Below, in pieces: positions 1 through 64,000 of a stretch of 64,000 nt of DNA. The translations under genes were made by a program, and so were the position numbers. The notes under the pieces are model-generated. The model saw only the letters and a program-made list of their open reading frames with translations, was not told the DNA's origin and searched no databases. The stretch is from positions 1 through 64,000 of the forward strand of contig JANLFO010000012.1 of assembly GCA_024653205.1 (NCBI GenBank), read 5' to 3'. Every line of letters begins with the position of its first letter. Positions within the stretch are counted from its first letter, which is position 1. Origin of the DNA: Clostridia bacterium. Its GTDB lineage: Bacteria; Bacillota; DSM-521; Neomoorellales; SLTJ01.

Positions 1-532
1 GCAGCTCCTCGGTGCCCATGCCGCCGCCGGGAATGACCTCGCAGCCGATCTTTTCCGCCCCGTAGTGCCCCTGCCAGAAGGCGGTGTTCACGTTGTACAC
101 AAAGGGGATGAATACCCGGTCCGAGGGCCGGAACCCCGCCCCCCAGAGGATGTACGACCAGCACTCCAGACACCATTCCCAGTCCTCCCAGGTGTCCGGC
201 TGGTAGATGGGCTGGCCGGTGGTGCCGCTGGTCTGGTGAAATTCCACCACCTTTTCAATGGGCACGCACAGGCTCTTGCCGTAGGGCCAGGGGTCCTGGC
301 ACTGGGCTCCCCGGTAGTGGGCCTTCTCCGCCATGGGCACGCGCCGGATGTCCTCCCAGGTGCGGATGTCCTCCGGCTTGATGCCGGCGGCATCGTACAT
401 GGCCCGGTACATGCCCGAATGCTCGTAGGCCCAGGTGAAGATCTCCTTGAACTTCCTGAACTGCCACTGCCGCAGCTTCTCCCGCGGCATGGTCTCCAGC
501 ACCGGGTTCCAGTAGATTTGGTCGGACAGCAT
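1..532 (-). CDS. PaaK-family aryl-CoA ligase, N-terminal part (cut by window edge)
   Basis: This is the N-terminal 177 codons of an AMP-forming acyl-CoA ligase of the phenylacetate-CoA ligase family; the gene continues past the left edge. The ATG at 532 follows a GGGAGG ribosome site by 8 bases. The N-terminus (YWNP..MPREKLRQWQ) is typical of PaaK proteins, and the ATP-binding signature TSGTTGQP lies at residues 101-108. The gene is the last visible member of the minus-strand phenol island, 37 bp after ubiX. Inference: it activates 4-hydroxybenzoate (product of the upstream carboxylase) or another aromatic acid to its CoA thioester. Family is near certain; substrate is inferred from context only. 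Confidence 0.88.
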   Translation of the reverse strand, partial: MLSDQIYWNPVLETMPREKLRQWQFRKFKEIFTWAYEHSGMYRAMYDAAGIKPEDIRTWEDIRRVPMAEKAHYRGAQCQDPWPYGKSLCVPIEKVVEFHQTSGTTGQPIYQPDTWEDWEWCLECWSYILWGAGFRPSDRVFIPFVYNVNTAFWQGHYGAEKIGCEVIPGGGMGTEEL

Positions 533-568
533 GAGACATACCTCCCGTACTCTCGGGCCTAAATCGAC

Positions 569-1162
569 TTAAAAGGTAATTCGGGCGGCAGCCGCGTCAA
601 AGTAGTCAGCACCTTCCCACCGCTTGAAAAGATTATGCTCCAGACCGAATTGGTCGAGTACCTTGCCCACCGTCTGATCTATCAGGTCCTCTATGGTTCG
701 CGGTTGGTGGTAGAAGGCGGGCATGGGCGGAAGGAGTACGGCGCCGGCTTGAACCACCCGGACCATCAGTTCCAGGTGGCCCAGGTGAAGAGGAGTCTCC
801 CTCACCACCAGTACCAGTTTCCGTCTTTCCTTGAGCATCACGTCTGCCGCCCGGACCAGGAGATTATCGTTGTAGGAATTGGCTATGGCGGAGAGAGTCT
901 TAATGGAACACGGAGCTACTATCATCCCTCCCGATATGAAGGAACCGCTCGCCGGGGCCGCTCCCACGTCCCGCACATCGTGGACGTAGCAGGCCAGCTT
1001 TCTGACTTGCTCAGGAGTATAGCTGGTCTCAATCAGGATGTTTCGCTCTGCATGCTGAGTCATAATGAGGTGGGTCTCCACCCCTAAGGCGGAAAGCACC
1101 TGCAGGGTCCGGATTCCGTACACGCTTCCGGTGGCACCGGATATTCCCAGAATGAGCCTCAT
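569..1162 (-). CDS. ubiX: UbiX-family flavin prenyltransferase
   Basis: 197 aa, full length for UbiX. The family makes prenylated FMN from FMN and dimethylallyl phosphate, the cofactor of UbiD-type (de)carboxylases. Visible signatures are the N-terminal GISGATGS loop, SGGMIVAPCS near residue 80 and the RETPLHL segment near residue 125. Its ATG overlaps the stop of the upstream ubiD gene by four bases (ATGA), so the two are translationally coupled. It is the only ubiX in the window and could serve all three UbiD-type proteins here. A ubiquinone role is unlikely: there are no quinone genes and the neighbours are aromatic-degradation genes. Confidence 0.93.
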   Translation of the reverse strand: MRLILGISGATGSVYGIRTLQVLSALGVETHLIMTQHAERNILIETSYTPEQVRKLACYVHDVRDVGAAPASGSFISGGMIVAPCSIKTLSAIANSYNDNLLVRAADVMLKERRKLVLVVRETPLHLGHLELMVRVVQAGAVLLPPMPAFYHQPRTIEDLIDQTVGKVLDQFGLEHNLFKRWEGADYFDAAAARITF

Positions 1163-2538
1163 GAGTTACGGCCTCCTTGGAGGTGGCGTTTCCATATGCC
1201 TTCTGCCTTGGCTACGGCCGACGGATGGGGTACGGCCCGTCTGAATCTCTCCGTTTCGGCCTCGGGCTTGGTGGCGTCCACGATAACCTTGGCGGTGGAT
1301 GAACCGTCAGATGCGGGATCGATCGGATAGCCGGGCAGCCGGGGTAACACGATGATATCTTCATCGGGCCGACACCGGGTGGCCGCCGCCCAGGTCACAT
1401 CTTCCGGCGAATGAACGTCTACGTCGTCGTCTACTACCGTCACCTGTTTGAGCCGAGGATCCAGGGAGAGAGCCAGCAGCGCCGCCTGCCGTGCCTCTGC
1501 CTTGGTTTTCTTCTTCAACGACAATGCCCCGTGAAAACCGCAGGTTCCGGGAATGAGGGCAAAACCGCAGAACCCGGGTAGCGCTTCCCTCAGCCGGTGA
1601 ATGAGCTCCGAAACCGAGGAAAGGCCTACTATCGTTTCCGCTTCATCGGTACCCGGAACGATGGCCTGGTAGATCGGTGCTTTCCTGTGACATATGGCGG
1701 TTACCTCTAATACCGGATTATCGAAGGTGAAGTAATAGCCGCTGGTCTCCCCGAACGGGCCCTCCTTCTCCCTGCGCCCGGGCACAATCCTGCCTTCTAT
1801 GACCAGTTCGGCCGTTGCCGGTACCCGCAGATCTACGGTTTCGCACGGCACCAGTTCCACCGGTTCGCCCCGGAGGCTTCCGGCAATGGACATCTTGTCC
1901 GGTCTGTCCGGACCGACCGGGCTGCGGGTAACGGCGGCCAGCAGTACTGCCGGGTCCACACCCACGGCGATGGCTATTTCCAACCGCTCTCCGCAGCTTT
2001 CACGGCTTTCCAGCCAGGTGGCCAGTGGGGGGTTGGCCAGAAAGATCCCCAGCCGGTTGCCGCCTTTAAGCTGAATTCGGTGAATGCCGAGATGATACCG
2101 GCCGCTCGCCTTGTCCCGCGCGATGCACACACCGGCGGTAACGTAGGGTCCGGCGTCACCCTCGTGGAAGGTGGGTACGGGGAGATAATCCTTGAGGTCC
2201 AGAGGCGCCGTTATTACCACCTCTTTAACCGGTCCGGTGGGCACTTCCTTCGGAGGAATCGCCGAACACCTGCGCCGGAAGTACTCGGCGATGAGGTCTT
2301 CCTCGCCTACGCCCAGGGCCAGCGCTACGCGGCGACGCGTACCCAGGACATTCCCCACTATTCTCCAGCCCGGGTACCGCGCCACGTCCCGGAGGAGTAC
2401 CGCCGGGCCGTTGCGCGGCCGGTAGCCCAGCACCGCGGCGGCCTCATACTCGGGGTCTACCGGTTCCTCGATTTCCAACAGTTCGCCGGGCAGGCCCGCC
2501 AATACCTTTAGGAATTCCCGCAGGTCGGTAAACGCCAC
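1159..2538 (-). CDS. UbiD-family (de)carboxylase, third paralogue
   Basis: 459 aa, the usual UbiD length. These prFMN-dependent enzymes decarboxylate or carboxylate aromatic or unsaturated acids. The catalytic Arg-Glu-Glu triad appears intact: Arg155 in HRIQ (153-156) and the two Glu of EGPFGE (259-264). It is clearly diverged from the two phenylphosphate-carboxylase-type paralogues downstream in the coordinate sense (4702-6135 and 6934-8370), which resemble each other more. It lies 22 bp after the regulator gene and overlaps ubiX by 4 bp. Substrate unknown; a 4-hydroxybenzoate-type decarboxylase or an accessory aromatic carboxylase are the natural guesses. Confidence 0.9.
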   Translation of the reverse strand: MAFTDLREFLKVLAGLPGELLEIEEPVDPEYEAAAVLGYRPRNGPAVLLRDVARYPGWRIVGNVLGTRRRVALALGVGEEDLIAEYFRRRCSAIPPKEVPTGPVKEVVITAPLDLKDYLPVPTFHEGDAGPYVTAGVCIARDKASGRYHLGIHRIQLKGGNRLGIFLANPPLATWLESRESCGERLEIAIAVGVDPAVLLAAVTRSPVGPDRPDKMSIAGSLRGEPVELVPCETVDLRVPATAELVIEGRIVPGRREKEGPFGETSGYYFTFDNPVLEVTAICHRKAPIYQAIVPGTDEAETIVGLSSVSELIHRLREALPGFCGFALIPGTCGFHGALSLKKKTKAEARQAALLALSLDPRLKQVTVVDDDVDVHSPEDVTWAAATRCRPDEDIIVLPRLPGYPIDPASDGSSTAKVIVDATKPEAETERFRRAVPHPSAVAKAEGIWKRHLQGGRNS

Positions 2539-2560
2539 CTCGTCCCCTCCCGTTCCCCGG

Positions 2561-4318
2561 TTATTGAGCCAGGAACTTCAGTGCCAGCTGCACCTGCAGG
2601 CGCGTGTCCGGGTCCTCCAGATCCAGCCCGGAAAGCTGCCGAATGCGCTGCAGCCGGTATCGGACCGTACTGAGGCTCATATACCCGGCGGCAGCCGTCT
2701 TCCTGAGGTTGCAGTTGTGCCGGTAATAAAGGGACAGCGTGTCAAGGAGGTTAAGGTTATGCGTGCGCTCGTACTCCAGGACCGGCCCGAGCAGCCGGCG
2801 CGTTGCTTGCTTTAGACCCTCGGGATCCAGCTCCACCCAGGCAAAGACGCCCAGATCCTGATACCAGGCTACCGGGACCTGGCCCATACCCGCGGCGGAC
2901 ATCTCCAGGGCCTTGCTCGCCTCCTTGAGTAACCGCGGAAGATCGGAGGCCTTCCCTCCCGGACCGCTTATCCCACCCCGGGCGTTGATCCCCTGGCCGT
3001 TAAGGAGCGCCAGCAACTCGGCCCCCACGGCGCCCATTCGTTTGCGCCCCTCGGTTTCATCCTTTTCCGTTCCCAGCACCACCAGCAGGCTGTCTTTTCC
3101 CCCGTCAACTACAAAGCCCTCGTACTCCAGCTCCTGAAATCGGTCTCTCACCGAGTTTAGGGCTTTCGCCAGGGCTCCGCAGGCCTCAGTGGTTCCGGCC
3201 TTCTCGCCAATCGGTCTTATCAGGAGCACGCGGTAGCCGGGTTCAAACCGAAGGCCGAGACGACTGGCTTCCGCCTCCAGGTGGGTCGGCGGCATTTCTC
3301 CCCCGCGAAGTAATCTTCTCAGAAAATCCATGCGCAGGCGGAGTTCTGCCTCACGGGCGGTGCGTTGCTTTACAAGCTCCAAGGACAACGCCATAGCCGC
3401 ATTCTGCAGCAGCATGTGCTCGAGGCTGCCCAACCGGCCCTCCAGTAGCACGTGCAGGTGGCCCAACAGTTCCTTCCCGGCCACCAGAGGTATAACCATC
3501 TCGTGCTGGCCTTCGTGGCGACCAAAATACCGCGGCTGCTGCAGGGGCATGAGGCCAGCGGCGCCACGCTCCACGACACCGCCTACCTTGTGCGGAGGCT
3601 GGTCCGCTGGCCAACCTATCTGGATGAGGCCTTGCCCTAGCTCGTCCTCCACAAATATGGGCCGCCCTACAGTCTCGTGAATGCCCTGCCCGATGGCGGC
3701 TATGCCCTCGTTGTTCAGCACCAATTGACTCAGCCTGTGGTGGACCTCGAGATAGCTCTGCCAGGCCCGCTGCTGTTCCCTAAGGACGAGGTTGGCAACG
3801 TGCATTTCGGCAACTTTTTCCTGTAACCTCTGCTCGGCCTGCTCGCTCATTAGCGCTACCTCAAGCGCTAGTGCGCCGCAGCAACAAACCATTATCAGGT
3901 GCGGATACCGATCTTCCGCTACCTCGCCAGGGCGGAGGCCGGGAAGAGCGACTATCCCTACCAGGGTTCCTGCCGCCCGCAGGGGGATCAGGAGATTGGA
4001 TTCCAGAAGTTGAGGCTCCTCCTGCACCAATAGGGCTTCCTCCAGCGCCACCGGATCGGTCGGATTATCGCCGCCGGCCCGCTTGGGGGAGAGGATTTCC
4101 GCCAGGCTTAGGACCAGATTCCCACATCTACCTTCTGGGGGGTGGTGATAGACTCTGTATCCCCTTCCTTCTCCGTCCCTTACCGCCATAATCCCCCGCG
4201 GAGCCCCTGCCAGGTAGCAAGCGCATTGCAGCAATTGGGCCGCCAGCTTCGAGCGGTCCAGAGTGTTGGCGAAGACTTGGATCGCTTCCCAGGTCTTCTT
4301 CCACCCGGCCCTTGGCAT
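2561..4318 (-). CDS. PucR/CdaR-type transcriptional regulator with GAF-like sensor region
   Basis: 585 aa from the ATG at 4318, which has an AGGTGG site 7 bases upstream; an open frame extends to 4369 but that extension looks non-coding. The C-terminal ~60 residues (LLDTLSLYYRHNCNLRKTAA..STVRYRLQRI) are the PucR C-terminal helix-turn-helix. The middle carries the GGDEF-like PucR region, and the N-terminal ~350 residues look like one or two GAF-type sensor domains joined by a helical coiled segment around residues 180-210. It sits inside the phenol island between the gamma subunit gene and the third ubiD. Inference: it activates these operons in response to phenol or a derived aromatic acid. 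Confidence 0.85.
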   Translation of the reverse strand: MPRAGWKKTWEAIQVFANTLDRSKLAAQLLQCACYLAGAPRGIMAVRDGEGRGYRVYHHPPEGRCGNLVLSLAEILSPKRAGGDNPTDPVALEEALLVQEEPQLLESNLLIPLRAAGTLVGIVALPGLRPGEVAEDRYPHLIMVCCCGALALEVALMSEQAEQRLQEKVAEMHVANLVLREQQRAWQSYLEVHHRLSQLVLNNEGIAAIGQGIHETVGRPIFVEDELGQGLIQIGWPADQPPHKVGGVVERGAAGLMPLQQPRYFGRHEGQHEMVIPLVAGKELLGHLHVLLEGRLGSLEHMLLQNAAMALSLELVKQRTAREAELRLRMDFLRRLLRGGEMPPTHLEAEASRLGLRFEPGYRVLLIRPIGEKAGTTEACGALAKALNSVRDRFQELEYEGFVVDGGKDSLLVVLGTEKDETEGRKRMGAVGAELLALLNGQGINARGGISGPGGKASDLPRLLKEASKALEMSAAGMGQVPVAWYQDLGVFAWVELDPEGLKQATRRLLGPVLEYERTHNLNLLDTLSLYYRHNCNLRKTAAAGYMSLSTVRYRLQRIRQLSGLDLEDPDTRLQVQLALKFLAQ

Positions 4319-4422
4319 TGCGACACCACCTGAGGGTCTACCGTCACATACGGGAACGGACCCTGGCACTGGCTATCCCCGCCCCCCCACTTAATAACAG
4401 GAGCCGGCCTAGCTCCGCCCGA

Positions 4423-4680
4423 CTAGGAGAAGTACCTTTCCGGTATTAACGGCACAACCTCTAATACCTGGATGGAATACACCTGCGGTGCCAGTTGCCC
4501 TTTTGGATAGCGTATTTGAAGCTCGTCCGGGTACTTCTTTGGATCCGAGGACACCAGGGCCCTAACCTGCTTGTAGCAGTACTTGTGCCTGCCCGGGGTA
4601 AGATCCCTTACCAGCAACGTCAGCTCTTCCTGCTCGCGTAGCTCGCCGAGGCTGTTAACAAAGGTATCGTAGCTGGCCAT
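4423..4680 (-). CDS. ppcC: Phenylphosphate carboxylase gamma subunit (small, ~10 kDa)
   Basis: 85 aa from the ATG at 4680, which follows AGGAGGAAGGA; the open frame extends to 4701 but without a better ribosome site. In Thauera/Aromatoleum phenylphosphate carboxylase the gamma subunit is about 10 kDa and is needed with alpha and beta for carboxylation; this product is about that size and lies directly behind a UbiD-type subunit gene. Visible core: LTLLVRDLTPGRHKYCYK, then a Tyr/Pro-rich C-terminal half. No signal peptide or membrane segment. Assignment rests on size, position and my recollection of the family, so the function is likely rather than proven. Confidence 0.75.
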   Translation of the reverse strand: MASYDTFVNSLGELREQEELTLLVRDLTPGRHKYCYKQVRALVSSDPKKYPDELQIRYPKGQLAPQVYSIQVLEVVPLIPERYFS

Positions 4681-4701
4681 TCTTCCTTCCTCCTGTCCCA
4701 C

Positions 4702-6135
4702 CTACAGCCCGTACTTCTTCCAGAGGGCCAGAACCTTGTCCTGCACATCCTGAGGATAGGCCGACCGGAAGGAAACCAGCTTTGGTCTCACGGTTAGTTC
4801 GTCCCAATCGTTGGGGAACAAGCAGTCGAACACTACCTTGTAGCCGTACGCCTTCACCCTTTCGTCAGGATACAGGAAGGGATAGAGTTGTGTCCCCGCG
4901 CCGTCCCAGAGGTGAATCCCCTTTCTTGGATGGCAGCGGGTGCACAGGGTATGGATCACTTCGTTGAGGTTGTATATATCCACAGTATCGTCCACGACTA
5001 CCAGCATGTGGAACCAGGGACCCAGTTTGCTTCCGAACGCGAGTTGGGCTATCTGCGTGGCGATTCCGGTGTATGCCGGTTTCACGCCCACGATCATCAT
5101 GTGGTGAGCCGAAATCGCGGGCATGTAGACGCCGGTGATAGGTAGACCTTGGCTGCGCAGGAGCTTCTCCAGTTCGAGCCCCAATGAGAAGGATCGCAGC
5201 AGTTGCCCTTCGTCGGTCGGCACGCCCATGCAGGATATCGTAGTAATGGGGTTGTCTCGGAAGGTGATGCACTTAACCAGGAAGGTAACCCGCTTGTCCC
5301 GGGGTGCCGTCCGGAAGCCGGTATACTCTCCAAAGGGCCCTTCTTCCAGTCGTACGTCCGGTAGGATAACCCCCTCAATAATGGCCTCCGCGTGGGCCGG
5401 TACCTCCAGGTCGCAGGTCTCGCACTTTACGAGTTCTATCGGCCGCTGCATGAGCATCCCCGTGAACTCCGGCTCCGGCACTGCGGCGGGAGCGGAGGCG
5501 GCAATGGCAGCCAGCGGGTCCGGGGCGATGACCGTGGCGAACGGCATTGGCTCCCCGCGGGGTACGTACTTGCCGAAGAAAACCTTACCCGCGTCCGATA
5601 TGGGTAGGACTTGCCCGGTCATGAGCCGCGAATCGAACACCATTTGGCGGTACATGCCCCAGTTTACATCCCCGGTATCCGGATCTTTGGTTACTACAAA
5701 ATGCCAGGTCCCGATGTACCGGCCACCGTCGCCGTCATGGGCCATGGGAGCCGGAAGCGCGCAAAGATCGGCGTCCTTACCCATGAGTATGTTCTGCTTG
5801 CAGGGCGCCTGAGATCGGTCCACCAGTACCGGAGCCACCGGTGCCCTGCCGGTGCGCCGCTGGTATTCGGCCGCGATCTCCGGGATAGGGCTCCCCGGTT
5901 CCAACCCGAGACAGATGGCCAGCCGCCGATAGCTGGCGAGAGGAGCCCCCAGGAAGCGGTGCCCGGGATAGTCCTTGATGTTCTCCATAAGAACGGCTGG
6001 GCCGCCCTCCTCGCAGGTCTTACGTACGATGGCTCCCGCCTCCAGATCCCAGTCAACTTGTTCGGTTATGCGCAGCAGTTCGCCCTTTGCAGCAAGAGCC
6101 TCGATGTATTCGCGGTTGTCCTTTACGGCCTGCAT
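4702..6135 (-). CDS. ppcB: Phenylphosphate carboxylase UbiD-type subunit (probably beta)
   Basis: 477 aa. UbiD superfamily protein of the size of the ~53 kDa alpha/beta subunits of phenylphosphate carboxylase, which carboxylates the phenolate part of phenylphosphate para to the oxygen to give 4-hydroxybenzoate. The triad positions are present: Arg163 in MYRQ (161-164) and both Glu of EGPFGE (265-270). It is followed immediately by the gamma gene, which is why beta rather than alpha is suggested. About 200 bp without a gene separate its ATG (6135) from the upstream delta gene. Alpha/beta naming between the two paralogues is tentative. Confidence 0.8.
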   Translation of the reverse strand: MQAVKDNREYIEALAAKGELLRITEQVDWDLEAGAIVRKTCEEGGPAVLMENIKDYPGHRFLGAPLASYRRLAICLGLEPGSPIPEIAAEYQRRTGRAPVAPVLVDRSQAPCKQNILMGKDADLCALPAPMAHDGDGGRYIGTWHFVVTKDPDTGDVNWGMYRQMVFDSRLMTGQVLPISDAGKVFFGKYVPRGEPMPFATVIAPDPLAAIAASAPAAVPEPEFTGMLMQRPIELVKCETCDLEVPAHAEAIIEGVILPDVRLEEGPFGEYTGFRTAPRDKRVTFLVKCITFRDNPITTISCMGVPTDEGQLLRSFSLGLELEKLLRSQGLPITGVYMPAISAHHMMIVGVKPAYTGIATQIAQLAFGSKLGPWFHMLVVVDDTVDIYNLNEVIHTLCTRCHPRKGIHLWDGAGTQLYPFLYPDERVKAYGYKVVFDCLFPNDWDELTVRPKLVSFRSAYPQDVQDKVLALWKKYGL

Positions 6136-6337
6136 TCTGCTACCCCCTAGGCTGGTGTTTGTGGGGAGGCCACCCTCCGGCTGGTCTGTGCTCTATCCCC
6201 CTCGCCTGGGACCTCCCCGCTTCATCGCCCAGCTAACGCTCGCAGGAGGGATGATCTCCCCTGTTGTAGGCCTCCGCAGAGAGATTGGTTGGCCCCGATT
6301 ATGTCCCGGTGCGTCACAATACCTGGGCTACCGCCGA
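6136..6337. other. Gene-free spacer between ppcD and ppcB
   Basis: About 200 bp between the end of the HAD-type delta gene and the start of the UbiD-type gene. No start codon with a ribosome site and a sensible frame, no terminator with a T-run and no convincing promoter is visible on either strand. It may hold a promoter not recognised by eye. Confidence 0.4.
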
Positions 6338-6880
6338 TCATCCCCAACCTTTCCTTTGAACCAACTCCACAAAGGCCTCCCACTTACCCTGTGCCCTTAA
6401 GATAAGCTCGGCCAGCTCTCGGACCACTCCTTTTCCTCCTGCGGCGTCGGTAACGTAGTGGGCTACCTCCTTGGCCTCCGCACAGGCGTCGGATGGGGCG
6501 ACCGCAAACCCTGCCCGCTTCATCGCCGCCAAATCGATTATCTCGTCGCCCACATAGCACACCTGCTCATCGGTGAGTTGCAGCTCTTCAAGGAGCTCCT
6601 GGTATTTCCTTTCCTTTTCCTTGCTCTCATAGTAGCGCTTAATGCCGATATCCTTCGCCCGTGCCGCCACCAATTTAGACATTCGGGTTATGATGGCTAC
6701 TTCAATGCCGTTAACCAGCAGAGCGTTTACCCCGAACCCGTCCTGGTGGGAAAAGGGGCGGTAACGGCGGCCGTCGTCGTCATAGAGCACCTCGTTGGAG
6801 GTCATGACCCCGTGGACGTCGAGGAGTACCAGTTTTACCTTTGCGGCCCGTTTAACGGCTTCTTCCTTGACCTTTACCAT
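6338..6880 (-). CDS. ppcD: Phenylphosphate carboxylase delta subunit, HAD (KdsC-like) hydrolase
   Basis: 180 aa. HAD-superfamily phosphatase of the KdsC type; in phenylphosphate carboxylase the ~18-20 kDa delta subunit hydrolyses phenylphosphate and drives the reaction. Motif I is LDVHGVMTSNEV, with Asp21 as the predicted nucleophile but His23 where most HAD phosphatases have the second Asp. Motif II region is IITRMS (64-69) and motif IV is GDEIIDL (111-117). KdsC itself (Kdo synthesis) is rejected because the host appears Gram-positive and the neighbours are ppc/pps genes. The Asp-to-His change is either a subunit signature or loss of general acid/base function. Confidence 0.82.
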   Translation of the reverse strand: MVKVKEEAVKRAAKVKLVLLDVHGVMTSNEVLYDDDGRRYRPFSHQDGFGVNALLVNGIEVAIITRMSKLVAARAKDIGIKRYYESKEKERKYQELLEELQLTDEQVCYVGDEIIDLAAMKRAGFAVAPSDACAEAKEVAHYVTDAAGGKGVVRELAELILRAQGKWEAFVELVQRKGWG

Positions 6881-6933
6881 GTCATCTACCTCCCAAAAAC
6901 GTGATGGTTCAGTGATTCTCCGTGGGGCACGGT

Positions 6934-8370
6934 CTAGGCCAACCCGTACTCGGACCAGCGGGCCTTTACCTTGGCCACTGTAGCCTCGTCCAGGCGCACC
7001 TCAACCGGCCTCTTTTCGCCCCATTCGAAGGGTATGGTAGCGTCGATAATGATGCGTGAGGTGATGAGCTTGTCGCCGTTTGGGTCCAGAGCCGGATCCA
7101 GAGGAGTGGACCGGCCGCGCTTGATGATCTCCGTGCCCCGCATGGGGTCGTAGCGCACGGCCAAAGCCCACCATACTCGGTCCAGGTCGTCGGGTTCGAT
7201 GTCGTCATCTACCACGATGATCCCCTTGGTCCCGTAGTTGCAGGTGTGGGTGGCCAGGATGGCGTCGGCGACGTGGGCCGAATGCCCGGGATAGGCCTGC
7301 TTTACCGAAGCAATTACCCAGAAGCGACCGGCCGCCTGAGGGGGAATGAACACGCCTTTTAGGCCGGGTATCTTCATCCTTTCCAGTTCGGTCCACAGGG
7401 TGGCAGTGCGGGTGAAGGCCAGAAGCATCTGCTGGTCGCCGACCGGCCGTCCCACCGAAGTGGCCCAAAGGATGGGATCGTTGCGGTACATAACCCGCTT
7501 GACCAGCATCCACGGTTTCTTGATGGGTTTTTTGAGCTCGTCGGTGTAGTAGCCGGTGTATTCCCCGAACGGCCCCTCCGTCCGCCACTTCTCGGGGTCC
7601 GGTTCGATTTCCCCTTCCAGGATGAGCTCTGCCTTGGCCGGCAGCGGCAATCCGGTCAGGTCGCTGATAAATACCTCGACCGGCTCCCCTCTGATGGTGC
7701 TGGCCACGTCGTATTCACTGGCTCCCTCGTGCATGCCCGCACCGGCCATGAGCAGTACCGGGTCGGCACCGATTATTACCGCCGCCGGACACGGCCTTCC
7801 CAATTTCTTGTATTTGCGCAAGATTCTTTCTCCGCGTTTGCCCGGCAGCATCTGCACGCCGATGCTGTTGCGGTCAAACATCTGCATCCGGTAGGTCCCG
7901 AGGTTGATCTCCCCCGTTTCCGGATCCTTGACCACCGCAAACACCGCCGTGCCGATGTAGCGGCCGCCGTCCAAGGGGTAATAGAAGGGTACGGGGAACT
8001 CCTCCAGGTTTACCTCATCGCCGCTCCGTACGTTTTCGGTTACCGGCCCGCCCTCTACTTCTCGGGCACGGATGACCTCCTTAATGGCGCGCTTGCTCCA
8101 CTGCTTGGCCAGTTCGCACAGACTGAGATCCACCGGCATGCCCAGGGCCAGGGCCAGGCGTCTGGTGGTGGCCAGTGCCCCGGTGAACACCGGTGTCTTA
8201 TAGCCCTTTATGTTGGTAAACAGCAGTGCCGGACCCCCGCGTTCCTCGTTGAGCTTGGAAATGTGCGAGAGCTCAAGGTTCCAGTCCACCTCGGCGGAGA
8301 TCCGCTTGAGCTCCCCAATTTCTTCGCAGGCGGCGATAAAACCCCGTAAATCGGCAATGGCGGCCATCAT
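6934..8370 (-). CDS. ppcA: Phenylphosphate carboxylase UbiD-type subunit (probably alpha)
   Basis: 478 aa UbiD-superfamily protein, nearly the same length as the paralogue at 4702-6135 and colinear with it along its length. Arg160 in YRMQ (160-163) and the Glu pair of EGPFGE (265-270) are conserved, so it should be catalytically competent with prFMN or metal. It lies 13 bp after ppsB and 53 bp before ppcD, so synthase and carboxylase are one transcription unit, as expected for enzymes acting in sequence. It is cytoplasmic, with no signal peptide. Whether it is alpha or beta cannot be decided without alignment. Confidence 0.82.
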   Translation of the reverse strand: MMAAIADLRGFIAACEEIGELKRISAEVDWNLELSHISKLNEERGGPALLFTNIKGYKTPVFTGALATTRRLALALGMPVDLSLCELAKQWSKRAIKEVIRAREVEGGPVTENVRSGDEVNLEEFPVPFYYPLDGGRYIGTAVFAVVKDPETGEINLGTYRMQMFDRNSIGVQMLPGKRGERILRKYKKLGRPCPAAVIIGADPVLLMAGAGMHEGASEYDVASTIRGEPVEVFISDLTGLPLPAKAELILEGEIEPDPEKWRTEGPFGEYTGYYTDELKKPIKKPWMLVKRVMYRNDPILWATSVGRPVGDQQMLLAFTRTATLWTELERMKIPGLKGVFIPPQAAGRFWVIASVKQAYPGHSAHVADAILATHTCNYGTKGIIVVDDDIEPDDLDRVWWALAVRYDPMRGTEIIKRGRSTPLDPALDPNGDKLITSRIIIDATIPFEWGEKRPVEVRLDEATVAKVKARWSEYGLA

Positions 8371-8383
8371 TCGCCCCTCCCCT

Positions 8384-9454
8384 TCAGGATACTCTCAGTT
8401 TCACTCCGGACATGGCCTTTTCGGTGAGCATATCAAAGCCGGTCTTCTTGCCCAGAACCGGCCCCTGTGCCTTCTTGCTCCACACCGTTTCCGGCCGGCA
8501 CTGAACCAGGAACACGTTGTCCGGGAAATCCCGATCCTCGCAGATGCACCATTCGATATCCTGCGGGCAACCGTAGTGCTTTTCCACCCGCCGGGCCACC
8601 TTGGCCAGTTCTATTACTTCCCGGTCCTCCAGGCAGGGGGTTTTGGCCTTTTCTTCCGGAAGATCGCGGTAGCAGGAACGCCGCAGGGAGGGATCGAAGT
8701 TAAACTCCCGTTCCTTATAGGATACGTGTTTGTCCTCGATTTCCAGGGTGACCTTGTTAACCTTGAAACGATCAGGAGTTACCGATCCGGATACCACCGC
8801 CTCTCCCAGGCCCCAGCTTCCCTCAATTACCACTTTGGAAAGGTCGCCGTTGGTGGGATCTACCGTGAACATTACGCCGGCGGCGCGGGCCCTCACCATG
8901 GTCAGGACCGCCACTCCTATCGGGTCATACTCCAGGGGCAGTTGGAGCCGGGCGCGGGCGGCCAGGGAGCGGGCGTTGAAGGTGCTGGACCATACTTTCT
9001 TCACGTGGTGTACGACCGCGTCCGGACCGCTGACGTAAAGGTAGCTCTCGTACTGACCGGGATGGCTGACCGGACCGGCGGACCGGGTGGCCACCGGGAC
9101 GTCGGTCCGCCCCTCTCGCCGGCAGAGCTCTTGATAGTAGGTTACTATGGTAGCTTCGAGTTCAGCCGGAACGGGCGTCTGCTCGACCATTTCGCGCGCT
9201 CGGTCGGACACCTTCGACAGTTTCTCCAGATCTTCGGGGTCGCAGGCTTCGGAGGCAAAATAACGACGGAGCTCCTCGACCAGGCCGGTTTGCTGCATAA
9301 ACCGGTCGTAAGCCTTAAGGCTGAGGGCGTACCCCTGGGGTACAGGGAAACCCGCCCGCCTGAGCTCGCCCAGATTGGCGCACTTCTTCCCGACCAGGTC
9401 GTTGTGATCCCTTCCCAGCTCTTCTAGCCAGAAAACCTGCTTTTCTGCCTCCAT
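8384..9454 (-). CDS. ppsB: Phenylphosphate synthase ATP-binding subunit (PEP-synthase N-domain protein)
   Basis: 356 aa protein consisting only of the PEP/pyruvate-phosphate dikinase N-terminal ATP-binding domain. In phenylphosphate synthase the ~40 kDa 'protein 2' has this domain and works with the His-carrying 70 kDa subunit to phosphorylate phenol with the beta-phosphate of ATP. Seen here: start motif DLVGKKCANLGEL (19-31), the nucleotide-loop region VATRSAG..SHPGQYES (121-136) and QDIEWCI near residue 305. There is no mobile His domain, matching the split architecture. The ATG at 9454 is preceded by GAGGAGGTGG. It is the first gene of the ppsB-ppcA-ppcD-ppcB-ppcC unit. Confidence 0.87.
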   Translation of the reverse strand: MEAEKQVFWLEELGRDHNDLVGKKCANLGELRRAGFPVPQGYALSLKAYDRFMQQTGLVEELRRYFASEACDPEDLEKLSKVSDRAREMVEQTPVPAELEATIVTYYQELCRREGRTDVPVATRSAGPVSHPGQYESYLYVSGPDAVVHHVKKVWSSTFNARSLAARARLQLPLEYDPIGVAVLTMVRARAAGVMFTVDPTNGDLSKVVIEGSWGLGEAVVSGSVTPDRFKVNKVTLEIEDKHVSYKEREFNFDPSLRRSCYRDLPEEKAKTPCLEDREVIELAKVARRVEKHYGCPQDIEWCICEDRDFPDNVFLVQCRPETVWSKKAQGPVLGKKTGFDMLTEKAMSGVKLRVS

Positions 9455-9590
9455 GCCTTTCCACCTCCTCGTTATTGTAGGAATAGTACATCTGTGCTCT
9501 GATTTGAGAATAAACTATTTGTATTGCTTCTGTCTATGGTTCATATGATCTAAAACAAGTTAGCCAGATAATTAAATTAAGCGATTTTAG
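9455..9590 (-). promoter_or_regulatory. A+T-rich leader with probable promoter for ppsB-ppcADBC
   Basis: This stretch is strikingly A+T-rich compared with its surroundings and lies between a strong terminator and the ppsB start, so a separate promoter for the ppsB operon is expected here. It contains TACTAT- and TACAAT-like boxes close to ppsB and a small palindrome, TCATATGA. None of the possible -35/-10 pairs is convincing by eye, so only the region is annotated. Confidence 0.4.
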
Positions 9591-9624
9591 AAAAAGGGGC
9601 CTTCCCGTTCCCGGGATAGGCCCC
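9591..9624 (-). terminator. Rho-independent terminator after ppsA
   Basis: Read on the minus strand, GGGGCCT-A-TCCCG pairs with CGGGA-AGGCCCC across a short GGAA-type loop and is followed by TTTTTC. It lies 20 bp behind the ppsA stop. It separates the ppsA-like/permease/ppsA unit from the ppsB-ppc unit. Confidence 0.85.
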
Positions 9625-9643
9625 AGCCCAAGAATGTTTAGCC

Positions 9644-11497
9644 CTAGGCTCGCCGCAAAATGGTCACCACCCCGGTGCTGCCGTCCACGCGGATCAAATC
9701 CCCGTTCTTGAGGGTGGTGGTAGCCGAGCCCGTGCCGGTTACCGCCGGGATGCCGTATTCGCGGGCTACGATGGCGGCATGGGTGGTTAGACCGCCGATG
9801 TCGGTGACCGTGGCGGCGATCTTGGTGAATACCGGTGACCAGGAAGGATTGGTATACGGAGCTACCAGAATCTCTCCGGGCTGGATGTCAACCACTTCTT
9901 CCAGCGACCGGGCGATACGGACCTTGCCTTCGGCTACTCCGGCCGAGGCGGCGAAGCCTTTCAGCTCCGTTACCTGTTCCTCGCCCGCGGCCGCGCCGCC
10001 CATGGCGTCCAGCCACTTCCGCACGGTTTCGGTGGTGACGCCCCAGTTGGCAATGGTCACCGGCTCGGTGACTTCCTCCGGCGGGATTCCCAGTGCGGGC
10101 GGTTCGCCCCATTTCTTGGCCGCCTCCAGGATTTCCTTCCTTCTTTGGACTTTCTTCTTCCACAGGGCGGCCCGGCCCGGCACACCTTCTCCCAGAGCCC
10201 AGGCGGTAACCAGGTCTTCCAGCATGACCGGTATCTCAAAGCGATTGAAGATGAAGATGTCGTCCGGCTCGTTCAGGAACTGGTACCTGGCAAGAAGGCG
10301 GCCGAACTGCCGCATCTTCTCAAACAGGATGGTATGGAACCAGTTTTCCACCCAGAAGATGTGATCCTCGGCAAAGGGGTAGATCCGCATGCAGGTCTTG
10401 TACAGGTCCTCGAAGCTCCGGCGGTCTTCCTCCTCCGGGATCAGGGCGGCGTATTCCTCCACCAGACGGTCGCGTTCCGCCTGGATTTCTTCGACCGAGC
10501 GCTCGATCGCCTCGCCGCGCTCCAGCCGCTCCACGTATCCCTTGAGGTAGCCGAAGGGGACATCCGGGTGGGTAATCCAGCTTCCCTCGTAGTGCAGCCA
10601 GCCGCTGCCGCAGGACATGTAGAACCACGGTTCCTTCTTCTCGTCGTAGGCCTTAAGCCACTCACGGCCTTCAGCGGAGTCTTTGAGCAGCTCAAGCTTT
10701 TGCGCTGCAGGGATGTCCCGCTTCAGCACCTCCTTTACCTTGGGCATATCCATAGCCGTCCGGGCCAGCCTGCAGAGTTCTTCTTCCGGGCGCAGCATGG
10801 CCACGGAGACGCCGCTGATCATCCGGCCCAGCACGGCGTCGTTTATTCCCGGGAACAGCTTTCTGGCTACGTCCGAGAAGGTCAGGATGGCCAGGTAGCA
10901 GGGGCTCAGGTACTCCCAGTGGTACTGCCAGGCCTTGAAGGTGAGGTCGATTACCCGGTCGTAGGCCTCGATGACATTGAAGGTGGAATAGTACCCCCGG
11001 GGTGCCGGATAAATAATCTCATCGGGCTCGATATCCGGCAGCCGGTCCGGTATCACGATGGACTGCAGCTCCTTGCCCGTAGCGGTGAATTTGTCCAGCC
11101 ATTTCGGCCAGAGCTCCGGGTAGTGTTCCAGCATGTAGTTCAGTCTTTGCTGGAACACTTCTGCTTTCTTGGCCACGGTTTCCGGCGAAGGCGACTCTAC
11201 CGGAGTAATGTACATATAACAGCCGACGATCCGGTGGGCAACGCCTTGCGCCGGCGGGAGGCAGTAGACCCGGGTGTTGTTCTGGGATAGGGCCATTTGC
11301 CACGCTTCCTGAAAGATCAGGTCCCACGGAGGCATGGGGTCGGCCGCGTGGATCTTGTCCCGGTACCAAAAATGCCTGCCCTCCCAGTCCTTCCTGTCCT
11401 CACTGAAAAGGTAATACGGGGGGTACATTTCCTCCCAGCCTTCGAGCTCGGCCGGCACCTTTACCTCCCACGGCATGGGGAACCGTCTTGTTGCCAT
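9644..11497 (-). CDS. ppsA: Phenylphosphate synthase catalytic subunit ('protein 1')
   Basis: 617 aa (~70 kDa). The C-terminal ~90 residues are the PEP-utilising mobile (phosphohistidine) domain, with GGLTTHAAIVAREYGIPAV; His573 is the predicted phospho-carrier. The long N-terminal part is rich in Trp and Tyr, resembles the central region of phenylphosphate synthase protein 1, and presumably binds phenol. Size and domain order match the 70 kDa subunit of the Thauera enzyme, in which a His is phosphorylated and passes phosphate to phenol. It is followed by its own terminator, although its partner ppsB is the next gene. Confidence 0.87.
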   Translation of the reverse strand: MATRRFPMPWEVKVPAELEGWEEMYPPYYLFSEDRKDWEGRHFWYRDKIHAADPMPPWDLIFQEAWQMALSQNNTRVYCLPPAQGVAHRIVGCYMYITPVESPSPETVAKKAEVFQQRLNYMLEHYPELWPKWLDKFTATGKELQSIVIPDRLPDIEPDEIIYPAPRGYYSTFNVIEAYDRVIDLTFKAWQYHWEYLSPCYLAILTFSDVARKLFPGINDAVLGRMISGVSVAMLRPEEELCRLARTAMDMPKVKEVLKRDIPAAQKLELLKDSAEGREWLKAYDEKKEPWFYMSCGSGWLHYEGSWITHPDVPFGYLKGYVERLERGEAIERSVEEIQAERDRLVEEYAALIPEEEDRRSFEDLYKTCMRIYPFAEDHIFWVENWFHTILFEKMRQFGRLLARYQFLNEPDDIFIFNRFEIPVMLEDLVTAWALGEGVPGRAALWKKKVQRRKEILEAAKKWGEPPALGIPPEEVTEPVTIANWGVTTETVRKWLDAMGGAAAGEEQVTELKGFAASAGVAEGKVRIARSLEEVVDIQPGEILVAPYTNPSWSPVFTKIAATVTDIGGLTTHAAIVAREYGIPAVTGTGSATTTLKNGDLIRVDGSTGVVTILRRA

Positions 11498-11511
11498 CCC
11501 AAGCCCTCCTT

Positions 11512-12114
11512 CTACCGGTTAGGTGTGAAAATGGGCTTGCCTAAAGGCAGGATCGGTCTTCCGAAGACTTCTGCCAGGTATATGCCGCAGGCCATATACA
11601 GCATTCCCAGGGCGAATACCAGAAGGACTATCCACCCCACGGCGGCCAGGGCTCCGCCCACGACCCCCAGGAACGATAGGCCCGCCAGCCACAGACCGAT
11701 GTCCAAGAGTATGCAAAGGACGAACAGAAGGCCGCTTATCGTGCCGGTGGCAACGAACAGAGAGATCACGTAGACTGCCACTACCAGGAAGCCCGCTCCG
11801 TTGGCCGCCGCAGGGGCCGACGTGGCACCGATCCAAAGCTTTACCATTTCCCCGAACGCCGGCGTTATGCAGAGCATGAACCCGAATACTATCAGGGGCG
11901 TGGCCAACAGTATGCCCCCTTCTCTTCGTAGTTCGATGATCCCGGCTATTACCTGAATCAAACCCCCAAAGATGAGCCATCCCAGCAGGCAAGGTCCGCC
12001 TTCGGGAGGGAGCCAACCCAGGTTCATGCAGCAGAGGGGAATCACGACACAGCACAACCCCAAGATCCCGGCCACTCCCGGATTAGCCCAGAGGTTTCTG
12101 GAATTTTCTGACAT
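11512..12114 (-). CDS. GPR1/FUN34/YaaH (AceTr)-family small membrane permease
   Basis: 200 aa with about six hydrophobic segments. The N-terminal ANPGVAGILG corresponds to the NPAPLGL-type motif of the acetate/succinate transporter family, and GGLIQVIAGIIELRR matches its second conserved segment. Members carry acetate, succinate or similar small acids across the cytoplasmic membrane. The gene lies between the two PpsA-type genes (14 bp from ppsA, 41 bp from the paralogue), so its cargo is probably tied to phenol metabolism (acid product export, acetate, or an aromatic). Cargo is unknown. Confidence 0.8.
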   Translation of the reverse strand: MSENSRNLWANPGVAGILGLCCVVIPLCCMNLGWLPPEGGPCLLGWLIFGGLIQVIAGIIELRREGGILLATPLIVFGFMLCITPAFGEMVKLWIGATSAPAAANGAGFLVVAVYVISLFVATGTISGLLFVLCILLDIGLWLAGLSFLGVVGGALAAVGWIVLLVFALGMLYMACGIYLAEVFGRPILPLGKPIFTPNR

Positions 12115-12155
12115 GCCGAGAAAGCCTCCCTTCGTGCTGTTCCCACTCGTTTCGC

Positions 12156-13922
12156 CTATAGCGCTTGAGCCTCGGTGGGTTCTTCCAGGACCTCTATCAC
12201 CCCCTTAGTTCCGTTAACCCGCACGTACTGGCCGGTCCTGAGCGACTCGGTAGCCCGTTGGCCTCGCGTAGTAGTACCCACTACGGCAGGAATGCCGTAC
12301 TCGCGAGCACATATGGCGGCGTGGGCCAGCAACCCTCCGCAGTCGGTGACCACCGCCTTTACTTTGGAGAAAAGAGGTGTCCAGGCGGGGGTAGTGAACG
12401 GCGCCACCAGAACCTCCTCGGGAAGAACTTCCGAAAAGCCTTCGTATCCCAGTATCACCCGGACTCTGCCCTCTACAACCCCGGGCGAACCGGGCAGGCC
12501 AAGCACCTGAAGGGCGCGAGGGGTCCCTCTTTTCGGCGCACCGGAGAGCAGGTCCTCTGCCGCCAGCGCGGCAATGGTCCCGCGCGTGAACCCCCAAACT
12601 TTGGTGAATAGCGGGTCTCGTATTTCCGTCTTGGGAAGAGTGCCCAGGACCCGGGGGGGATGGATTTCGTGAAGCTCCAGCCACCGTTGTTTGCGCTCGG
12701 CTACAGTTTCGGGAATGAATAGCTCCAGCCCCTCTACCTGTGGAGGTCGACCCCGGCTCAGCGCCTGCATGGCCTGCATGAGTTCGGGCGCGGTCAAGAA
12801 GAACACTTCTTCCGGTACGGTCAGGATGGAGTTATCGGCCAAGCGGCGCCCGCATTCCAACAGAGTATAGCGTAGTTCGGCGTAGGCCCATTGGTCCACG
12901 TAGAAATTATGGTCCTCTATGAAGGGATAGGCGGCCTGAGCAGGGCGAAGGCGGAGAAGGAATTCCTGCGCCGCCTGCTCTCCCAAACGGGCAACGGTGG
13001 CCTTTACCGCCCGGTCCCGCTCCTCGATGATCTTCCTGGTATGGTCCTCGAAGCGAAACCCGCCCTTAAGGATGTAGGTCTTGAGGGTGAAGAGCACCGG
13101 CCAGGGCTCCTCGCGCCAGGTCGGATAGTAGGGATCGAAAATTGCCGCCGTGGTCCGCCGCCCGTAGTACTCGAGAAAATCCCGAAATTCCTTGAGCCAT
13201 GCCCGTCCCCTGGGCGAATTATCCAGATACCTCTCCAGGGCCTCGCTACTCTCTGCGGAGACAAAGGCTTCCTCCAGGCCGAGGTCGTGGGCCAAGCCGG
13301 CCAGGCCCCAGAGCGCCCGGTCCGTCTCGTATACTTTGGTATCGTACCCTTGCAGGAAGGTTCTGGTCTCCTTCTCGCTTATGCCGTAATGTTGGCAGAG
13401 AGCCTCGAAATCGGTGTAGGCGCTCAAGGCAGCATACAGCCCGTAAAAGTGTAGTTCCCAGGCCCGCTTGGAAGCCTCAATCGTCTCTCTGAGGACCTCC
13501 GAAAGCTTGGCCAGGGAAAGCAACTCCTTGCGTATGCCCTTTAGGTACTCCAGCAGGCTGATCCACTCGCGTACGCACGAGGCATACCACTTGGGCCACT
13601 CGGCGAACAGCTCACTGCTGACCGAGCTAAAGACCCGTTCCCTTCTCTTAACTTCCTCCGGGTCCGTTACCGGCAAGGGCGAAGCATAGACACGGCCATA
13701 ATAGAGACGGTAATCATAGCCGTAAGAATACGGGTAAGAAAGGCTGGCTGCAGCATATCTGGAGCCTTCCGGCCAGTGCAGGAGCGAGGCGCCCATGGGA
13801 GTCAGCGGGGGATCGGTGTGCAGGAAATCATGAAACCAGAATCGCTCCAGGTCTTTTTGCCGGAGTCTCCGGTGGGGCAGCCACTCTACGGCGCCTTCGG
13901 TTAAACTGGCTTGAGTTGCCAT
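12156..13922 (-). CDS. PpsA-like phosphohistidine-domain protein (second paralogue)
   Basis: 588 aa from the ATG at 13922. A TTG two codons upstream (13928) is better spaced (9 bases) from GGAGG and may be the real start; the frame is open to 13982. It is similar in length and layout to PpsA and ends in the same mobile domain with GGLLAHAAICAREYGIPAV, so the phospho-acceptor His (about residue 534) is kept while the preceding Thr is Ala. It is the first gene of the unit with the YaaH-type permease and ppsA. It may be an alternative synthase subunit for another phenolic (catechol, cresol) or a structural partner of PpsA. No second PpsB-type partner is present in the window. Confidence 0.78.
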   Translation of the reverse strand: MATQASLTEGAVEWLPHRRLRQKDLERFWFHDFLHTDPPLTPMGASLLHWPEGSRYAAASLSYPYSYGYDYRLYYGRVYASPLPVTDPEEVKRRERVFSSVSSELFAEWPKWYASCVREWISLLEYLKGIRKELLSLAKLSEVLRETIEASKRAWELHFYGLYAALSAYTDFEALCQHYGISEKETRTFLQGYDTKVYETDRALWGLAGLAHDLGLEEAFVSAESSEALERYLDNSPRGRAWLKEFRDFLEYYGRRTTAAIFDPYYPTWREEPWPVLFTLKTYILKGGFRFEDHTRKIIEERDRAVKATVARLGEQAAQEFLLRLRPAQAAYPFIEDHNFYVDQWAYAELRYTLLECGRRLADNSILTVPEEVFFLTAPELMQAMQALSRGRPPQVEGLELFIPETVAERKQRWLELHEIHPPRVLGTLPKTEIRDPLFTKVWGFTRGTIAALAAEDLLSGAPKRGTPRALQVLGLPGSPGVVEGRVRVILGYEGFSEVLPEEVLVAPFTTPAWTPLFSKVKAVVTDCGGLLAHAAICAREYGIPAVVGTTTRGQRATESLRTGQYVRVNGTKGVIEVLEEPTEAQAL

Positions 13923-13964
13923 AGACAAAAGCGAAAACCTCCAATGTTTGTTCCTGCGAGAAAT

Positions 13965-13973
13965 ATCATACCA
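13965..13973 (-). promoter_or_regulatory. Candidate extended -10 promoter of the ppsA-like operon
   Basis: On the minus strand TGGTATGAT (extended -10, TGNTATAAT-like) lies about 40 bp upstream of the first gene of the ppsA-like/permease/ppsA unit. No good -35 box is seen at 16-18 bp, which fits an extended -10 or an activator-dependent promoter. The 180-bp divergent region up to 14155 must also hold the promoter of the plus-strand glcD-like gene. Confidence 0.45.
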
Positions 13974-14155
13974 AGGAAACACACTGAGGTCTATCGTTCA
14001 AATTTCCCAATATGATTGGCTTAACTTGCGTGAATGACCTATTCTGCCCTGCATCGGGATGACGGCAGGTGTGATAGAATTTAACCGAACTATGCTATTC
14101 AACCCCTGATGTCTCGACCCTGCCGGCCAGGCGGGCACACGGGAAAGGCCAGGCT

Positions 14156-15517
14156 TTGAGGATGCCGAACTGGGTAGAGAAGCTTAAAGCCCGGGTGGGA
14201 AGCGAACGGGTGCTGACCTCTCCCTCGGTACTGGCCTGCTATGCCCGGGATTTTTCCCTTACCGCAGCCGAGAGGCTGCCCGAGGCGGTAGTGCTGGTCC
14301 GGGCCGAAGAGGAGGCGGCCGCGGTGCTGGCGTTGGCTCAGGAGGAGCGGGTGCCGGTTGTCCCCCGCGGCGCCGGTACCGGCGTTGCCGGGGGTGCGGT
14401 TCCGGTACGGGGCGGGATCGTGCTGGACCTATCCCTCATGAACCGGTTAATCCGAATTGAGCCGGGGGAATCCCTGGTGATCCTGCAGCCGGGCGTGGTG
14501 TGGGCCGATCTCAACCGGGTGCTGGCGGGTTACGGTCTTTTTGCCCCCACGGTACCGGGCAGCGGCCGGGTATCTACCGTGGGAGGGGCCGTGGCTGCCG
14601 GCGGCAGTGGAATGCGGAGCCTGAAGTACGGCACGGTCCGGGAGCAAGTGCGCCGGCTGTCGGTAGTTCTACCCAACGGAGGGGCGGTGGAGCTAGGGGC
14701 CCTTACCTTCAAGTCCGCCTGCGGCTACGACCTCAAGGACCTTTTCGTGGGCTCCGAAGGAACGCTCGGGGTGATTACCGGGGTTGCCCTCCGGGTGTGG
14801 CCCCGGCCGCCGGCGGCGCTGTTAATCGAGGCGGAAACCGATCGCCCGGAAGAGATACCGGCGGTTCTCGGACGCCTGCGAGGAGCAGGCGTGGTTCCTT
14901 CCGCCTTTGAATTTATACCCCGCACCACTCTTGCCGTACTCGAAGAGGGCACGGGGGTCTCCGGGGGCCGTTTGATGATAGAATTTCAGGGGCCCCGGGC
15001 CGAGGTGGAAGGGGCACGGTCGGAGGTGTTGTCCGTCCTCGAGTCCGGCCGCGTGAGGGTTTGGGAAACCCCGCCCGAGCAGGCCGGGCGGTGGGACTGG
15101 TACGGAAGGGTTTACTTTCACCTCATCCGGCTGAGGCCGGCGGTGTGGGCAGAAGACTTGGGCGTGCCGGCAAAGGCCCTGCCGGCATTCCTCGATGAGG
15201 TCGCCGGTCTTTCGCGGGAGGCGGGTCTGCCGGTGGGCGTAATAGCCCATGCCGGAGAAGGGACCGTGCATTGCGTCGTCCCGGCAGACCGGAAGCGTCC
15301 GGCAGAGTGGGAGAAGGCCAACCGCCTGCGGGAAGAGCTTTACCGACGGGTGCTCGAGCTGGGCGGCACCGTAACGGCGGAACACGGGGTGGGCGTGACC
15401 CGCACCCCCTTTGCCCGCCGGGAACTCGGTCCGGCCCTTGGGGTCATGCGGCAGATCAAGAAAGCGCTTGATCCCAACTGGATCATGAACCCGGGCAAGC
15501 TGGGACTGGAGGACTAG
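14156..15517 (+). CDS. glcD: FAD-linked oxidase, GlcD/lactate dehydrogenase family
   Basis: 453 aa FAD-dependent 2-hydroxyacid dehydrogenase of the GlcD type, oxidising glycolate or D-lactate. The PCMH FAD domain shows RGAGTGVAGGAVP, the TVGGAVA turn and GYDLKDLFVGSEGTLGVIT; the C-terminus ends with the AEHGVGVTRTPF and NPGKLG motifs. TTG at 14156 has an AAAGG site 7 bases upstream; an ATG two codons later is the alternative. It is followed after 4 bp by the Fe-S subunit gene and is probably cytoplasmic. Substrate (glycolate, lactate or 2-hydroxyglutarate) cannot be read from sequence. Confidence 0.9.
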   Translation: MRMPNWVEKLKARVGSERVLTSPSVLACYARDFSLTAAERLPEAVVLVRAEEEAAAVLALAQEERVPVVPRGAGTGVAGGAVPVRGGIVLDLSLMNRLIRIEPGESLVILQPGVVWADLNRVLAGYGLFAPTVPGSGRVSTVGGAVAAGGSGMRSLKYGTVREQVRRLSVVLPNGGAVELGALTFKSACGYDLKDLFVGSEGTLGVITGVALRVWPRPPAALLIEAETDRPEEIPAVLGRLRGAGVVPSAFEFIPRTTLAVLEEGTGVSGGRLMIEFQGPRAEVEGARSEVLSVLESGRVRVWETPPEQAGRWDWYGRVYFHLIRLRPAVWAEDLGVPAKALPAFLDEVAGLSREAGLPVGVIAHAGEGTVHCVVPADRKRPAEWEKANRLREELYRRVLELGGTVTAEHGVGVTRTPFARRELGPALGVMRQIKKALDPNWIMNPGKLGLED

Positions 15518-15521
15518 TTCC

Positions 15522-16643
15522 TTGTCTGCCACCACCGAGGCCATTGATAGATGCGTAAACTGCGGCCTGTGCCGGCGCTCCTGCCCCCTGAGCGACGGTT
15601 GGGAGCCCCGGGGCGAGGTGGCTACGCCCAGGGGCAAGATAACGATTCTCAGGGAGATGCTTGCCGGGAGGCTGGAACCCGACGACACTGGCGCGGGCGA
15701 GTTCTGGTACCGCTGTACCCTGTGTGCTCAGTGCCAGCTGGATTGCCCGGCCCCGGTGCCCCTGGTCGACCTGGTGGCCGCCGCGCGCAGCCACCTCTTA
15801 GAGAGGGGGAAGGTTCCTTCGGGCGCCGGCTCGGTCCTGCGCCGGCTTCGCCTTTACGGCAACCCCTGGGGGCGGCCGGCGGACGAGAGAAACCCGGCGG
15901 CGGGAGCAGGTACGCGCCGGCCCGGCGAGACCGATGCCGTCCTCTATTTGGGGTGCCTGGCAGGCTACGATCGCCGGATCGCGCAGGCGGCAAATGCCCT
16001 GGTAGAGGTGCTGGTGGCGGCCGGGCTGGATTTTGCCCTCCTGGGGAAAGAGGAGCGCTGCTGCGGGGGCGAGGCCTACGCCCTCGGCGAAGAAGCGCTT
16101 TTCGATTCCATGCTCGAGGCCAACCTGGCGGTGTTCTCCCGTCACGGCATCCGGCGGATTATTGCCTTCTGTCCCCATTGCTACCACACGCTAAAGACCC
16201 TCTATCCCCGGCACCTGGACGTACGCCACTACACCGAGGTCTTGGCCGATCTCCTGCCGGGAGGCCTCGCTCCTCTGCGGGCCGGGCCTCCCAGGAAGGT
16301 GGCCTACCACGACCCCTGTCACCTGGGGCGCCGCCACGGCCTTTACCGCCCCCCGAGGGCAATCCTGGGCTCGCTTCCCGCCGTCTCCCTCCTGGCAATG
16401 GAGGCAGAGGGCGAGCGGGCCCTGTGCTGCGAGGCCGGCGGGGGCAGAATGTGGTACGACCCACCCCGGGGCAGATCCGGTTTGGCCTCCCGTATAGCGG
16501 ACAATGCGCGGAGAGCCGGGGCGGAGGTACTGGCGGTAGCCTGTCCGTTCTGCCTTAGCGCCCTTGAGCCCGAGGCGAAGGAACGGGGCCTGGCGGTACT
16601 GGATGTCGCGGAAATGGCCAGGTCATGCTTGGGGAGGGTCTGA
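15522..16643 (+). CDS. glcF: GlcF-type iron-sulfur subunit of 2-hydroxyacid dehydrogenase
   Basis: 373 aa. Two [4Fe-4S] motifs (CVNCGLCRRSCP and CTLCAQCQLDCP) precede two CCG domains (CLAGY..CCGGEAY and DPCHLGRR..CCEAGGG). It passes electrons from the FAD subunit upstream to the quinone/menaquinone pool or another acceptor. The start is TTG at 15522, 9 bases after GGAGG, only 4 bp behind the glcD-type stop. The third gene of the operon follows after 6 bp. Confidence 0.9.
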   Translation: MSATTEAIDRCVNCGLCRRSCPLSDGWEPRGEVATPRGKITILREMLAGRLEPDDTGAGEFWYRCTLCAQCQLDCPAPVPLVDLVAAARSHLLERGKVPSGAGSVLRRLRLYGNPWGRPADERNPAAGAGTRRPGETDAVLYLGCLAGYDRRIAQAANALVEVLVAAGLDFALLGKEERCCGGEAYALGEEALFDSMLEANLAVFSRHGIRRIIAFCPHCYHTLKTLYPRHLDVRHYTEVLADLLPGGLAPLRAGPPRKVAYHDPCHLGRRHGLYRPPRAILGSLPAVSLLAMEAEGERALCCEAGGGRMWYDPPRGRSGLASRIADNARRAGAEVLAVACPFCLSALEPEAKERGLAVLDVAEMARSCLGRV

Positions 16644-16649
16644 AGGGCA

Positions 16650-17063
16650 ATGCGGGTAAAAGGGCGTTACTGCCGTGGGAGGGGCGAAGCTGCCGCCTTC
16701 ACCCGGCTGGAATGGGTACAGGAGCAATGCCGGGAAAAGTTGGGGTTCAATCCCCGTCCCGGCACCGTAAACCTCAGAGTGAAGGCCGGGGATCTGGCCC
16801 GTTTGCGGCAGGTGGCGGAAGCCCGGGGGGTGGTCCTGGCTTCGCCGTGTCGCGAGTACTGCGATGCCTTCTGCCTTCCGGCCCGGCTGGGTCGGGCGGG
16901 GACCTTTGTGGAGGGAGCACTGGTATTTCCCCGGGTTGGCGACTACTACACGGACATGATCGAGTTCCTGTGTCCGGTGGAAGTAAAGAGCCGGTTTGAG
17001 CTTCAGGAAGAAGAAGAGATGGAACTGATAATCATCCGGCCGGACGCGAATGCAGGTGATTAG
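16650..17063 (+). CDS. Archaeal-type CTP-dependent riboflavin kinase-like protein (DUF120)
   Basis: 137 aa, about the length of the archaeal RibK domain. Seen: an N-terminal strand-turn GRYCRGRGEAAAF, LGFNPRPGTVNLRV at 31-44 (archaeal pattern G-F-x-P-x-P-G-T-x-N-x-x-x) and DYYTDMIEFLCPVEV at 98-112 (archaeal pattern HY..VIEIIAPV). The region between, where the archaeal enzyme binds CTP/flavin, carries three Cys (67, 71, 75). The archaeal enzyme makes FMN from riboflavin with CTP. It lies in the glcD-glcF operon and could supply or manage flavin for GlcD. Activity is uncertain; it may be a flavin-binding or regulatory derivative. Confidence 0.72.
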   Translation: MRVKGRYCRGRGEAAAFTRLEWVQEQCREKLGFNPRPGTVNLRVKAGDLARLRQVAEARGVVLASPCREYCDAFCLPARLGRAGTFVEGALVFPRVGDYYTDMIEFLCPVEVKSRFELQEEEEMELIIIRPDANAGD

Positions 17064-17064
17064 C

Positions 17065-17619
17065 ATGGCGATTCACGTTTCCCGGAGGGTTGCTCCGGAG
17101 GGCTGGACTGCTTTCGAGACCGATCCTTATCTTACCGTGAGCAAGAGACGGCTGAACCAGCGCTGCCTGCCGTGCCTGGAAGGGCTCCTGGATCAGCTCA
17201 AGAAAGGCCGCCGGGAGGTCGCCCTTGGTCCGGCCTGGAGCTGCTGGAAGATAACCGTGGTGCTTCCGGACCTGGACCGTTGCTGGGCCTTCCTGGGGGC
17301 GTTTGAGGAGCTCTTCCCTCACGAGTACGTCTGCGGCAAGCTGGGAACCTCCGATCCCCGGCGTGCCACCCGGGTAGTGGTGTTTCACCTGGAGCACGCG
17401 ACCCAGGTAGACGCCCTCCGGCCCAAGGTCAAGCAGTGTGCGGCGGCATCGGGGCAGGTTCGGGAGCTGAAGGTATCGCGGGGCTGTGCCGATCCGTACG
17501 AATACCTCCTGGGCCCGTGGCCGGAATGGCAGCCCGTTACGCCGCTACGGCATCCCGAGCGGGTGCCGGCGGTTCTCGAGAGGCTCCGGGCGCTGCTTTA
17601 CGGCGAGGCTTCGGGCTAG
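17065..17619 (+). CDS. Unrecognised 184-aa protein, last gene of the glcDF operon
   Basis: Not recognised. The ATG at 17065 has AGGTGA 5 bases upstream and starts 1 bp after the previous stop; an earlier in-frame ATG at 17050 overlaps that gene and is less well placed. No signal peptide or membrane segment. There are several Cys (CLPC, a lone Cys in WSCW, KQC, RGC) but no clear metal motif. The charged, Leu-rich ends suggest a soluble alpha/beta protein. Position suggests a role linked to GlcDF or the DUF120 protein. It converges with rpe after 16 bp. Confidence 0.7.
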   Translation: MAIHVSRRVAPEGWTAFETDPYLTVSKRRLNQRCLPCLEGLLDQLKKGRREVALGPAWSCWKITVVLPDLDRCWAFLGAFEELFPHEYVCGKLGTSDPRRATRVVVFHLEHATQVDALRPKVKQCAAASGQVRELKVSRGCADPYEYLLGPWPEWQPVTPLRHPERVPAVLERLRALLYGEASG

Positions 17620-17635
17620 CGAGGTTGGGCCCGGT

Positions 17636-18319
17636 TCAGCGGTCGTGGTTCACCGCCCGCCGCAGTTCGGCAACGGCCGCCGCCGGGTCGGGGTGGTTAA
17701 AGACGTAGGTGCCGGCCACCAGGATGGAGGCACCGGCTTCCGCCGCCCGCAGCCCGGTCTCAAGGCCTATGCCTCCGTCTACTTCTATCTCGCAGCCTAG
17801 GCTCCGCTTTTCTACGGTCTCCCTTAGGCGCGCGACCTTGGGGAGTACACCCGGAATAAAGTCCTGACCGCCGAAGCCGGGATTAACGGACATGACCAGT
17901 ACCAGGTCGACTTCCTCCAGGATCTCCTCCACCGCCACCAGGGGAGTGGCCGGATTCAAGGCCACGCCCGCCTGCTTTCCCATCTCCCTTATCCTTTGGA
18001 CTACCCGGTGGAGGTGAGGGCAGGCCTCCACGTGCACGGTAAGCAGATCGGCTCCGGCCTCGGCAAACGCCTCTATGAGCTGCTCGGGGTTGGAGACCAT
18101 CAGGTGGACGTCGAAGAGGAGGCGGGAATGCGGGCGAAGCGCGCGCACCACCGCCGGACCCAGGGTGAGGTTGGGAACGAAGTGCCCGTCCATGATGTCC
18201 AGGTGTAAGAGGTCCGCTCCTGCCCCTTCTACCCTGGCAACTTCCTCCGCCAGGCGGCCGAAATTCGCGGCCAGAATCGAGGGGGCAATCTTTACTCCGG
18301 ATTTTGGCTCCTGAAGCAT
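17636..18319 (-). CDS. rpe: Ribulose-phosphate 3-epimerase
   Basis: 227 aa TIM-barrel enzyme interconverting ribulose-5-P and xylulose-5-P. Signatures: LHLDIMDGHFVPNLTLG (metal-binding and catalytic residues), VHLMVSNP and the phosphate-binding end EVDGGIGLET. It is the last gene of the minus-strand yugP-to-rpe string, 21 bp after rsgA, in the order usual for Firmicutes (prkC-rsgA-rpe). Confidence 0.96.
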   Translation of the reverse strand: MLQEPKSGVKIAPSILAANFGRLAEEVARVEGAGADLLHLDIMDGHFVPNLTLGPAVVRALRPHSRLLFDVHLMVSNPEQLIEAFAEAGADLLTVHVEACPHLHRVVQRIREMGKQAGVALNPATPLVAVEEILEEVDLVLVMSVNPGFGGQDFIPGVLPKVARLRETVEKRSLGCEIEVDGGIGLETGLRAAEAGASILVAGTYVFNHPDPAAAVAELRRAVNHDR

Positions 18320-18340
18320 GGCTCTCCTCCCCCGGGAAGG

Positions 18341-19219
18341 TCAGTAGTCCTTTTCGGCTCTAATTACTTCCTCCAGAAGCTCCAGGTAGTGGGAGTAGCG
18401 CTCCGCGTCGATTTCGCCCGCCTCCACCGCCGCCCGCACGGCGCAACCCGGCTCCTGGCGGTGAAGGCAGGAGGAAAAGCGGCAGCTGCCCGCCCGGCCG
18501 GCGATCTCCGGAAAACAGAAGCCCAGTTCTTCTCGACGCAGGGGCGGAAGCTGCAGTTGGGAGAAGCCGGGGGTGTCCGCCACCCACCCGCCTCCCGGAA
18601 GGCGCAGCAGCTCTACATGGCGCGTGGTGTGCCTGCCCCGCCCGATCTTCTCGCTGACCGTTCCCGTCTTGAGCCGGAGCCCGGGGAGCATGGCGTTGAG
18701 CAGGCTGGATTTCCCCGCCCCCGAGGGACCGGCGAAGACCGAAATGTTGTCCTGCAGCCTGGCCGCCAGGCCCTCCACCCCCTGGCCGGTAACCGCGCTG
18801 GTGACCAGTACCGGGTAACCCAGGCGGCCGTAAAGGGCCGGCAAAGGACCGGGCTCTCCGGCGGCCAGATCCACCTTGTTAAAGGTCACTACCGGCGCCA
18901 GGCCTATGGCTTCGGCCATCACCAGGAGCCGGTCCAGCAGCAACCGGTTTACGGGGGGCGCGGCCAGGGACATCACGATCACCACCTGGCGGACGTTGGC
19001 CACGGCCGGGCGCACCAGGCAGGACTCCCGGGGCAACACCTCTTCGATGGCCCCGGTATGTTCGGGCAGGAGACGAAAACGCACCCGGTCTCCCGGGACC
19101 ACCTCCTGCCGGCGCCAGCGGTACTTACCCCTGAGGACGCAGCGCCGTACCTCCCCGTCAGCCTCTACGTCGAAGAACCCGCCTCGGGCACGCACAACCA
19201 GGCCTTCGCGGTAGGTCAT
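18341..19219 (-). CDS. rsgA: Ribosome small-subunit GTPase RsgA
   Basis: 292 aa circularly permuted GTPase assisting late 30S maturation. N-terminal OB fold (about 1-65), then G4 FNKVD, G1 GPSGAGKSS, G2 RHTT and G3 DTPGF in permuted order, and a C-terminal zinc-binding region (CRFSSCLH..C). The start ATG at 19219 lies 6 bp after the prkC stop. Confidence 0.95.
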   Translation of the reverse strand: MTYREGLVVRARGGFFDVEADGEVRRCVLRGKYRWRRQEVVPGDRVRFRLLPEHTGAIEEVLPRESCLVRPAVANVRQVVIVMSLAAPPVNRLLLDRLLVMAEAIGLAPVVTFNKVDLAAGEPGPLPALYGRLGYPVLVTSAVTGQGVEGLAARLQDNISVFAGPSGAGKSSLLNAMLPGLRLKTGTVSEKIGRGRHTTRHVELLRLPGGGWVADTPGFSQLQLPPLRREELGFCFPEIAGRAGSCRFSSCLHRQEPGCAVRAAVEAGEIDAERYSHYLELLEEVIRAEKDY

Positions 19220-19224
19220 GCGGT

Positions 19225-21087
19225 CTACCCCTTCAGAGGATGGTTGACCAAATAGGGCTGGTCGTCCAGGTACACGTCAAGGGTGCCGCTGCCGTAGAAG
19301 GTCACGGTAAGGACCACGGTTTCTCCGGGACCGTGTTCGCGATCATACACCTCCCGGTCCTGCCCCTTGGCGTCGCTGATGATAACCCGCACCCGGTGGG
19401 GTCGTCCGTCGTTGGGAACGAGGATGTTCTCTATCAGGGCCGTCCTGGCCAGGGGGCCCGGCCCGCGACTGATTACCAGGTCCACGGCGTCACCCTCCAG
19501 GGCTGCGGCCTGGGGCTTGGGGCGCTGATCGATAACCACGCCCGCAAAGTATTCGCTGCTTTCCTCCTTAGCCTGGGTCACCTGCCCCAGGTTGAGGCCG
19601 AGGCGCTCCAATTCCTTCTTGGCTTCCTCCAGCGTGCGGCCTATCAGGCTGGGAACGGTCACCGGCTTGGGTTTGGGCCCCAGGCTCACCACCAGGGTGA
19701 TCTCCGATCCCTCCGCCACCGAACTCCCCGCGGGAGGGACGGTGCGGACAACGGTTCCGGCAGCAGCCTGCTCGTCGTAGACCTCCTGACGTTCCGAACT
19801 CACCCTCAAGTTGGCCTCTTCCAGGGTCAGCCGCGCCGCCCTTTCGGTAAACCCGGCAACGGGAGGCACCCGGGTCAAGGCGGGTCCCAGGCTGACGTCC
19901 AGAATGACCACCCGGAAACGCTTTACCCGTTCGTTCGCCGCCGGTTCCTGGCCGAGGACGTGGCCTTCCGGTACCTCGGCATCATGCCGCCGCTCCCCTA
20001 TTTGCCAACGCAGTCCCACGGCGGTCAGGACCCGCTGGGCTTCTTCCAGGGCCAGGCCTTCTACGGCGGGCACTTCCACCTCCGCCACCCTCCAGTACAG
20101 CTGCCAGCCGGTGTAAAGCCCGTAAAGGGCCACGGCCAGGACAACCGGGAGAACCCACCAGCGCAGCCGCCGCCGTGGACGAGAAGCGTTCTCCTCCGCC
20201 GGGACCGGCGCCGGGGTGGCGGAAGCAGTCTTCCGCTCTTTGGGCAGCACCCGGGTGGGCTCGTCCTCGGGAGGGGCGGCCGTAGCTCTGACTTCGGCCG
20301 CCATTTCCGCCGCGCCGGCGTAACGCTCGGCGGGATCCTTGGCCAGGCCCTTCAGGATTACCCTTTCCAGGCCCGCGGGAATTTCCGGATTGAGAGAGCG
20401 AGGCGATGGGGGTTCGCTCTGCAGGTGCTGCATGGCCACAGAGAGCGGGGTCTCGCCCCGGAAGGGGAGGCTGCCCGTGAGCATTTCGAAAAAGACCACG
20501 CTGACGGAGTAGAGGTCGGACCGGGCGGTTGCTACCTCACCCTTGGCCTGCTCCGGAGAAAGGTAGGAGACCGAGCCGACTATGCTGCCCGGGAAGGTAA
20601 CCGTGGCTTCGGTGGCCGCCCGGGCCAGTCCGAAATCGGTTATCTTTACCCTCCCGGCCGGAGTCACCAGTATGTTGTGGGGCTTGATGTCGCAGTGGAC
20701 GATACCGTTGGCATGGGCGTGTTCCAGGCCCTCAAGGAGCTGCAGGAGATAGCCCACCGCTTCTTCCCAGGGCAAGGGAGCACGCTCCCGGATAATGTCC
20801 TTTAGCGTCCCGCCCGGGACGTACTCCATTACCAGGTAGTGGTAAGGCCCTTCCTCACCGACATCGTAGATGCTCACAATGTTGGGGTGAGAAAGCCTGG
20901 CCACGGCCTGGGCCTCGCGCCGAAAGCGGCGCACGAAGGCTTCGTCGCTGGCAAACTGCTCGCGCAGGATTTTGACGGTCACCGTACGGTTCAGGAGCTG
21001 GTCCTCGGCCCGGTAAACGACGGCCATGCCCCCGCCGCCGATAGTTTCCGTTAGGCGGTAGCGCCCGCCCAGAACTAGGTCCCGCAA
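19225..21087 (-). CDS. prkC: PASTA-domain Ser/Thr protein kinase (PrkC/PknB type)
   Basis: 620 aa membrane kinase sensing muropeptides/lipid II. Kinase domain ~1-265 with the Gly-rich loop (IGGGGMAVVY), Lys39 (VTVK), DFG (151-153) and SPEQ. The catalytic loop reads HCDIKPHN (131-138), so the Arg of the usual HRD motif is Cys: a 'non-RD' kinase. One membrane segment lies near 310-333, then three PASTA repeats (~335-535) and a C-terminal beta-rich domain of ~75 residues. It is flanked by the phosphatase/PBP/SEDS genes and rsgA as in other Firmicutes. Catalysis should still work, but activation by activation-loop phosphorylation may differ. Confidence 0.94.
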   Translation of the reverse strand: MRDLVLGGRYRLTETIGGGGMAVVYRAEDQLLNRTVTVKILREQFASDEAFVRRFRREAQAVARLSHPNIVSIYDVGEEGPYHYLVMEYVPGGTLKDIIRERAPLPWEEAVGYLLQLLEGLEHAHANGIVHCDIKPHNILVTPAGRVKITDFGLARAATEATVTFPGSIVGSVSYLSPEQAKGEVATARSDLYSVSVVFFEMLTGSLPFRGETPLSVAMQHLQSEPPSPRSLNPEIPAGLERVILKGLAKDPAERYAGAAEMAAEVRATAAPPEDEPTRVLPKERKTASATPAPVPAEENASRPRRRLRWWVLPVVLAVALYGLYTGWQLYWRVAEVEVPAVEGLALEEAQRVLTAVGLRWQIGERRHDAEVPEGHVLGQEPAANERVKRFRVVILDVSLGPALTRVPPVAGFTERAARLTLEEANLRVSSERQEVYDEQAAAGTVVRTVPPAGSSVAEGSEITLVVSLGPKPKPVTVPSLIGRTLEEAKKELERLGLNLGQVTQAKEESSEYFAGVVIDQRPKPQAAALEGDAVDLVISRGPGPLARTALIENILVPNDGRPHRVRVIISDAKGQDREVYDREHGPGETVVLTVTFYGSGTLDVYLDDQPYLVNHPLKG

Positions 21088-21096
21088 GCGGTGTCT

Positions 21097-22479
21097 TCAC
21101 CTCGCTGTCAACCGCAGGGCGTCGGCCAGCAACTCCCCGGCAATGGGGGCCGCCACCTCTCCGCCCGAGCCGCCGTTCTCCACCAGCACGGTCACCGCCA
21201 CCCGGGGAGCTCCCGCCGGAGCAAACCCGGTGAACCAGGCATGCGCCGGGCCGTGGGGGTTCTCCGCGCTTCCCGTCTTTCCCGCCACCTCGATGCCCTT
21301 CAGTCGGGCCCTTTGCCCGGTGCCTTCCTTCACCGTTACGGTGAGGGCGCGCCTCAGGTAATCGGCAACGGAAGGGATGAACATCCGGCGCTCCTCACCG
21401 CAGGCGGCAACCGGGATGAGCTCTCCCCCCGGGTCCCTGCGGGCGGCAACGAGCCGAGGTGGCTCTAGAACTCCGCCGTTGGCTATGGCTGCCGTAATCA
21501 TGGCCACGTGGAAGGGCGTTACCAGGACCGGGCCCTGGCCTATACCCGCCTCGGCAAGAGCGTTCCCGGTTAGCTCCCGTTCCGGAAAGCGGCTCCTGGT
21601 TACAGGCAGATCAAAGGCCCACTCGGCATTGAACCCCCACCCGGGGCACGCCCCTCGGAACGCTTCGCCCCCCAGCTCCAGGGCCAGTTGGGCGCAGGCT
21701 ACATTGCAGGACTGGGCCAGCGCGCGGGAGAGATCGATCTCGCCGTGCGCGGACCAACAGTTCAGGCGCCGGCCTTCCACCACCAGAAAGCCGGGACAGT
21801 AATAGTGTTTGCCGGCCGAGGCCGGGTCCTTCTCTACCGCCAGGGCACAGGTAAGGATCTTGGCCACCGAGCCGGGGGGATAGAGACCGTTCAGGGCCCG
21901 GTTCAGCAGGGGCGCGTCCGGCCGCCTGCCGAGTTCCGCCCACTCCTCGTCTATCCTTCCGGGGTCAAACCCGGGAGTGCTGACCAGGGCCAGCACCTCC
22001 CCGGTGGCCGGGTTCGTTACTATTACCGCCCCGCGTCTCGCTGCCAGCAGTTCCGCGGCCCGCCTCTGCAGACCGGCATCCAGAGTGAGCACCACATCGT
22101 AACCCTCTCCCGCCCGGCCGATGAGGCGCCGGAGCCAGTTGACGGCGCCTTGCGTTCCCGTTTTCCCTGCCAGCCATTCTTCGGCCGCCTGCTCCACCCC
22201 GGTTTTCCCGTGCCGGTGCGATATATACCCGATAACGTGGGCGGCAGCGGGCCCGAGCGGATAAACCCGTTCGTTTCCCCGGCTTTGGGCTAGCATTTCG
22301 CCGTTTCGGTCGAGAATTCCTCCTCGGTTTACCGTTCGGGCCTCCAACTCCCGGCGGGGGTTCAACGGGTGGGCGGCGAGCTCGGGAGCCCGGGCCAGGT
22401 AGAAGTAGCCGAGATAAGCCATCAGGCCGGCGAAGCCCAAGACGAAGGCCAGGCTGAGGGTCCGGAACTGCCGCTTCAT
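21097..22479 (-). CDS. pbpA: Class B penicillin-binding protein (transpeptidase)
   Basis: 460 aa from the ATG at 22479, which overlaps the stop of the FtsW/RodA gene (ATGA); a longer open frame up to 23466 lies in a shadow frame and is rejected. N-terminal anchor at ~8-30, then the GILDRNG linker, and a transpeptidase domain with the SxxK nucleophile in PPGSVAKI, SxN as SCN and KTG in VAGKTGSAEN. It cross-links peptidoglycan made by the adjacent SEDS glycosyltransferase. It is somewhat shorter than divisome PBPs, as usual for the PbpA found next to PrkC/Stp. Confidence 0.93.
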   Translation of the reverse strand: MKRQFRTLSLAFVLGFAGLMAYLGYFYLARAPELAAHPLNPRRELEARTVNRGGILDRNGEMLAQSRGNERVYPLGPAAAHVIGYISHRHGKTGVEQAAEEWLAGKTGTQGAVNWLRRLIGRAGEGYDVVLTLDAGLQRRAAELLAARRGAVIVTNPATGEVLALVSTPGFDPGRIDEEWAELGRRPDAPLLNRALNGLYPPGSVAKILTCALAVEKDPASAGKHYYCPGFLVVEGRRLNCWSAHGEIDLSRALAQSCNVACAQLALELGGEAFRGACPGWGFNAEWAFDLPVTRSRFPERELTGNALAEAGIGQGPVLVTPFHVAMITAAIANGGVLEPPRLVAARRDPGGELIPVAACGEERRMFIPSVADYLRRALTVTVKEGTGQRARLKGIEVAGKTGSAENPHGPAHAWFTGFAPAGAPRVAVTVLVENGGSGGEVAAPIAGELLADALRLTAR

Positions 22480-23735
22480 GTCAGCTCTTCCTCCGGCCCT
22501 GTTCTGCGGCCGCCCAGTTGCAGGAGCAGGCCGATCACCAGGTAGAATACCACCGTGGAACTGCCGCCGTAGCTGAATAGGGGCAGGGTGACCCCGGTGA
22601 GCGGGAAGAGCCTGGTTACTCCTGCCAGGAGTACGAGGCTCTGCAGGGCGAGGAGCGCGGTCAGGCCTCCGGCCAGCAGGGAGCCCGCGGCATCCTGGCT
22701 TTGGGCTGCGATCCCAAACCCGCGCCAGGCCAAGACCAGGTAGAGGCCGATCACTCCCAAGGCACCGGCCAGACCCATTTCCTCGGCCAGAACGGCGAAC
22801 AGGTAATCGGTAGCCGACGCCGGGATGAGGTGGCCGTAGCCCCGCCCCACCCCGGTCCCGACCAGGCCGCCCTCCGCCAGGGCGAAAAGACCCTGCAACA
22901 CCTGGTACCCCGCTCCGTAGGCCTCGGACCACGGATCGAGCCATACCCAGATTCTCTCCTGCACGTGCCCGAACAGGTGATAGCCGGCCACCAGTCCCGC
23001 CAGCAGTAGTGCTGCTCCGGTTACCAGATAGAGGGATCGCCCGGTGGCCAGGTAAAGCATCGTCACCAGCGTGCAAAACAGTATCAGCCCGGCCCCCAGG
23101 TCCCGCTGTACGGCCACCAGCAGGAGCGAGAGGCCCCAGATCGCGCCCAGGGGCACCAGGGCCTGGGGGGCGGGGAGCCCTATTCTCCCCCAGGACCGCC
23201 AGTTCACGGAAAGGAGCTCGCGGTGCTCGTCCAGATATCCGGCCAGGGAAACGACCATCAGCAGCTTGACCGCCTCGACCGGCTGAAAACGAAGGACGCC
23301 GAGGCTCAGCCAGCTCTTGGCCCCGCCTATCCTGGTGCCCACCGCCAGGGTGGCGCCGAGCAGGACCAGGGCGAGGACGGCGGCGGAATACCTGTATTCC
23401 AGGAGGGTGCGGTAGTCGGGCAGCAGGGCAAGCAGGCACAGGCCGCCAAGGCCGATCAGCACCCACAGCACCTGACGGTCGGCGAGTGCGGGCTCAAGAC
23501 CATAGAGTTCCACCAGTCCCAGAAGGTTGAGAAGATAGGCGGCGGGAAGCAGTACGGTATCGGTTTGGGGCCAGCGCCACCGTTTGACCGCGTAGACGGC
23601 CCAGTAGCCGCCCAGCAGACCGGCCAGGCGCCACAGACGCTCGCCGCCTTCCCCGGACCGGTAGAGGTGCACCACGAGGAGCAGCAGGAAGAGGGAAACG
23701 ATCAGCAGCAGTTTTGCCTCCAGACCCCTATTCAT
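22476..23735 (-). CDS. SEDS-family peptidoglycan glycosyltransferase (FtsW/RodA/SpoVE)
   Basis: 419 aa with about ten membrane segments. The conserved SEDS features are seen: QRDLGAGLILF, the YQVLQGLFALAEGGLVGTG stretch, DYLFAVLAEEMG and a C-terminal PLFSYGGSS. It polymerises lipid II and pairs with the class B PBP encoded next to it; the four-base stop/start overlap supports coupled translation. FtsW and RodA cannot be separated by eye. Confidence 0.94.
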   Translation of the reverse strand: MNRGLEAKLLLIVSLFLLLLVVHLYRSGEGGERLWRLAGLLGGYWAVYAVKRWRWPQTDTVLLPAAYLLNLLGLVELYGLEPALADRQVLWVLIGLGGLCLLALLPDYRTLLEYRYSAAVLALVLLGATLAVGTRIGGAKSWLSLGVLRFQPVEAVKLLMVVSLAGYLDEHRELLSVNWRSWGRIGLPAPQALVPLGAIWGLSLLLVAVQRDLGAGLILFCTLVTMLYLATGRSLYLVTGAALLLAGLVAGYHLFGHVQERIWVWLDPWSEAYGAGYQVLQGLFALAEGGLVGTGVGRGYGHLIPASATDYLFAVLAEEMGLAGALGVIGLYLVLAWRGFGIAAQSQDAAGSLLAGGLTALLALQSLVLLAGVTRLFPLTGVTLPLFSYGGSSTVVFYLVIGLLLQLGGRRTGPEEELT

Positions 23736-24438
23736 AGCGGATCAGCACGGCGGTGACGTTGTCCGGTGCCCCGCGGGTGAGGGCGAGGGCAAAGAGCCGG
23801 TCGAGCAGGGCGTCGAGTCCGGTGTTCGTCCGCAACACCGCTTCCAGTTCCGAGGCCGAAACCAGCGAGGAAAGGCCGTCCGTGCATAGGAGCAGCAGAT
23901 CCCCGGCTTCCAGCGGCATTACCAGGCTGTCCACCGCCACCTCCGGTTCCGTGCCCACGGCGCGGGTGAGAACGTGCCGCTGCGGATGATGGCGGGCGGC
24001 TTCCGGGCCCAGTCCGCCCAGACGGCGCATCTCCTCCGCCAGGGAATGGTCCTGGGTCAGTTTGCGCAGACGGCCCCTCCGGTAGTGGTAGGCGCTGCTG
24101 TCGCCCACGTGACCCAGGTATAGGTTGGAGTCGAGCAGCCAGGCCACGGTCAGGGTCGTCCCCATTCCCCGGTGTTCGGCGCAGGTTTGTCCTTCCAGGA
24201 ACACCTGGCGGTTGGCCTCCCGGATGGCCTCCATCAACCGCTCTCGGGGTGGGCCCGACGGGACCTCCTCCAGCGCCCTTTCTACCGTCCGAACCGCCAG
24301 CCAGCTGGCCACCTCCCCGGCCAGGTGCCCGCCCAGGCCGTCGGCTACGGCAAATACTCCCAACTCCTCCCTGACCAGGAAGGCGTCTTCATTCTCCTTG
24401 CGTACCAAACCCGGATGCGTCCTTGCCTGAGCTTCCAC
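23728..24438 (-). CDS. stp: PP2C-type Ser/Thr protein phosphatase
   Basis: 236 aa PPM phosphatase that reverses PrkC phosphorylation. Motifs: RKENEDAF, VADGLGGH, GHVGDSSAY, LTQDHS, LLLCTDGLSSLV and the terminal GAPDNVTAVLI, covering the metal-binding Asp residues. It overlaps the next gene start by 8 bp and lies 6 bp behind the FHA gene, forming the kinase-phosphatase-FHA signalling set. Confidence 0.95.
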   Translation of the reverse strand: MEAQARTHPGLVRKENEDAFLVREELGVFAVADGLGGHLAGEVASWLAVRTVERALEEVPSGPPRERLMEAIREANRQVFLEGQTCAEHRGMGTTLTVAWLLDSNLYLGHVGDSSAYHYRRGRLRKLTQDHSLAEEMRRLGGLGPEAARHHPQRHVLTRAVGTEPEVAVDSLVMPLEAGDLLLLCTDGLSSLVSASELEAVLRTNTGLDALLDRLFALALTRGAPDNVTAVLIRYE

Positions 24439-24444
24439 GGCCCC

Positions 24445-24876
24445 TCACCCCAGGAATTTTAAAGTGGTGTCTCCCAAGGTAATCCTATCCCCGGCACTGA
24501 TCCTGGCCGGTCCCCGAAGCCGAACCCCGTTGATGTAGGTACCGTTGGTACTCCCGGCATCCTGAACCCAATAGTCTTGCCCCCGCCGGACGAGGACGGC
24601 GTGCCGGGCGGAAACCGTCGGTGCCGGCAGCACGATGTCGTTGTGCGGATCCCGGCCGATGGTCACATACTCCTTCAGAGAAAACACCGGGCCTTTCTTG
24701 CCGGTGGGATCAAGCACCACCAGGCGGGCTCCGGGCGGACCTTCGGTCGGCCCAGTCCCCTCTTTGGCCCTATGCAGGTCCTGCCAGGCCGCCCGAATAA
24801 TCTGTGCCAGGAACCAGTAAAGCAGGACCAGGAAGAGGTAACGCAGGGCGGTGATCAGGACGTCTAGTAATGCCAT
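24445..24876 (-). CDS. Membrane-anchored FHA-domain protein
   Basis: 143 aa from the ATG at 24876; a longer overlapping frame is a shadow of fhaA. One hydrophobic N-terminal segment (~6-26) anchors it to the membrane, and the C-terminal half is an FHA phosphothreonine-binding domain (VTIGRDPHNDIVL, SARHAVL, DAGSTNGTYING). It resembles FhaB/FipA-type partners of PrkC and SEDS proteins. Its start overlaps the end of fhaA by 13 bp and has GGAGGT 4 bases upstream. Confidence 0.9.
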   Translation of the reverse strand: MALLDVLITALRYLFLVLLYWFLAQIIRAAWQDLHRAKEGTGPTEGPPGARLVVLDPTGKKGPVFSLKEYVTIGRDPHNDIVLPAPTVSARHAVLVRRGQDYWVQDAGSTNGTYINGVRLRGPARISAGDRITLGDTTLKFLG

Positions 24877-25556
24877 TCTACCTCCAGTTCGCTGTCTCCT
24901 ATTTGAATGCGGTCTCCGGGCCGGAGGGGTTGCCGGTGGACCCTCTGACCGTTGATGTAGGTGCCGTTGGTGCTGTCCAGGTCGATAAGCCAATAGAGCT
25001 CCTGGCGCCTTTCGATTACCGCGTGCTGCCGGGACACGTTCGGGTCGGTCAATACCAGGTGGCACCCGGGCCGGCGGCCGATGAGTACTTCCTCCTGGCC
25101 CAAGGCCACGCTGAGGCCGCTGTCCGGTCCCCGCACCACCTTCAGCGTTACCCGGTGGTTCGCCTGCTCGGCGGAGGGTTCCGGTTCGTCTTCGCTGAAG
25201 CGGCTGTGCAGACGCAGGCGGCCCGACGGCAGAGCCTCGTCCACTTCCAGCCGCACTTGGGGTTTGCCTACCAGGGTAAACCCCCGTTCGGCCGCCTTCT
25301 CCTCCAGGTAGGCGCCCAATTCCTCGGTCAGAGCCTGTTCCATGGCGCTCAGGGCAATCCAGTCGTCGCTGCTGAGGTATACGAGATAGCGGTTGGGCAC
25401 GTATATCCGCTTCACGCTTATCTTCTTGTGGGAGCCCATTTCCCGCAGCAATTTCTTGGCGATTTCTACCGGCTGGATTCCTGCTCCTACGGTTCGGCGA
25501 CCGGTGCTTTCCCACCACGCGCTGAGGCGTTCTTCCAACTGCCGCAACCAGGCCAC
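24864..25556 (-). CDS. fhaA: FhaA-type protein: DUF3662 plus FHA domain
   Basis: 230 aa. N-terminal DUF3662 domain (~1-125; QPVEIAKKLLREM..YVPNRYLVYLS) and C-terminal FHA domain (~140-228; VLIGRRPGCHLVL, SRQHAVIE, DLDSTNGTYING). The actinobacterial and Firmicute FhaA proteins read phosphothreonine marks made by PknB/PrkC and link them to cell-wall synthesis. It sits 17 bp behind rlmN and leads the fhaA-FHA-stp-SEDS-pbpA-prkC set. Confidence 0.93.
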   Translation of the reverse strand: MAWLRQLEERLSAWWESTGRRTVGAGIQPVEIAKKLLREMGSHKKISVKRIYVPNRYLVYLSSDDWIALSAMEQALTEELGAYLEEKAAERGFTLVGKPQVRLEVDEALPSGRLRLHSRFSEDEPEPSAEQANHRVTLKVVRGPDSGLSVALGQEEVLIGRRPGCHLVLTDPNVSRQHAVIERRQELYWLIDLDSTNGTYINGQRVHRQPLRPGDRIQIGDSELEVEWHY

Positions 25557-25573
25557 GGCCTATCCCTCCGCCG

Positions 25574-26626
25574 TCACCCACCCCGCAACTGTCCGCAGGC
25601 GGCGCTGATGTCTGCTCCCCGCTCCTCCCGCAGGCTGGCCTCCAGTCCGAACCTCTCCAGGACTTCCCTGAAGGCCCGGACCCCTTCCGGGGATGGGGGG
25701 CGAAAGTCCTTTCCTCTCACGGAGTTGTAGGGTATGAGATTCACCTGACAAGGTATTCCCCTGAGCAACTCCCCCAGCCGCCTGGCGTGCCGCGGGGAAT
25801 CGTTTATTCCCGCCAGCAGCAGGTAGGCGAAGGTGACGCGGCGGCGCGTCCGGGAGGCGTAGTGCCGGCAGGCGGACAGCAGTTCGGCCAAAGGGAACCG
25901 CCGGTTGATCGGCAGCAGCCGGTTGCGCAACTCGTCGTCCGCAGCGTGCAGGGACACGGCCAGGCGTACCGAAAGGCCTTCCTCTGCCAGCCGGCGGATG
26001 CCCGGAACTACGCCGCAGGTGGACACGGTAACGCGGCGCTGGCCCAGGTTCAGTCCCTCGGGGTGGCTCAGGATGCGGATGCTCTTCACCACCGCCTCGT
26101 AATTCAGCAGCGGCTCCCCCATTCCCATGTAGACCACGTTGGTTACCGCTTCCCCGCCGTCTTCGGCCGCCAGTCTGCGGTTCCAGAAGTAGACCTGCCC
26201 TACCAGTTCCGACGGCCGCAGGTTGCGCCGGAACCCCAGTTCACCGGTAGCGCAGAAACGGCAGGCCAGGGCACAGCCGATCTGGCTGGAAATGCAGGTG
26301 CTCACCCGGTCGCGCGTGCGGCGGCGGGGATACAGCATCAGGACCGTCTCCGCTCCCTCTCCGTCCGGGAACCGCAGGAGGCACTTTCGGGTCTGCCCGT
26401 CGGCGGAAACCAGCTGCCGCTCCGGCACCGGCGAGCCGATATGACTCCTCTCCGCCAGGACCCGGCGCAGGCTGCGGGGAAGGTCGGTCATTTCCTCGAA
26501 GGCGGTGCTGCCCCGCCGGTGGATCCAGGCGAACAACTGTTCGGCCCGGTAGGGTTCGGCACCCAGTTCCTTTACCAGAGTCTGCATTTCCGCCCAATCC
26601 AAGTCTCGCAGATCTATTCTATCCAT
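25574..26626 (-). CDS. rlmN: 23S rRNA/tRNA adenine-C2 methyltransferase (radical SAM)
   Basis: 350 aa. The radical-SAM cluster motif CALACRFCATG (C-x3-C-x2-C), MGMGEPLLNY, the catalytic Cys in VSTCGVVPGI and the C-terminal Cys (AACGQL) are visible. It methylates A2503 of 23S rRNA and A37 of some tRNAs in the cytoplasm. It lies 12 bp behind rsmB. Confidence 0.96.
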   Translation of the reverse strand: MDRIDLRDLDWAEMQTLVKELGAEPYRAEQLFAWIHRRGSTAFEEMTDLPRSLRRVLAERSHIGSPVPERQLVSADGQTRKCLLRFPDGEGAETVLMLYPRRRTRDRVSTCISSQIGCALACRFCATGELGFRRNLRPSELVGQVYFWNRRLAAEDGGEAVTNVVYMGMGEPLLNYEAVVKSIRILSHPEGLNLGQRRVTVSTCGVVPGIRRLAEEGLSVRLAVSLHAADDELRNRLLPINRRFPLAELLSACRHYASRTRRRVTFAYLLLAGINDSPRHARRLGELLRGIPCQVNLIPYNSVRGKDFRPPSPEGVRAFREVLERFGLEASLREERGADISAACGQLRGG

Positions 26627-26638
26627 CGTTCCGCCCCC

Positions 26639-27946
26639 TTACCGCTTGCGCAGGCGGGCGATGAAGAAGCCGTCGGTGCCGTGCACGTGGGGGTAAAGCT
26701 GCAGCCAGCCCTGGGCTGCCTGTTGCCGGTCCTCGGGTCGCGGCAGGGGCCTGGGCAGGTGCGAATTGAGATCTTCGGGTACGAGATCGGGATGCCGGTC
26801 CCGCAGCTCCCGTACCACCTCCTGGTTCTCCTCCGGCTCCACCGTGCAGGTGCTGTAGACCAGAACCCCGCCGGAGGGCAGCAGCGCCCAGGCGGCCTCG
26901 AGCAGTTCCAGCTGGAGTGCGGGAAGGACGGCCAGGTCCCGGGGATTCTTCTTCCAGCGGGCGTCGGCCCGGCGGCGCAGCACCCCCAGCCCCGAACAGG
27001 GTGCGTCTACCAGTACGAATTCAGGCGTATCGTCGACCAGATCCGGCAGCCGGCGGGCATCCGCGGCCAGGGAACGCACGCAGGTTACTCCCAGGCGCGC
27101 GCAGGCCCGGCGGAGAAGGCGCAGGCGTCCGGGCTGCCGGTCTACCGCCAGGATGTCTCCCCGGTTATGATTCAGTTGGGCCAGGTGCGTGGTCTTGGTG
27201 CCCAGCCCGGCGCAGGCGTCCACCGTAAGTGATTGCTCCCGGGGCGAAAGCGCGTGGCTGACCACCATAGAACCCTCATCTTGGAAGACGTAATGCCCGG
27301 CCTGCAGCCCGGGCAGGTCCTCCAGAAAGGAGAGCCCCTCTACCACCAGACCCTCGGGAGCATACCCGGACTCCCGGACTTCCTGCCCCCGGGCCTTGAA
27401 TTCCGCTGCCACCTCCCGGGGTTCTCGCTTCAGAGTGTTTACCCGCACGGCCAGAGGGGGGGGGCGGTTGGCGGCCTCCATCAGGGCCTCCGTCCATTCC
27501 CTGCCCCACCGCCGCAGCCAGCGCTGGACCAGCCAGGGGGGGTGAGAATGCTTGAGCGCGAGGTGAGTAACGGGATCGGCGGAAAAGGGAGGAAGATCGG
27601 GGCGACCGTTCCGCGCCAGGCTTCGCAGCACGGCGTTTACCAGGCCGGCCGTGCGTGGGGCGTACTTCTTGGCGAGCTCTACCGCAGTATCGCAGGCGGC
27701 CGAGGCCGGTATCCGATCCAGGTACAGAATCTGGTAAGCCGCCAGCCGCAGGATATTCCTGGCCCAGGGGGGAGTTCCCGCCATCCCGCGCGGAAGCCAG
27801 CGCCCCAAAGCCCAGTCCAGAGTCAGGCGCCGCTTCACCGTACCGCTCACCAATTCGGTTACCAGGGACCGGTCCAAACGACCGAGGGGGCTCGCGGACA
27901 AGGCCCGGGTAGTGGCCAGGTCGCTGAACGCCCCCCTTTCGTTCAC
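26639..27946 (-). CDS. rsmB: 16S rRNA cytosine-5 methyltransferase RsmB (start uncertain)
   Basis: 435 aa from the GTG at 27946. N-terminal NusB-like domain and C-terminal SAM-dependent methyltransferase with ACAGLGTKTTHLAQL, DAPCSGLGVLRRR (motif IV Cys) and STCTVEPEENQEV (catalytic Cys). The frame continues upstream as AARELALRVIFSVNERG, which matches the conserved first helix of the NusB domain, up to a stop at 28007. That stretch has no ATG/GTG/TTG; an ATA at 28000 overlaps the preceding stop as ATAG and could be the true, non-canonical start (453 aa). It modifies C967 of 16S rRNA. Confidence 0.93.
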   Translation of the reverse strand: MNERGAFSDLATTRALSASPLGRLDRSLVTELVSGTVKRRLTLDWALGRWLPRGMAGTPPWARNILRLAAYQILYLDRIPASAACDTAVELAKKYAPRTAGLVNAVLRSLARNGRPDLPPFSADPVTHLALKHSHPPWLVQRWLRRWGREWTEALMEAANRPPPLAVRVNTLKREPREVAAEFKARGQEVRESGYAPEGLVVEGLSFLEDLPGLQAGHYVFQDEGSMVVSHALSPREQSLTVDACAGLGTKTTHLAQLNHNRGDILAVDRQPGRLRLLRRACARLGVTCVRSLAADARRLPDLVDDTPEFVLVDAPCSGLGVLRRRADARWKKNPRDLAVLPALQLELLEAAWALLPSGGVLVYSTCTVEPEENQEVVRELRDRHPDLVPEDLNSHLPRPLPRPEDRQQAAQGWLQLYPHVHGTDGFFIARLRKR

Positions 27947-27996
27947 GCTGAAGATGACCCTTAGGGCCAGCTCGCGCGCGGCGATTCCCGCCTTCT

Positions 27997-28695
27997 CTAT
28001 TCTTCCCTACCCCCCATGGCGGAAGAAATGAGGAGGAGGCGGATCAGGTTGAGCACGGCCATAAGCGCGGCCGCCAGATAGGTTAAGGCCGCGGCGCCCA
28101 GCACTTCCCGCGCCGCCCGGATTTCCTGCCGGTGCACGTAACCGCCGGTGGACAACAGGGCAATGGCGCGGTTGCTGGCGTTAAACTCCACCGGGAGAGT
28201 GATCAGCTGGAATAAGACCACACCCACGAAGGCGTACACCCCGATACGCGCCAGTTCCGGCCAGCCGAGGATTATTCCCAGGAACAGGAGCGGGAAGGCC
28301 AGGTTGGAGCCCAGCTGAGCAACGGGAACGAAGGCCGAGCGCAGGTACAGCGGCAGGTAGCGGGTATGATGCTGGATGGCATGGCCTGCCTCGTGGGCCG
28401 CAACCCCGATGGCCGCCAGGGAACTGCTCTGGTATACTTCCGGCGAAAGCCGCAGTATTCGGGCCCGGGGGTCGTAATGGTCACCCAGAGTGCGGGGAGT
28501 AACCTCGATGCGTACGTTCCTAACTCCCGCCCGATCGAGCAACTGGCGGGCCACCGCCGCGCCGGTCAGGCCGCTCGAGGCCGGAACCCGCAGGTAGCGC
28601 TGGTAGGTGGACTGAACCTTGGCCTGAGCGTAGAGGGCCAGGACAATGGCCGGCACCAACAGTATCAGGGTGGGATCAAACAAGGGAAACCACAT
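27997..28695 (-). CDS. yugP: Membrane zinc metalloprotease, YugP family
   Basis: 232 aa with an N-terminal membrane segment, the zinc motif HEAGHAIQH (about residues 100-108) and two or three further hydrophobic segments. YugP-type putative neutral zinc metallopeptidases are common in Firmicutes; function unknown, perhaps membrane-protein quality control. It is the first gene behind a near-consensus promoter and occupies the place where fmt would be expected (between def and rsmB). Confidence 0.9.
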   Translation of the reverse strand: MWFPLFDPTLILLVPAIVLALYAQAKVQSTYQRYLRVPASSGLTGAAVARQLLDRAGVRNVRIEVTPRTLGDHYDPRARILRLSPEVYQSSSLAAIGVAAHEAGHAIQHHTRYLPLYLRSAFVPVAQLGSNLAFPLLFLGIILGWPELARIGVYAFVGVVLFQLITLPVEFNASNRAIALLSTGGYVHRQEIRAAREVLGAAALTYLAAALMAVLNLIRLLLISSAMGGREE

Positions 28696-28747
28696 TAACT
28701 CTTTCCCCTCCTCTATGTTCTCCCGTGGTCGGATCTTGCGCCCGAAC

Positions 28748-28757
28748 TGTTATAACA
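28748..28757. promoter_or_regulatory. Palindrome TGTTATAACA downstream of the yugP promoter
   Basis: A perfect 10-bp palindrome lies about 15-25 bp downstream of the expected transcription start of the yugP-rpe unit, a position typical for a repressor operator. No protein is assigned to it. Confidence 0.3.
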
Positions 28758-28778
28758 ATTGCCTACCCTTTCGCTCCT

Positions 28779-28808
28779 ATTATACGGCACCGCTTCGACA
28801 ACAATCAA
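28779..28808 (-). promoter_or_regulatory. Sigma-A-type promoter of the yugP-rsmB-...-rpe unit
   Basis: On the minus strand TTGATT (28803-28808), an 18-bp spacer and a perfect TATAAT (28779-28784) form a strong vegetative promoter about 85 bp upstream of yugP. It would start the ~11 kb yugP-to-rpe operon independently of def-priA. Confidence 0.75.
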
Positions 28809-28882
28809 GGATACCGGGTGCCGGATTGCGCACCGCCTTCTCGGCCAATCCCCGGCGGCGCAGGAGACGGCTCAAGGAGAGT

Positions 28883-29353
28883 CTAGCCTGACGGGCCCTG
28901 GTCTATCCGGTATACCCGCAGCGCGCGGTCGGTGAAGAGTATCCCGTCCAGGTGGTCGATCTCGTGCTGAAGGGCCCGGGCCAAAAGCCCCGTTCCCTCT
29001 ACCCGCACGGTGGCCCCTTTGCGATCCCAGCCTTCTACCACCACTCGTTCCGATCGCGGTACTTCCCCCTCCAGGCCGGGTATGCTGAGGCACCCTTCGG
29101 GACCCACCTCCCGTCCCTCCCGCCGTATTATCTCGGGATTGACCAGTTCTATAAGGCCCTCACCCACGTCCACCACTATTACCCGCTTGGAAACGCCGAT
29201 CTGCGGTGCCGCCAGCCCCACGCCCAGGGCCGCATACATGGTATCGGCCAGGTTGTCCAGCAGCCTCTCTACGTGGGGAGTGATTTTGGGCACCGGCCGA
29301 GCCTTCTGGCGCAGGACGTCGCTGCCCACGCGCAGGATCTGATATACCGCCAT
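28883..29353 (-). CDS. def: Peptide deformylase
   Basis: 156 aa iron/zinc enzyme that removes the N-formyl group from new proteins. All three motifs are present: [18 protein letters not shown] and QHEIDHLDG. It follows priA by 22 bp. The usual next gene, fmt, is not found before yugP. Confidence 0.96.
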
Positions 29354-29375
29354 GGACTACCTCCCTCGGACTCCC

Positions 29376-31613
29376 TCAGATGAGCAGTAACGGATTTACG
29401 TCTACCGCAATTTTGACCCCGCGGCCGGGTTTATACCCGTCCAGACCGGCCCGGGCCGTCTCTCGCAGCCGCGCCGGCGGGCTCCCCTTTATTATAATCT
29501 GATAACGGTACCTTCCCTGCAAGCGGGAGATCGGCGCGGGCGCGGGTCCGAGTACACTCACCCCTTCCGGAGCGCAGGAGCCGAGCCGGGCATAGATCTC
29601 CTCGGCGGCCGCGCGCGCTTCCTCCTCTTTGGGTGCGCTGGCCATGATCAGCAGCAGGTGGCTGAAAGGAGGATAGCGAAGACGGCGTCGCTGCCGCAGC
29701 TCCTGTTCGTAGAAGGCCGGGTAGTCGTGCCGGGAAGCCGCCCGGACGCTGTAGTCCTCCGGTGAGTAGGTCTGTATCACCACCTCCCCCGATCTATCCC
29801 CCCTTCCTGCCCGGCCCGCCACCTGGGTCAGCAGCTGAAAAGTGCGCTCCCGGGCGCGGAAGTCGGGCAGATTCAGGGTGGTGTCGGCATTGATTACGCC
29901 TACCAGGGTGACCCGGGGGAAGTTGAAACCCTTGGCCACCATCTGGGTGCCCAGCAGGATGTCCGCCTCACCGCGGCTGAAGGCTTCGTAGACCTGCTGG
30001 TGCACTCCCCGCTGGCGTGCGGCGTCCGCGTCCAGGCGGAGCACCCGGGCCCGGGGCCAATGCTTTCGCAGTTCCTCTTCTACCCTCTGCGTCCCGGCAC
30101 CCAATCCCATCCAATCCCGGCTCCCGCAGGCCGGGCAGGAAGGGACCTCCGCCAGGGAGAAACCGCAGTAATGGCAGCGGAGGTGCCGGTCGCTCAGGTG
30201 GTAGGTAAGGGGAATGTCGCAGGCGCGGCACCTCAGGGGCTGCCCGCACTGCCTGCAGATCAGGACCGGGTGGTATCCGCGCCGGTTGAGAAACAGTATT
30301 GCCTGTTCGCCCCGGCCGAGCACTTCCTCCAGCCGCCGGTGCAGGTAGCGGCTGAAGATGCCCGGGTTGCCCTGCCGCAGTTCCTCGCGCATGTCTATGA
30401 TCACGGCTCCGGGCAGCTCGCGTTGGTCCACCCTTTCGTCCAGCACCAGCAGCCGGATGAGCCCGCGCCGGGCCCAGTAATAGGTTTCCAGGGAAGGGGT
30501 GGCGCTTCCCAGGAGAAGCACCGCCGAGGCCTGACGGGCCCGCTTCCAGGCTACCTCCCGGGCGTGATACCGGGGCGGCACTTCCTGCTTGTAACTGGTT
30601 TCGTGCTCCTCGTCCACCACTATCAAACCCAGGCGCGGGACGGGGGCGAATACCGCCGAACGCGCGCCCACCACTATGCCCGCCTCGCCCCGGGCCAGCC
30701 TCTGCCAGGCCCGCCGCCGCTCCTCCACGGAGAGCTGGCTGTGGAGTATGGCTACCCGGGGGCCGAAGCGCTCGCGGAGATAGCCTACGGTCTGGGGGGT
30801 GAGGGCGATCTCCGGCACCAGGAACAGGGCCTGCCTCCCTGCGGCCACGGCAAGGGCAATGGCCTGCAGGTACACCTCCGTCTTGCCGCTGCCGGTAACC
30901 CCGTGCAGAAGAAAGGCGCGAAACTGCCCGGACTGCACTGCGGCCCCCACCTCGGCCAGGGCCTTCTGCTGCGCCGGGGTGAGCCTGAAGGGAGACGGCC
31001 CGATCGGGGGAGCGGCCTGCTCCGCCGGCCGCGGACCCACCCTTACCAGGCCGCGCCTTTCCAGGCCCCGCACCGCCGGGCGCCCTGCCGCCAGCCGCTG
31101 CAGGGGCAGGAAGGCACGCTCCGGCTCGGCCAGCAACTCCGCCAGCACCTGCGCCTGCCGGGGCGCCCTCCGGAGGAGTTGCTCGCAGGCGGCCGCAGCC
31201 TCTTCCGGGGAAACGGCCAGGCTCACCACCGCCTCGCCGGCGCGGGGCGGCTGCAGCAGCCACACCGGGCCCAGGGCCTTCAAGGCCACTCCCAGAGGGC
31301 AGAGATAGGTCTCGGACACCCATTTCGCCAGTTCCAGGAGTTCGGAATCGAAGGCGGGCAATTCCCCTATGACCCGGTCCAGCTCCCGGGTTTCCGCCAC
31401 CGGGCACTCCGGCGTGAGCTCCACCACCCAGCCCCTGACCTTTCTGGAGCGAAGGGGCACTTCCACCCGGGAGCCCACCTGTACCCTCGCCCGGAGGGCC
31501 GGGGGCACCCGGTAGAAGTACGGCTCGGCGGCGGGTCTACCGCCCACGGTCAGGATAACCGCGGCGTACAGTTCTTCCGTTACCGTTCCCTCCCCTGGTA
31601 TACCCTCCCTCAC
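29376..31613 (-). CDS. priA: Primosomal replication helicase PriA
   Basis: 745 aa from a GTG at 31613 that has no clear ribosome site; the true start may be a few codons later. The N-terminal 3'-end-binding domain (PYFYRVPPALR..GSRVEVPLRSRKVRGWV) is followed by helicase motifs GVTGSGKTEVY, DEEHETSYKQ and GSATPSLETYY, the Cys zinc region (CRQCGQPLRCRACDIPL..CHYCG..CPACG) and LLGTQMVAKGFNFP. It restarts stalled replication forks. Together with def it forms the block that normally follows coaBC. Confidence 0.96.
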   Translation of the reverse strand: MREGIPGEGTVTEELYAAVILTVGGRPAAEPYFYRVPPALRARVQVGSRVEVPLRSRKVRGWVVELTPECPVAETRELDRVIGELPAFDSELLELAKWVSETYLCPLGVALKALGPVWLLQPPRAGEAVVSLAVSPEEAAAACEQLLRRAPRQAQVLAELLAEPERAFLPLQRLAAGRPAVRGLERRGLVRVGPRPAEQAAPPIGPSPFRLTPAQQKALAEVGAAVQSGQFRAFLLHGVTGSGKTEVYLQAIALAVAAGRQALFLVPEIALTPQTVGYLRERFGPRVAILHSQLSVEERRRAWQRLARGEAGIVVGARSAVFAPVPRLGLIVVDEEHETSYKQEVPPRYHAREVAWKRARQASAVLLLGSATPSLETYYWARRGLIRLLVLDERVDQRELPGAVIIDMREELRQGNPGIFSRYLHRRLEEVLGRGEQAILFLNRRGYHPVLICRQCGQPLRCRACDIPLTYHLSDRHLRCHYCGFSLAEVPSCPACGSRDWMGLGAGTQRVEEELRKHWPRARVLRLDADAARQRGVHQQVYEAFSRGEADILLGTQMVAKGFNFPRVTLVGVINADTTLNLPDFRARERTFQLLTQVAGRAGRGDRSGEVVIQTYSPEDYSVRAASRHDYPAFYEQELRQRRRLRYPPFSHLLLIMASAPKEEEARAAAEEIYARLGSCAPEGVSVLGPAPAPISRLQGRYRYQIIIKGSPPARLRETARAGLDGYKPGRGVKIAVDVNPLLLI

Positions 31614-31867
31614 CAGATGACAGGTTCGCGCCGGGAAGACTTCCTTCCTGCCGGAGCGGGAGCGCAGAGAGATCCGGTGCTTGACGAACGCCGGGAATAA
31701 AACGGCAGCAAAGCCTTAGAATTACTTGCTCTGCTGCCGCCCGGTGGTGCCAGATGCGAGCGGAGTATACGGGGGTGTACGCCAGCGCGGTTGCCGTTGC
31801 CGGTATGGCTGTTTAAGGAAGGATTCTTGCCCTCAAGGCAGAAGATATTAGTTGCCAATTGAACACA
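31614..31867. other. Gene-free divergent region between priA and the cobalamin riboswitch
   Basis: About 250 bp with no credible gene. It must hold the promoters of priA (minus) and of the riboswitch-led operon (plus), but no consensus pair is clear. An 8-bp inverted repeat (CGGCAGCA at 31702-31709 and TGCTGCCG at 31732-31739) with a 22-base loop is present; it lacks a T-run and is not a terminator. Confidence 0.4.
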
Positions 31868-32060
31868 GTTCGGGGACGGGTGACTCTGGGGTGACTCCCG
31901 GAGGAGAGGGAAGCCGGTGCAAATCCGGCGCGGTCCCGCCACTGTGAGGGGGATCGGCCCTGCATAAGGCCACTGGGCACAGAGCCGGGAAGGCGCAGGG
32001 ACGAGATGAACCCGAGCCAGGAAACCTGCCCGTCCCGGACACCGTTGATCTACGCGTGAT
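31868..32060 (+). promoter_or_regulatory. Cobalamin (AdoCbl-type) riboswitch
   Basis: The conserved parts appear in order: GGGAAGCCGGTGCAAATCC (about 31908-31926), CGCGGTCCCGCCACTGT (to 31944), and the B12 box GCCAGGAAACCTGCC (32016-32030). It lies about 190 bp upstream of the first gene of the B12-uptake operon and about 45 bp before an intrinsic terminator, so it most likely turns transcription off when cobalamin is plentiful. Confidence 0.95.
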
Positions 32061-32105
32061 AGGGAGGTGTCTCGGGTGCTCGGCCCAGGAGTACGGGCAA
32101 GGGAC

Positions 32106-32137
32106 GCCCCGGTCCGCGCGGGATCGGGGCTTTTCGT
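32106..32137 (+). terminator. Intrinsic terminator, expression platform of the riboswitch
   Basis: GCCCCGGTCC pairs with GGATCGGGGC-type sequence (10 bp including one G-U) across a short G+C loop and is followed by TTTTCGTTT. It lies between the B12 box and the first gene, as in transcription-attenuating cobalamin riboswitches. Confidence 0.82.
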
Positions 32138-32250
32138 TTGCCGGTTTGAGTGAGTCTTGACCGATCGGTTCGGCCGGCAGCCGACCTGCGAGGTACTGCG
32201 AGGCCGCCCACTTACTTGCCAAAAAGCAACTTCGAGGAGGGAAGCTGACC

Positions 32251-34446
32251 TTGTCACGAATGAGCAGTTCGTCGAAATATGCGGTGGCCCTGGTAGCCTT
32301 GTTAATACTATTGCTCGGGTGCTTGGTGCCGCAGGCCGCGCACGCGCAGGCGTCGCTTTCCATTGCTCCTGCTTCAGCGGAAGTGAAACAGGATGAAACA
32401 GTTCAACTGAGAGCCTTTGTAGTCGGTGAGGGTTTGAACGGCCCAGAAGTCACCGAAGCCGCCGAGTGGTCGGTCGGTGACGCCAGCGTGGCCAGCGTGG
32501 TCTACGGCCTGGTCACCGGCCTCAGCCCCGGCCGCACGGTGGTTCGCGCCACCTATGGGGGGCTTACCGGCTCGGCAGAGGTGACGGTGACTGCCGATAG
32601 CGGTGGCCAAAACGAGAATGAGCCCACTACCTGCCGGGTAGGGGTAGCGGTGGTGGGCCGGGACGGAAAATTGCTCTTCGGCCCCGGGTACGTCTGGCTC
32701 TCAGAGGCCGACCGATGGGGCCTCACTCCCCTCGGTGCCCTAGACGCTACCGGCCTCGACTATGATTACCTGGAGTACACGGGCTGGGGCGCCTTCGTAA
32801 CCCAGATAGCCGGCCAGGCCAACGAGAGCTACAGCGGCTGGTGCTACGCCGTTAACGGCTCCTCGCCCGTGGTGGCCGCCGACCAGTATCAACTGAGCAG
32901 CGGTGACCGGGTTGTATGGTACTACAATATAGACTTCACCACGCCGGTGCCCGATTGGAACAAACTGGTGGGATCGGGCTCCACCTCTACCGGCACCTCG
33001 GCGTCGCCAGCCGCGGTCTCGGAAGCCGTGGAGCAGGTCCTGGCCGGTCTTAAGGGCGGTACCACCTTTCCAGGCGAGGCCCTATCCCGCCTGCAGGCAA
33101 TCATGGCAGATCTGAAGACCAACGAGCCAGGTGCCGAGCTCAAGGCCAAACTGGCAGAAACCGTTCAGCTGCTCGCCCAGGCTCTGGCGTCGCCGCCGGC
33201 TGCGGCCTTTTCCGCCCAAACCGAAGCTAACACTCTAACGCTGTACCTGGACGCCGAGGCCTTTAGCACCTACCTGGCTACCCTCTCGGCTGCGGCGGAA
33301 GCAGGAGAAAAACTCCGGGCACTGGGAGTGGCGGAGGCGGAAGTCCTTAGCCTGACCGAACTCACCCTCAGCGTCCCGGCGGGTGCGGACCAGGTTGGGC
33401 GGATAAGCGTGTTCATGCCGCTGCCCGTGGCCCGGGAAATCGGGGGGGCCGGCCTGGCCCTGGTCCTGAGCTGCCCTGACGCCACTGTGGCCATCCCGGC
33501 CGGTGCTCTGGAAGACGTGGTCAAGTCTGCGGTGGAGGGGGAGGGAGTAGAAATATCGCTGGAAGAAAAGGACGCTAGTTCCCTCGCCTTATTCGCCGGC
33601 GCCCGCCCGCTCCTGCCTCGGAGTTTCTACCTTAGCCTGGGCACCATCACTCCTGCCGGCGAGCGGCACCGGCCCGGGGCTTTCGCCGAGCCGCTGGCCA
33701 TCACCCTGCTCCTGCCGGAAGAAGTTGGCCTCGCCAGCCTTGACCCCGCGCGCCTGGCCGGATACTGCCGAAACGAGCGGGGAGGCTGGGCCTTCCTGGG
33801 CGGCAAACTGGATCCGGATGCCCGAACCTTCCGCTGCGCGGTGCCACAGCCCGGCCTCGTTTTGCTGGCCGAGTACCGCCTCCCCTTCCGGGACTTGGGA
33901 CAACACCAGGCAAGAGCAGAGGTGGAAGAGTTGGCCCGGCGGCTGGTAGTGAGGGGTGCGAGCGCCGAACGTTTCGCACCAGAGGCAGCAATCACCCGCG
34001 CCCAGTTCGTGGCTCTCCTGACAAGAGCCTTCAGCCTTCCGGAGGAGACGGCCCCGGCGCCCGTTTTTGCCGACCTGCCCCAGGGCCACTGGGCCCGGGC
34101 GGCGGCAGAGGCCGCCTACCGGGCGGGCCTGGTGCAGGGCGACGGCCGAGGAGGTTTTGCGCCCGAGCGGACCCTCACCCGGGAGGAAATGGCGGTCATG
34201 CTGGCCCGGGTCATAGGCCGCTATGGTCCGGCGGGGGCGGAGGCGCCGGCGACGGACGAGGTGCTGGCAGGATACACGGACGCAGGTATGGTCTCCGCCT
34301 GGGCCAAGGAAGCAGTAGCCCTCGCGGTTGGGAGCGGGCTGCTGAAGGGCCGATCCGCCGCAGAGCTTGCGCCCCAGGGGCAGAGCACCCGGGCGGAGGC
34401 GGCTAAGGCCGTTTACGACCTCCTTCGGGCTCTCGGACGGATCTGA
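32251..34446 (+). CDS. Exported SLH-anchored protein with BIG2 and DUF4430 (transcobalamin beta-like) domains
   Basis: 731 aa, TTG start at 32251, 9 bases after GAGGAGGG. Residues 1-33 are a signal peptide (cleavage near AHA-QA). A bacterial Ig-like BIG2 domain follows (~36-115), then DUF4430 (~128-236; GRDGKLLFGP..WGLTPLGALDATG..SGWCYAVNG..GDRVVWYY), the fold of the C-terminal cobalamin-capping domain of transcobalamin/intrinsic factor. Residues ~240-550 are an unrecognised, partly helical then beta-rich region. From ~555 to the end are three SLH repeats for cell-wall attachment. It is the first gene after the cobalamin riboswitch. Inference: the outermost B12-capture protein of the uptake system. 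Confidence 0.85.
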   Translation: MSRMSSSSKYAVALVALLILLLGCLVPQAAHAQASLSIAPASAEVKQDETVQLRAFVVGEGLNGPEVTEAAEWSVGDASVASVVYGLVTGLSPGRTVVRATYGGLTGSAEVTVTADSGGQNENEPTTCRVGVAVVGRDGKLLFGPGYVWLSEADRWGLTPLGALDATGLDYDYLEYTGWGAFVTQIAGQANESYSGWCYAVNGSSPVVAADQYQLSSGDRVVWYYNIDFTTPVPDWNKLVGSGSTSTGTSASPAAVSEAVEQVLAGLKGGTTFPGEALSRLQAIMADLKTNEPGAELKAKLAETVQLLAQALASPPAAAFSAQTEANTLTLYLDAEAFSTYLATLSAAAEAGEKLRALGVAEAEVLSLTELTLSVPAGADQVGRISVFMPLPVAREIGGAGLALVLSCPDATVAIPAGALEDVVKSAVEGEGVEISLEEKDASSLALFAGARPLLPRSFYLSLGTITPAGERHRPGAFAEPLAITLLLPEEVGLASLDPARLAGYCRNERGGWAFLGGKLDPDARTFRCAVPQPGLVLLAEYRLPFRDLGQHQARAEVEELARRLVVRGASAERFAPEAAITRAQFVALLTRAFSLPEETAPAPVFADLPQGHWARAAAEAAYRAGLVQGDGRGGFAPERTLTREEMAVMLARVIGRYGPAGAEAPATDEVLAGYTDAGMVSAWAKEAVALAVGSGLLKGRSAAELAPQGQSTRAEAAKAVYDLLRALGRI

Positions 34447-34527
34447 TCCTCGATATCGGCGGGAGGGCGGTCCCGGTCGGTTCGTGGCTGTCTGCCCTCC
34501 CGCCTCCATACAGGTGGGGATGGAACC

Positions 34528-35280
34528 ATGAGCCTAATGAGAAGCAGGCGCCGTGTAAAGCTTTGGGCGTCGGTGTTGGGCCTGCTGGCGGCCGGCGCCT
34601 GGCTATGGCTGGCGGTAAGCCCGTCTCTGCCCGCTACCGCCCCCTCGAGCGTACAGGCGGAAAACCCTACGGCGGCACAGCCGGGTGAGCCTGCCCCGGT
34701 TGCCCCAGCCGTCCGGTCCTCGCCGGCCGAGATAGAAGCCGCCCAAACTTCCGAGCCGGCCGGGCCAGGGGAAACGCAAGACCAAGCCGCACCGAGGCCA
34801 GAGCCCGGAACGGCCGCTCCGCAGAGTGATCGAGAGGATCGAGAGAAGGAACCAACCGTTTCTGGCCCCCGTGCCGCCGAGAGCCCTGCAGCCGCCGCTG
34901 TCCAGCGAGCCAAAACGCCGGGATCGAACGAAAGCGTGACCGCGGCCGTGGCGGTGGTGGGCGGGCAGGGCGAGCTGCTGTTCGGGCCCGCCGAGGTGAA
35001 GATCGACCCCGATAACCCTTGGGGCGCCACCGCCCTAGGCGCACTGGAGGCCACCGGCCTGCCCTACCAGATGTCTGCCCGCTTCCCGGAGCTGGTGGAA
35101 ACCATCGCCGGGCAGAGTAACCGTGGAGCTTCAGGCTGGATGTACCAGGTAAACGGAGAGGTACCCATGCTCTCGGCGGCAAGGCACCCGGTGCGGCACG
35201 GGGACCGCATCATATGGTGGTACAGCCGGGACCTGGCACAACCCCCGCCCGCCTGGGAGGCGCTGACGGACGACAACTGA
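34528..35280 (+). CDS. Membrane-anchored DUF4430 protein (transcobalamin beta-domain-like)
   Basis: 250 aa. An N-terminal basic stretch and membrane segment (~11-31) are followed by a ~100-residue Pro/Ala/Glu-rich linker and a DUF4430 domain (~137-243). That domain aligns closely with the one in the preceding protein: GELLFGP, WGATALGALEATG, ASGWMYQVNG, GDRIIWWYSRD. It should sit outside the cytoplasmic membrane on a flexible tether. Under riboswitch control and followed by the toroid protein and an ECF transporter, it is inferred to pass cobalamin from the wall protein to the importer. Confidence 0.85.
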   Translation: MSLMRSRRRVKLWASVLGLLAAGAWLWLAVSPSLPATAPSSVQAENPTAAQPGEPAPVAPAVRSSPAEIEAAQTSEPAGPGETQDQAAPRPEPGTAAPQSDREDREKEPTVSGPRAAESPAAAAVQRAKTPGSNESVTAAVAVVGGQGELLFGPAEVKIDPDNPWGATALGALEATGLPYQMSARFPELVETIAGQSNRGASGWMYQVNGEVPMLSAARHPVRHGDRIIWWYSRDLAQPPPAWEALTDDN

Positions 35281-35293
35281 AGGGGAGGCGTCG

Positions 35294-36658
35294 ATGTTGA
35301 AACGGATACTTGGTGCCTTGTTGCTGCTGGTGCTGCTGACTTATTTGGCGCCTTCCGCCCGGGCCGATTCAGCGGTCAACCGGGCGCTGGCGCAGGCAAG
35401 AGATTATCTGCTGGAAACGGAAAGAAACCGGGGAGCGCTTTCTCCTTGGAGCTACGTGGCGCTGGCCGTCTGCGGCGAGCCCCTGAGCGCGGCCAGGGTA
35501 GGCCGGACGCTGCAATCTCTGGAAGGCCAGGAGACCACCACCCGCGCACTGTTGATCCTCACTCTTCTAGCAGCGGGGCAAAACCCTTCTGACTACCAGG
35601 GCAGAAACCTGGTGGCCGAACTGGCCGCCGCCCAGCTCCCTTCGGGCAAGTTTGCCGACCACCTACTGGAAGGGGGCGAGAGGCTGGTGAACGCGCACCT
35701 CTGGGCGATACTGGCCCTCAAGGCTGCCGGAGAGCCCCTGCCCCGGCCCGAGGCGGCCCGCAGGTGGCTGATCGAGCGCCAGCACCCGGACGGTTCTTTC
35801 CACTGGGACGCCCTCAACTCCGATACGGCGGACGTGGACACCACCGGCATGGCGCTCATGGCCCTGGCTGCCCTGGGAGAAACTCCCGAGAGCCCGGCGG
35901 TTCAAAGGGCGGTAGAGTACCTGAAGACCGCGCAGCTTCCCGACGGCGCCTTTTCCTCCTGGGGAGCGGAGAACGCCGAGTCCTGCAGCGCCGTCATCTT
36001 GGGATTGGTGGCACTAGGCCTGGACCCGCAGGGTGCGGACTTCCGCAAGCCGGAAGGCGACCCGGTCACCGCCCTCCTGCGCTTTCAGCTGCCCGGCGGC
36101 GCCTTTGAGCACGTAAGAGGCGGCGGCGCCAACGAGATGGCCACCCAGCAGGCCCTCCTGGCCCTGTCCGCCATGCGCCAGCCGGAGGCCCTCCGGAGCT
36201 GGCTCCTGGGCACTCCCGTCTCGGCGCCTGTCTCCTCTCCCACTCCTTGCTCACAAGGGTTTCAGGTCCGGTTCCGGTTGGGCCGGAACCACTACACAAT
36301 GATACGGGAAGGAAGAGAAGAGAGTCACCAATTCGAGCCCGGCGCCGCGCCCTTCGTACAGGACGGGCGGACTCTGGTCCCGGTGCGCTTCCTGGCCCTC
36401 GCCCTGGGTGTGCCGGAAGAGGGTATCCGGTTTGAAGCCGCGCCTCGGCAGGTAACCCTGATCAAAGGGCACACCCGCCTGACGCTGGTCATTGGAAGGC
36501 CGCTCCTATTGGTAAACGGACAGCTCCAGGCCCTGGACGTGGCGCCGGTGGTGCGAAACGGCCGCACCTACCTTCCCGCCCGCTACGTGGCCGAAGGCCT
36601 GGGCTGCCGTGTAACCTGGGAGCCCTCGAGGGGCGAAATAGTGATCACCGCCGAGTGA
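35294..36658 (+). CDS. Exported alpha/alpha-toroid protein (transcobalamin alpha-like) with copper-amine-oxidase-N-like domain
   Basis: 454 aa. Signal peptide 1-24 (cleavage after ARA). Residues ~26-305 are prenyltransferase/squalene-cyclase-type repeats: QLPSGKFADH, QHPDGSFHW, QLPDGAFSSW, QLPGGAFEHV, each followed by a helix such as TTGMALMALAAL. This alpha6/alpha6 toroid is the fold of the N-terminal domain of transcobalamin and intrinsic factor. The C-terminal ~125 residues are a Cu-amine-oxidase-N/stalk-like domain (DGRTLVPVRFLALALGV..NGRTYLPARYVAEGLG), common in surface proteins of Firmicutes. Inference: it forms the other half of a cobalamin-binding pair with the DUF4430 proteins. Confidence 0.85.
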   Translation: MLKRILGALLLLVLLTYLAPSARADSAVNRALAQARDYLLETERNRGALSPWSYVALAVCGEPLSAARVGRTLQSLEGQETTTRALLILTLLAAGQNPSDYQGRNLVAELAAAQLPSGKFADHLLEGGERLVNAHLWAILALKAAGEPLPRPEAARRWLIERQHPDGSFHWDALNSDTADVDTTGMALMALAALGETPESPAVQRAVEYLKTAQLPDGAFSSWGAENAESCSAVILGLVALGLDPQGADFRKPEGDPVTALLRFQLPGGAFEHVRGGGANEMATQQALLALSAMRQPEALRSWLLGTPVSAPVSSPTPCSQGFQVRFRLGRNHYTMIREGREESHQFEPGAAPFVQDGRTLVPVRFLALALGVPEEGIRFEAAPRQVTLIKGHTRLTLVIGRPLLLVNGQLQALDVAPVVRNGRTYLPARYVAEGLGCRVTWEPSRGEIVITAE

Positions 36659-36672
36659 GGGAGGCCCCGATC

Positions 36673-37578
36673 TTGTTCGAGCGCCTTTTCTACGAGCCCA
36701 AAGACGTGCTGCTGCAGCGCCTGCACACCGCGACTCTCCTTGCCTACTGCGGGAGCCTGGCGGGTCTGGCCCTGGTTTTCTCCCACCCGCTTTACCTGCT
36801 GGCGGTGCTGGCCGCCGGCGCCCTGGGGGTAACCGCCGCCCAGGCAGTCGCCAAGTGGCGGTTTTACCTCCGCTTAGGGCTGTGGACCGCCGGGCTAATG
36901 CTCTTGATCAATGCCGCGGCCTCGCCGGGCGGTGCGACGGTCATCCTCCGTGCCGGACCGGCGAGGGTCTCGTTGGAAGCCCTGGTCTACGGGGCGATCG
37001 TGGGAATGAGGCTTCTGGGGGTACTCACCGCCTTCTGCGTAGCCAGCACCACCCTGCACCCCGACCGGCTCTTGGGCATCTTTTCGCGCTGGGCCTACCG
37101 TTCCTCGCTGGTGCTGTCCCTTGCCACCCGCTCCCTGCCCAACGTCGCCTGCGAATTGGTGCGTGCACGGGAGGCCCTCCAGGTGCGGGGAGTGAACCTG
37201 GAGGGAGGGAGCCTTCGAAGTCGGCTGGATAAGGCCGGTTGGCTGCTGGACGTGCTGCTGGTTTCCTGCTTGGAAGGCGCGCTAGAAACCGCCGAGGCCC
37301 TCCAGGCCCGGGGGCTGGGGTGCGGCCCCCGCAGTCACTTCCGGCGGGAAGTTCTCCGGCCCCGGGACGCCTCGGTGCTGGCCGGCGTGGGGCTGAGCCT
37401 CACCCTTTCCTCCTACGCCCTGCTCACCGGGGCCGCCGGTTACGCCTGTTACCCGCGACTGGCGCCCCTAGACCACAATGACTTCTGGCTGCCGATGGCG
37501 GTGCTTGCCGGACTCTCCCTGCCGGCCATTCTGAGTTGGGGGTGGCAGTATTGGCCCTATTTGCGATCGAAGATCTGA
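36673..37578 (+). CDS. ECF transporter T component (EcfT/CbiQ family)
   Basis: 301 aa from TTG at 36673, 8 bases after GAGGGAGG; GTG at 36655 is possible but has no ribosome site. Six or so membrane segments and the two coupling motifs of EcfT, AREALQVRGV and ETAEALQARGL (Ala-Arg-Gly type), which bind the ATPase grooves. It couples ATP hydrolysis to the S component. It overlaps the ATPase gene by about 28 bp. Confidence 0.88.
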   Translation: MFERLFYEPKDVLLQRLHTATLLAYCGSLAGLALVFSHPLYLLAVLAAGALGVTAAQAVAKWRFYLRLGLWTAGLMLLINAAASPGGATVILRAGPARVSLEALVYGAIVGMRLLGVLTAFCVASTTLHPDRLLGIFSRWAYRSSLVLSLATRSLPNVACELVRAREALQVRGVNLEGGSLRSRLDKAGWLLDVLLVSCLEGALETAEALQARGLGCGPRSHFRREVLRPRDASVLAGVGLSLTLSSYALLTGAAGYACYPRLAPLDHNDFWLPMAVLAGLSLPAILSWGWQYWPYLRSKI

Positions 37579-39335
37579 GCTACTGGTATCCGCAGACCGA
37601 TCGACCCGCCCTGGCCGGCATCAGTCTGACCATTGAAGAGGGGGAAATGGTGGTGCTGGCCGGGGGATCGGGATCGGGCAAGTCCACCCTGGCGCGCTTG
37701 TTGGCCGGGCTGTCTCCACGGTTTTACGGCGGCCGGCAGCAAGGAAGGGTGCTTTTCCGGGGGAAAGACCTGCGGGCGCTCGATCCCCGTTACCTCGCCG
37801 GGCGGGTAGGCCTGGTGTTTCAGGACCCGGAAAAGCAGCTGGTCATGACCTCGGTGGAAGCTGAAATCGTATTCGGGCCGGAGAACCTGGGGCTGCCCCC
37901 GTCGGAGATCGGGCGGCGGCTGGCCGAGGTAACCGGCTTCCTGGGACTGACCCACCTCAAGGGGGAATTCACCGGCAACCTGTCGGGTGGCCAAAAGCAG
38001 AAGCTGGCCCTGGCGGCGGTGCTGGCCATGCAGCCGGAGGTGCTGATTCTGGACGAGCCCACCTCCCAACTCGACCCGGTGGCGGCGGAGGAGTTCCTGC
38101 ACTTGGTAGAACGCCTCAATCGGGAAATGGGCTGCACGGTGGTGCTGGTGGAGCACCGGCTGGAGCGATGCCTGCACCTGGCCGACCGGCTGGTAGTGCT
38201 GGAGGGTGGGAAGATCGTGGCCTGCGCCCCGCCGGCAGATCTGGCCCGCCGGCAGGATGACCGCCTTCTTCCCTTCCTGCCGCCGGTAACCCGGCTGTTC
38301 GCCGCCCTGGGAGCCGCCCGGATACCGCTTACGGTAAAGGAGGCCCGGCGGGAGTTGCCGGCTCTCCTGTCCCGGCGACCCGAACCCGGTTCCGTTCCGG
38401 ACGATAACCCCTTTCCATCGCCCGGTGCGACCGGTATAGCCGTTCAACGCTACGCCGTCAGCTGCGATTCAGGCGGGGGCGAGGACGCCGCCTCCCCTTC
38501 CTCTTTCCCGGACCGCCAGCCGCCGGGCCTGTCTCCGGTTCTGGCCGAACTCCACGGCGTCTGGTTCGCCTACCCCAACGGCCACGAGGCGCTCAAGGAC
38601 GTGGGTCTGGTGATCCGTGGCGGCGAGCTGACGGCCCTTCTGGGGGAGAACGCCGCCGGCAAGACCACCCTCCTGAAGCTGATCGCCGGGCTGTTGCGAC
38701 CGGCACGAGGAAAGGTGCGGACAACGGGGGAAGGCATTGGTCTGGCCGCCGGCGTGGCCTACCTTTCCCAGGACCCTAACGACTATCTATTTCGGGACAC
38801 GGTAGAGGAAGAGCTCGCCTTTACCCTGTCGGCTCTGGGCCGGACGGACAACGGCGCCGTAGCCGCCACCTTGGACAGGTTGGGCTTGGCCTCCCTGCGC
38901 CACCGTTACCCCCGGGAACTCAGCGCCGGCGAGCGCCAGCGCGTGGCTCTGGCCCTGCTGCTGGTAGCCGGGCCACGGCTCTTGCTGTTGGACGAGCCCA
39001 CGCGGGGAATGGACGCGTGCCTGAAGGAGAGGCTCGGTGCCTGGCTGCGGGAGATAGTGGCGGAAGGAAGGGGGGTGGTACTGGTCACCCACGATACCGA
39101 GTTTGCCGCCCGCTACGCCGATCGGGTGGTAATGATGAGCGACGGTGCGGTGGTGGCCGACGGCCCGGCGGCGGAAGTATTGGCCTCCTCCCTATTCTAC
39201 TGCCCGCAAATAGGGCGGCTTTTCCGTGGGGAGAAGACCGCGGTCTTGACCGTAGAGGAAGCGTTACGGTGGTTTGGGAGAGGAGAGAGGGAATGCATAT
39301 GCGGCACCACCGGCGTCAGCTCCCAAACTACCTAG
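37551..39335 (+). CDS. ECF transporter ATPase, fused A-A' (two nucleotide-binding domains)
   Basis: 594 aa from TTG at 37551 (GGTGG 5 bases upstream); TTG at 37536 is an alternative. Two ABC domains in one chain: NBD1 (~5-245) with GGSGSGKST, QDPEKQLVM, LSGGQKQKLA, ILDEPTSQLD; NBD2 (~340-560) with GENAAGKTT, LSAGERQRVA, LLDEPTRGMD. They are joined by a ~90-residue linker. The fusion replaces the usual separate EcfA and EcfA' proteins. It is cytoplasmic, works with the adjacent T and S components, and is dedicated to this operon. Confidence 0.93.
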   Translation: MALFAIEDLSYWYPQTDRPALAGISLTIEEGEMVVLAGGSGSGKSTLARLLAGLSPRFYGGRQQGRVLFRGKDLRALDPRYLAGRVGLVFQDPEKQLVMTSVEAEIVFGPENLGLPPSEIGRRLAEVTGFLGLTHLKGEFTGNLSGGQKQKLALAAVLAMQPEVLILDEPTSQLDPVAAEEFLHLVERLNREMGCTVVLVEHRLERCLHLADRLVVLEGGKIVACAPPADLARRQDDRLLPFLPPVTRLFAALGAARIPLTVKEARRELPALLSRRPEPGSVPDDNPFPSPGATGIAVQRYAVSCDSGGGEDAASPSSFPDRQPPGLSPVLAELHGVWFAYPNGHEALKDVGLVIRGGELTALLGENAAGKTTLLKLIAGLLRPARGKVRTTGEGIGLAAGVAYLSQDPNDYLFRDTVEEELAFTLSALGRTDNGAVAATLDRLGLASLRHRYPRELSAGERQRVALALLLVAGPRLLLLDEPTRGMDACLKERLGAWLREIVAEGRGVVLVTHDTEFAARYADRVVMMSDGAVVADGPAAEVLASSLFYCPQIGRLFRGEKTAVLTVEEALRWFGRGERECICGTTGVSSQTT

Positions 39336-40003
39336 CGCTTCCGGCCGTAGCCGGCGGCCTGCTCCTCCTGGCTTTTACTTCCATGGACTGGGGCCTGGCG
39401 GGCTTTCTCCTGGCCACGGCGGCACCGGTCCTGGCCGGATGGATCTGGGAGGCCAGGGCGCTTTCCGCGGGGGAACTGAGCCTTGCGGCCACGTTGGGAA
39501 CACTCGCTGCCCTCAGCCGCGTGCCCTTCGCCGCCCTGCCCAGCGTGCAGCCCACGACCTTCCTGGTGATTTGCGCCGGTCTGGTCTTCGGCCCTTCGAC
39601 CGGCTTCATGGTGGGCTCCACCGCAGCCCTGGTCTCCAACTTCTTCCTGGGCCACGGTCCCTGGACGCCCTTTCAGATGCTGGCCTGGGGTTTGGCCGGC
39701 GCCAGCGCCGGCTGGCTGGCGCGTCTGCAACCCAACCCAAGCCGGACGGGGCTCGCCGTCTTCGGCTTGGCATGGGGCTATGTGTTCGGACTGCTGATGA
39801 ATCTCTGGTTTTGGGCCGCCTTCCTACCTGCTACGGGGCTCTCCGGCTTTCTCGCCGCCAGCGCCGCCAGTTTTCCCTTCGATACCGCCCATGCCCTTAG
39901 CAATCTGGGCCTATTCCTGATCGCAGGACCGCGGGTACTCCGCCACCTGTGCCGGTTCCGTAACCGCCTACGGATCAGTTACGGCCCACCGGGGTATCTG
40001 TAA
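39293..40003 (+). CDS. ECF transporter substrate-binding S component, CbrT-like
   Basis: 236 aa from ATG at 39293 (GAGAGAGGGA just upstream); it overlaps the ATPase gene by 43 bp. Six hydrophobic segments. The central motif FGPSTGFMVGSTAALVSNFFLGHGPWTPFQMLAWGLAG (stretch beginning near residue 100) is characteristic of the cobalamin-type S components (CbrT). With the riboswitch upstream, cobalamin or a corrinoid precursor is the likely substrate. It is the last gene of the operon. Confidence 0.85.
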   Translation: MHMRHHRRQLPNYLALPAVAGGLLLLAFTSMDWGLAGFLLATAAPVLAGWIWEARALSAGELSLAATLGTLAALSRVPFAALPSVQPTTFLVICAGLVFGPSTGFMVGSTAALVSNFFLGHGPWTPFQMLAWGLAGASAGWLARLQPNPSRTGLAVFGLAWGYVFGLLMNLWFWAAFLPATGLSGFLAASAASFPFDTAHALSNLGLFLIAGPRVLRHLCRFRNRLRISYGPPGYL

Positions 40004-40110
40004 AACGGTACCGCTTTTGACCCCACGCTTCGCAGCAGAACCACCGGGAAGGCCGTGCAAGACCGGTGCTGGCGCGGGCCGAGGAACTGACCGGGCTGTT
40101 TCGGCGTTTA

Positions 40111-40165
40111 TCTAGAAAAAGCAACCCCGCAAATCCCTGCGGGGCCTTACTTTCCTAGAGCACAT
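40111..40165. repeat. Left imperfect direct repeat (possible attL) with terminator
   Basis: About 55 bp aligning in the same orientation with 43613-43668 next to tRNA-Thr, at roughly three quarters identity: TC-AGAAAAA, CGCAAATCC-TGCGG and TTTCCT-GAGC blocks are shared. Read on the minus strand it is a terminator (CCCCGCA/TGCGGGG stem, 40125-40144, then TTGCTTTTTC). Interpreted as the displaced original 3' flank of the tRNA after integration of an element; two similar terminators by chance is the alternative. Confidence 0.5.
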
Positions 40166-40375
40166 CATGCCATCGCACCCCTCCCCCCGTTTCCGTGCGA
40201 GGGTGGGGGCGGAAAGCGCGATAAAAACCGGCGCCATTGCGTTCTCCTTCTCTGGCGGGTAGGGTTCGTCAGGGACGTAAAAACATTTCGCCCCGCAAAA
40301 GGGACAAGGCCACGGCAGAACGGTCCGGCAGGAGTACGAGACTCCGCCGCATTGTGGGCATCGCTTGGCGCGCAT
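40112..40375 (-). CDS. Small zinc-ribbon protein (C-terminus crosses the repeat)
   Basis: 87 aa. The ATG at 40375 follows GAGAGGA by 9 bases. CPQCGGVSYSC and CPFCGAKC give a two-knuckle zinc ribbon in the first 32 residues; the rest is low in recognisable features. The last ~15 codons run through the terminator hairpin of the left repeat, so the present C-terminus may be an artefact of integration or erosion. It is the third gene of a small minus-strand cluster (40800-40112). Function unknown. Confidence 0.5.
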   Translation of the reverse strand: MRAKRCPQCGGVSYSCRTVLPWPCPFCGAKCFYVPDEPYPPEKENAMAPVFIALSAPTLARKRGEGCDGMMCSRKVRPRRDLRGCFF

Positions 40376-40430
40376 CTATCTGCTTCCTCTCCCGTTTTCC
40401 TCGGGCTTCTCCCCGGCTGGGGCAACATCC

Positions 40431-40658
40431 TCACTCCTGGCGGAACTCTGGGACGCACCCCAGCACCGGAATGCCCAGCCGCTCCAGGTCTTCAGGACCG
40501 CATATCCGCTCTGTGATACCGTCGTCCTGCCGGGCGGTCTCGCCGTCCGGCGGGGCGGGCTTTTGTCCGCCGTAGCCGGGGCGGGGCCGCGGCCCGCCCC
40601 TAGCCGAAAGGAAACCCCCGCCGCCCGGGGATCCTCGCCCGGTAGCCTTCTTGCCCAT
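40431..40658 (-). CDS. Small 75-aa protein of unknown function
   Basis: The ATG at 40658 overlaps the end of the preceding small gene (AATGAAATG), suggesting coupled translation. The N-terminal half is rich in Gly, Pro, Arg and basic residues, probably disordered; the C-terminal ~28 residues (ERICGPEDLERLGIPVLGC..) look like the end of a folded domain. No known family recognised. An alternative reading frame at 40376-40669 (97 aa) covers the same DNA but is less protein-like. Confidence 0.45.
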   Translation of the reverse strand: MGKKATGRGSPGGGGFLSARGGPRPRPGYGGQKPAPPDGETARQDDGITERICGPEDLERLGIPVLGCVPEFRQE

Positions 40659-40659
40659 T

Positions 40660-40800
40660 TCATTCCCACCTGTCCTTCCCTGCGGCCGCCGGCTGCCTTT
40701 CCGTCAAGCTATCGGCCCGGCTCGCGGCCTGAAGTAGGCAGGCCGCCAGAAAACCCAACATGCCGCCGGCAATAAACGCCAAAGCAGCCCAATACACCAT
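40660..40800 (-). CDS. 46-aa single-pass membrane peptide
   Basis: The ATG at 40800 follows AGGAGA by about 5 bases. The product begins MVYWAALAFIAGGMLGFLAA, one membrane segment, followed by a polar tail. Small proteins of this look (DUF3789-like) are common on phages and conjugative elements of Firmicutes. The stop overlaps the next gene region, indicating a coupled pair. Function unknown. Confidence 0.55.
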   Translation of the reverse strand: MVYWAALAFIAGGMLGFLAACLLQAASRADSLTERQPAAAGKDRWE

Positions 40801-40888
40801 TGCTCTCTCCTGCCCCGCCTGGTAGTTTCAACTGCAGGGGAGGAGACAGGTCCGTTGTCCACCTCCTCCCCCAGGCTTTCCTGGCTTC

Positions 40889-41463
40889 CTAGCCGGCGAT
40901 CCGGCCCAGGATTACCAAGAGGCGCCTCAGCATGACCACAGCCTCGGCCCGGGTGGTGTTCTCCTTAGGGGCAAATCGGTTGCCTTCCCGGCCTCTAACG
41001 ATGCTCGCCTCCGCGGCCTGTGCCCCGGCCTCCCGCACCCACGGACCGATGGCGGCCTTGTCCGCGAACCGGGCCAGTACCGCCTCAGGGTCGGCCACCA
41101 CGAGGGGCTTGCCAGCGTTGGCAAGAGCCCTCACCACCATCGCGGCGATCTCCTCGCGGGTCATGCTGGCCTGGGGCCTGAAGCTCCCGTCGGGATAGCT
41201 GCCCACCAAGCCTGCGGCCCTAGCGGCCTCTACCGCGCCAAAGTACGAGGCGTCGGGGCTCATGTCCTTGAAGCTCGCCGCGGCGGGTTTGGTCTCAGCG
41301 ATGCCCAGGGTCCTGATCAGGAGGGCAGTGAACTCCGCCCGAGTAACCTGGCCATTGCGGTTGAAGCGATCGGGAGCCACACCGACGGCAATGCCCATTC
41401 CCGCCATTACCTCGATGTCCTAGGCAATCAAGCAATCAACAAGACAACCGCCTTTTTTGCCAT
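40889..41463 (-). pseudogene. Truncated SLH-domain surface protein gene
   Basis: The open part (40889-41407, up to 172 aa) holds nearly three SLH repeats: VTRAEFTALLIRTLGI, SMTREEIAAMVVRALA, TTRAEAVVMLRRLLVI. Its reading frame continues upstream as DIEV directly into a TAG. Slightly further upstream an ATG at 41463 with GGGAGGAGGA begins MAKKAVVLLIA, the start of a signal peptide, and then stops. The simplest reading is a surface-layer gene that lost its middle by deletion, leaving the signal-peptide start and the SLH end in broken frame. Confidence 0.7.
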
Positions 41464-41790
41464 CAATTCTTCTTCCTCCTCCCTTGCCGGTTTTTGAATT
41501 CTGGCCGATTGGTAGGAATGTCTACTTACCTTCCCTGGTGCAGATCCCCCCTTTACCAAGGCGGTCTGAAATAAAGTACGACTTAGCACCTCCTTTCTCG
41601 CCAACCCAAGACTGATTTGTGCGTTCTCATGTTGCGGCCTAATAGACAGGTAGGCAAGCGATTATGACAGATAGTCTAATTCGACAGACTGAGGGGCTAT
41701 TCCTTCCTGTCTCTGGGTCTGACAAAATAAAAATTGACCCACCGCAGAGAAGCGAAGAATATTAGCAGAGGGAAGAGGGAAGGTGGCAAA
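41464..41790. other. A+T-rich gene-free stretch between SLH remnant and XRE gene
   Basis: About 325 bp with clearly lower G+C than the flanks. It contains a perfect anti-SD match AAAGGAGGTG on the minus strand (near 41595) without a matching gene, suggesting the leader of the broken surface-protein gene. It must also hold the promoter of the XRE regulator on the plus strand. Confidence 0.4.
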
Positions 41791-42156
41791 GTGAAAGACA
41801 GGCGGCAGAGACTGGGGGCGCGCCTGCGCACCCTGCGGCAAGCCCGTAGTATGACGCAGGAGCAGCTTGCCGAACATGCCGGGCTTCATCCGACCTATGT
41901 GGCAAAAATCGAGGCGGGGGCGCGTCTCCCCAGCCTTGAGGCGCTTGAACGCCTTGCTGCCGCCCTTCATGTTCCCCTATCGTCAATTGTCGGCGCAATG
42001 GACGAAATCGAAGAGACGGTAGCCGCGCCCGAGGACCGGCTTATTGCAGACCTAAAGGACTTGCTTCGAGAGTGTAGCGAGGGCCAAATGAACCTTCTCT
42101 GGGACTTTGCCAAGTTGCTTAAACAGTATCAAGTCTCCCTCCCGGCTACCAAGTGA
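41791..42156 (+). CDS. XRE-family transcriptional regulator
   Basis: 121 aa from GTG at 41791 (GGTGG 5 bases upstream); the frame is open from 41734 but with weaker signals. Residues ~6-62 are a Cro/CI-type helix-turn-helix (LGARLRTLRQARSMTQEQLAEHAGLHPTYVAKIEAG, given by start and end). The C-terminal half is helical with acidic residues and could dimerise. It lies between the SLH remnant and the integrase remnant, probably as the regulator of the integrated element. Confidence 0.82.
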   Translation: MKDRRQRLGARLRTLRQARSMTQEQLAEHAGLHPTYVAKIEAGARLPSLEALERLAAALHVPLSSIVGAMDEIEETVAAPEDRLIADLKDLLRECSEGQMNLLWDFAKLLKQYQVSLPATK

Positions 42157-42288
42157 ACAATCCGTCGCTATGGCCAGGAATATTGGGTAAACCTACTCCA
42201 GCGGTTCGGGCTTTTTATTTTTTACGTAAATTTTTTAAAAATTGTTTGACAACCTTGCTATTTATCGCCGCTTAACAAAATCCGGGTT
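42157..42288 (+). promoter_or_regulatory. A+T-rich region with a TTGACA box upstream of the integrase
   Basis: A perfect TTGACA (42246-42251) lies about 40 bp upstream of the integrase frame, but the best -10 candidates (CGCTTA, TTAACA) are poor or badly spaced. A T-rich run after CGGTTCGGGC may end the XRE transcript. Base composition differs sharply from the chromosome. Confidence 0.35.
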
Positions 42289-43552
42289 ATGTTAAACCAT
42301 CTCACCCGAGGCGGGCGCCTTGGCTGGCTTTGCCAGTGCAAGAGTGAGGCCAGGGCTGCTGTCGCGGAGATGGTCCTGGGATTTACCCACGGTTGGAAGC
42401 CGGCTTTCCGGTTCTGTCGAAAATGCGGGCGGTTTTACCACGGCGAGTGCTGCGATACGTATCTCCCGGAGGCCACCAGCGAACGGGAGGCTAGGAAACT
42501 GCTGGATGTGTTCAGCGCCGAAGTGCAAAAAGGGCTTTACATCAAGCCGTCCAAGCTAACGCTCAAAGACTTTGCGGAAAGGTGGGTCCGGGAGTACGTC
42601 GAGGTGGAGCTGGCACCCAAGACCGCCCACCGCTATAAGGAATGCCTGGCCCGCGCCGTGGAAGCTATGGGCCACCTCAAGCTGGAACAGGTAAAGCCCC
42701 TGCACCTGGTCGAGTTCTATAACAGCCTCCGTAAGGAGGGAGCCCGCAGGGATGGCAGGCCGGGTAAACTGTCAGAAGCGTCGGTTCTTTACCACCACCG
42801 GGTAATCAGCAGCCTCTTCAGCCACGCGGTTAAGTGGGGGCTTCTGTCAATGAACCCGGCAAGCAAGGTCGATCCCCCCAAGACGAAGCGAAAGGAGCCC
42901 GAAGCTTATGACCATGAGCAGACGGCCCGGCTTCTCGCCACCTTGGAACCCCTGAAATATAAGGTTCTGGTAGTCCTTGCCTTGGCTACCGGCCTTCGCC
43001 GAGGGGAGCTCTTAGGCTTGGAATGGCATGATGTGGATTTTGAGAACTGCACCATAGAGGTCCGGCAGGCCAGCCAGTACCTGCCCGAGAGGGGCGTCTT
43101 CACCAAGGAGCCCAAAACCGAAACCTCAAGGCGCATCATATCCGTACCGTCGTCGGTAATGGAGCTTCTGAAGCAGTACAGGGCCCATCAGGCCGAGGAA
43201 AGGCTTAAAGTGGGTGATCTGTGGGAGAAATCGGGCAGGCTCTTCACCACCTGGAACGGCCGGCCCATGCATCCGGACACCGCTACCAGTTGGTTTGCCG
43301 AATTCCTGGAGCGGCACGGCCTGCCGCGGATGAAGTTCCAGGCGATCCAGGCTCTTCGCCATACCTCTGTCTGCCACGCTGCTCATTGCCGAAGGAATAT
43401 CGCTTAAGAACGTGAGCCGCCGCCTGGGCCATGCGGATACCAGGACCACGGACATGTTCTACACCCGGGCTCTAGAGAGCGTGGACCGGAAGGCGGCGGA
43501 GGTGCTGGACGAAATCATCTCCGGAGGCAAGAGGCGGCAGGCCAAGACGTGA
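42289..43552 (+). pseudogene. Tyrosine-recombinase integrase, frameshifted
   Basis: The first 372 codons (to 43407) give a phage-type integrase with SAM-like N-domain (LTLKDFAERWVREYV) and catalytic domain (ATGLRRGELLGLEW with the first Arg; ALRHTS with the second Arg). Near 43370 the frame shifts; in another frame the rest continues as ISLKNVSRRLGHADTRTTD and the tyrosine segment MFYTRAL, to a TGA at 43552. The His of the usual HALRHT is Gln. The first ~60 residues (CRKC..ECC) are unlike normal integrase N-termini. It is probably inactive. It ends about 110 bp from tRNA-Thr, the likely target. Confidence 0.82.
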
Positions 43553-43612
43553 GTTTTATTTTGGCCTCGTTTGCTCCCAATTTGCTCCCAAAAAGCGGGC
43601 TGTACGGCATTA

Positions 43613-43668
43613 TCCAGAAAAAAGAAACGCCGCAAATCCTTGCGGCGTCTAGATTTTCCTGGAGCTGA
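43613..43668. repeat. Right imperfect direct repeat (possible attR) overlapping tRNA-Thr 3' end
   Basis: Partner of the repeat at 40111-40165. It contains the tRNA terminator and the last few bases of the tRNA gene (GGAGC = GCTCC on the coding strand). Location of the integrase just to its left, with the element lying on the 3' side of the tRNA, is the usual arrangement for tyrosine-recombinase integration at a tRNA. Confidence 0.5.
43615..43648 (-). terminator. Terminator of tRNA-Thr
   Basis: On the minus strand ACGCCGCAA pairs with TTGCGGCGT across a four-base loop, followed by TTCTTTTTTC. It begins 12 bp after the tRNA 3' end. Confidence 0.85.
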
Positions 43669-43734
43669 CGGAGGGATTCGAACCCTCGGCCTGCGCATTA
43701 CGAGTGCGCTGCTCTACCACTGAGCTACGTCAGC
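43660..43734 (-). tRNA. tRNA-Thr (anticodon CGT)
   Basis: 75 nt with encoded CCA. Acceptor GCTGACG pairs with CGTCAGC; D-arm GCTC..GAGC; anticodon stem-loop CGCAC-TCGTAAT-GCG type with anticodon CGT reading ACG; T-arm GAGGGTTCGAATCCCTC. All arms fold. Its own promoter lies upstream and a terminator downstream. Confidence 0.96.
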
Positions 43735-43758
43735 ATTGCAGCCCTTTCAACCGCGCCT

Positions 43759-43787
43759 ATTGTACTAGAATGGTGGGGAGAAATCAA
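43759..43787 (-). promoter_or_regulatory. Promoter of tRNA-Thr
   Basis: On the minus strand TTGATT (43782-43787), a 17-bp spacer and TACAAT (43759-43764), 25 bp before the tRNA 5' end. The rest of the gene-free stretch to 44003 shows nothing further that I can support. Confidence 0.75.
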
Positions 43788-44003
43788 TAGCCTTTTCCGG
43801 CCGAGGGGTCCGTACCTTTTGCCCTGGTTCTGCCTCGTGAGGCAATGTCGAGGGTGTAAGCAGATGTCGGCCCTGGAGGCGAGGGCGAGAGGGCCTGTTT
43901 GGGCAGGGAGAAGGATTCCTCCGCTTAGCAGGGGAATTCCCTTAATGAACGAGAAGCGCGGCCACGGTGGGCCGCTGCACGTACAGGGGGGCCAGACCCT
44001 TAC

Positions 44004-44504
44004 ATGGACCGTCCCGGCGCCACGGACAAGGCCAAGGTTACGGTTATCGGCGTGGGCAACCTGCTGATGGCCGACGACGGGGTGGGCATTCACGCCCTGC
44101 GCGAGTTGTCCCGGGAAGACTGGCCTCCGGAGGTCAGGCTGGTGGACGCAGGCACGGCCGGTCCGGGTATTCTCCCGTACCTGGAAGACACCGAGGCGGC
44201 CGTAATCATGGACTGCGTGAGGGCGGGCGAAGCGCCGGGTACCATCTACCGCTTTCCCCTGGAGGCGGTGGAGGAAACCATCCTGCCCCCGGGCGCGGTT
44301 TCCCTGCACGATCTCGATCTTGCCCATGCCTGGCATCTGCTGAAGCTGCTGGGGCGCGGTCCTTCCCGGGCCGTGGTGTACGGCGTTGAGCCGGCGAGGA
44401 TTGACTGGGGTACCGAACTCTCCCCCGAGGTGGCCGGGGTTCTGCCCCGGCTGGTGGAGGCGGTAAGCAGCGAGATACGATCCTGGTTAGACCGTGCGAC
44501 TTAG
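44004..44504 (+). CDS. Hydrogenase maturation protease (M52 family)
   Basis: 166 aa. GVGNLLMADDGVGIHAL (Ni-sensing Asp), DAGTAGPGIL and the His-containing LHDLDLAHAW are the family's metal-binding segments, followed by YGVEP. These proteases trim the C-terminus of NiFe-hydrogenase large subunits after nickel insertion. No hydrogenase gene is in the window, so the target is encoded elsewhere. The ribosome site is weak and distant (AGGGGGG 12 bases upstream). It converges with niaR. Confidence 0.9.
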   Translation: MDRPGATDKAKVTVIGVGNLLMADDGVGIHALRELSREDWPPEVRLVDAGTAGPGILPYLEDTEAAVIMDCVRAGEAPGTIYRFPLEAVEETILPPGAVSLHDLDLAHAWHLLKLLGRGPSRAVVYGVEPARIDWGTELSPEVAGVLPRLVEAVSSEIRSWLDRAT

Positions 44505-44542
44505 ACGGGGCGACGCACCCGGACTTGCCCCGGGGTTAACTC

Positions 44543-45055
44543 CTACCCTCTCAACAGGATCCCGCGTTCGGCCAGCGCCCGGCAGGCCAGCCGGAAGTCT
44601 TCCTCCCGCGAGTATTCCACGGTATGCAGGTGCACCCCGCCGGTAAGGCTGCAAAGCAGCCCTGCCCCGGCTCCCTGAACTCGCTGAAGGAAGAGCTGCA
44701 CGTCCCGCCGGGACTGCAGCATCAGGTAGCCTCGGAGCTCGCCGTAAACCGGGTGCTCTACTACTACGTCTACGACCTTGAGACCGAAATCGACCAGGAG
44801 GTTGAGTTCGGTTTCGGTGTCTTCGGGCGGGTGGTTGACAGCAATTACCGCCCGGGCCGCCTGTTCACGCGCCGGCGGCTGCCAGACGTAACCCTGGGGA
44901 GTGGCCAGGATTTCCGTCCCCGCCGCCCGCAGCAGAGCGATATCCTGCACGATAACCTGCCGACTCACTCCCATGGCCTCCGCCAGCTGGCTGCCGGTGA
45001 CCGGCTTTCCGGCCTGCCGCAGGTATTCCAGGATTCTTTCCCTGCGCCGCATCAT
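44543..45055 (-). CDS. niaR: NiaR-type niacin-responsive repressor (HTH plus 3H domain)
   Basis: 170 aa. N-terminal winged helix (~1-60; TGSQLAEAMGVSRQVIVQDIALLRAAG region) and C-terminal 3H domain with its three conserved His segments (VNHPPEDT, VEHPVYGEL, GGVHLHTVE), which bind metal and nicotinic acid. In Firmicutes it represses NAD-synthesis and niacin-transport genes. The ATG at 45055 overlaps the addA stop by 4 bp. No NAD genes are in the window, so its regulon is elsewhere. Confidence 0.92.
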   Translation of the reverse strand: MMRRRERILEYLRQAGKPVTGSQLAEAMGVSRQVIVQDIALLRAAGTEILATPQGYVWQPPAREQAARAVIAVNHPPEDTETELNLLVDFGLKVVDVVVEHPVYGELRGYLMLQSRRDVQLFLQRVQGAGAGLLCSLTGGVHLHTVEYSREEDFRLACRALAERGILLRG

Positions 45056-48000
45056 GCTTCCCCCGTTTCCCCCACGCCTACGGGTACTATCTTCCCTTCC
45101 CCCAGGAAGACCAGATAGGCCTCCCTAACCTTCCGTCCGAAAACGGCCTCTACCGCCCGGGCGTAGTAGAACAACTGCCGGACATAGGTTGCCAGCCGTT
45201 CCCGTTCCTCGGGCTCCCTGCCGGTCTTGAAGTCCACCAGCAGGAAGCCGTCTTCCACTTCCGCCAGCAGGTCGATCTTGCCCTGCACCAGTACCTTCTC
45301 TTCTGCCGCCGTTTCTGGGGGCAGCTCCGGGTGTACGAGCCGTGCGGGCAGTCCTGCCCCGAAGCTGACCTCCCGCGCCAACCGCCGGGCCCGGGCACGC
45401 AGTTCCCTGCCCAGCGATGAACTCCAGAACCAAACCAGCGAGGCGGTGTCGACCCGTTCCGCCTCCTCGGGGGTAAGCAGCCCCTTTTCCGTCAGGCCGG
45501 CCAACTGCTTTTCCAGGTCCTGCCGGTCCAGATCGCCCGAGAGGTCCAGGTGCTCCAGCACCAGGTGGGTGATCCGGCCCACCCGCTCGGCCTCGGTCTC
45601 GGCCTGGGCACCGAGAAAGGCGGGTTTCGTGCGAAGACTGCTCCTCCAAAGCGGCCGCCCGGGAAGATCACCCTCGGTCTCCAGCGCCGCCATCAACTCG
45701 CTTACCGTGACCTTGGCCGCGGTCTGCGCCAACTGGCGGTCGAACGCGCCCTGGGAAGTCTCGGCCGCAGCCTGCCCTGCTCCACCCGCTCGTGCCGTGC
45801 CACGCACCCGGGTCTCCGCCACGCCCGCGGGCAGGCAAACCTCGGGGAGCAGAAACACCTGCCACCGGGAGGGATGGTTGGCTACGGCGCCGTCTTTTGG
45901 CCCGGGCCCGCCGCCCAGCCGGCGCAGCGGCCAACCGTCAGCGTGCCGGGCCAGCGCCGGACCCAGCCAGTCGAGGTAGCAGTTGGCCTGCCGCAGCCAG
46001 GCCGGGCCCAGCGACCACCCTTGCCGCCACGCGGCCCGGCTCCACTCCCGGGCCCTGGCCGCCAGGTCTCTTTGGGTGCCCACCAGGATCAGGCGCTCGC
46101 GCGCCCGGGTAAGGGCCACATACAGTATACGCTTCTCCTCCTCCAGCACCTCCCGGCGGTTGCGCTCCCGGATTGCCAGCCAGGCCCAGGTGGGGTACTT
46201 GTAACCCCGCTCCGGGTCCACCAGCATCGGGCCGAGGCCCAGGTCGCGGTGCAGCAGCAGGTCGCCCTTGGTTTCCCCGAGGTTAAACGGCCGCCCCAGG
46301 TCCGCCAGGACCACCACAGGAAATTCCAGCCCCTTGGCCTTGTGAATGCTCATTATGCGCACGGCTTGCCCCTGCCCGGCGCCCGGCGCTGCCGGACCCA
46401 GGTCCGCGTCGCTTTCCCGCAGCCGCTCCAGGTAGTCGAGGAAGGCTCCGAGGCCCCGGCCGTCGGTGCTCTCGAATTTCCGGGCCAGGCCGATCAGAGC
46501 CCGCAGGTTGGCCTGGCGCTGCCTGCCCTCGGCCAGTTCACCTGCCAGGCGGTAGAGGCTGCTTTCTTCCAGGAGCTGCCATATGGCGTCGGGTAGGGGC
46601 CGCTGCCTTACCAGGGTGCGCCACCGGTCCAGGCGGGAGAGGAACGGCTTGAGGTGAGGAGCCGAGGCGGAAGCGGCCAGCAGCGCCTCGTAGAGGCTGG
46701 TGCCGCGCCGGCACAGGCGTACCTCGGCCAATTCCTCGTCGGTCAGCCCCACCACCGGAGAGCGAAGCACCGCCGCCAGGGGTATGTCCTGGTAGGGGTT
46801 ATCGGCTATTTCCAGCAGGGCGGTCAGCAGACGCACCTCCGGGGCCTCGAAATACCCGGCAGACAGCTCGGCCCTGGCCGGTAGCCCCATTCGCTGCAGG
46901 ACCTCGGCGTAGGCATTGGCCCGCTCGCGCGTGGCCCGCAGGAGCACGGCGATGTGCCCGTATCCTACGGGCACGTACCGGTCTCCCTCCCACACCATGA
47001 ACTCCGGCCCGGGTTTCTCCGGAGTGCCCTCCACCATCCTGCGCAGCCGGCCGGCTATCAGCCGGGCTTCCCTTTCCGGCCCGCTCTCCTCCTGCGGCTC
47101 CTCGCCCTCGTTATGGGCCGGCTCCAGCAGGTAAACCTCCACCGGACCCTCGGCGGCAGCGGCCGGGTCCGCCGGCGTGTAGGAAGCGCCGTAGACCAGA
47201 TCATCGGGGTCCTGCTCGCCGCTCTCGCCGAGCTGCCGGAAGAGGAAATTGACCGCCTCGAGCACCGGCCGCCGGCTGCGGAAGTTGACGTTGAGGTTGA
47301 TCAGGCGGCCCTGGGGCTTGAGCCGGCGCAGTCTTTCCGAAAAAAGGCGGGGCTCCGCCAGGCGGAAACGATAGATGCTCTGCCGCGCGTCGCCTACCAT
47401 GAACAGGTTCTCCGGGGCCAGGAGCCGGAGTATGGCCTCCTGAACCGGGTTGAGGTCCTGGCATTCGTCCACCAGGACCTCCACCAGGCGGGCGCGGAGT
47501 TCCCCGGCTACCGGAAGCTCCGGGTCTTCCAGCAGCCGCACGGTATAGTGTTCGAGGTCGGCGAAGTCCAGTATTCTTCTGAGCTCTTTGGCCCGGCGGT
47601 AGGCTTCGGCGAAACGTTGCGTGAGCCGCACCAGCCCCTGCATGAGCGGGGCCACGCGGGCCAGATCCGCCCGGATGCGTTCGGCCGATAGCTCCCCGTA
47701 GTATTCCCTGAGAGCCCTCACCCGTTCCTTGGCGCGGTCTCTCAGCTCGCGGGCCCGTTCCCTTTCCGGAAAGGGACGCGAGGGGTCCTCCCGCCGGGCG
47801 GCCGGGAGCCGGCCAAAGGCGAAGCTGCCGAGCCTCCGGCGCCATTCCTCCCAGGGACCATCCCCGGCCGCCCGGGCCAGGTCTTCCATGGTCCGGTATT
47901 CCCCGGCCAGGACCGGTGCCCACACCCCCAGGGGCTCGGCGCCGGAGGCGATTTCTCCTGCCGCCGCCAGCCATTCTGCCGCCGTGACCAGTTCCAACGC

Positions 48001-48669
48001 CAGCGCGTCCTTTACCTCCTGCGTCCAGACCAGCTGTTCCGGCTCGGCCGCAGGAGCCTGCAGGAAGCTGGCGGCCACCTCGTCCAGCCACTCCTGCGGA
48101 TGCGGATGGCTCAGACTGAAGCGGTAGAGGTGCAGCACCAGTTCCAGAAGGGCCTCCGGGCCGCGCCCGCTCCCGTAATGCTCCAGCAGCCGGATTACTG
48201 CCCGGGGATTCTCGGCGTAGCCTTCTTCCAGGACCGAGGAGGCGATTTCGGCCTGTAAGAGCTTGCATTCCTCCTCTCCCGCCACGCGGAATTCCGGGTC
48301 CAGCCCCGCGTGGTAGAAGTAGCGCCGCAGAAGCTGCAGGCAGAAGGAGTGCAGGGTGCAGATCCAGGCCTGGCCCAGCCGCACAAGTTGACGCTTGAGG
48401 TGAAGGTTTTCCGGATCCTTCTCGAGCGCCCGGCGCAGGCTGTCGGCCAATCGCTCCCTGACCTCCGAGGCCGCAGCTTCGGTGAAGGTAACCACCAGGA
48501 GACGGTCCAGATCCACCCCCGGCGGCGCCAGAACCCATCGCCTTATCCGCTCGATCAGGACCGCCGTCTTTCCCGTCCCGGCGGCGGCCGCCACCAGCAA
48601 GGCGCCGCCGCGTCTTTCGGCCGCCTCCAACTGGGCCGGGGTCCAGCGGGCTTCAGCGGCCGCCTTCAC
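45052..48669 (-). CDS. addA: ATP-dependent helicase/nuclease subunit A
   Basis: 1205 aa from GTG at 48669, overlapping the addB stop (GTGA); an open extension to 49416 is a shadow of addB and is rejected. UvrD-type helicase with Walker A AAGTGKT (29-35), LVVTFTEAAASEVRERL, DECQDLNPVQ and MSIHKAKGLEFPVV, and a C-terminal RecB-type nuclease (LLVDFKTG). With AddB it processes double-strand ends for recombination and degrades foreign DNA, recognising Chi. Confidence 0.95.
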   Translation of the reverse strand: MKAAAEARWTPAQLEAAERRGGALLVAAAAGTGKTAVLIERIRRWVLAPPGVDLDRLLVVTFTEAAASEVRERLADSLRRALEKDPENLHLKRQLVRLGQAWICTLHSFCLQLLRRYFYHAGLDPEFRVAGEEECKLLQAEIASSVLEEGYAENPRAVIRLLEHYGSGRGPEALLELVLHLYRFSLSHPHPQEWLDEVAASFLQAPAAEPEQLVWTQEVKDALALELVTAAEWLAAAGEIASGAEPLGVWAPVLAGEYRTMEDLARAAGDGPWEEWRRRLGSFAFGRLPAARREDPSRPFPERERARELRDRAKERVRALREYYGELSAERIRADLARVAPLMQGLVRLTQRFAEAYRRAKELRRILDFADLEHYTVRLLEDPELPVAGELRARLVEVLVDECQDLNPVQEAILRLLAPENLFMVGDARQSIYRFRLAEPRLFSERLRRLKPQGRLINLNVNFRSRRPVLEAVNFLFRQLGESGEQDPDDLVYGASYTPADPAAAAEGPVEVYLLEPAHNEGEEPQEESGPEREARLIAGRLRRMVEGTPEKPGPEFMVWEGDRYVPVGYGHIAVLLRATRERANAYAEVLQRMGLPARAELSAGYFEAPEVRLLTALLEIADNPYQDIPLAAVLRSPVVGLTDEELAEVRLCRRGTSLYEALLAASASAPHLKPFLSRLDRWRTLVRQRPLPDAIWQLLEESSLYRLAGELAEGRQRQANLRALIGLARKFESTDGRGLGAFLDYLERLRESDADLGPAAPGAGQGQAVRIMSIHKAKGLEFPVVVLADLGRPFNLGETKGDLLLHRDLGLGPMLVDPERGYKYPTWAWLAIRERNRREVLEEEKRILYVALTRARERLILVGTQRDLAARAREWSRAAWRQGWSLGPAWLRQANCYLDWLGPALARHADGWPLRRLGGGPGPKDGAVANHPSRWQVFLLPEVCLPAGVAETRVRGTARAGGAGQAAAETSQGAFDRQLAQTAAKVTVSELMAALETEGDLPGRPLWRSSLRTKPAFLGAQAETEAERVGRITHLVLEHLDLSGDLDRQDLEKQLAGLTEKGLLTPEEAERVDTASLVWFWSSSLGRELRARARRLAREVSFGAGLPARLVHPELPPETAAEEKVLVQGKIDLLAEVEDGFLLVDFKTGREPEERERLATYVRQLFYYARAVEAVFGRKVREAYLVFLGEGKIVPVGVGETGEA

Positions 48670-51600
48670 GCTTCCACCCCCCGCCGGCAGACGGCTGCGT
48701 ACGGGCACCGGGGGCAATCGGTTTGACCGCGTATCCTGGCGGGCCGGGGAGAGATCTCCCCCTCCAGGATGGCGGCCGCCACCTGCGCCGCCTTCTGCCG
48801 GGCCTCGGCCAGCAAACGCTCCATCTCGCCATCCGATAGGGCCCGGGGCTCCCCTCTCGCCCTCCCCCCGCCGGGAAGCAGGTGCGGCCGCAGGGCGGCA
48901 TCCCGGACCATCAGTCCCGCGACCTCTTCCTCCGCCAGGAACCAGCCCTGGAGCCGGAAACCGCGCCGTCCGGCGGTTGTCGCCTCTTCCGGTTCCAGCG
49001 GTCCCCGGCTCAGGGTTACGGGGTTGCCCAGGGGAAAGTAGAACATGCCGGCCGGGCGGGCGGGTCCGGCCTCCGGCAGCAGGCGCGGGGCGTTGAGCCT
49101 GGCGGCCTCCAGGTACAGGGGCAGGGCCAGGGCAAGCCCGGCCAAAACCTCCCGGCGCGCCGCCAGGAGCTGGCCGCTCTTGAAATCGATGACCCGGAGG
49201 TACCATCCCCCGCTGCCGCGGGCGGCTTCCAGGCGGTCGATCCGCCCGGCTAGGAAAACGGTGCGACCCCCGGCCAGTTCGACCGCCGGCGGCTCCAGGT
49301 CGGACCCGGGCCCGAAGGCGACCTCCACAGCCACGGGCCGGAAACCGCCGGCGCGGGCGTGAAGCACCAGTATTTCCACGGCGCGCCCCACCAGGCGCTC
49401 GAGCCACCCGCTCCAAAGGGCCGGCCCGCCGGTGCCGGAGCTCCGGCCGGAACCAAACCCGTTCATCAGTTCCCGCACGGCGCGGCGAGAGCAGCGGGTT
49501 ACGTCCTCGGCCGTGAGCCCGCTCCAGTCGCGTCCCTCACGCGATAGCTCCAGGGTTATCTCGTACAGGGCGGCGTGCAGCCACTGCCCCAGTCTGAGCT
49601 TATCCATTCGGGCCCGGGGCCGGGGCCGCAGATCCAGGAAGTGACCGGCAAAACAGGCAAAGGGACAGCGGGCGAAGCTCTCCAGCTGGGATACGCTCAG
49701 GACCACCGGCTCGGGAAACCGTGCCTCCACCAGCCGGGAAGGCAGCCTGCCGGACTCACGGCTGGCGGGACTTTCCTCCGGTGCGGCCGGGACCGGGGCG
49801 GGGTGCGCTTCTTCCAGAGCGGGGAAAAGGTCTCTCAACCGCGCCAGGTAGGGCGAGGGACGCAGGGGACGGCCCTCTTCGTCCGCCAGGCAGTAGCTCA
49901 GCCAGAGGGTTTCCCGGGGACGGGTAAAGGCAATATAGGCCAGGTAGTCCTCCGCCAGCAGCCTCTGGTAGCGCGTGGGGGCCAGCTCAAAGCCCTGCCG
50001 GGCCAGCAGTTCCCGTTCCCGGTCGTCGAAAAGCCCCTCCTCTACGGCCCGCGCCGGAAAGACTCCTTCGTTGAGCCCCAGCACCAGTGCGGCGCGCAGG
50101 TCCGGCTGGCGGGAGCGCTCTATCGAGCCTACCAGAACCTGATCGAGGCCGGGCGGGATCAGACCCAGGGAGAGCCCTTCCAGGGCGGCGCGCAGCACCT
50201 CGGCAAACTCCGCGGCGTCCAGCACTTCCTCTCCCAGAACCTCCGCCAGTTCCTCGAACAGGGCAACCACCTGCTGCCAGACCCGGCCGTGCTCCTCGGC
50301 CAGGTCGGGGGTTCCCAACTGCCAGGCCTCTTCCTCCCACCGTTCCAGCCTCTTCGCCACCTCCAGGTTATCGATCAGCCCCCACAGTTCGGCGATCCAT
50401 TCCCTGCCCGTCTGGCGGTGGTCGGGAGGGCGGCGGCCCAAAGGCCCGAAGAGGTCTACCAGCCGGCGCCGGAGGCCGTCGATTTCCTCCAGCAGCCAGG
50501 CAAATCCCCGCCGGTCCTGGTCGGGACCGAGGTGATGGTCCCAGGGCTCGGCCTGTGTCCAGGTGCTGCCCTCGATGCCGTAGGCGAGCACATAGTTCTC
50601 CAGGCCGTCGACCTCCCGGCGGCCGAGGGGCCAGAGATCGGTCTTTAAGGCCCGGAATACGGGTTCGGAGGCCCAGCCCGAGGTTACCACCTCAACCGCT
50701 GCCATTAGAAGACGTACCAGAGGGTGGTGGGATGCCGGCCGGCGGTAGTCCAGAAAGTAGGGGATGCCGTGGGCGCGAAAGACGGGCTCGATAATCCGGC
50801 GGTACTGCTCAAGATTGCGCACCATTACCGCCACGTCCCGGCAGCGATAGCCGCCCTGTACCAGGCGCCGTATCTCGGCGGCCGCCTCTTCCACCTCGCT
50901 CCAGGGGTCCGGGGCGCGGAACACGGCTATACCCGGCGGCGCCTCGGGGTACGTCCGGGGTGAGGCGCGGGTGAACTCCTGCTCGAGGTGGGCCAGGGCC
51001 GGGTTGGCGGCAAAGCGGGGAAAGCCGCCGGTGCTGTCGTGGCCGGGCGGAGGCACGGTTTCCTCCCGGCAGGCCAGCCCCATTCTCGCGGCGAGGTCTT
51101 TCAGGCGAAGGTAGGTTCTTGCGACCGGGTAAAAGGCCGCGGGTTCGGGTTCTGCGGCCTCGGCCGGGTCCAGACACAGGGCAACGGTAGCGCGTTCCGC
51201 CTGGGCCAAGAGGGCCGCCAGCAGGTGGTATTCCTGAGGTGTAAACCCGGCAAACCCGTCCACCCAGAGGGCGGCCCCGACGAACGGCCGGCCTTCGAGC
51301 AGCCGGCGGGCGGCCAGGGAGAGGAGTTCGTCGGGGTCGTAGTAACCCTGCTCGAGAAAGGCGTGGTAGGCCTCCCACAGCAACCGGAGATCGTCCAGCT
51401 TGGCGGCCAGTAGAGGCTCGGCCGAGGCGTCCACGCCGCTGCGCATCGCCCCCGGGTCCATCCGGTACTGCCGGAACTCCCGGAAGGCGCGGGACAGTTC
51501 GGCGATGAAACCCGGACGCCGGGCGGAATCGGCGAGCAGCCCCAGGCGGTGGCGGTGACGTCTCAGGACCAGCCGCAGGAGCATTTGCCGGCCCAGTTCG

Positions 51601-51863
51601 TCCAGGGGCCGGCGGCCGGCCGGCCGGACCCGCTGCAGGACCTCGCGGGCCAGGCGCCGGAAGCTGACCACCCGGGCCCGCACGCTGCCCGCCACGCCCG
51701 GGGCGCTCACCAGAGCGTACTCCATCTGGAAGGTAGCCTGCTCCGGCACCAGGAACAGCAGGGGTGCGCCCCAGGGGTCACGGGCCAGCTCCTCGCGGAT
51801 TTCCCGGAGGCAGGTGTACGTCTTACCGCTTCCCGCGCGGCCCAGAAGCAGGCGCAGGGTCAA
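48666..51863 (-). CDS. addB: ATP-dependent helicase/nuclease subunit B
   Basis: 1065 aa, TTG start at 51863. N-terminal P-loop GRAGSGKTYTC (8-18), an inactive-helicase core, and a C-terminal nuclease with VIDFKSGQLL. The iron-sulfur cluster cysteines are visible: one in FARCPFACF and three in CPRCPYAAVC at the very end (C-x2-C-x5-C). The gene follows the activator ATPase gene by 16 bp and is coupled to addA. Confidence 0.95.
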   Translation of the reverse strand: MTLRLLLGRAGSGKTYTCLREIREELARDPWGAPLLFLVPEQATFQMEYALVSAPGVAGSVRARVVSFRRLAREVLQRVRPAGRRPLDELGRQMLLRLVLRRHRHRLGLLADSARRPGFIAELSRAFREFRQYRMDPGAMRSGVDASAEPLLAAKLDDLRLLWEAYHAFLEQGYYDPDELLSLAARRLLEGRPFVGAALWVDGFAGFTPQEYHLLAALLAQAERATVALCLDPAEAAEPEPAAFYPVARTYLRLKDLAARMGLACREETVPPPGHDSTGGFPRFAANPALAHLEQEFTRASPRTYPEAPPGIAVFRAPDPWSEVEEAAAEIRRLVQGGYRCRDVAVMVRNLEQYRRIIEPVFRAHGIPYFLDYRRPASHHPLVRLLMAAVEVVTSGWASEPVFRALKTDLWPLGRREVDGLENYVLAYGIEGSTWTQAEPWDHHLGPDQDRRGFAWLLEEIDGLRRRLVDLFGPLGRRPPDHRQTGREWIAELWGLIDNLEVAKRLERWEEEAWQLGTPDLAEEHGRVWQQVVALFEELAEVLGEEVLDAAEFAEVLRAALEGLSLGLIPPGLDQVLVGSIERSRQPDLRAALVLGLNEGVFPARAVEEGLFDDRERELLARQGFELAPTRYQRLLAEDYLAYIAFTRPRETLWLSYCLADEEGRPLRPSPYLARLRDLFPALEEAHPAPVPAAPEESPASRESGRLPSRLVEARFPEPVVLSVSQLESFARCPFACFAGHFLDLRPRPRARMDKLRLGQWLHAALYEITLELSREGRDWSGLTAEDVTRCSRRAVRELMNGFGSGRSSGTGGPALWSGWLERLVGRAVEILVLHARAGGFRPVAVEVAFGPGSDLEPPAVELAGGRTVFLAGRIDRLEAARGSGGWYLRVIDFKSGQLLAARREVLAGLALALPLYLEAARLNAPRLLPEAGPARPAGMFYFPLGNPVTLSRGPLEPEEATTAGRRGFRLQGWFLAEEEVAGLMVRDAALRPHLLPGGGRARGEPRALSDGEMERLLAEARQKAAQVAAAILEGEISPRPARIRGQTDCPRCPYAAVCRRGVEA

Positions 51864-51879
51864 AGCGCTTCCTCCCCGC

Positions 51880-52677
51880 CTAGGCCGAGGTGGCGGTACG
51901 CAGGGCTTCGCCCCGGGCGAACAGGGCTGCGCCCAGCGCGCCGACGATCTGCGGCTCCGCCGGAACCTGCACGGGAAGCCCCAGTTCCCGCCGCAGGGCT
52001 GCCACCACCGCGTGGTTCTTGGCCACTCCGCCGGTCATTACCACCTCCGGCTCTACTCCCAGGCGCTGGGCCATGGCCGTTACCCTGGCGGCCACGGCCT
52101 CGGCCAGGCCCCGGGCCACGTCCGCCGGCTCTGCGCCCTCGGAGAGCAGGGACACCACCTCGGATTCGGCGAATACGGTGCAGGTGCTGGTGACGGTCTT
52201 TCCCCGGCGGCTGCGGGCGGCCAGCGCGGCGAAGTCCTCTACCTCCACTTCCAGCGCCCGCGCCATGACCTCGAGGAACCGTCCCGTACCGGCAGCGCAC
52301 TTGTCGTTCATGACAAAGTCCACCACCCGGCCTTCTCCATCCAGGCGGATCACCTTGCTGTCCTGCCCGCCGATGTCGATTACGGTGCGGGCCCCGGGTT
52401 CGAGGAAGAAGGCCCCCCGGGCGTGGCAGGATATCTCCGTAACCGCCCGGTGGGCGAAGGGCACCTTGTGCCGGCCGTAGCCGGTGGCCACCGCCCTCGC
52501 GACCGCCTCGGGGGCAGCTCTTGCCTTCTGCAGCGCCCTCTCCAGGGCGCTGCGGGCGGTTTCCCACCCCCTGGTGCCGGTAGGGGCGATCTCTGCCGCC
52601 ACCACCTCCCCGTCCAGGGTGAGAAGTACCACCTCGGTAGAAAGAGAGCCCACGTCAATCCCGGCTACCAGAGCCAT
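51880..52677 (-). CDS. 2-hydroxyacyl-CoA dehydratase-type activator ATPase (BadF/BadG/HgdC family)
   Basis: 265 aa, the length of HgdC-type archerases. GIDVGSLSTEVVLL and IDIGGQDSKVI are the ASKHA ATP motifs; Cys in NDKCAAGTGRF and STCTVFAESEVV are the two ligands that hold one [4Fe-4S] cluster between two monomers. It injects low-potential electrons into its partner using ATP. It overlaps the upstream core-subunit gene by 23 bp. Only one such ATPase is present, unlike class I benzoyl-CoA reductase of the Thauera type, which has two different ones. Confidence 0.92.
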   Translation of the reverse strand: MALVAGIDVGSLSTEVVLLTLDGEVVAAEIAPTGTRGWETARSALERALQKARAAPEAVARAVATGYGRHKVPFAHRAVTEISCHARGAFFLEPGARTVIDIGGQDSKVIRLDGEGRVVDFVMNDKCAAGTGRFLEVMARALEVEVEDFAALAARSRRGKTVTSTCTVFAESEVVSLLSEGAEPADVARGLAEAVAARVTAMAQRLGVEPEVVMTGGVAKNHAVVAALRRELGLPVQVPAEPQIVGALGAALFARGEALRTATSA

Positions 52678-53938
52678 TCCGTTCCCCCCTATGCGCCCCG
52701 CCGCCCGGCGGCCGGCGGGCCTCGAGCATTTCCAGGAAGGCGGCCAGTCGGGTGAGGGTCTGGCCTACGGCATAGGTGCGGGCGTCAACGCAATCGCCCG
52801 GCAACCAGAGGTAGGGAACCCCGTCCTTCTCCAGCGCCTCTTTCAGTATCCCGGTTGAGCCGTTGCTCTGCCGGCAGCCCCAGTGCCCGTACTGGACTAC
52901 GGCGGTGCAGCCGTAGTCCCGCACCAGCTGCCGGATCACTTCTATCCGTCGCTCTACCGGCCCCAGGGAAAAGTGGGAAAGCATCTTCTGGGCCAGGCCG
53001 GTCCAGGGCGAATCCGGAGCCAGCTCCGGCCAGTAAACGTGGCTGAATTCCTCGAAGGCAACCACCGCCCCGTGCTCGGACAACAGGTCCCACAATTCCG
53101 TTCGGTAGTAGGGCTTGAGGTGCAGCCACAGCAGACGGTGGCGGTCCGACGGCCCGGTGCCGGAAGCCTCGGCCCGGGCCTTGAGTTCCAGGGCCAGCTG
53201 CCGGTAAATGCCCGCCGCCGCCTCGCCGCCCTGGCCCATAAAGCCCAGCCAGAGGAAGTCCAGGGCCTGCTGTCCGGGCAGGGGGCTGGGATCGGACCGG
53301 CGATACCGGTTGGCCTCCATCAGCCAGCTCCGGGCCTGGTTGGACAGATCCAGGGCCCGCGCCAGGCCCTCGGGGTGAAACTTCCTGCCGGTCACCTCCG
53401 CCAGCCATCGGGATAGTTCCCGGAGTTGCCCGGCCACGTAGGCCCGGGCCTCGGAAGAGAACTCGGCGGGCACGTCTATGATCCGGACCGGAACCCCGTA
53501 AAGCCGACCCAGGTTGTGGAACAGCCGGGGTGCGCCGTCGCACAGGTGAGTGCTGGCTACCAGGGCGACCGGGCGCGGCCACCAGTCCAGTAAGGCCCCG
53601 CCCATTACCGTACGATGAAAGGAACAGAGGTCCGAGCTATACCAGGATGCTTCGGCCGCAGAGAGGAGACGGGGCGCGAGTCCCATGCCGGTGACCAGGG
53701 CGGCTATTACCTCTACCGCCAGGGGCATGATCCCCATACCGTAGATCAGTTCGGTGGGAACGAAGGCCGTGGTCCACACCACGGGCCGCTCCCCCCGGTA
53801 CCAGGCGCGCACCTGGTCGGCTCCCGTCAGGGCCAGGCTGCATAGAGCCCGGCACCCGTACCGCCGTCGTTTCAGGTAGAGCTTCGCCAGCCAGTACGGC
53901 CAGCGGCCGGCCAGAAGCCGGCGCCAGGTATCCCTCAT
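52655..53938 (-). CDS. 2-hydroxyacyl-CoA dehydratase/benzoyl-CoA reductase core subunit (HGD-D family), second copy
   Basis: 427 aa. HGD-D family member: Cys in SSDLCSFHR, STHLCDGAPR, GHWGCRQSNG and GDCVDAR match the usual conserved positions. The N-terminal Cys found in most members (the -C-x-Y-T-P-E-E- segment) is replaced here by TTAFVPTEL. The first ~45 residues are basic and Arg/Trp-rich. It lies 5 bp after the other core subunit gene. Together with it and the activator it should form an ATP-driven reductase or dehydratase; substrate unknown. Confidence 0.87.
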   Translation of the reverse strand: MRDTWRRLLAGRWPYWLAKLYLKRRRYGCRALCSLALTGADQVRAWYRGERPVVWTTAFVPTELIYGMGIMPLAVEVIAALVTGMGLAPRLLSAAEASWYSSDLCSFHRTVMGGALLDWWPRPVALVASTHLCDGAPRLFHNLGRLYGVPVRIIDVPAEFSSEARAYVAGQLRELSRWLAEVTGRKFHPEGLARALDLSNQARSWLMEANRYRRSDPSPLPGQQALDFLWLGFMGQGGEAAAGIYRQLALELKARAEASGTGPSDRHRLLWLHLKPYYRTELWDLLSEHGAVVAFEEFSHVYWPELAPDSPWTGLAQKMLSHFSLGPVERRIEVIRQLVRDYGCTAVVQYGHWGCRQSNGSTGILKEALEKDGVPYLWLPGDCVDARTYAVGQTLTRLAAFLEMLEARRPPGGGAHRGERNGSGSRD

Positions 53939-53943
53939 GCTCC

Positions 53944-55086
53944 CTACCCCCGCCGACTGCCCAGCGCCTCAACAAACGCCTGAACCCGCGTGCCCATCTG
54001 GCCGGTGTCGTTGGAGCAGTACTCGCCCTCCAGCCGCAGGCACGGCATTCCCGCCGCCTGCAAACGGCTGCGCACCAACGGAAAGGCATAGTGATGGTAG
54101 TCGCAGAACTTGAGACCGAAATAGATAACGCCTCCGGCCCGGTACTCTTCCACCAGCTCCACCAGCCGCCGCCACCGCCTGTCCCCCTCCACCATGCGGG
54201 GACAGGGGGATCGATTCAAGTAATGCCAAGCCAGAAACAGGAAGGGATCAAAAGCCGCTCCGGGCTCCGGCATGCCGCCCGGCTCCAGGTAGCGGCCGCA
54301 GGTGCACAGGTCGTCCGCCACCACGGTCACGCCCTGTCCTTCCAGAGCGGCCATGAACTCCGGGGGAGCGGCACTGCCGGTGACCACGCACCGTATCTCT
54401 TCCTCCGGGGAAGCCGGCGCATCGCCGAGACCGGGCAGGGGACTTCCGGCGACCGCACGGCCTTTCCCGGCCGCTTCCTCCCAGAAGGGCAGTTGATCGG
54501 CCAGCCAAAGGGCAAAGTCCCTCTTGGCCGACCGGGCCGCCAGGGCCATGATTTCCGCCGCCTGTGCCCCGGTGAGCGGCGCCGGCCGGCGGCGCCTCAA
54601 TCTCCTCAGCCGCTCCACCAGGGACCGAACCCGGGCGTAGACACCGATGGTCTCGATCAGGTCCGCCTCCGAGGCCCTGACGCGGAAGTGGGCGGTTATG
54701 GCCTGCCAGAGACGCCGGAGTCCTTCCGCGTAATATGTAACCGCCTCTTCGCCGCCCTGGCGGGGAACGTGCAGCAGATATACGAAGTCTCCCGGTCTTG
54801 CCCGCCGCCAGAAATTGTACAGGTGGAGCATGGCCTGGCAGGAATTGACTATTATTACTCCGGCCCGGTGGTACCCCTCCTCGGACAAGGCCGCCTCGGC
54901 CAGCGAACGGGCGTAGGAACAGAAGTCCGGCGGCAGCCAGGCAGCCGCACTCCTGGGGCGATGGGGCAGGAGTGCCAGCCGGTACGGCGTCAGACCTGCC
55001 GCCTCGATAATCTCCTCCGGCGTATACCCGCAGCACCAGGCCAGGCGGGGCCGATCCTGCGCCTCCGGCAGATCAAGCGCCGGCAT
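53944..55086 (-). CDS. 2-hydroxyacyl-CoA dehydratase/benzoyl-CoA reductase core subunit (HGD-D family), first copy
   Basis: 380 aa with the complete Cys pattern of the family: [15 protein letters not shown] near the N-terminus, [35 protein letters not shown] and [12 protein letters not shown]. Members hold [4Fe-4S] or double-cubane clusters and reduce 2-hydroxyacyl-CoA, benzoyl-CoA or other difficult substrates. It overlaps the metK stop region by 14 bp. With the phenol island ~40 kb away, benzoyl-CoA-type chemistry is tempting but unsupported by neighbours. Confidence 0.9.
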
Positions 55087-56263
55087 CCCGCCTCAGGTCC
55101 TCCACCTTATCCAGCCGCTCCCAGGGCAGGTCGAGGTCCGGGCGGCCGAAGTGACCGTAAGCTGCCACCTGCCGGTAAATGGGCCGCCTCAGGTTCAGGT
55201 CACGGATGATGGCGCCGGGCCGCAGGTCGAAGTGCTCCTGAGCCAGCCGGGCCAGTTCTTCGTCGTCCAGGCGGCCGGTACCGAAGGTATCCACGTTGAC
55301 CGCTACCGGTCGGGCCACCCCGATGGCGTAGGCCAGCTGTACCTCGCAGCGCTCCGCCAGGCCGGCGGCTACCAGGTTCTTGGCCACGTAGCGGGCGGCG
55401 TAGGAAGCGGACCGGTCGACCTTGGTGGGATCCTTACCCGAGAAGGATCCGCCGCCGTGCCGGGCCATCCCTCCGTAGGTATCGACGATTATCTTCCTGC
55501 CGGTGAGGCCGGTATCGCCTTGCGGTCCGCCCACAACGAACCGGCCCGTAGGGTTGATGTAGAACCGGGTACGCGCGTCGATCAGGTGCGGGGGAATGAC
55601 CTTCCGGATTACCTTCTCCATTACCTCTTCCTTGAGGGTATCCATGTCTATGTCCGGCCGGTGCTGGGTGCTCACCACCACTGCTTCTACCCTTACCGGA
55701 CGCCCGTTATCGTACTCCACCGTGACCTGGGACTTGCCGTCCGGTCTCAGGTAGGGTATCTCCCGGCTCTTGCGCACCTCCGCCAGCCGGCGGACCAGGG
55801 CGTGGGCCAGGGATATGGGCAAGGGCATGAATTCCGGCGTCTCGGTGGTGGCGTAGCCGAACATCATGCCCTGGTCTCCGGCCCCCAGGGTTTCAACCTC
55901 GTCCAGTTCGCCCTGGGCCTGGCGCGCTTCCAGAGCCCGGTTAACGCCGAGGGCAATGTCCGGCGACTGCTCGTCGATGGCGGTAAGCACGGCGCAGGTG
56001 TCGCCGTCAAAGCCGAACTTGGCCCGCGTGTAGCCGATCTCACGGATGGTTTCCCTGACCACCCGGGGAATGTCCACGTAGCAATTGGTGGTTATCTCTC
56101 CTGCGACCAAGACCAGGCCGGTGGTAACCGTGGTCTCGCAGGCAACGCGGGCAAAAGGATCCTGAGCCAGCAAGGCATCCAGAATGGCGTCGGAGATCTG
56201 ATCGGCCATCTTGTCCGGATGGCCCTCGGTCACTGATTCCGAAGTGAAGAACTTGCCCGCCAA
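55073..56263 (-). CDS. metK: S-adenosylmethionine synthetase
   Basis: 396 aa. Motifs [29 protein letters not shown] and [16 protein letters not shown] (P-loop-like) are intact. It makes SAM from methionine and ATP, needed by the radical SAM and methyltransferase genes nearby. It follows coaBC by 6 bp. In many relatives priA follows near here; in this window the priA block starts ~23 kb further on. Confidence 0.97.
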
Positions 56264-56269
56264 TTGCCC

Positions 56270-57475
56270 TCACTCCTTATCGGTTGTTAGCAGCTCCTCG
56301 ACGGCGTCCCACAGCCGCCGCGCCACTTCCATCTTGCTCATGAGCGGCAGTTCCCGTACCCGACCGTCGCGGAAGATCAGGGTCACTATATTGGTGTCCA
56401 CTTCAAATCCCGCCCCGGCCCGGGAAAGGTCGTTCAGGACGATCAGATCGAGGTTCTTGGCCTGGAGCTTATCCCGGGCATGGCGGAGCGGATCGTCGGT
56501 CTCGGCGGCAAAACCTACCAGGACTTGGTGCTGAGGCTTTACCCGCCCCAATTCCGCCAGGATGTCCGGAGTGCGCTCCAGTTCCATGACCAAAGTCTCC
56601 GCCTCCCCCTTCTTGATCTTGCCGGGGACCTTGGCCTTCGGGCGGAAATCCGCCACCGCCGCCGCCTTCACCACCACGCGGGCCTCGGCGGCGTGGCTCA
56701 TGACCGCCCGGAACATGTCCTCCGCACTTTCCACCCGGACCACCTTCACCCCGGGTGGAGGCGCCAGAGCGGTGGGCCCGGTCACCAGCACCACCTCCGC
56801 CCCCCGGTCCCGGGCCTCGGCGGCCACGGCGTAGCCCATCTTCCCGGAACTGGCGTTACCCAGAAACCGCACCGGGTCCAGGTACTCCCGGGTCGGCCCG
56901 GCGGTCACCACCACCCGGACGCCTTTCAGGCTCGCCCTCCGGACCAGCAGGCGGGCGGCCGCCTCCAGGATGGTCTCGACCTCGGGAAGCCGGCCCGGTC
57001 CCGTCTCCCCGCAGGCCAGGAATCCGCTTTCGGGTTCCAGAAGATGATACCCCAGCTCGCTCAATCGGCGCAGGTTGTCCCGGGTAGCCGGATGCGTATA
57101 CATATTGGCGTTCATGGAGGGGACCACCAGAACCGGAGCCCGCGTAGCCAGGATGAGCGCCGTCAGGAGCTCGTCCGCCAGGCCTATTGCCATCCTGGCC
57201 ATCAGGTCGGCGGTGGCGGGGGCTACGATCACCAGTTCCGCCTTGCGGGCCAGCTCCACGTGCGGTACGGGGCCGGAAACGGCAAACATATCCGTCCATA
57301 CCGGCCGGCCGGCCAAGGTAGACAGGGTTAAGGGAGAGATGAAGCGGGTGGCCGCCTCGGTCATGACAACCTCCACCTCGGCCTCCTGCTGCCGCAGGCG
57401 ACTAACCAGTTCGGCCGTCTTGTAGGCAGCTATTCCTCCCGCTACGCCTACTACCACTCGTCTTGCCTTCCACAT
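56270..57475 (-). CDS. coaBC: Bifunctional phosphopantothenoylcysteine decarboxylase/ligase
   Basis: 401 aa. N-terminal CoaC flavoprotein decarboxylase with PSMNANMYTHPATRDNL and the redox-loop Cys in LACGETGPGRL; C-terminal CoaB ligase with GPTREYLDPVRFLGNASSGKMG and the KIKKGEAETLVMELERTPDIL segment (given in part). It performs two steps from phosphopantothenate to 4'-phosphopantetheine in CoA synthesis. It follows rpoZ by 13 bp. Confidence 0.96.
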   Translation of the reverse strand: MWKARRVVVGVAGGIAAYKTAELVSRLRQQEAEVEVVMTEAATRFISPLTLSTLAGRPVWTDMFAVSGPVPHVELARKAELVIVAPATADLMARMAIGLADELLTALILATRAPVLVVPSMNANMYTHPATRDNLRRLSELGYHLLEPESGFLACGETGPGRLPEVETILEAAARLLVRRASLKGVRVVVTAGPTREYLDPVRFLGNASSGKMGYAVAAEARDRGAEVVLVTGPTALAPPPGVKVVRVESAEDMFRAVMSHAAEARVVVKAAAVADFRPKAKVPGKIKKGEAETLVMELERTPDILAELGRVKPQHQVLVGFAAETDDPLRHARDKLQAKNLDLIVLNDLSRAGAGFEVDTNIVTLIFRDGRVRELPLMSKMEVARRLWDAVEELLTTDKE

Positions 57476-57488
57476 TAAGTCCGCACCT

Positions 57489-57695
57489 TCATTTCAGGCC
57501 GCCGCGCGAGAGTTCGTACCTTATCTTGCTCTCGGCTATCTCCTGCAGGGCCACGCTTACCGCCTTGAGCATTCTCCCTTCCGGCGTGGTGAGTTGTTCG
57601 GGACTCAGCGTCCGGGCGCGTTTGGCAGCCAGAACCACCAGGGCGTACTTGCTGTTCACTTGCTTCATCAGTTCGTCAATGGTCGGTTTGTTCAT
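57489..57695 (-). CDS. rpoZ: RNA polymerase omega subunit
   Basis: 68 aa, normal for Firmicute omega. PTIDELMKQVNSKYALVVLAAKRAR matches the omega N-terminal helix region (shown in part). It helps assemble RNA polymerase. It overlaps gmk by 20 bp, in the usual gmk-rpoZ-coaBC order. Confidence 0.95.
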   Translation of the reverse strand: MNKPTIDELMKQVNSKYALVVLAAKRARTLSPEQLTTPEGRMLKAVSVALQEIAESKIRYELSRGGLK

Positions 57696-58299
57696 TTCCC
57701 TTTCCCTCCAGCAACCAGTCGGGCATCGCCCGCCGGGGTCGGCATTTCTCAGCCAATATAATAGCCTCGATTCTGTCCGCTGCCAAGTTTACGTAGTCGT
57801 TGACCACCAGGTAGTCGTAGTGGACCGCCTCCTCCATTTCCCCCCGGGCCACCTGCAGGCGCCGGCCGATCTGCTCGGCGTCCTCGGTCCCTCGGGTCCG
57901 CAGGCGCCTGCAGAGCTCCTGGTAGGAGGGCGGCAACAGGAAGACCGTCACCGCCTCCGGCAGCCCCTCTTTCACCTGTTTGGCTCCCTGCACGTCTATC
58001 TCCAGGAGGATGTCCTCACCGCGGGTCAGGGCTTCTACTACCGGCTGGCGGGGCGTTCCGTAGTAATGGTCGTGGATCCGGGCCCACTCCAGCAGCCGGT
58101 TTTCTGCCCGGAAGCGTAGGAATTCCTCTTCGCTGACGAAATAATAGTCTACTCCCTGCTGCTCTCCGGGACGCGGCGGTCGGGTGGTAGCCGAAATGGA
58201 GTACTTCAGGGAAGGCACCCGTCGCCGTAGTTCCCGGCACACCGTTCCTTTCCCCGCTCCTGAAGGCCCGGAAACCACCAACAACAGACCCCTGCCCAT
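57676..58299 (-). CDS. gmk: Guanylate kinase
   Basis: 207 aa. P-loop SGPSGAGKGTV, the GMP-binding segment SATTRPPRPGEQQGVDY and the LID region are present. It phosphorylates GMP to GDP. It follows remA by 6 bp. Confidence 0.96.
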   Translation of the reverse strand: MGRGLLLVVSGPSGAGKGTVCRELRRRVPSLKYSISATTRPPRPGEQQGVDYYFVSEEEFLRFRAENRLLEWARIHDHYYGTPRQPVVEALTRGEDILLEIDVQGAKQVKEGLPEAVTVFLLPPSYQELCRRLRTRGTEDAEQIGRRLQVARGEMEEAVHYDYLVVNDYVNLAADRIEAIILAEKCRPRRAMPDWLLEGKGNEQTDH

Positions 58300-58305
58300 A
58301 GGTGA

Positions 58306-58593
58306 TTACTGGGCGGCTTCTTCTGCCCGGGCCAAAGCGGAGGCGGCGGCCTCACGGCTGCTCAGGCGGTGGGCTACCGTTTCCGGTTGTACGGCGGAAA
58401 GAATAACGTGGTCGCTGTCGGTAATGATTACCGCCCGGGTACGGCGGCCGTAGGTAGCATCGATAAGGACTCCACGCTCTCTCGCTTCCTGGATGATGCG
58501 TTTGATCGGGGCGGATTCGGGGCTTACAATCGCTACTATGCGGTTGGCCGATACAATGTTCCCGAACCCTATGTTGATTAGTCTGATCTCCAT
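58306..58593 (-). CDS. remA: RemA-like regulator (DUF370)
   Basis: 95 aa. [20 protein letters not shown] and [20 protein letters not shown] are the highly conserved RemA segments, covering the DNA-binding arginines. In Bacillus it activates biofilm-matrix genes. Its place between yicC and gmk is conserved in Firmicutes. Confidence 0.95.
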
Positions 58594-58671
58594 ACCTTTT
58601 CCCTCCTGCGCCCATTATCGGCCGGTGATGAACGGGGTTGTCTGCCCGAAGAGTCCACGGGAAAGTTCCCG

Positions 58672-59559
58672 TTACTCAAGGTTCTGGGCCTGTTCCCTGA
58701 TCTTCTCCAGCTCTTCCTTGCACGAAATCACCAGCGGCGTGACGGCGGTGCCTGCCGCCTTGGCCCCCAGGGTGGTCAGCTCACGGTGTACTTCCTGTGC
58801 CAGGAACTCGAGCTTGCGCCCTACCGGCCCCTCGTTGTCCAGGCAGGTCAAGATGGCGGCCAGATGGCTTCTCAGGCGAACCAACTCCTCGGTTACGTCA
58901 CTGCGTTCGGCAAATATTACCACCTCTTCCTCTACCCGTCGGTTGTCCACCGTTACGGGGCCGAGGAACTCCTCCAGCCTTGAGGCCAGGCGCTGACGGT
59001 AGTGGCCGAGGAGTTCCTCCTTTAAAACGTCGATTTGTTCCAGGTAGGCCAGCAGGCGCCGGACGCGGTGCCGCAGGTCGTCGGCCAGCCGTTCGCCTTC
59101 CCGAAGGCGGGTTGTCTCTACCTCCTGAAGGGCGGCCTCCAGAGCCAGAGCGACGGCCGGCCAGGCACCTTCCCAGTCCGTGGCCTCCTCCTCCAGTTCC
59201 AACACCCCGGGAAGGGAAACCAAGTCTCTTAAGGTAATTTCCGCTTGAATATCCAAATATTGCGCTATTTCCCTCAGGTATTCATAATAAGCCATCAGTA
59301 GGTCCTTGTCAACCTTGGGCGGCCGTTTTTTCGCTCTCTCTTGCTCTACGTTGATAAAGATATCCAGATGACCGCGATGCACGAACCGCGCTGCGGTTTG
59401 CCGGACTCTTTCTTCCAACAGCAGGTAGGACCGAGGCAAACGTGCATTAACCTCCAGGAACCGGTGGTTCACCGCGCGCACTTCCACCCGGGCCCTGAAA
59501 CCGGCTTCCGCCGCCTCACCCGACCCGAAACCGGTCATACTTCTGGGCATGTCGGCCAC
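58672..59559 (-). CDS. yicC: YicC-family endoribonuclease
   Basis: 295 aa. N-terminal MPRSMTGFGSGEA and the C-terminal segment EVHRELTTLGAKA match the YicC/YloC family, recently recognised as an endoribonuclease. GTG at 59559 is used here; an ATG three codons later is an alternative. It overlaps the dapF stop by 25 bp. Confidence 0.92.
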   Translation of the reverse strand: MADMPRSMTGFGSGEAAEAGFRARVEVRAVNHRFLEVNARLPRSYLLLEERVRQTAARFVHRGHLDIFINVEQERAKKRPPKVDKDLLMAYYEYLREIAQYLDIQAEITLRDLVSLPGVLELEEEATDWEGAWPAVALALEAALQEVETTRLREGERLADDLRHRVRRLLAYLEQIDVLKEELLGHYRQRLASRLEEFLGPVTVDNRRVEEEVVIFAERSDVTEELVRLRSHLAAILTCLDNEGPVGRKLEFLAQEVHRELTTLGAKAAGTAVTPLVISCKEELEKIREQAQNLE

Positions 59560-60428
59560 ACCGCTCCCGCTTCCAGCTCGATTTCGCCGCGAAACACCTC
59601 GGCCGCCGGTCCCCGCATCCGCACCGGAGTACCCTCACCTAGCCACTCTACTTCCAGCGCTCCCCCGGGGAGCTCCGCCCTCACCTTCCCGGAAAGCAGA
59701 CCGTTGAGTACCCCGGCCACCACCGCGGCGCACGCGCCGGTGCCGCAGGCCAGGGTGGCACCCGCTCCCCTCTCCCATACCCTGACCTTCAGCTTGTCCG
59801 GGGCCAATACCTGGGCCACCTCCACGTTGGTACGGGCGGGAAACAGGGGGTGGGTTTCCAGCCTGGGTCCCCAGTACTCGAGTTTCACCCGGTCCGGGTC
59901 CGGAGAGAAGATCACACAGTGGGGATTACCCATGGAGACGCAGGTGATGGCCCAGCGTTCTCCCTCCATCTCCAGGGGCCAGTTGACTACCGGACTCACC
60001 GGAGCCATTACCGGAACGGCCTCGGCCTCCAGGCCCGGCACCCCCATGTCCACCTCCACCATCCACACCCGGCCCTGGCGAACCTCGAGCTTTACCTCCC
60101 TTAAGCCGGCGCGGGTGAGTACGGTCAGAGCCGGAGAACGCAGGTTCAGGTACTCATACGCATACTTGGCGACGCAACGGATGGCGTTGCCGCACATCTC
60201 CGCCTCGCTGCCGTCCGGGTTGAAGATGCGCATCTGGACCGGCGCCTGCGGTGCGGGCAGGACCAAAACCAGGCCATCGGCGCCGATGCCGAAGTGACGG
60301 TCGCTCAAGACCCGCGCCAGGTCGGGCCATGAGGCTTCCGGTGGCAGCCCCTGCCCGAATCCGTCCAGGAGCACGAAATCGTTGCCCAGGCCGTGCATCT
60401 TGGTAAACCTCAAAGCCGCCACGATCAC
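59535..60428 (-). CDS. dapF: Diaminopimelate epimerase
   Basis: 297 aa from GTG at 60428 (AAAGGGGC just upstream; a GTG two codons later is also possible); the open frame to 60521 is not protein-like. Catalytic cysteines lie in MCGNAIRC and ACGTGACA; KMHGLGNDFV and SMGNPHCV are also present. It converts LL- to meso-diaminopimelate for lysine and peptidoglycan. It begins the dapF-yicC-remA-gmk-rpoZ-coaBC-metK string. Confidence 0.95.
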   Translation of the reverse strand: MIVAALRFTKMHGLGNDFVLLDGFGQGLPPEASWPDLARVLSDRHFGIGADGLVLVLPAPQAPVQMRIFNPDGSEAEMCGNAIRCVAKYAYEYLNLRSPALTVLTRAGLREVKLEVRQGRVWMVEVDMGVPGLEAEAVPVMAPVSPVVNWPLEMEGERWAITCVSMGNPHCVIFSPDPDRVKLEYWGPRLETHPLFPARTNVEVAQVLAPDKLKVRVWERGAGATLACGTGACAAVVAGVLNGLLSGKVRAELPGGALEVEWLGEGTPVRMRGPAAEVFRGEIELEAGAVWPTCPEV

Positions 60429-60567
60429 GCCCCTTTCTCGTTTCTCGGTGCGTTGCCGGCCGCAACCGGGTTCACCACCGGGTGTATCACCAATTTCCCC
60501 CGGGCGCACCACCCCTTGCATCCCTTACACACCACCGGTAGGAACACCCCCGCACCCCTCGGGCAAC

Positions 60568-60593
60568 AAAAAGGCCCACTACCTGAGTTGGGC
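60568..60593 (-). terminator. Weak intrinsic terminator upstream of dapF
   Basis: On the minus strand GCCCA pairs with TGGGC across a 10-base loop, followed by CTTTTTGTT. The stem is short (5 bp). It lies ~140 bp before dapF, so it would act as an attenuator or end a short RNA made from the region to its right. Confidence 0.5.
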
Positions 60594-60840
60594 GGCTCCT
60601 AGCCCGGCTCCGCCCGACGCACGAACACTGTGGCGTACGAGCGGGGTACGCACGACCGGCGATCTGGACTCCGCTTCCCGGCTCCCGGCCGGGCGACAGG
60701 CCGGTGCCGGCGGCCATAGCTGCGCGCACGGTTTGCCTTTCGACATCCTGCGGCCGGATTCCTGCCTCGACTGTACCGTTCCGGCCCGGGGTTGGCCACG
60801 TTCGCGGCCTTCCTCCATTTTATGAAGTCCCGGGGTCGAA
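60594..60840 (-). ncRNA. Possible structured leader or small RNA (c-di-GMP-I-riboswitch-like core)
   Basis: The ~250 bp between the rqcH promoter and the terminator before dapF has no convincing gene but several potential stems on the minus strand. One strong G+C hairpin lies at 60679-60710 (CCGGC-A-CCGGCC against GGCCGG-GA-GCCGG). Just upstream is CGAAAGGCAAACCG (core 60730-60740), then GCGCAGCTATGGCC. The AAAGGCAAACC block and the GCA-GCTAT-GGCC block resemble the two halves of the GEMM (c-di-GMP-I) consensus, but the hairpin normally between them is missing. A TAAAAT box (60817-60822) could be its promoter. Tentative. Confidence 0.3.
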
Positions 60841-60850
60841 AATACTCTGC

Positions 60851-60880
60851 TTGCCTGGGTCCGGCGGGCTCTGCTATACT
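60851..60880 (+). promoter_or_regulatory. Promoter of rqcH
   Basis: TTGCCT (60851-60856), an 18-bp spacer and TATACT (60875-60880), about 22 bp upstream of the rqcH ATG. GGAGGTGG (60887-60894) follows directly as the ribosome site, so the 5' leader is very short. Confidence 0.75.
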
Positions 60881-60901
60881 GGCGCCGGAGGTGGCCGCTC
60901 C

Positions 60902-62644
60902 ATGCCCTTCGATGTGCTGGTGACCCGGGCGGTAGCGACGGAACTGGAGGCCCTGGTAGGCTCCCGGGTGGAACGCGTGGTGCAGTCCGGGGCGGAAGAG
61001 GTGGCCGTGGCCTTCTACGGGGCCGGTGTTAAGGCGTGGTTGTTTTTCTCCGCTCAGGCGGCTCACGCCCGCCTGAACCTTGCTCCCGGCCAGGTGGGGC
61101 GGGAGGACCGGGTCAGCCCTTTCCTCCTGGCCCTTCGTCACCACCTTGAGGGAGCCCAGCTGCAGGCCGTATCGCAGCCGCCCATGGAAAGGGTCATCAT
61201 CCTTCGCCTTCAGGGCCCGGCGATTCGGGGCGGCCGGGCCTACCACCTGATTGCCGAGATTATGGGCCGCCACAGCAACCTGATACTGGTGGACCCCGAG
61301 ACCGATCAGATAATCGACGGTTTGAAGCGATACAGCCACGTCCTCAGCCGCTACCGGGAGGTGCTGCCCGGCCGGCCCTATCTTTCTCCCCCGCGTAACA
61401 AGGTGAATCCCCTGGACCTCACGGAGGAGGAATGGCCGCGGGTTCTGCTGTCCGCCGGGGAGGGCCGGCCCCTGGAGAAGGTGCTGGTAGAGCGGCTTGA
61501 AGGGTTCGGACCCTGCCTGGCCAGGGAACTGGCGGTACGCGCGGGACTCGATCCCGGCCGGTCGCTCGAGTTTCTAGGCGCCTACGATTTTGCCCGTCTT
61601 TGGCAGGCCTGGCGTGAACTGCGCGCGGTAATGGAGGAGAAACGCTTCGAACCCACTCTGATTGTCGACCGGGGCCGGGTAGTGGATTATGCCGCGATTG
61701 CCTTGCGCCAGTTCGAGGGGCTGGAACAGGTTCGCCTTCCTACTATGAGTTCGGCCATCGATCGCTATTATTCGGATTATCTGTCCCGAGAGGTCTTTGA
61801 CCGGGAAAAGAGGCGGCTGAAACAAATAGTGCTTCAGGAGCAAGAGCGGTGGGTACGAAAGCTGGAGGTCCAGGAGGAGATTCTCCTGGATGCCGAAAAG
61901 GCGGAAGTCCATCGTCAGGCGGGACAGGTAATCCTTTGCAATCTCTATCGGCTGGAACGGGGGATGCGCTCGGTCGAAGGGCCTAATCCTGACCGGCCGG
62001 ATGAAATGATTAGCGTGGAGTTGGACCCAAGTCTGGACCCGGCAGAAAACGCCCAGCGGTTTTTCCGGCGCTACCGGAAGGCCAAGGTCCTGGCGGAAAA
62101 GGCCGCCGCCCAGTTGGAGCAGGCCCGCCGGGAGTTGGCCTACTGGGAATCGGTGGCCCTGGCCCTGGAGCGGGCGGAGACGCGGGAAGACTTGGCGGAG
62201 ATAGCCGACGAAGTGGGGGCGCAGCTGCGCCCCGCCGGACGGCGAAGTGGAAAGCGGGGGAAGCAGAAGCCCGCAGAGCCGCTTCGTTTTACCTCTCCCG
62301 ATGGGTACGATGTGCTGGTAGGGAAAAACAATCGGCAGAACGACTACATCTGCGTTCGGCTGGCCCGGCCGGAAGATGTATGGCTTCACGCCCGGGGCGT
62401 TGCCGGTGCACACGTTCTGGTGCGCAACCCCTCCGGCGGCCCCCTTCCGGCCCCCACCCTGCGGTTTGCCGCCGGCCTGGCCGCCTTTTTCAGCCGCGCC
62501 TCCGGCAGCCGCGCGGTACCGGTGGATTACACTCTGGCCAAGCACGTCCACAAGCCCAAAGGCGCCCGGCCGGGAATGGTTTTATACACCCACCAGAGCA
62601 CCCTGGCCGTCCCGCCTACCCCCCCCTCCGGCGGAATGAATTAA
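60902..62644 (+). CDS. rqcH: RqcH/NFACT-family ribosome quality-control protein
   Basis: 580 aa from ATG at 60902 (GGAGGTGG 7 bases upstream). NFACT-N domain MPFDVLVTRAVATEL, the central coiled-coil (~270-440), and the C-terminal NFACT-R domain with the conserved ENDYI-like segment NRQNDYICVRLARPEDVWLH and the AGAHVLVRN motif (in part). RqcH recruits tRNA-Ala to stalled 50S subunits and adds alanine tails. It is transcribed opposite to its neighbours. Confidence 0.94.
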   Translation: MPFDVLVTRAVATELEALVGSRVERVVQSGAEEVAVAFYGAGVKAWLFFSAQAAHARLNLAPGQVGREDRVSPFLLALRHHLEGAQLQAVSQPPMERVIILRLQGPAIRGGRAYHLIAEIMGRHSNLILVDPETDQIIDGLKRYSHVLSRYREVLPGRPYLSPPRNKVNPLDLTEEEWPRVLLSAGEGRPLEKVLVERLEGFGPCLARELAVRAGLDPGRSLEFLGAYDFARLWQAWRELRAVMEEKRFEPTLIVDRGRVVDYAAIALRQFEGLEQVRLPTMSSAIDRYYSDYLSREVFDREKRRLKQIVLQEQERWVRKLEVQEEILLDAEKAEVHRQAGQVILCNLYRLERGMRSVEGPNPDRPDEMISVELDPSLDPAENAQRFFRRYRKAKVLAEKAAAQLEQARRELAYWESVALALERAETREDLAEIADEVGAQLRPAGRRSGKRGKQKPAEPLRFTSPDGYDVLVGKNNRQNDYICVRLARPEDVWLHARGVAGAHVLVRNPSGGPLPAPTLRFAAGLAAFFSRASGSRAVPVDYTLAKHVHKPKGARPGMVLYTHQSTLAVPPTPPSGGMN

Positions 62645-62662
62645 GCCCTCTACCCCACCCGG

Positions 62663-63241
62663 CTAACCGGGGTTTCGGCTTCCCGGGCGTACAAGAGGCC
62701 GCCCTTCCCGGCACAGCGGGCAGTCTGAAGCCTCGTAAGACGGGATATCCAGGCTGAGCAGAGCATAATAAGGCAGGCCCAGGTTCAGACGGCCGCCGCT
62801 GCGGTCCACCAGGGCCCCCACGCCCAGCACCTGCGCTCCAAACGCGCGGGCCAATTCCACGGTTTCCAGGGCCGAACCTCCGGTGGTGAGCACGTCCTCC
62901 ACCACCACTACCACCTCCCCTGCCTCCAGGGTAAAACCCCGGCGCAGGGTTAACCTCCCCTCCTGGCGTTCGGCGAAGATCGCCCGGGCACCCAAAGCCC
63001 GGGCCACCTCGTGGGCCACGATAATGCCGCCCAGGGCCGGGCCGACTACCGCGCCCACCCGTCCGGAAGGGAAGCGGGAGGCCAGCTGCGACCCCAGCAG
63101 TTCGGCATAGGCGGGGTATTGCAGCACGCGGGCGCACTGGACGTACCGGGAGGCGTGTCGGCCGGAGGTCAGCAGGAAATGCCCCTCCAGCAGGGCGCCG
63201 CTGCTACGGAAGAGTTCCAGTATGGAGTCCTGGGTAAGCAT
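62663..63241 (-). CDS. pyrE: Orotate phosphoribosyltransferase
   Basis: 192 aa. The PRPP-binding motif VVVVEDVLTTGGSALETVE and GPALGGIIVAHEVAR are visible. It makes OMP from orotate and PRPP. A C-terminal CPLCREG segment adds two Cys, seen in some thermophile/Firmicute PyrE. It follows pyrF by 7 bp; it converges with rqcH with 18 bp between stops. Confidence 0.95.
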   Translation of the reverse strand: MLTQDSILELFRSSGALLEGHFLLTSGRHASRYVQCARVLQYPAYAELLGSQLASRFPSGRVGAVVGPALGGIIVAHEVARALGARAIFAERQEGRLTLRRGFTLEAGEVVVVVEDVLTTGGSALETVELARAFGAQVLGVGALVDRSGGRLNLGLPYYALLSLDIPSYEASDCPLCREGRPLVRPGSRNPG

Positions 63242-63248
63242 GATGCGG

Positions 63249-63950
63249 TTACTCCCCTCCGGTTTCGCCTAGTTCCTGCAAGAGCTGCTGCACCACCGCC
63301 CGGGGATCGAGCGCCTGGGTAACCGGGCGGCCCACCACCAGGTAGCTGGCCCCGGACTTGAGCGCTTCCCTGGGGGTGGCGATACGGCGCTGGTCGTCGG
63401 CGCTGGTGCCCCCGGGGCGGATGCCGGGGGTAACGATAACCAGGTCGCTGCCGAAGGCCAGGCGCAGGGCCTTGGCCTCGCGAGCACTGGCCACCACGCC
63501 GTCCAGGCCCGCCTCCTGGGCCAGACGCGCCCAGCGCACCACGATTTCTCTAAGCTGGGCCGCCAGGCCCAGCTCGGCCAGATCGGTCTGTGTCAGGCTG
63601 GTCAGGACCGTAACCCCCAGAAGAAGCGGCGGCCGTATCCCCAACAGCGCGGCTTCTTCCCGGGCCGCCTGAACCGCCTGGCGCAGCATTTCCCGCCCGC
63701 CGCTGGTATGCACGGTGAGCATGCCTACTTCCAGCCGGGTCAGGGCGCGCACCGCCTCGGCCACGGTGTTGGGGATGTCGTGGAGCTTTAAATCCAGGAA
63801 CACTCGGCCACCCCAGCCCTGAACCGCCTCCACCACCGAGGGGCCGCAATGGTAGAAAAGCTGCATGCCCACCTTAAACCACAGCACTTCGCCCGAAAGC
63901 TCCCGTACCAGGTGCTCGGCTTCCTCCAGGGAAGAAACGTCCAGGGCCAC
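63249..63950 (-). CDS. pyrF: Orotidine-5'-phosphate decarboxylase
   Basis: 233 aa from GTG at 63950. Catalytic residues lie in FLDLKLHDIPNTV and the phosphate site in TPGIRPGGTSADDQ..GRPVTQA. The GTG start removes the first beta strand: the frame continues upstream as QPRERLIV before ALDV, and a CTG at 63974 lies 9 bases behind GGGAGG with a stop only four codons further upstream. CTG initiation is therefore plausible (241 aa). It makes UMP; pyrF-pyrE end a pyrimidine operon entering from the right edge. Confidence 0.95.
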   Translation of the reverse strand: MALDVSSLEEAEHLVRELSGEVLWFKVGMQLFYHCGPSVVEAVQGWGGRVFLDLKLHDIPNTVAEAVRALTRLEVGMLTVHTSGGREMLRQAVQAAREEAALLGIRPPLLLGVTVLTSLTQTDLAELGLAAQLREIVVRWARLAQEAGLDGVVASAREAKALRLAFGSDLVIVTPGIRPGGTSADDQRRIATPREALKSGASYLVVGRPVTQALDPRAVVQQLLQELGETGGE

Positions 63951-64000
63951 TATCAGCCTTTCCCTGGGCTGCAGGGCTCTTCACCTCCCTCGCCGGGAGC

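Follow-up and report, generated by a model that had tools for sequence, protein, structure and literature searches.

Bacterial counterparts of the animal B12 carriers have been predicted before. In the available excerpts of their paper, Burroughs et al. 2007 (PMC1796856) predicted B12 scavenging by an alpha/alpha toroid and an SLBB (DUF4430) domain for Gram-positive bacteria, based on operons that encode a CbiO-like ATPase, a CbiQ-like protein and another SLBB protein. They described exported DUF4430/SLBB proteins as often fused to the toroid, naming Desulfotomaculum and Moorella, and also predicted a transfer to animals, proposing a bacterial origin of the human B12 carriers. According to the same excerpts, bacteria with such systems usually lack B12 biosynthesis, whereas the genome studied here encodes a run of B12 biosynthesis (cbi) genes; they mention neither a link to a riboswitch nor a split toroid and do not identify the S component as CbrT. 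The general idea is therefore an earlier one, while the linkage to riboswitch and CbrT, the counts, the split and the occurrence in an apparent B12 maker, as judged from its genes, are new. A search of the searchable open-access papers for experimental tests of any bacterial transcobalamin relative revealed none.

Animal transcobalamin, intrinsic factor and haptocorrin share two domain types with the system described here. They differ in that our two halves reside on different proteins, which bear SLH or membrane anchors and a Cu_amine_oxidN1 domain, and in that uptake employs an ECF importer and no receptor endocytosis. On the import side, the ECF-CbrT transporter of Lactobacillus delbrueckii (PMC5997447; PDB 6fnp) has the same S component family, an EcfT and two ATPase domains, and its CbrT is a proven cobalamin/cobinamide S component. 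The L. delbrueckii cluster is described as nrdJ-cbrS-cbrT-pduO, with no extracellular capture proteins named (PMC5997447). In our case, by contrast, ECF module and S component share one operon and the ATPases are fused. By analogy, extracellular capture followed by ATP-driven import is also found in BtuB/BtuF and in BtuG/BtuH of Bacteroides, but the present system has no outer membrane, TonB, BtuF or BtuCD, and the folds are unrelated. To our knowledge, no soluble binding protein is known for ECF importers.

The operon spans positions 31861-40003 of the window, i.e., the whole stretch of 64,000 nt that was analysed, with all genes tightly spaced and all features given below on the + strand. 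Every element listed in the initial annotation, from the cobalamin riboswitch to the CbrT-like S component, was recovered in this arrangement; the start at 31868 had to be moved, since the riboswitch begins 7 nt earlier. The riboswitch aptamer is of full length (31861-32047; RF00174, model positions 1-189) and scored 115.6 bits (E 2.8e-28) at a cut-off of 31.5 bits, and it was also detected with a second, self-built covariance model. Ahead of the first gene, an intrinsic terminator hairpin of 10 bp (32106-32130; fold z-score -3.0), followed by TTTTCGTTTG, is likely the expression platform of the riboswitch, as predicted from the sequence.

Three exported or anchored proteins follow. The first is an SLH-anchored wall protein of 731 aa (32251-34446) with a signal peptide, a Big_2 domain (about 32353-32589), a DUF4430 domain (about 32635-32970; 1e-13) and three C-terminal SLH domains. 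The second, a membrane-tethered protein of 250 aa (34528-35280), displays an N-terminal membrane anchor and a long linker leading to another DUF4430 domain (35023-35226; 3e-12); its orthologue lies directly 5' of EcfT or of toroid-EcfT in relatives. Both DUF4430 domains scored well above the curated cut-off of PF14478 (51.6 and 47.4 bits; cut-off 23.8). The third is an exported protein of 454 aa (35294-36658), in which a signal peptide precedes an alpha/alpha toroid (about 35366-36223; SQHop_cyclase_C 5e-11, Prenyltrans 1e-7). While its earlier description as an exported toroid was correct, a C-terminal Cu_amine_oxidN1 domain had been overlooked (residues 346-451, about 36329-36646; 2e-26). 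This toroid also revealed a weak NCBIfam match, below cut-off, to the SCO2321 family of Streptomyces (9e-16).

The remaining genes complete the ECF transporter with EcfT, two ATPase domains and an S component. EcfT (36655-37578; PF02361, 2.4e-13) belongs to the CbiQ family and is followed by a fused EcfA-EcfA' ATPase of 599 aa (37536-39335) with two ABC domains, matched by TIGR04520 (1.8e-102) and TIGR04521 (2e-100) in two stretches each. The CbrT-like S component (236 aa, 39293-40003) had been recognized as such, although the listed ORF starts at 39017; we favour the ATG at 39293, as indicated by conservation, by where the ATPase gene ends and by a GGAGAG 5' of it. Its sole significant PDB match was 6fnp_A (7.4e-11), the runner-up being 4hzu_S (0.22). 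The same operon occurs in relatives and is therefore not a chance arrangement.

A survey of other genomes, originally suggested as a potential refutation, showed instead an overwhelming link of DUF4430 and toroid to cobalamin riboswitches and ECF transporters. In a phylum sample of 249 genomes, 75 carried both DUF4430 and the S component, 5 + 5 only one of them and 164 neither (p 6e-51); at class level, the S component was present in 16/17 genomes with DUF4430 and in 0/5 without (p 2e-4). A cobalamin riboswitch was found at 59 of the 80 DUF4430 loci (83 elements versus about 2.5 expected), and it lay upstream on the same strand in 56/57 testable loci, the median distance to the first DUF4430 gene being 226 nt. 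Riboswitch, DUF4430, toroid, EcfT and S component were all present at 45/80 loci. Altogether, the B12 link of the DUF4430 system is strong, and the operon as a corrinoid uptake system is supported.

Most relatives combine toroid and DUF4430 in a single SLH-anchored protein, while in the window they are found on separate proteins and not in one chain as in transcobalamin. One-chain forms were detected in relatives and in the window genome itself, where a second riboswitch-headed locus encodes a 2114-aa SLH protein with DUF4430, toroid and DUF4430. The wall protein of the window corresponds to the fused wall protein of relatives minus the toroid; that of a sister genus retains toroid-Big_2-DUF4430, and thus the window lineage lost the toroid of its wall protein. 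Separate proteins only were found at 11 surveyed ECF loci with both halves (three from the class and eight from the phylum sample). By gene content, the split is a recurrent variant and the fused state the norm. The proposal of two transcobalamin halves as separate exported proteins is thus supported for the identity of the halves, not for the split as the defining novelty, as most relatives are fused and one toroid was lost. A precedent for the split arrangement is given by the cleaved intrinsic-factor halves IF30 and IF20, which keep tight cobalamin binding and reassemble (PMC6257451).

The identity of the halves was indicated by structure comparison. For a fused toroid-DUF4430 relative (predicted model, pLDDT 90.8), the best 15 PDB matches were all haptocorrin, transcobalamin or intrinsic factor (E 9e-10 to 1e-7) over about 440 columns and both domains, as had been suspected for DUF4430 plus toroid; the placement of the domains differs from transcobalamin, with an rmsd of about 22 A over all columns in a model with a low-confidence linker and no ligand. 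The transcobalamin family was picked up by fold comparison alone, while profiles built on sequence only, for DUF4430 (A2, A4), for toroids (A3) and for the fused proteins (A5), identified no transcobalamin-family chain in the PDB. The window toroid (AlphaFold2; pLDDT 88.8, about 12 toroid helices) proved less specific, since in the fold search terpene cyclases (7e-7) scored better than transcobalamin (6e-5); judged from this model, it is by itself a generic alpha/alpha toroid.

Based on these data, the locus is probably a cobalamin-repressed operon for corrinoid capture and import, built on split transcobalamin halves and an ECF importer; we infer the following course for corrinoid binding, assembly of the halves and transfer to the S component. 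At low cellular cobalamin, the riboswitch would leave the terminator (32106-32130) untriggered and the operon would be expressed. The DUF4430 (beta-grasp) domains and the toroid, all of them exported, would act as bacterial transcobalamin halves, with a corrinoid gripped between toroid and DUF4430 domain on the outer side of the membrane. SLH domains would hold one DUF4430 domain at the wall, while the other would be tethered to the membrane next to the transporter, where it probably forms with the toroid a membrane-proximal pair handing the corrinoid to the CbrT-type S component; the two genes adjoin in the operons of relatives too. EcfT and EcfA-A' would then power import through the S component. 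The run of B12 biosynthesis genes in the genome speaks against this reading, since a need for salvage is not obvious. Such a system suggests how a scarce and bulky vitamin could be enriched at the wall of a Gram-positive cell before it reaches an ECF importer. Isolates, among them Moorella, Desulfofundulus and Pelotomaculum, have operons under riboswitch control that make capture, hand-over and the evolutionary claim testable.

Whether the two proteins truly enclose the corrinoid is less certain. A plausible, if tentative, reading is a true split transcobalamin, in which membrane DUF4430 and free toroid enclose the corrinoid near the S component for direct transfer, with the wall DUF4430 or fused proteins as an outer capture layer; if true, this would be a two-stage Gram-positive corrinoid relay made of animal B12 carrier parts, even in organisms that encode B12 synthesis. 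It seems unlikely to us that corrinoid is taken up without such a sandwich, with DUF4430 binding alone and the toroid serving, e.g., in wall binding or as a scaffold. Several genomes do have DUF4430 beside the S component while lacking a toroid in the vicinity (L074, L078, L088, L099, L101, L102, L114), the toroid protein also includes Cu_amine_oxidN1, and by itself the toroid shows no specific likeness to transcobalamin; however, many independent toroid-DUF4430 fusions, the selection of transcobalamin-family structures by the fused model and the 11 loci with separate halves argue for joint action.

With regard to the cargo, cobalt, a B12 precursor or a lower-axial-ligand compound in place of complete cobamides is decidedly improbable. 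Cobalt importers are among the targets of cobalamin riboswitches, EcfT falls into the CbiQ (cobalt) family, and the genome carries B12 biosynthesis genes of its own; CbrT, moreover, accepts cobinamide as well as cobalamin (PMC5997447). On the other hand, the extracellular parts resemble B12 carriers, and a cobalt importer, as suggested by CbiQ, was rejected since the operon lacks CbiM and CbiN and its S component matches CbrT, not CbiM.

A role of the toroid as an exported enzyme akin to terpene cyclases, present in the operon by accident, is very improbable, even though its top Pfam and PDB matches are squalene-hopene and type II terpene cyclases. DxDD is the catalytic motif of class II terpene cyclases, but the window toroid has DVDT and 33/33 toroid-Cu_amine_oxidN1 homologues DxD[ST]T; together with its export, the riboswitch link and the DUF4430 fusions of homologues, this led us to reject an enzyme. 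Finally, a purely structural S-layer or adhesion function of the SLH/DUF4430 proteins, with no role in B12, is the least credible reading and was rejected. Although SLH, Big_2 and Cu_amine_oxidN1 are all common in wall proteins and DUF4430 genes also occur alone, without riboswitch or ECF genes (L105, L106, L135, L141), the riboswitch linkage and the near-perfect co-occurrence with the S component argue against it.

The operon (31861-40003, + strand) starts with a full-length cobalamin riboswitch (31861-32047; 115.6 bits) and a hairpin terminator (32106-32130) whose tail is rich in T, and 3' of the latter six genes were found on the same strand, encoding a wall protein that combines SLH, Big_2, and DUF4430 domains (gene 1), a membrane-tethered DUF4430 protein (gene 2), an alpha/alpha toroid protein that is exported and carries a Cu_amine_oxidN1 domain at its C-terminus (gene 3), EcfT (gene 4), two fused ECF ATPases (gene 5), and an S component (gene 6), whose start is most likely 39293 rather than 39017. 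This agrees with the composition described in the initial annotation. The only significant match of the S component among solved structures was 6fnp_A (7.4e-11; next match 0.22), the CbrT S component of Lactobacillus delbrueckii, for which transport of cobalamin and cobinamide has been demonstrated (PMC5997447). Nearby, we also identified a stand-alone short SLH protein of 172 aa (40889-41407, - strand), perhaps left over from a larger wall protein, and, at 42289-43734, a phage-type integrase gene (+ strand) adjoining a tRNA gene (43663-43734, - strand), resembling the edge of an integrated element.

The proposed link to B12 was well supported by genome comparisons. Among 22 genomes of the same class, 17 harbored DUF4430, and the S component was detected in 16 of these and in 0 of the other 5, the single exception being a locus whose short contig stops just beyond EcfT. 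In the phylum sample of 249 genomes, 75 carried both, 5 only DUF4430, 5 only the S component, and 164 neither, a pattern extending over dozens of families; the p-values (2e-4 for the class, 6e-51 for the phylum) overstate independence owing to the common ancestry of the genomes sampled. Scanning 80 DUF4430 loci from outside the class with a covariance model derived from 14 riboswitches in the source genome and its class (E <= 1e-3, which admits some weak matches) revealed a riboswitch in 59 of them and 83 elements overall, versus about 2.5 expected at class density. Order and strand were correct in 56 of 57 loci with both riboswitch and DUF4430, at a median of 226 nt upstream of the first DUF4430 gene. 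The combination that the initial annotation had suggested surveying, i.e., DUF4430, toroid, and CbrT-type S component behind a cobalamin riboswitch, was present together with EcfT in 45 of the 80 loci.

The suggested relationship to transcobalamin was evident for a fused relative but less specific for the toroid of the window. The AlphaFold2 model of the latter (mean pLDDT 88.8) was assigned by Foldseek to the alpha/alpha toroid superfamily, with terpene cyclases (7e-7) ahead of transcobalamin (6e-5). For the fused protein of Clostridia bacterium 41_269 (L162; pLDDT 90.8), the 15 top PDB matches were all haptocorrin, transcobalamin, or intrinsic factor (E 9e-10 to 1e-7), covering about 440 columns and thus both domains, followed by prenyltransferases (4e-5). 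Its whole-chain rmsd of about 22 A results from a different placement of the two domains relative to each other in a model with a low-confidence linker and no ligand. Sequence profiles on their own retrieved none of these B12-carrier structures.

In the majority of relatives, toroid, DUF4430, and SLH domains, partly with Big_2, are combined in the product of the first gene. After it come the membrane DUF4430 protein, sometimes a separate toroid, EcfT, the fused ATPases, and the S component. Considering EcfT-bearing loci, this fused protein occurred in 12 of 15 in the class and 45 of 56 in the phylum. Both halves were located solely on separate proteins in 3 class and 8 phylum loci, counts that include short contigs and one class case, L057, which is a broken fused gene. 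In this Moorella mulderi locus (L183:8258-9438), the gene for the wall protein seems to be disrupted, with one toroid and one SLH fragment and no DUF4430, while the genes for the membrane DUF4430 protein, the free toroid, and the ECF components are intact. Fusion is the norm and the split a recurrent variant. The wall protein of a sister-genus genome (G020) comprises signal peptide, toroid, Big_2, and DUF4430, and is colinear with that of the window from Big_2 on (51% identity across the aligned part). Since the toroid profile matched the G020 protein (1e-58) but not the wall protein of the window, the lineage of the window has lost this toroid and retains the free one.

Composition, regulatory signal, homology, and co-occurrence were observed; in the mechanism proposed, the corrinoid would be held between toroid and DUF4430 and passed on to the S component. 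The membrane DUF4430 protein would pair with the free toroid, as both genes were adjacent in every surveyed locus in which the toroid-Cu_amine_oxidN1 form and both genes were seen. Since intrinsic factor cleaved into IF30 and IF20 still binds cyanocobalamin tightly, in a complex recognised by its receptor (PMC6257451), a split arrangement seems physically reasonable.

In Burroughs et al. 2007 (PMC1796856), the SLBB superfamily was defined, and bacterial transcobalamin-like proteins were described as toroid fusions (Desulfotomaculum) or Ig-domain fusions (Moorella), with operons including CbiO, CbiQ, and a second SLBB protein, a predicted role in B12 scavenging, and a proposed transfer from low-GC Gram-positives to animals. 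The system in the window is a split variant of this predicted, widespread bacterial transcobalamin system, and the claim of novelty is weaker than the initial annotation assumed. No experimental report on such a system was found in the open-licence PubMed Central literature, though one may exist beyond it, and the operon lends itself well to being the first tested by experiment. While the bacteria in that study reportedly lack B12 biosynthesis as a rule, the source genome possesses at least part of the pathway, with cobJ/cbiH, cbiG, cbiF, cbiE, and cbiD along with cobU, cobT, and a cobaltochelatase-like gene, several of them near riboswitches.

A second cobalamin-riboswitch locus lies on contig C3 of this genome (C3:117906-131565; L015, L016), encoding a 2114-aa SLH protein with DUF4430, toroid, and DUF4430 domains and an adjoining toroid-SLH protein of 544 aa. 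Directly 3' of its riboswitch, a 175-aa SLH fragment nearly identical to the end of the 2114-aa protein suggests a rearrangement. A further full-length riboswitch (C3:117663-117885, L012; 100.5 bits) is followed by genes on the opposite strand (HEPN/MNT-like pair) and is possibly an orphan or the regulator of the alkaline phosphatase gene (114609-116324). A lipoprotein-like DUF4430 protein (C3:141980-143383; L016:12981-14384) has MoxR-like and membrane protein genes as neighbors, and no riboswitch was found close to it, so DUF4430 is not B12-linked in every case.

Of the other loci, L125, L126, L115, L133, and L076 displayed two closely spaced cobalamin riboswitches 5' of one operon. In L074, L078, L088, L099, L101, L102, and L114, a small DUF4430 protein formed a minimal pair with an S component; these loci lacked a nearby toroid, and the riboswitch was mostly undetected. 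In Clostridium species (L215, L216, L217, L218), clustered genes near S-component genes encode exported proteins of very large size that carry, in tandem, three or four toroid domains and DUF4430 domains, and in Methanogenium (L219, L220) archaeal DUF4430 and toroid domains were found in adjacent genes.
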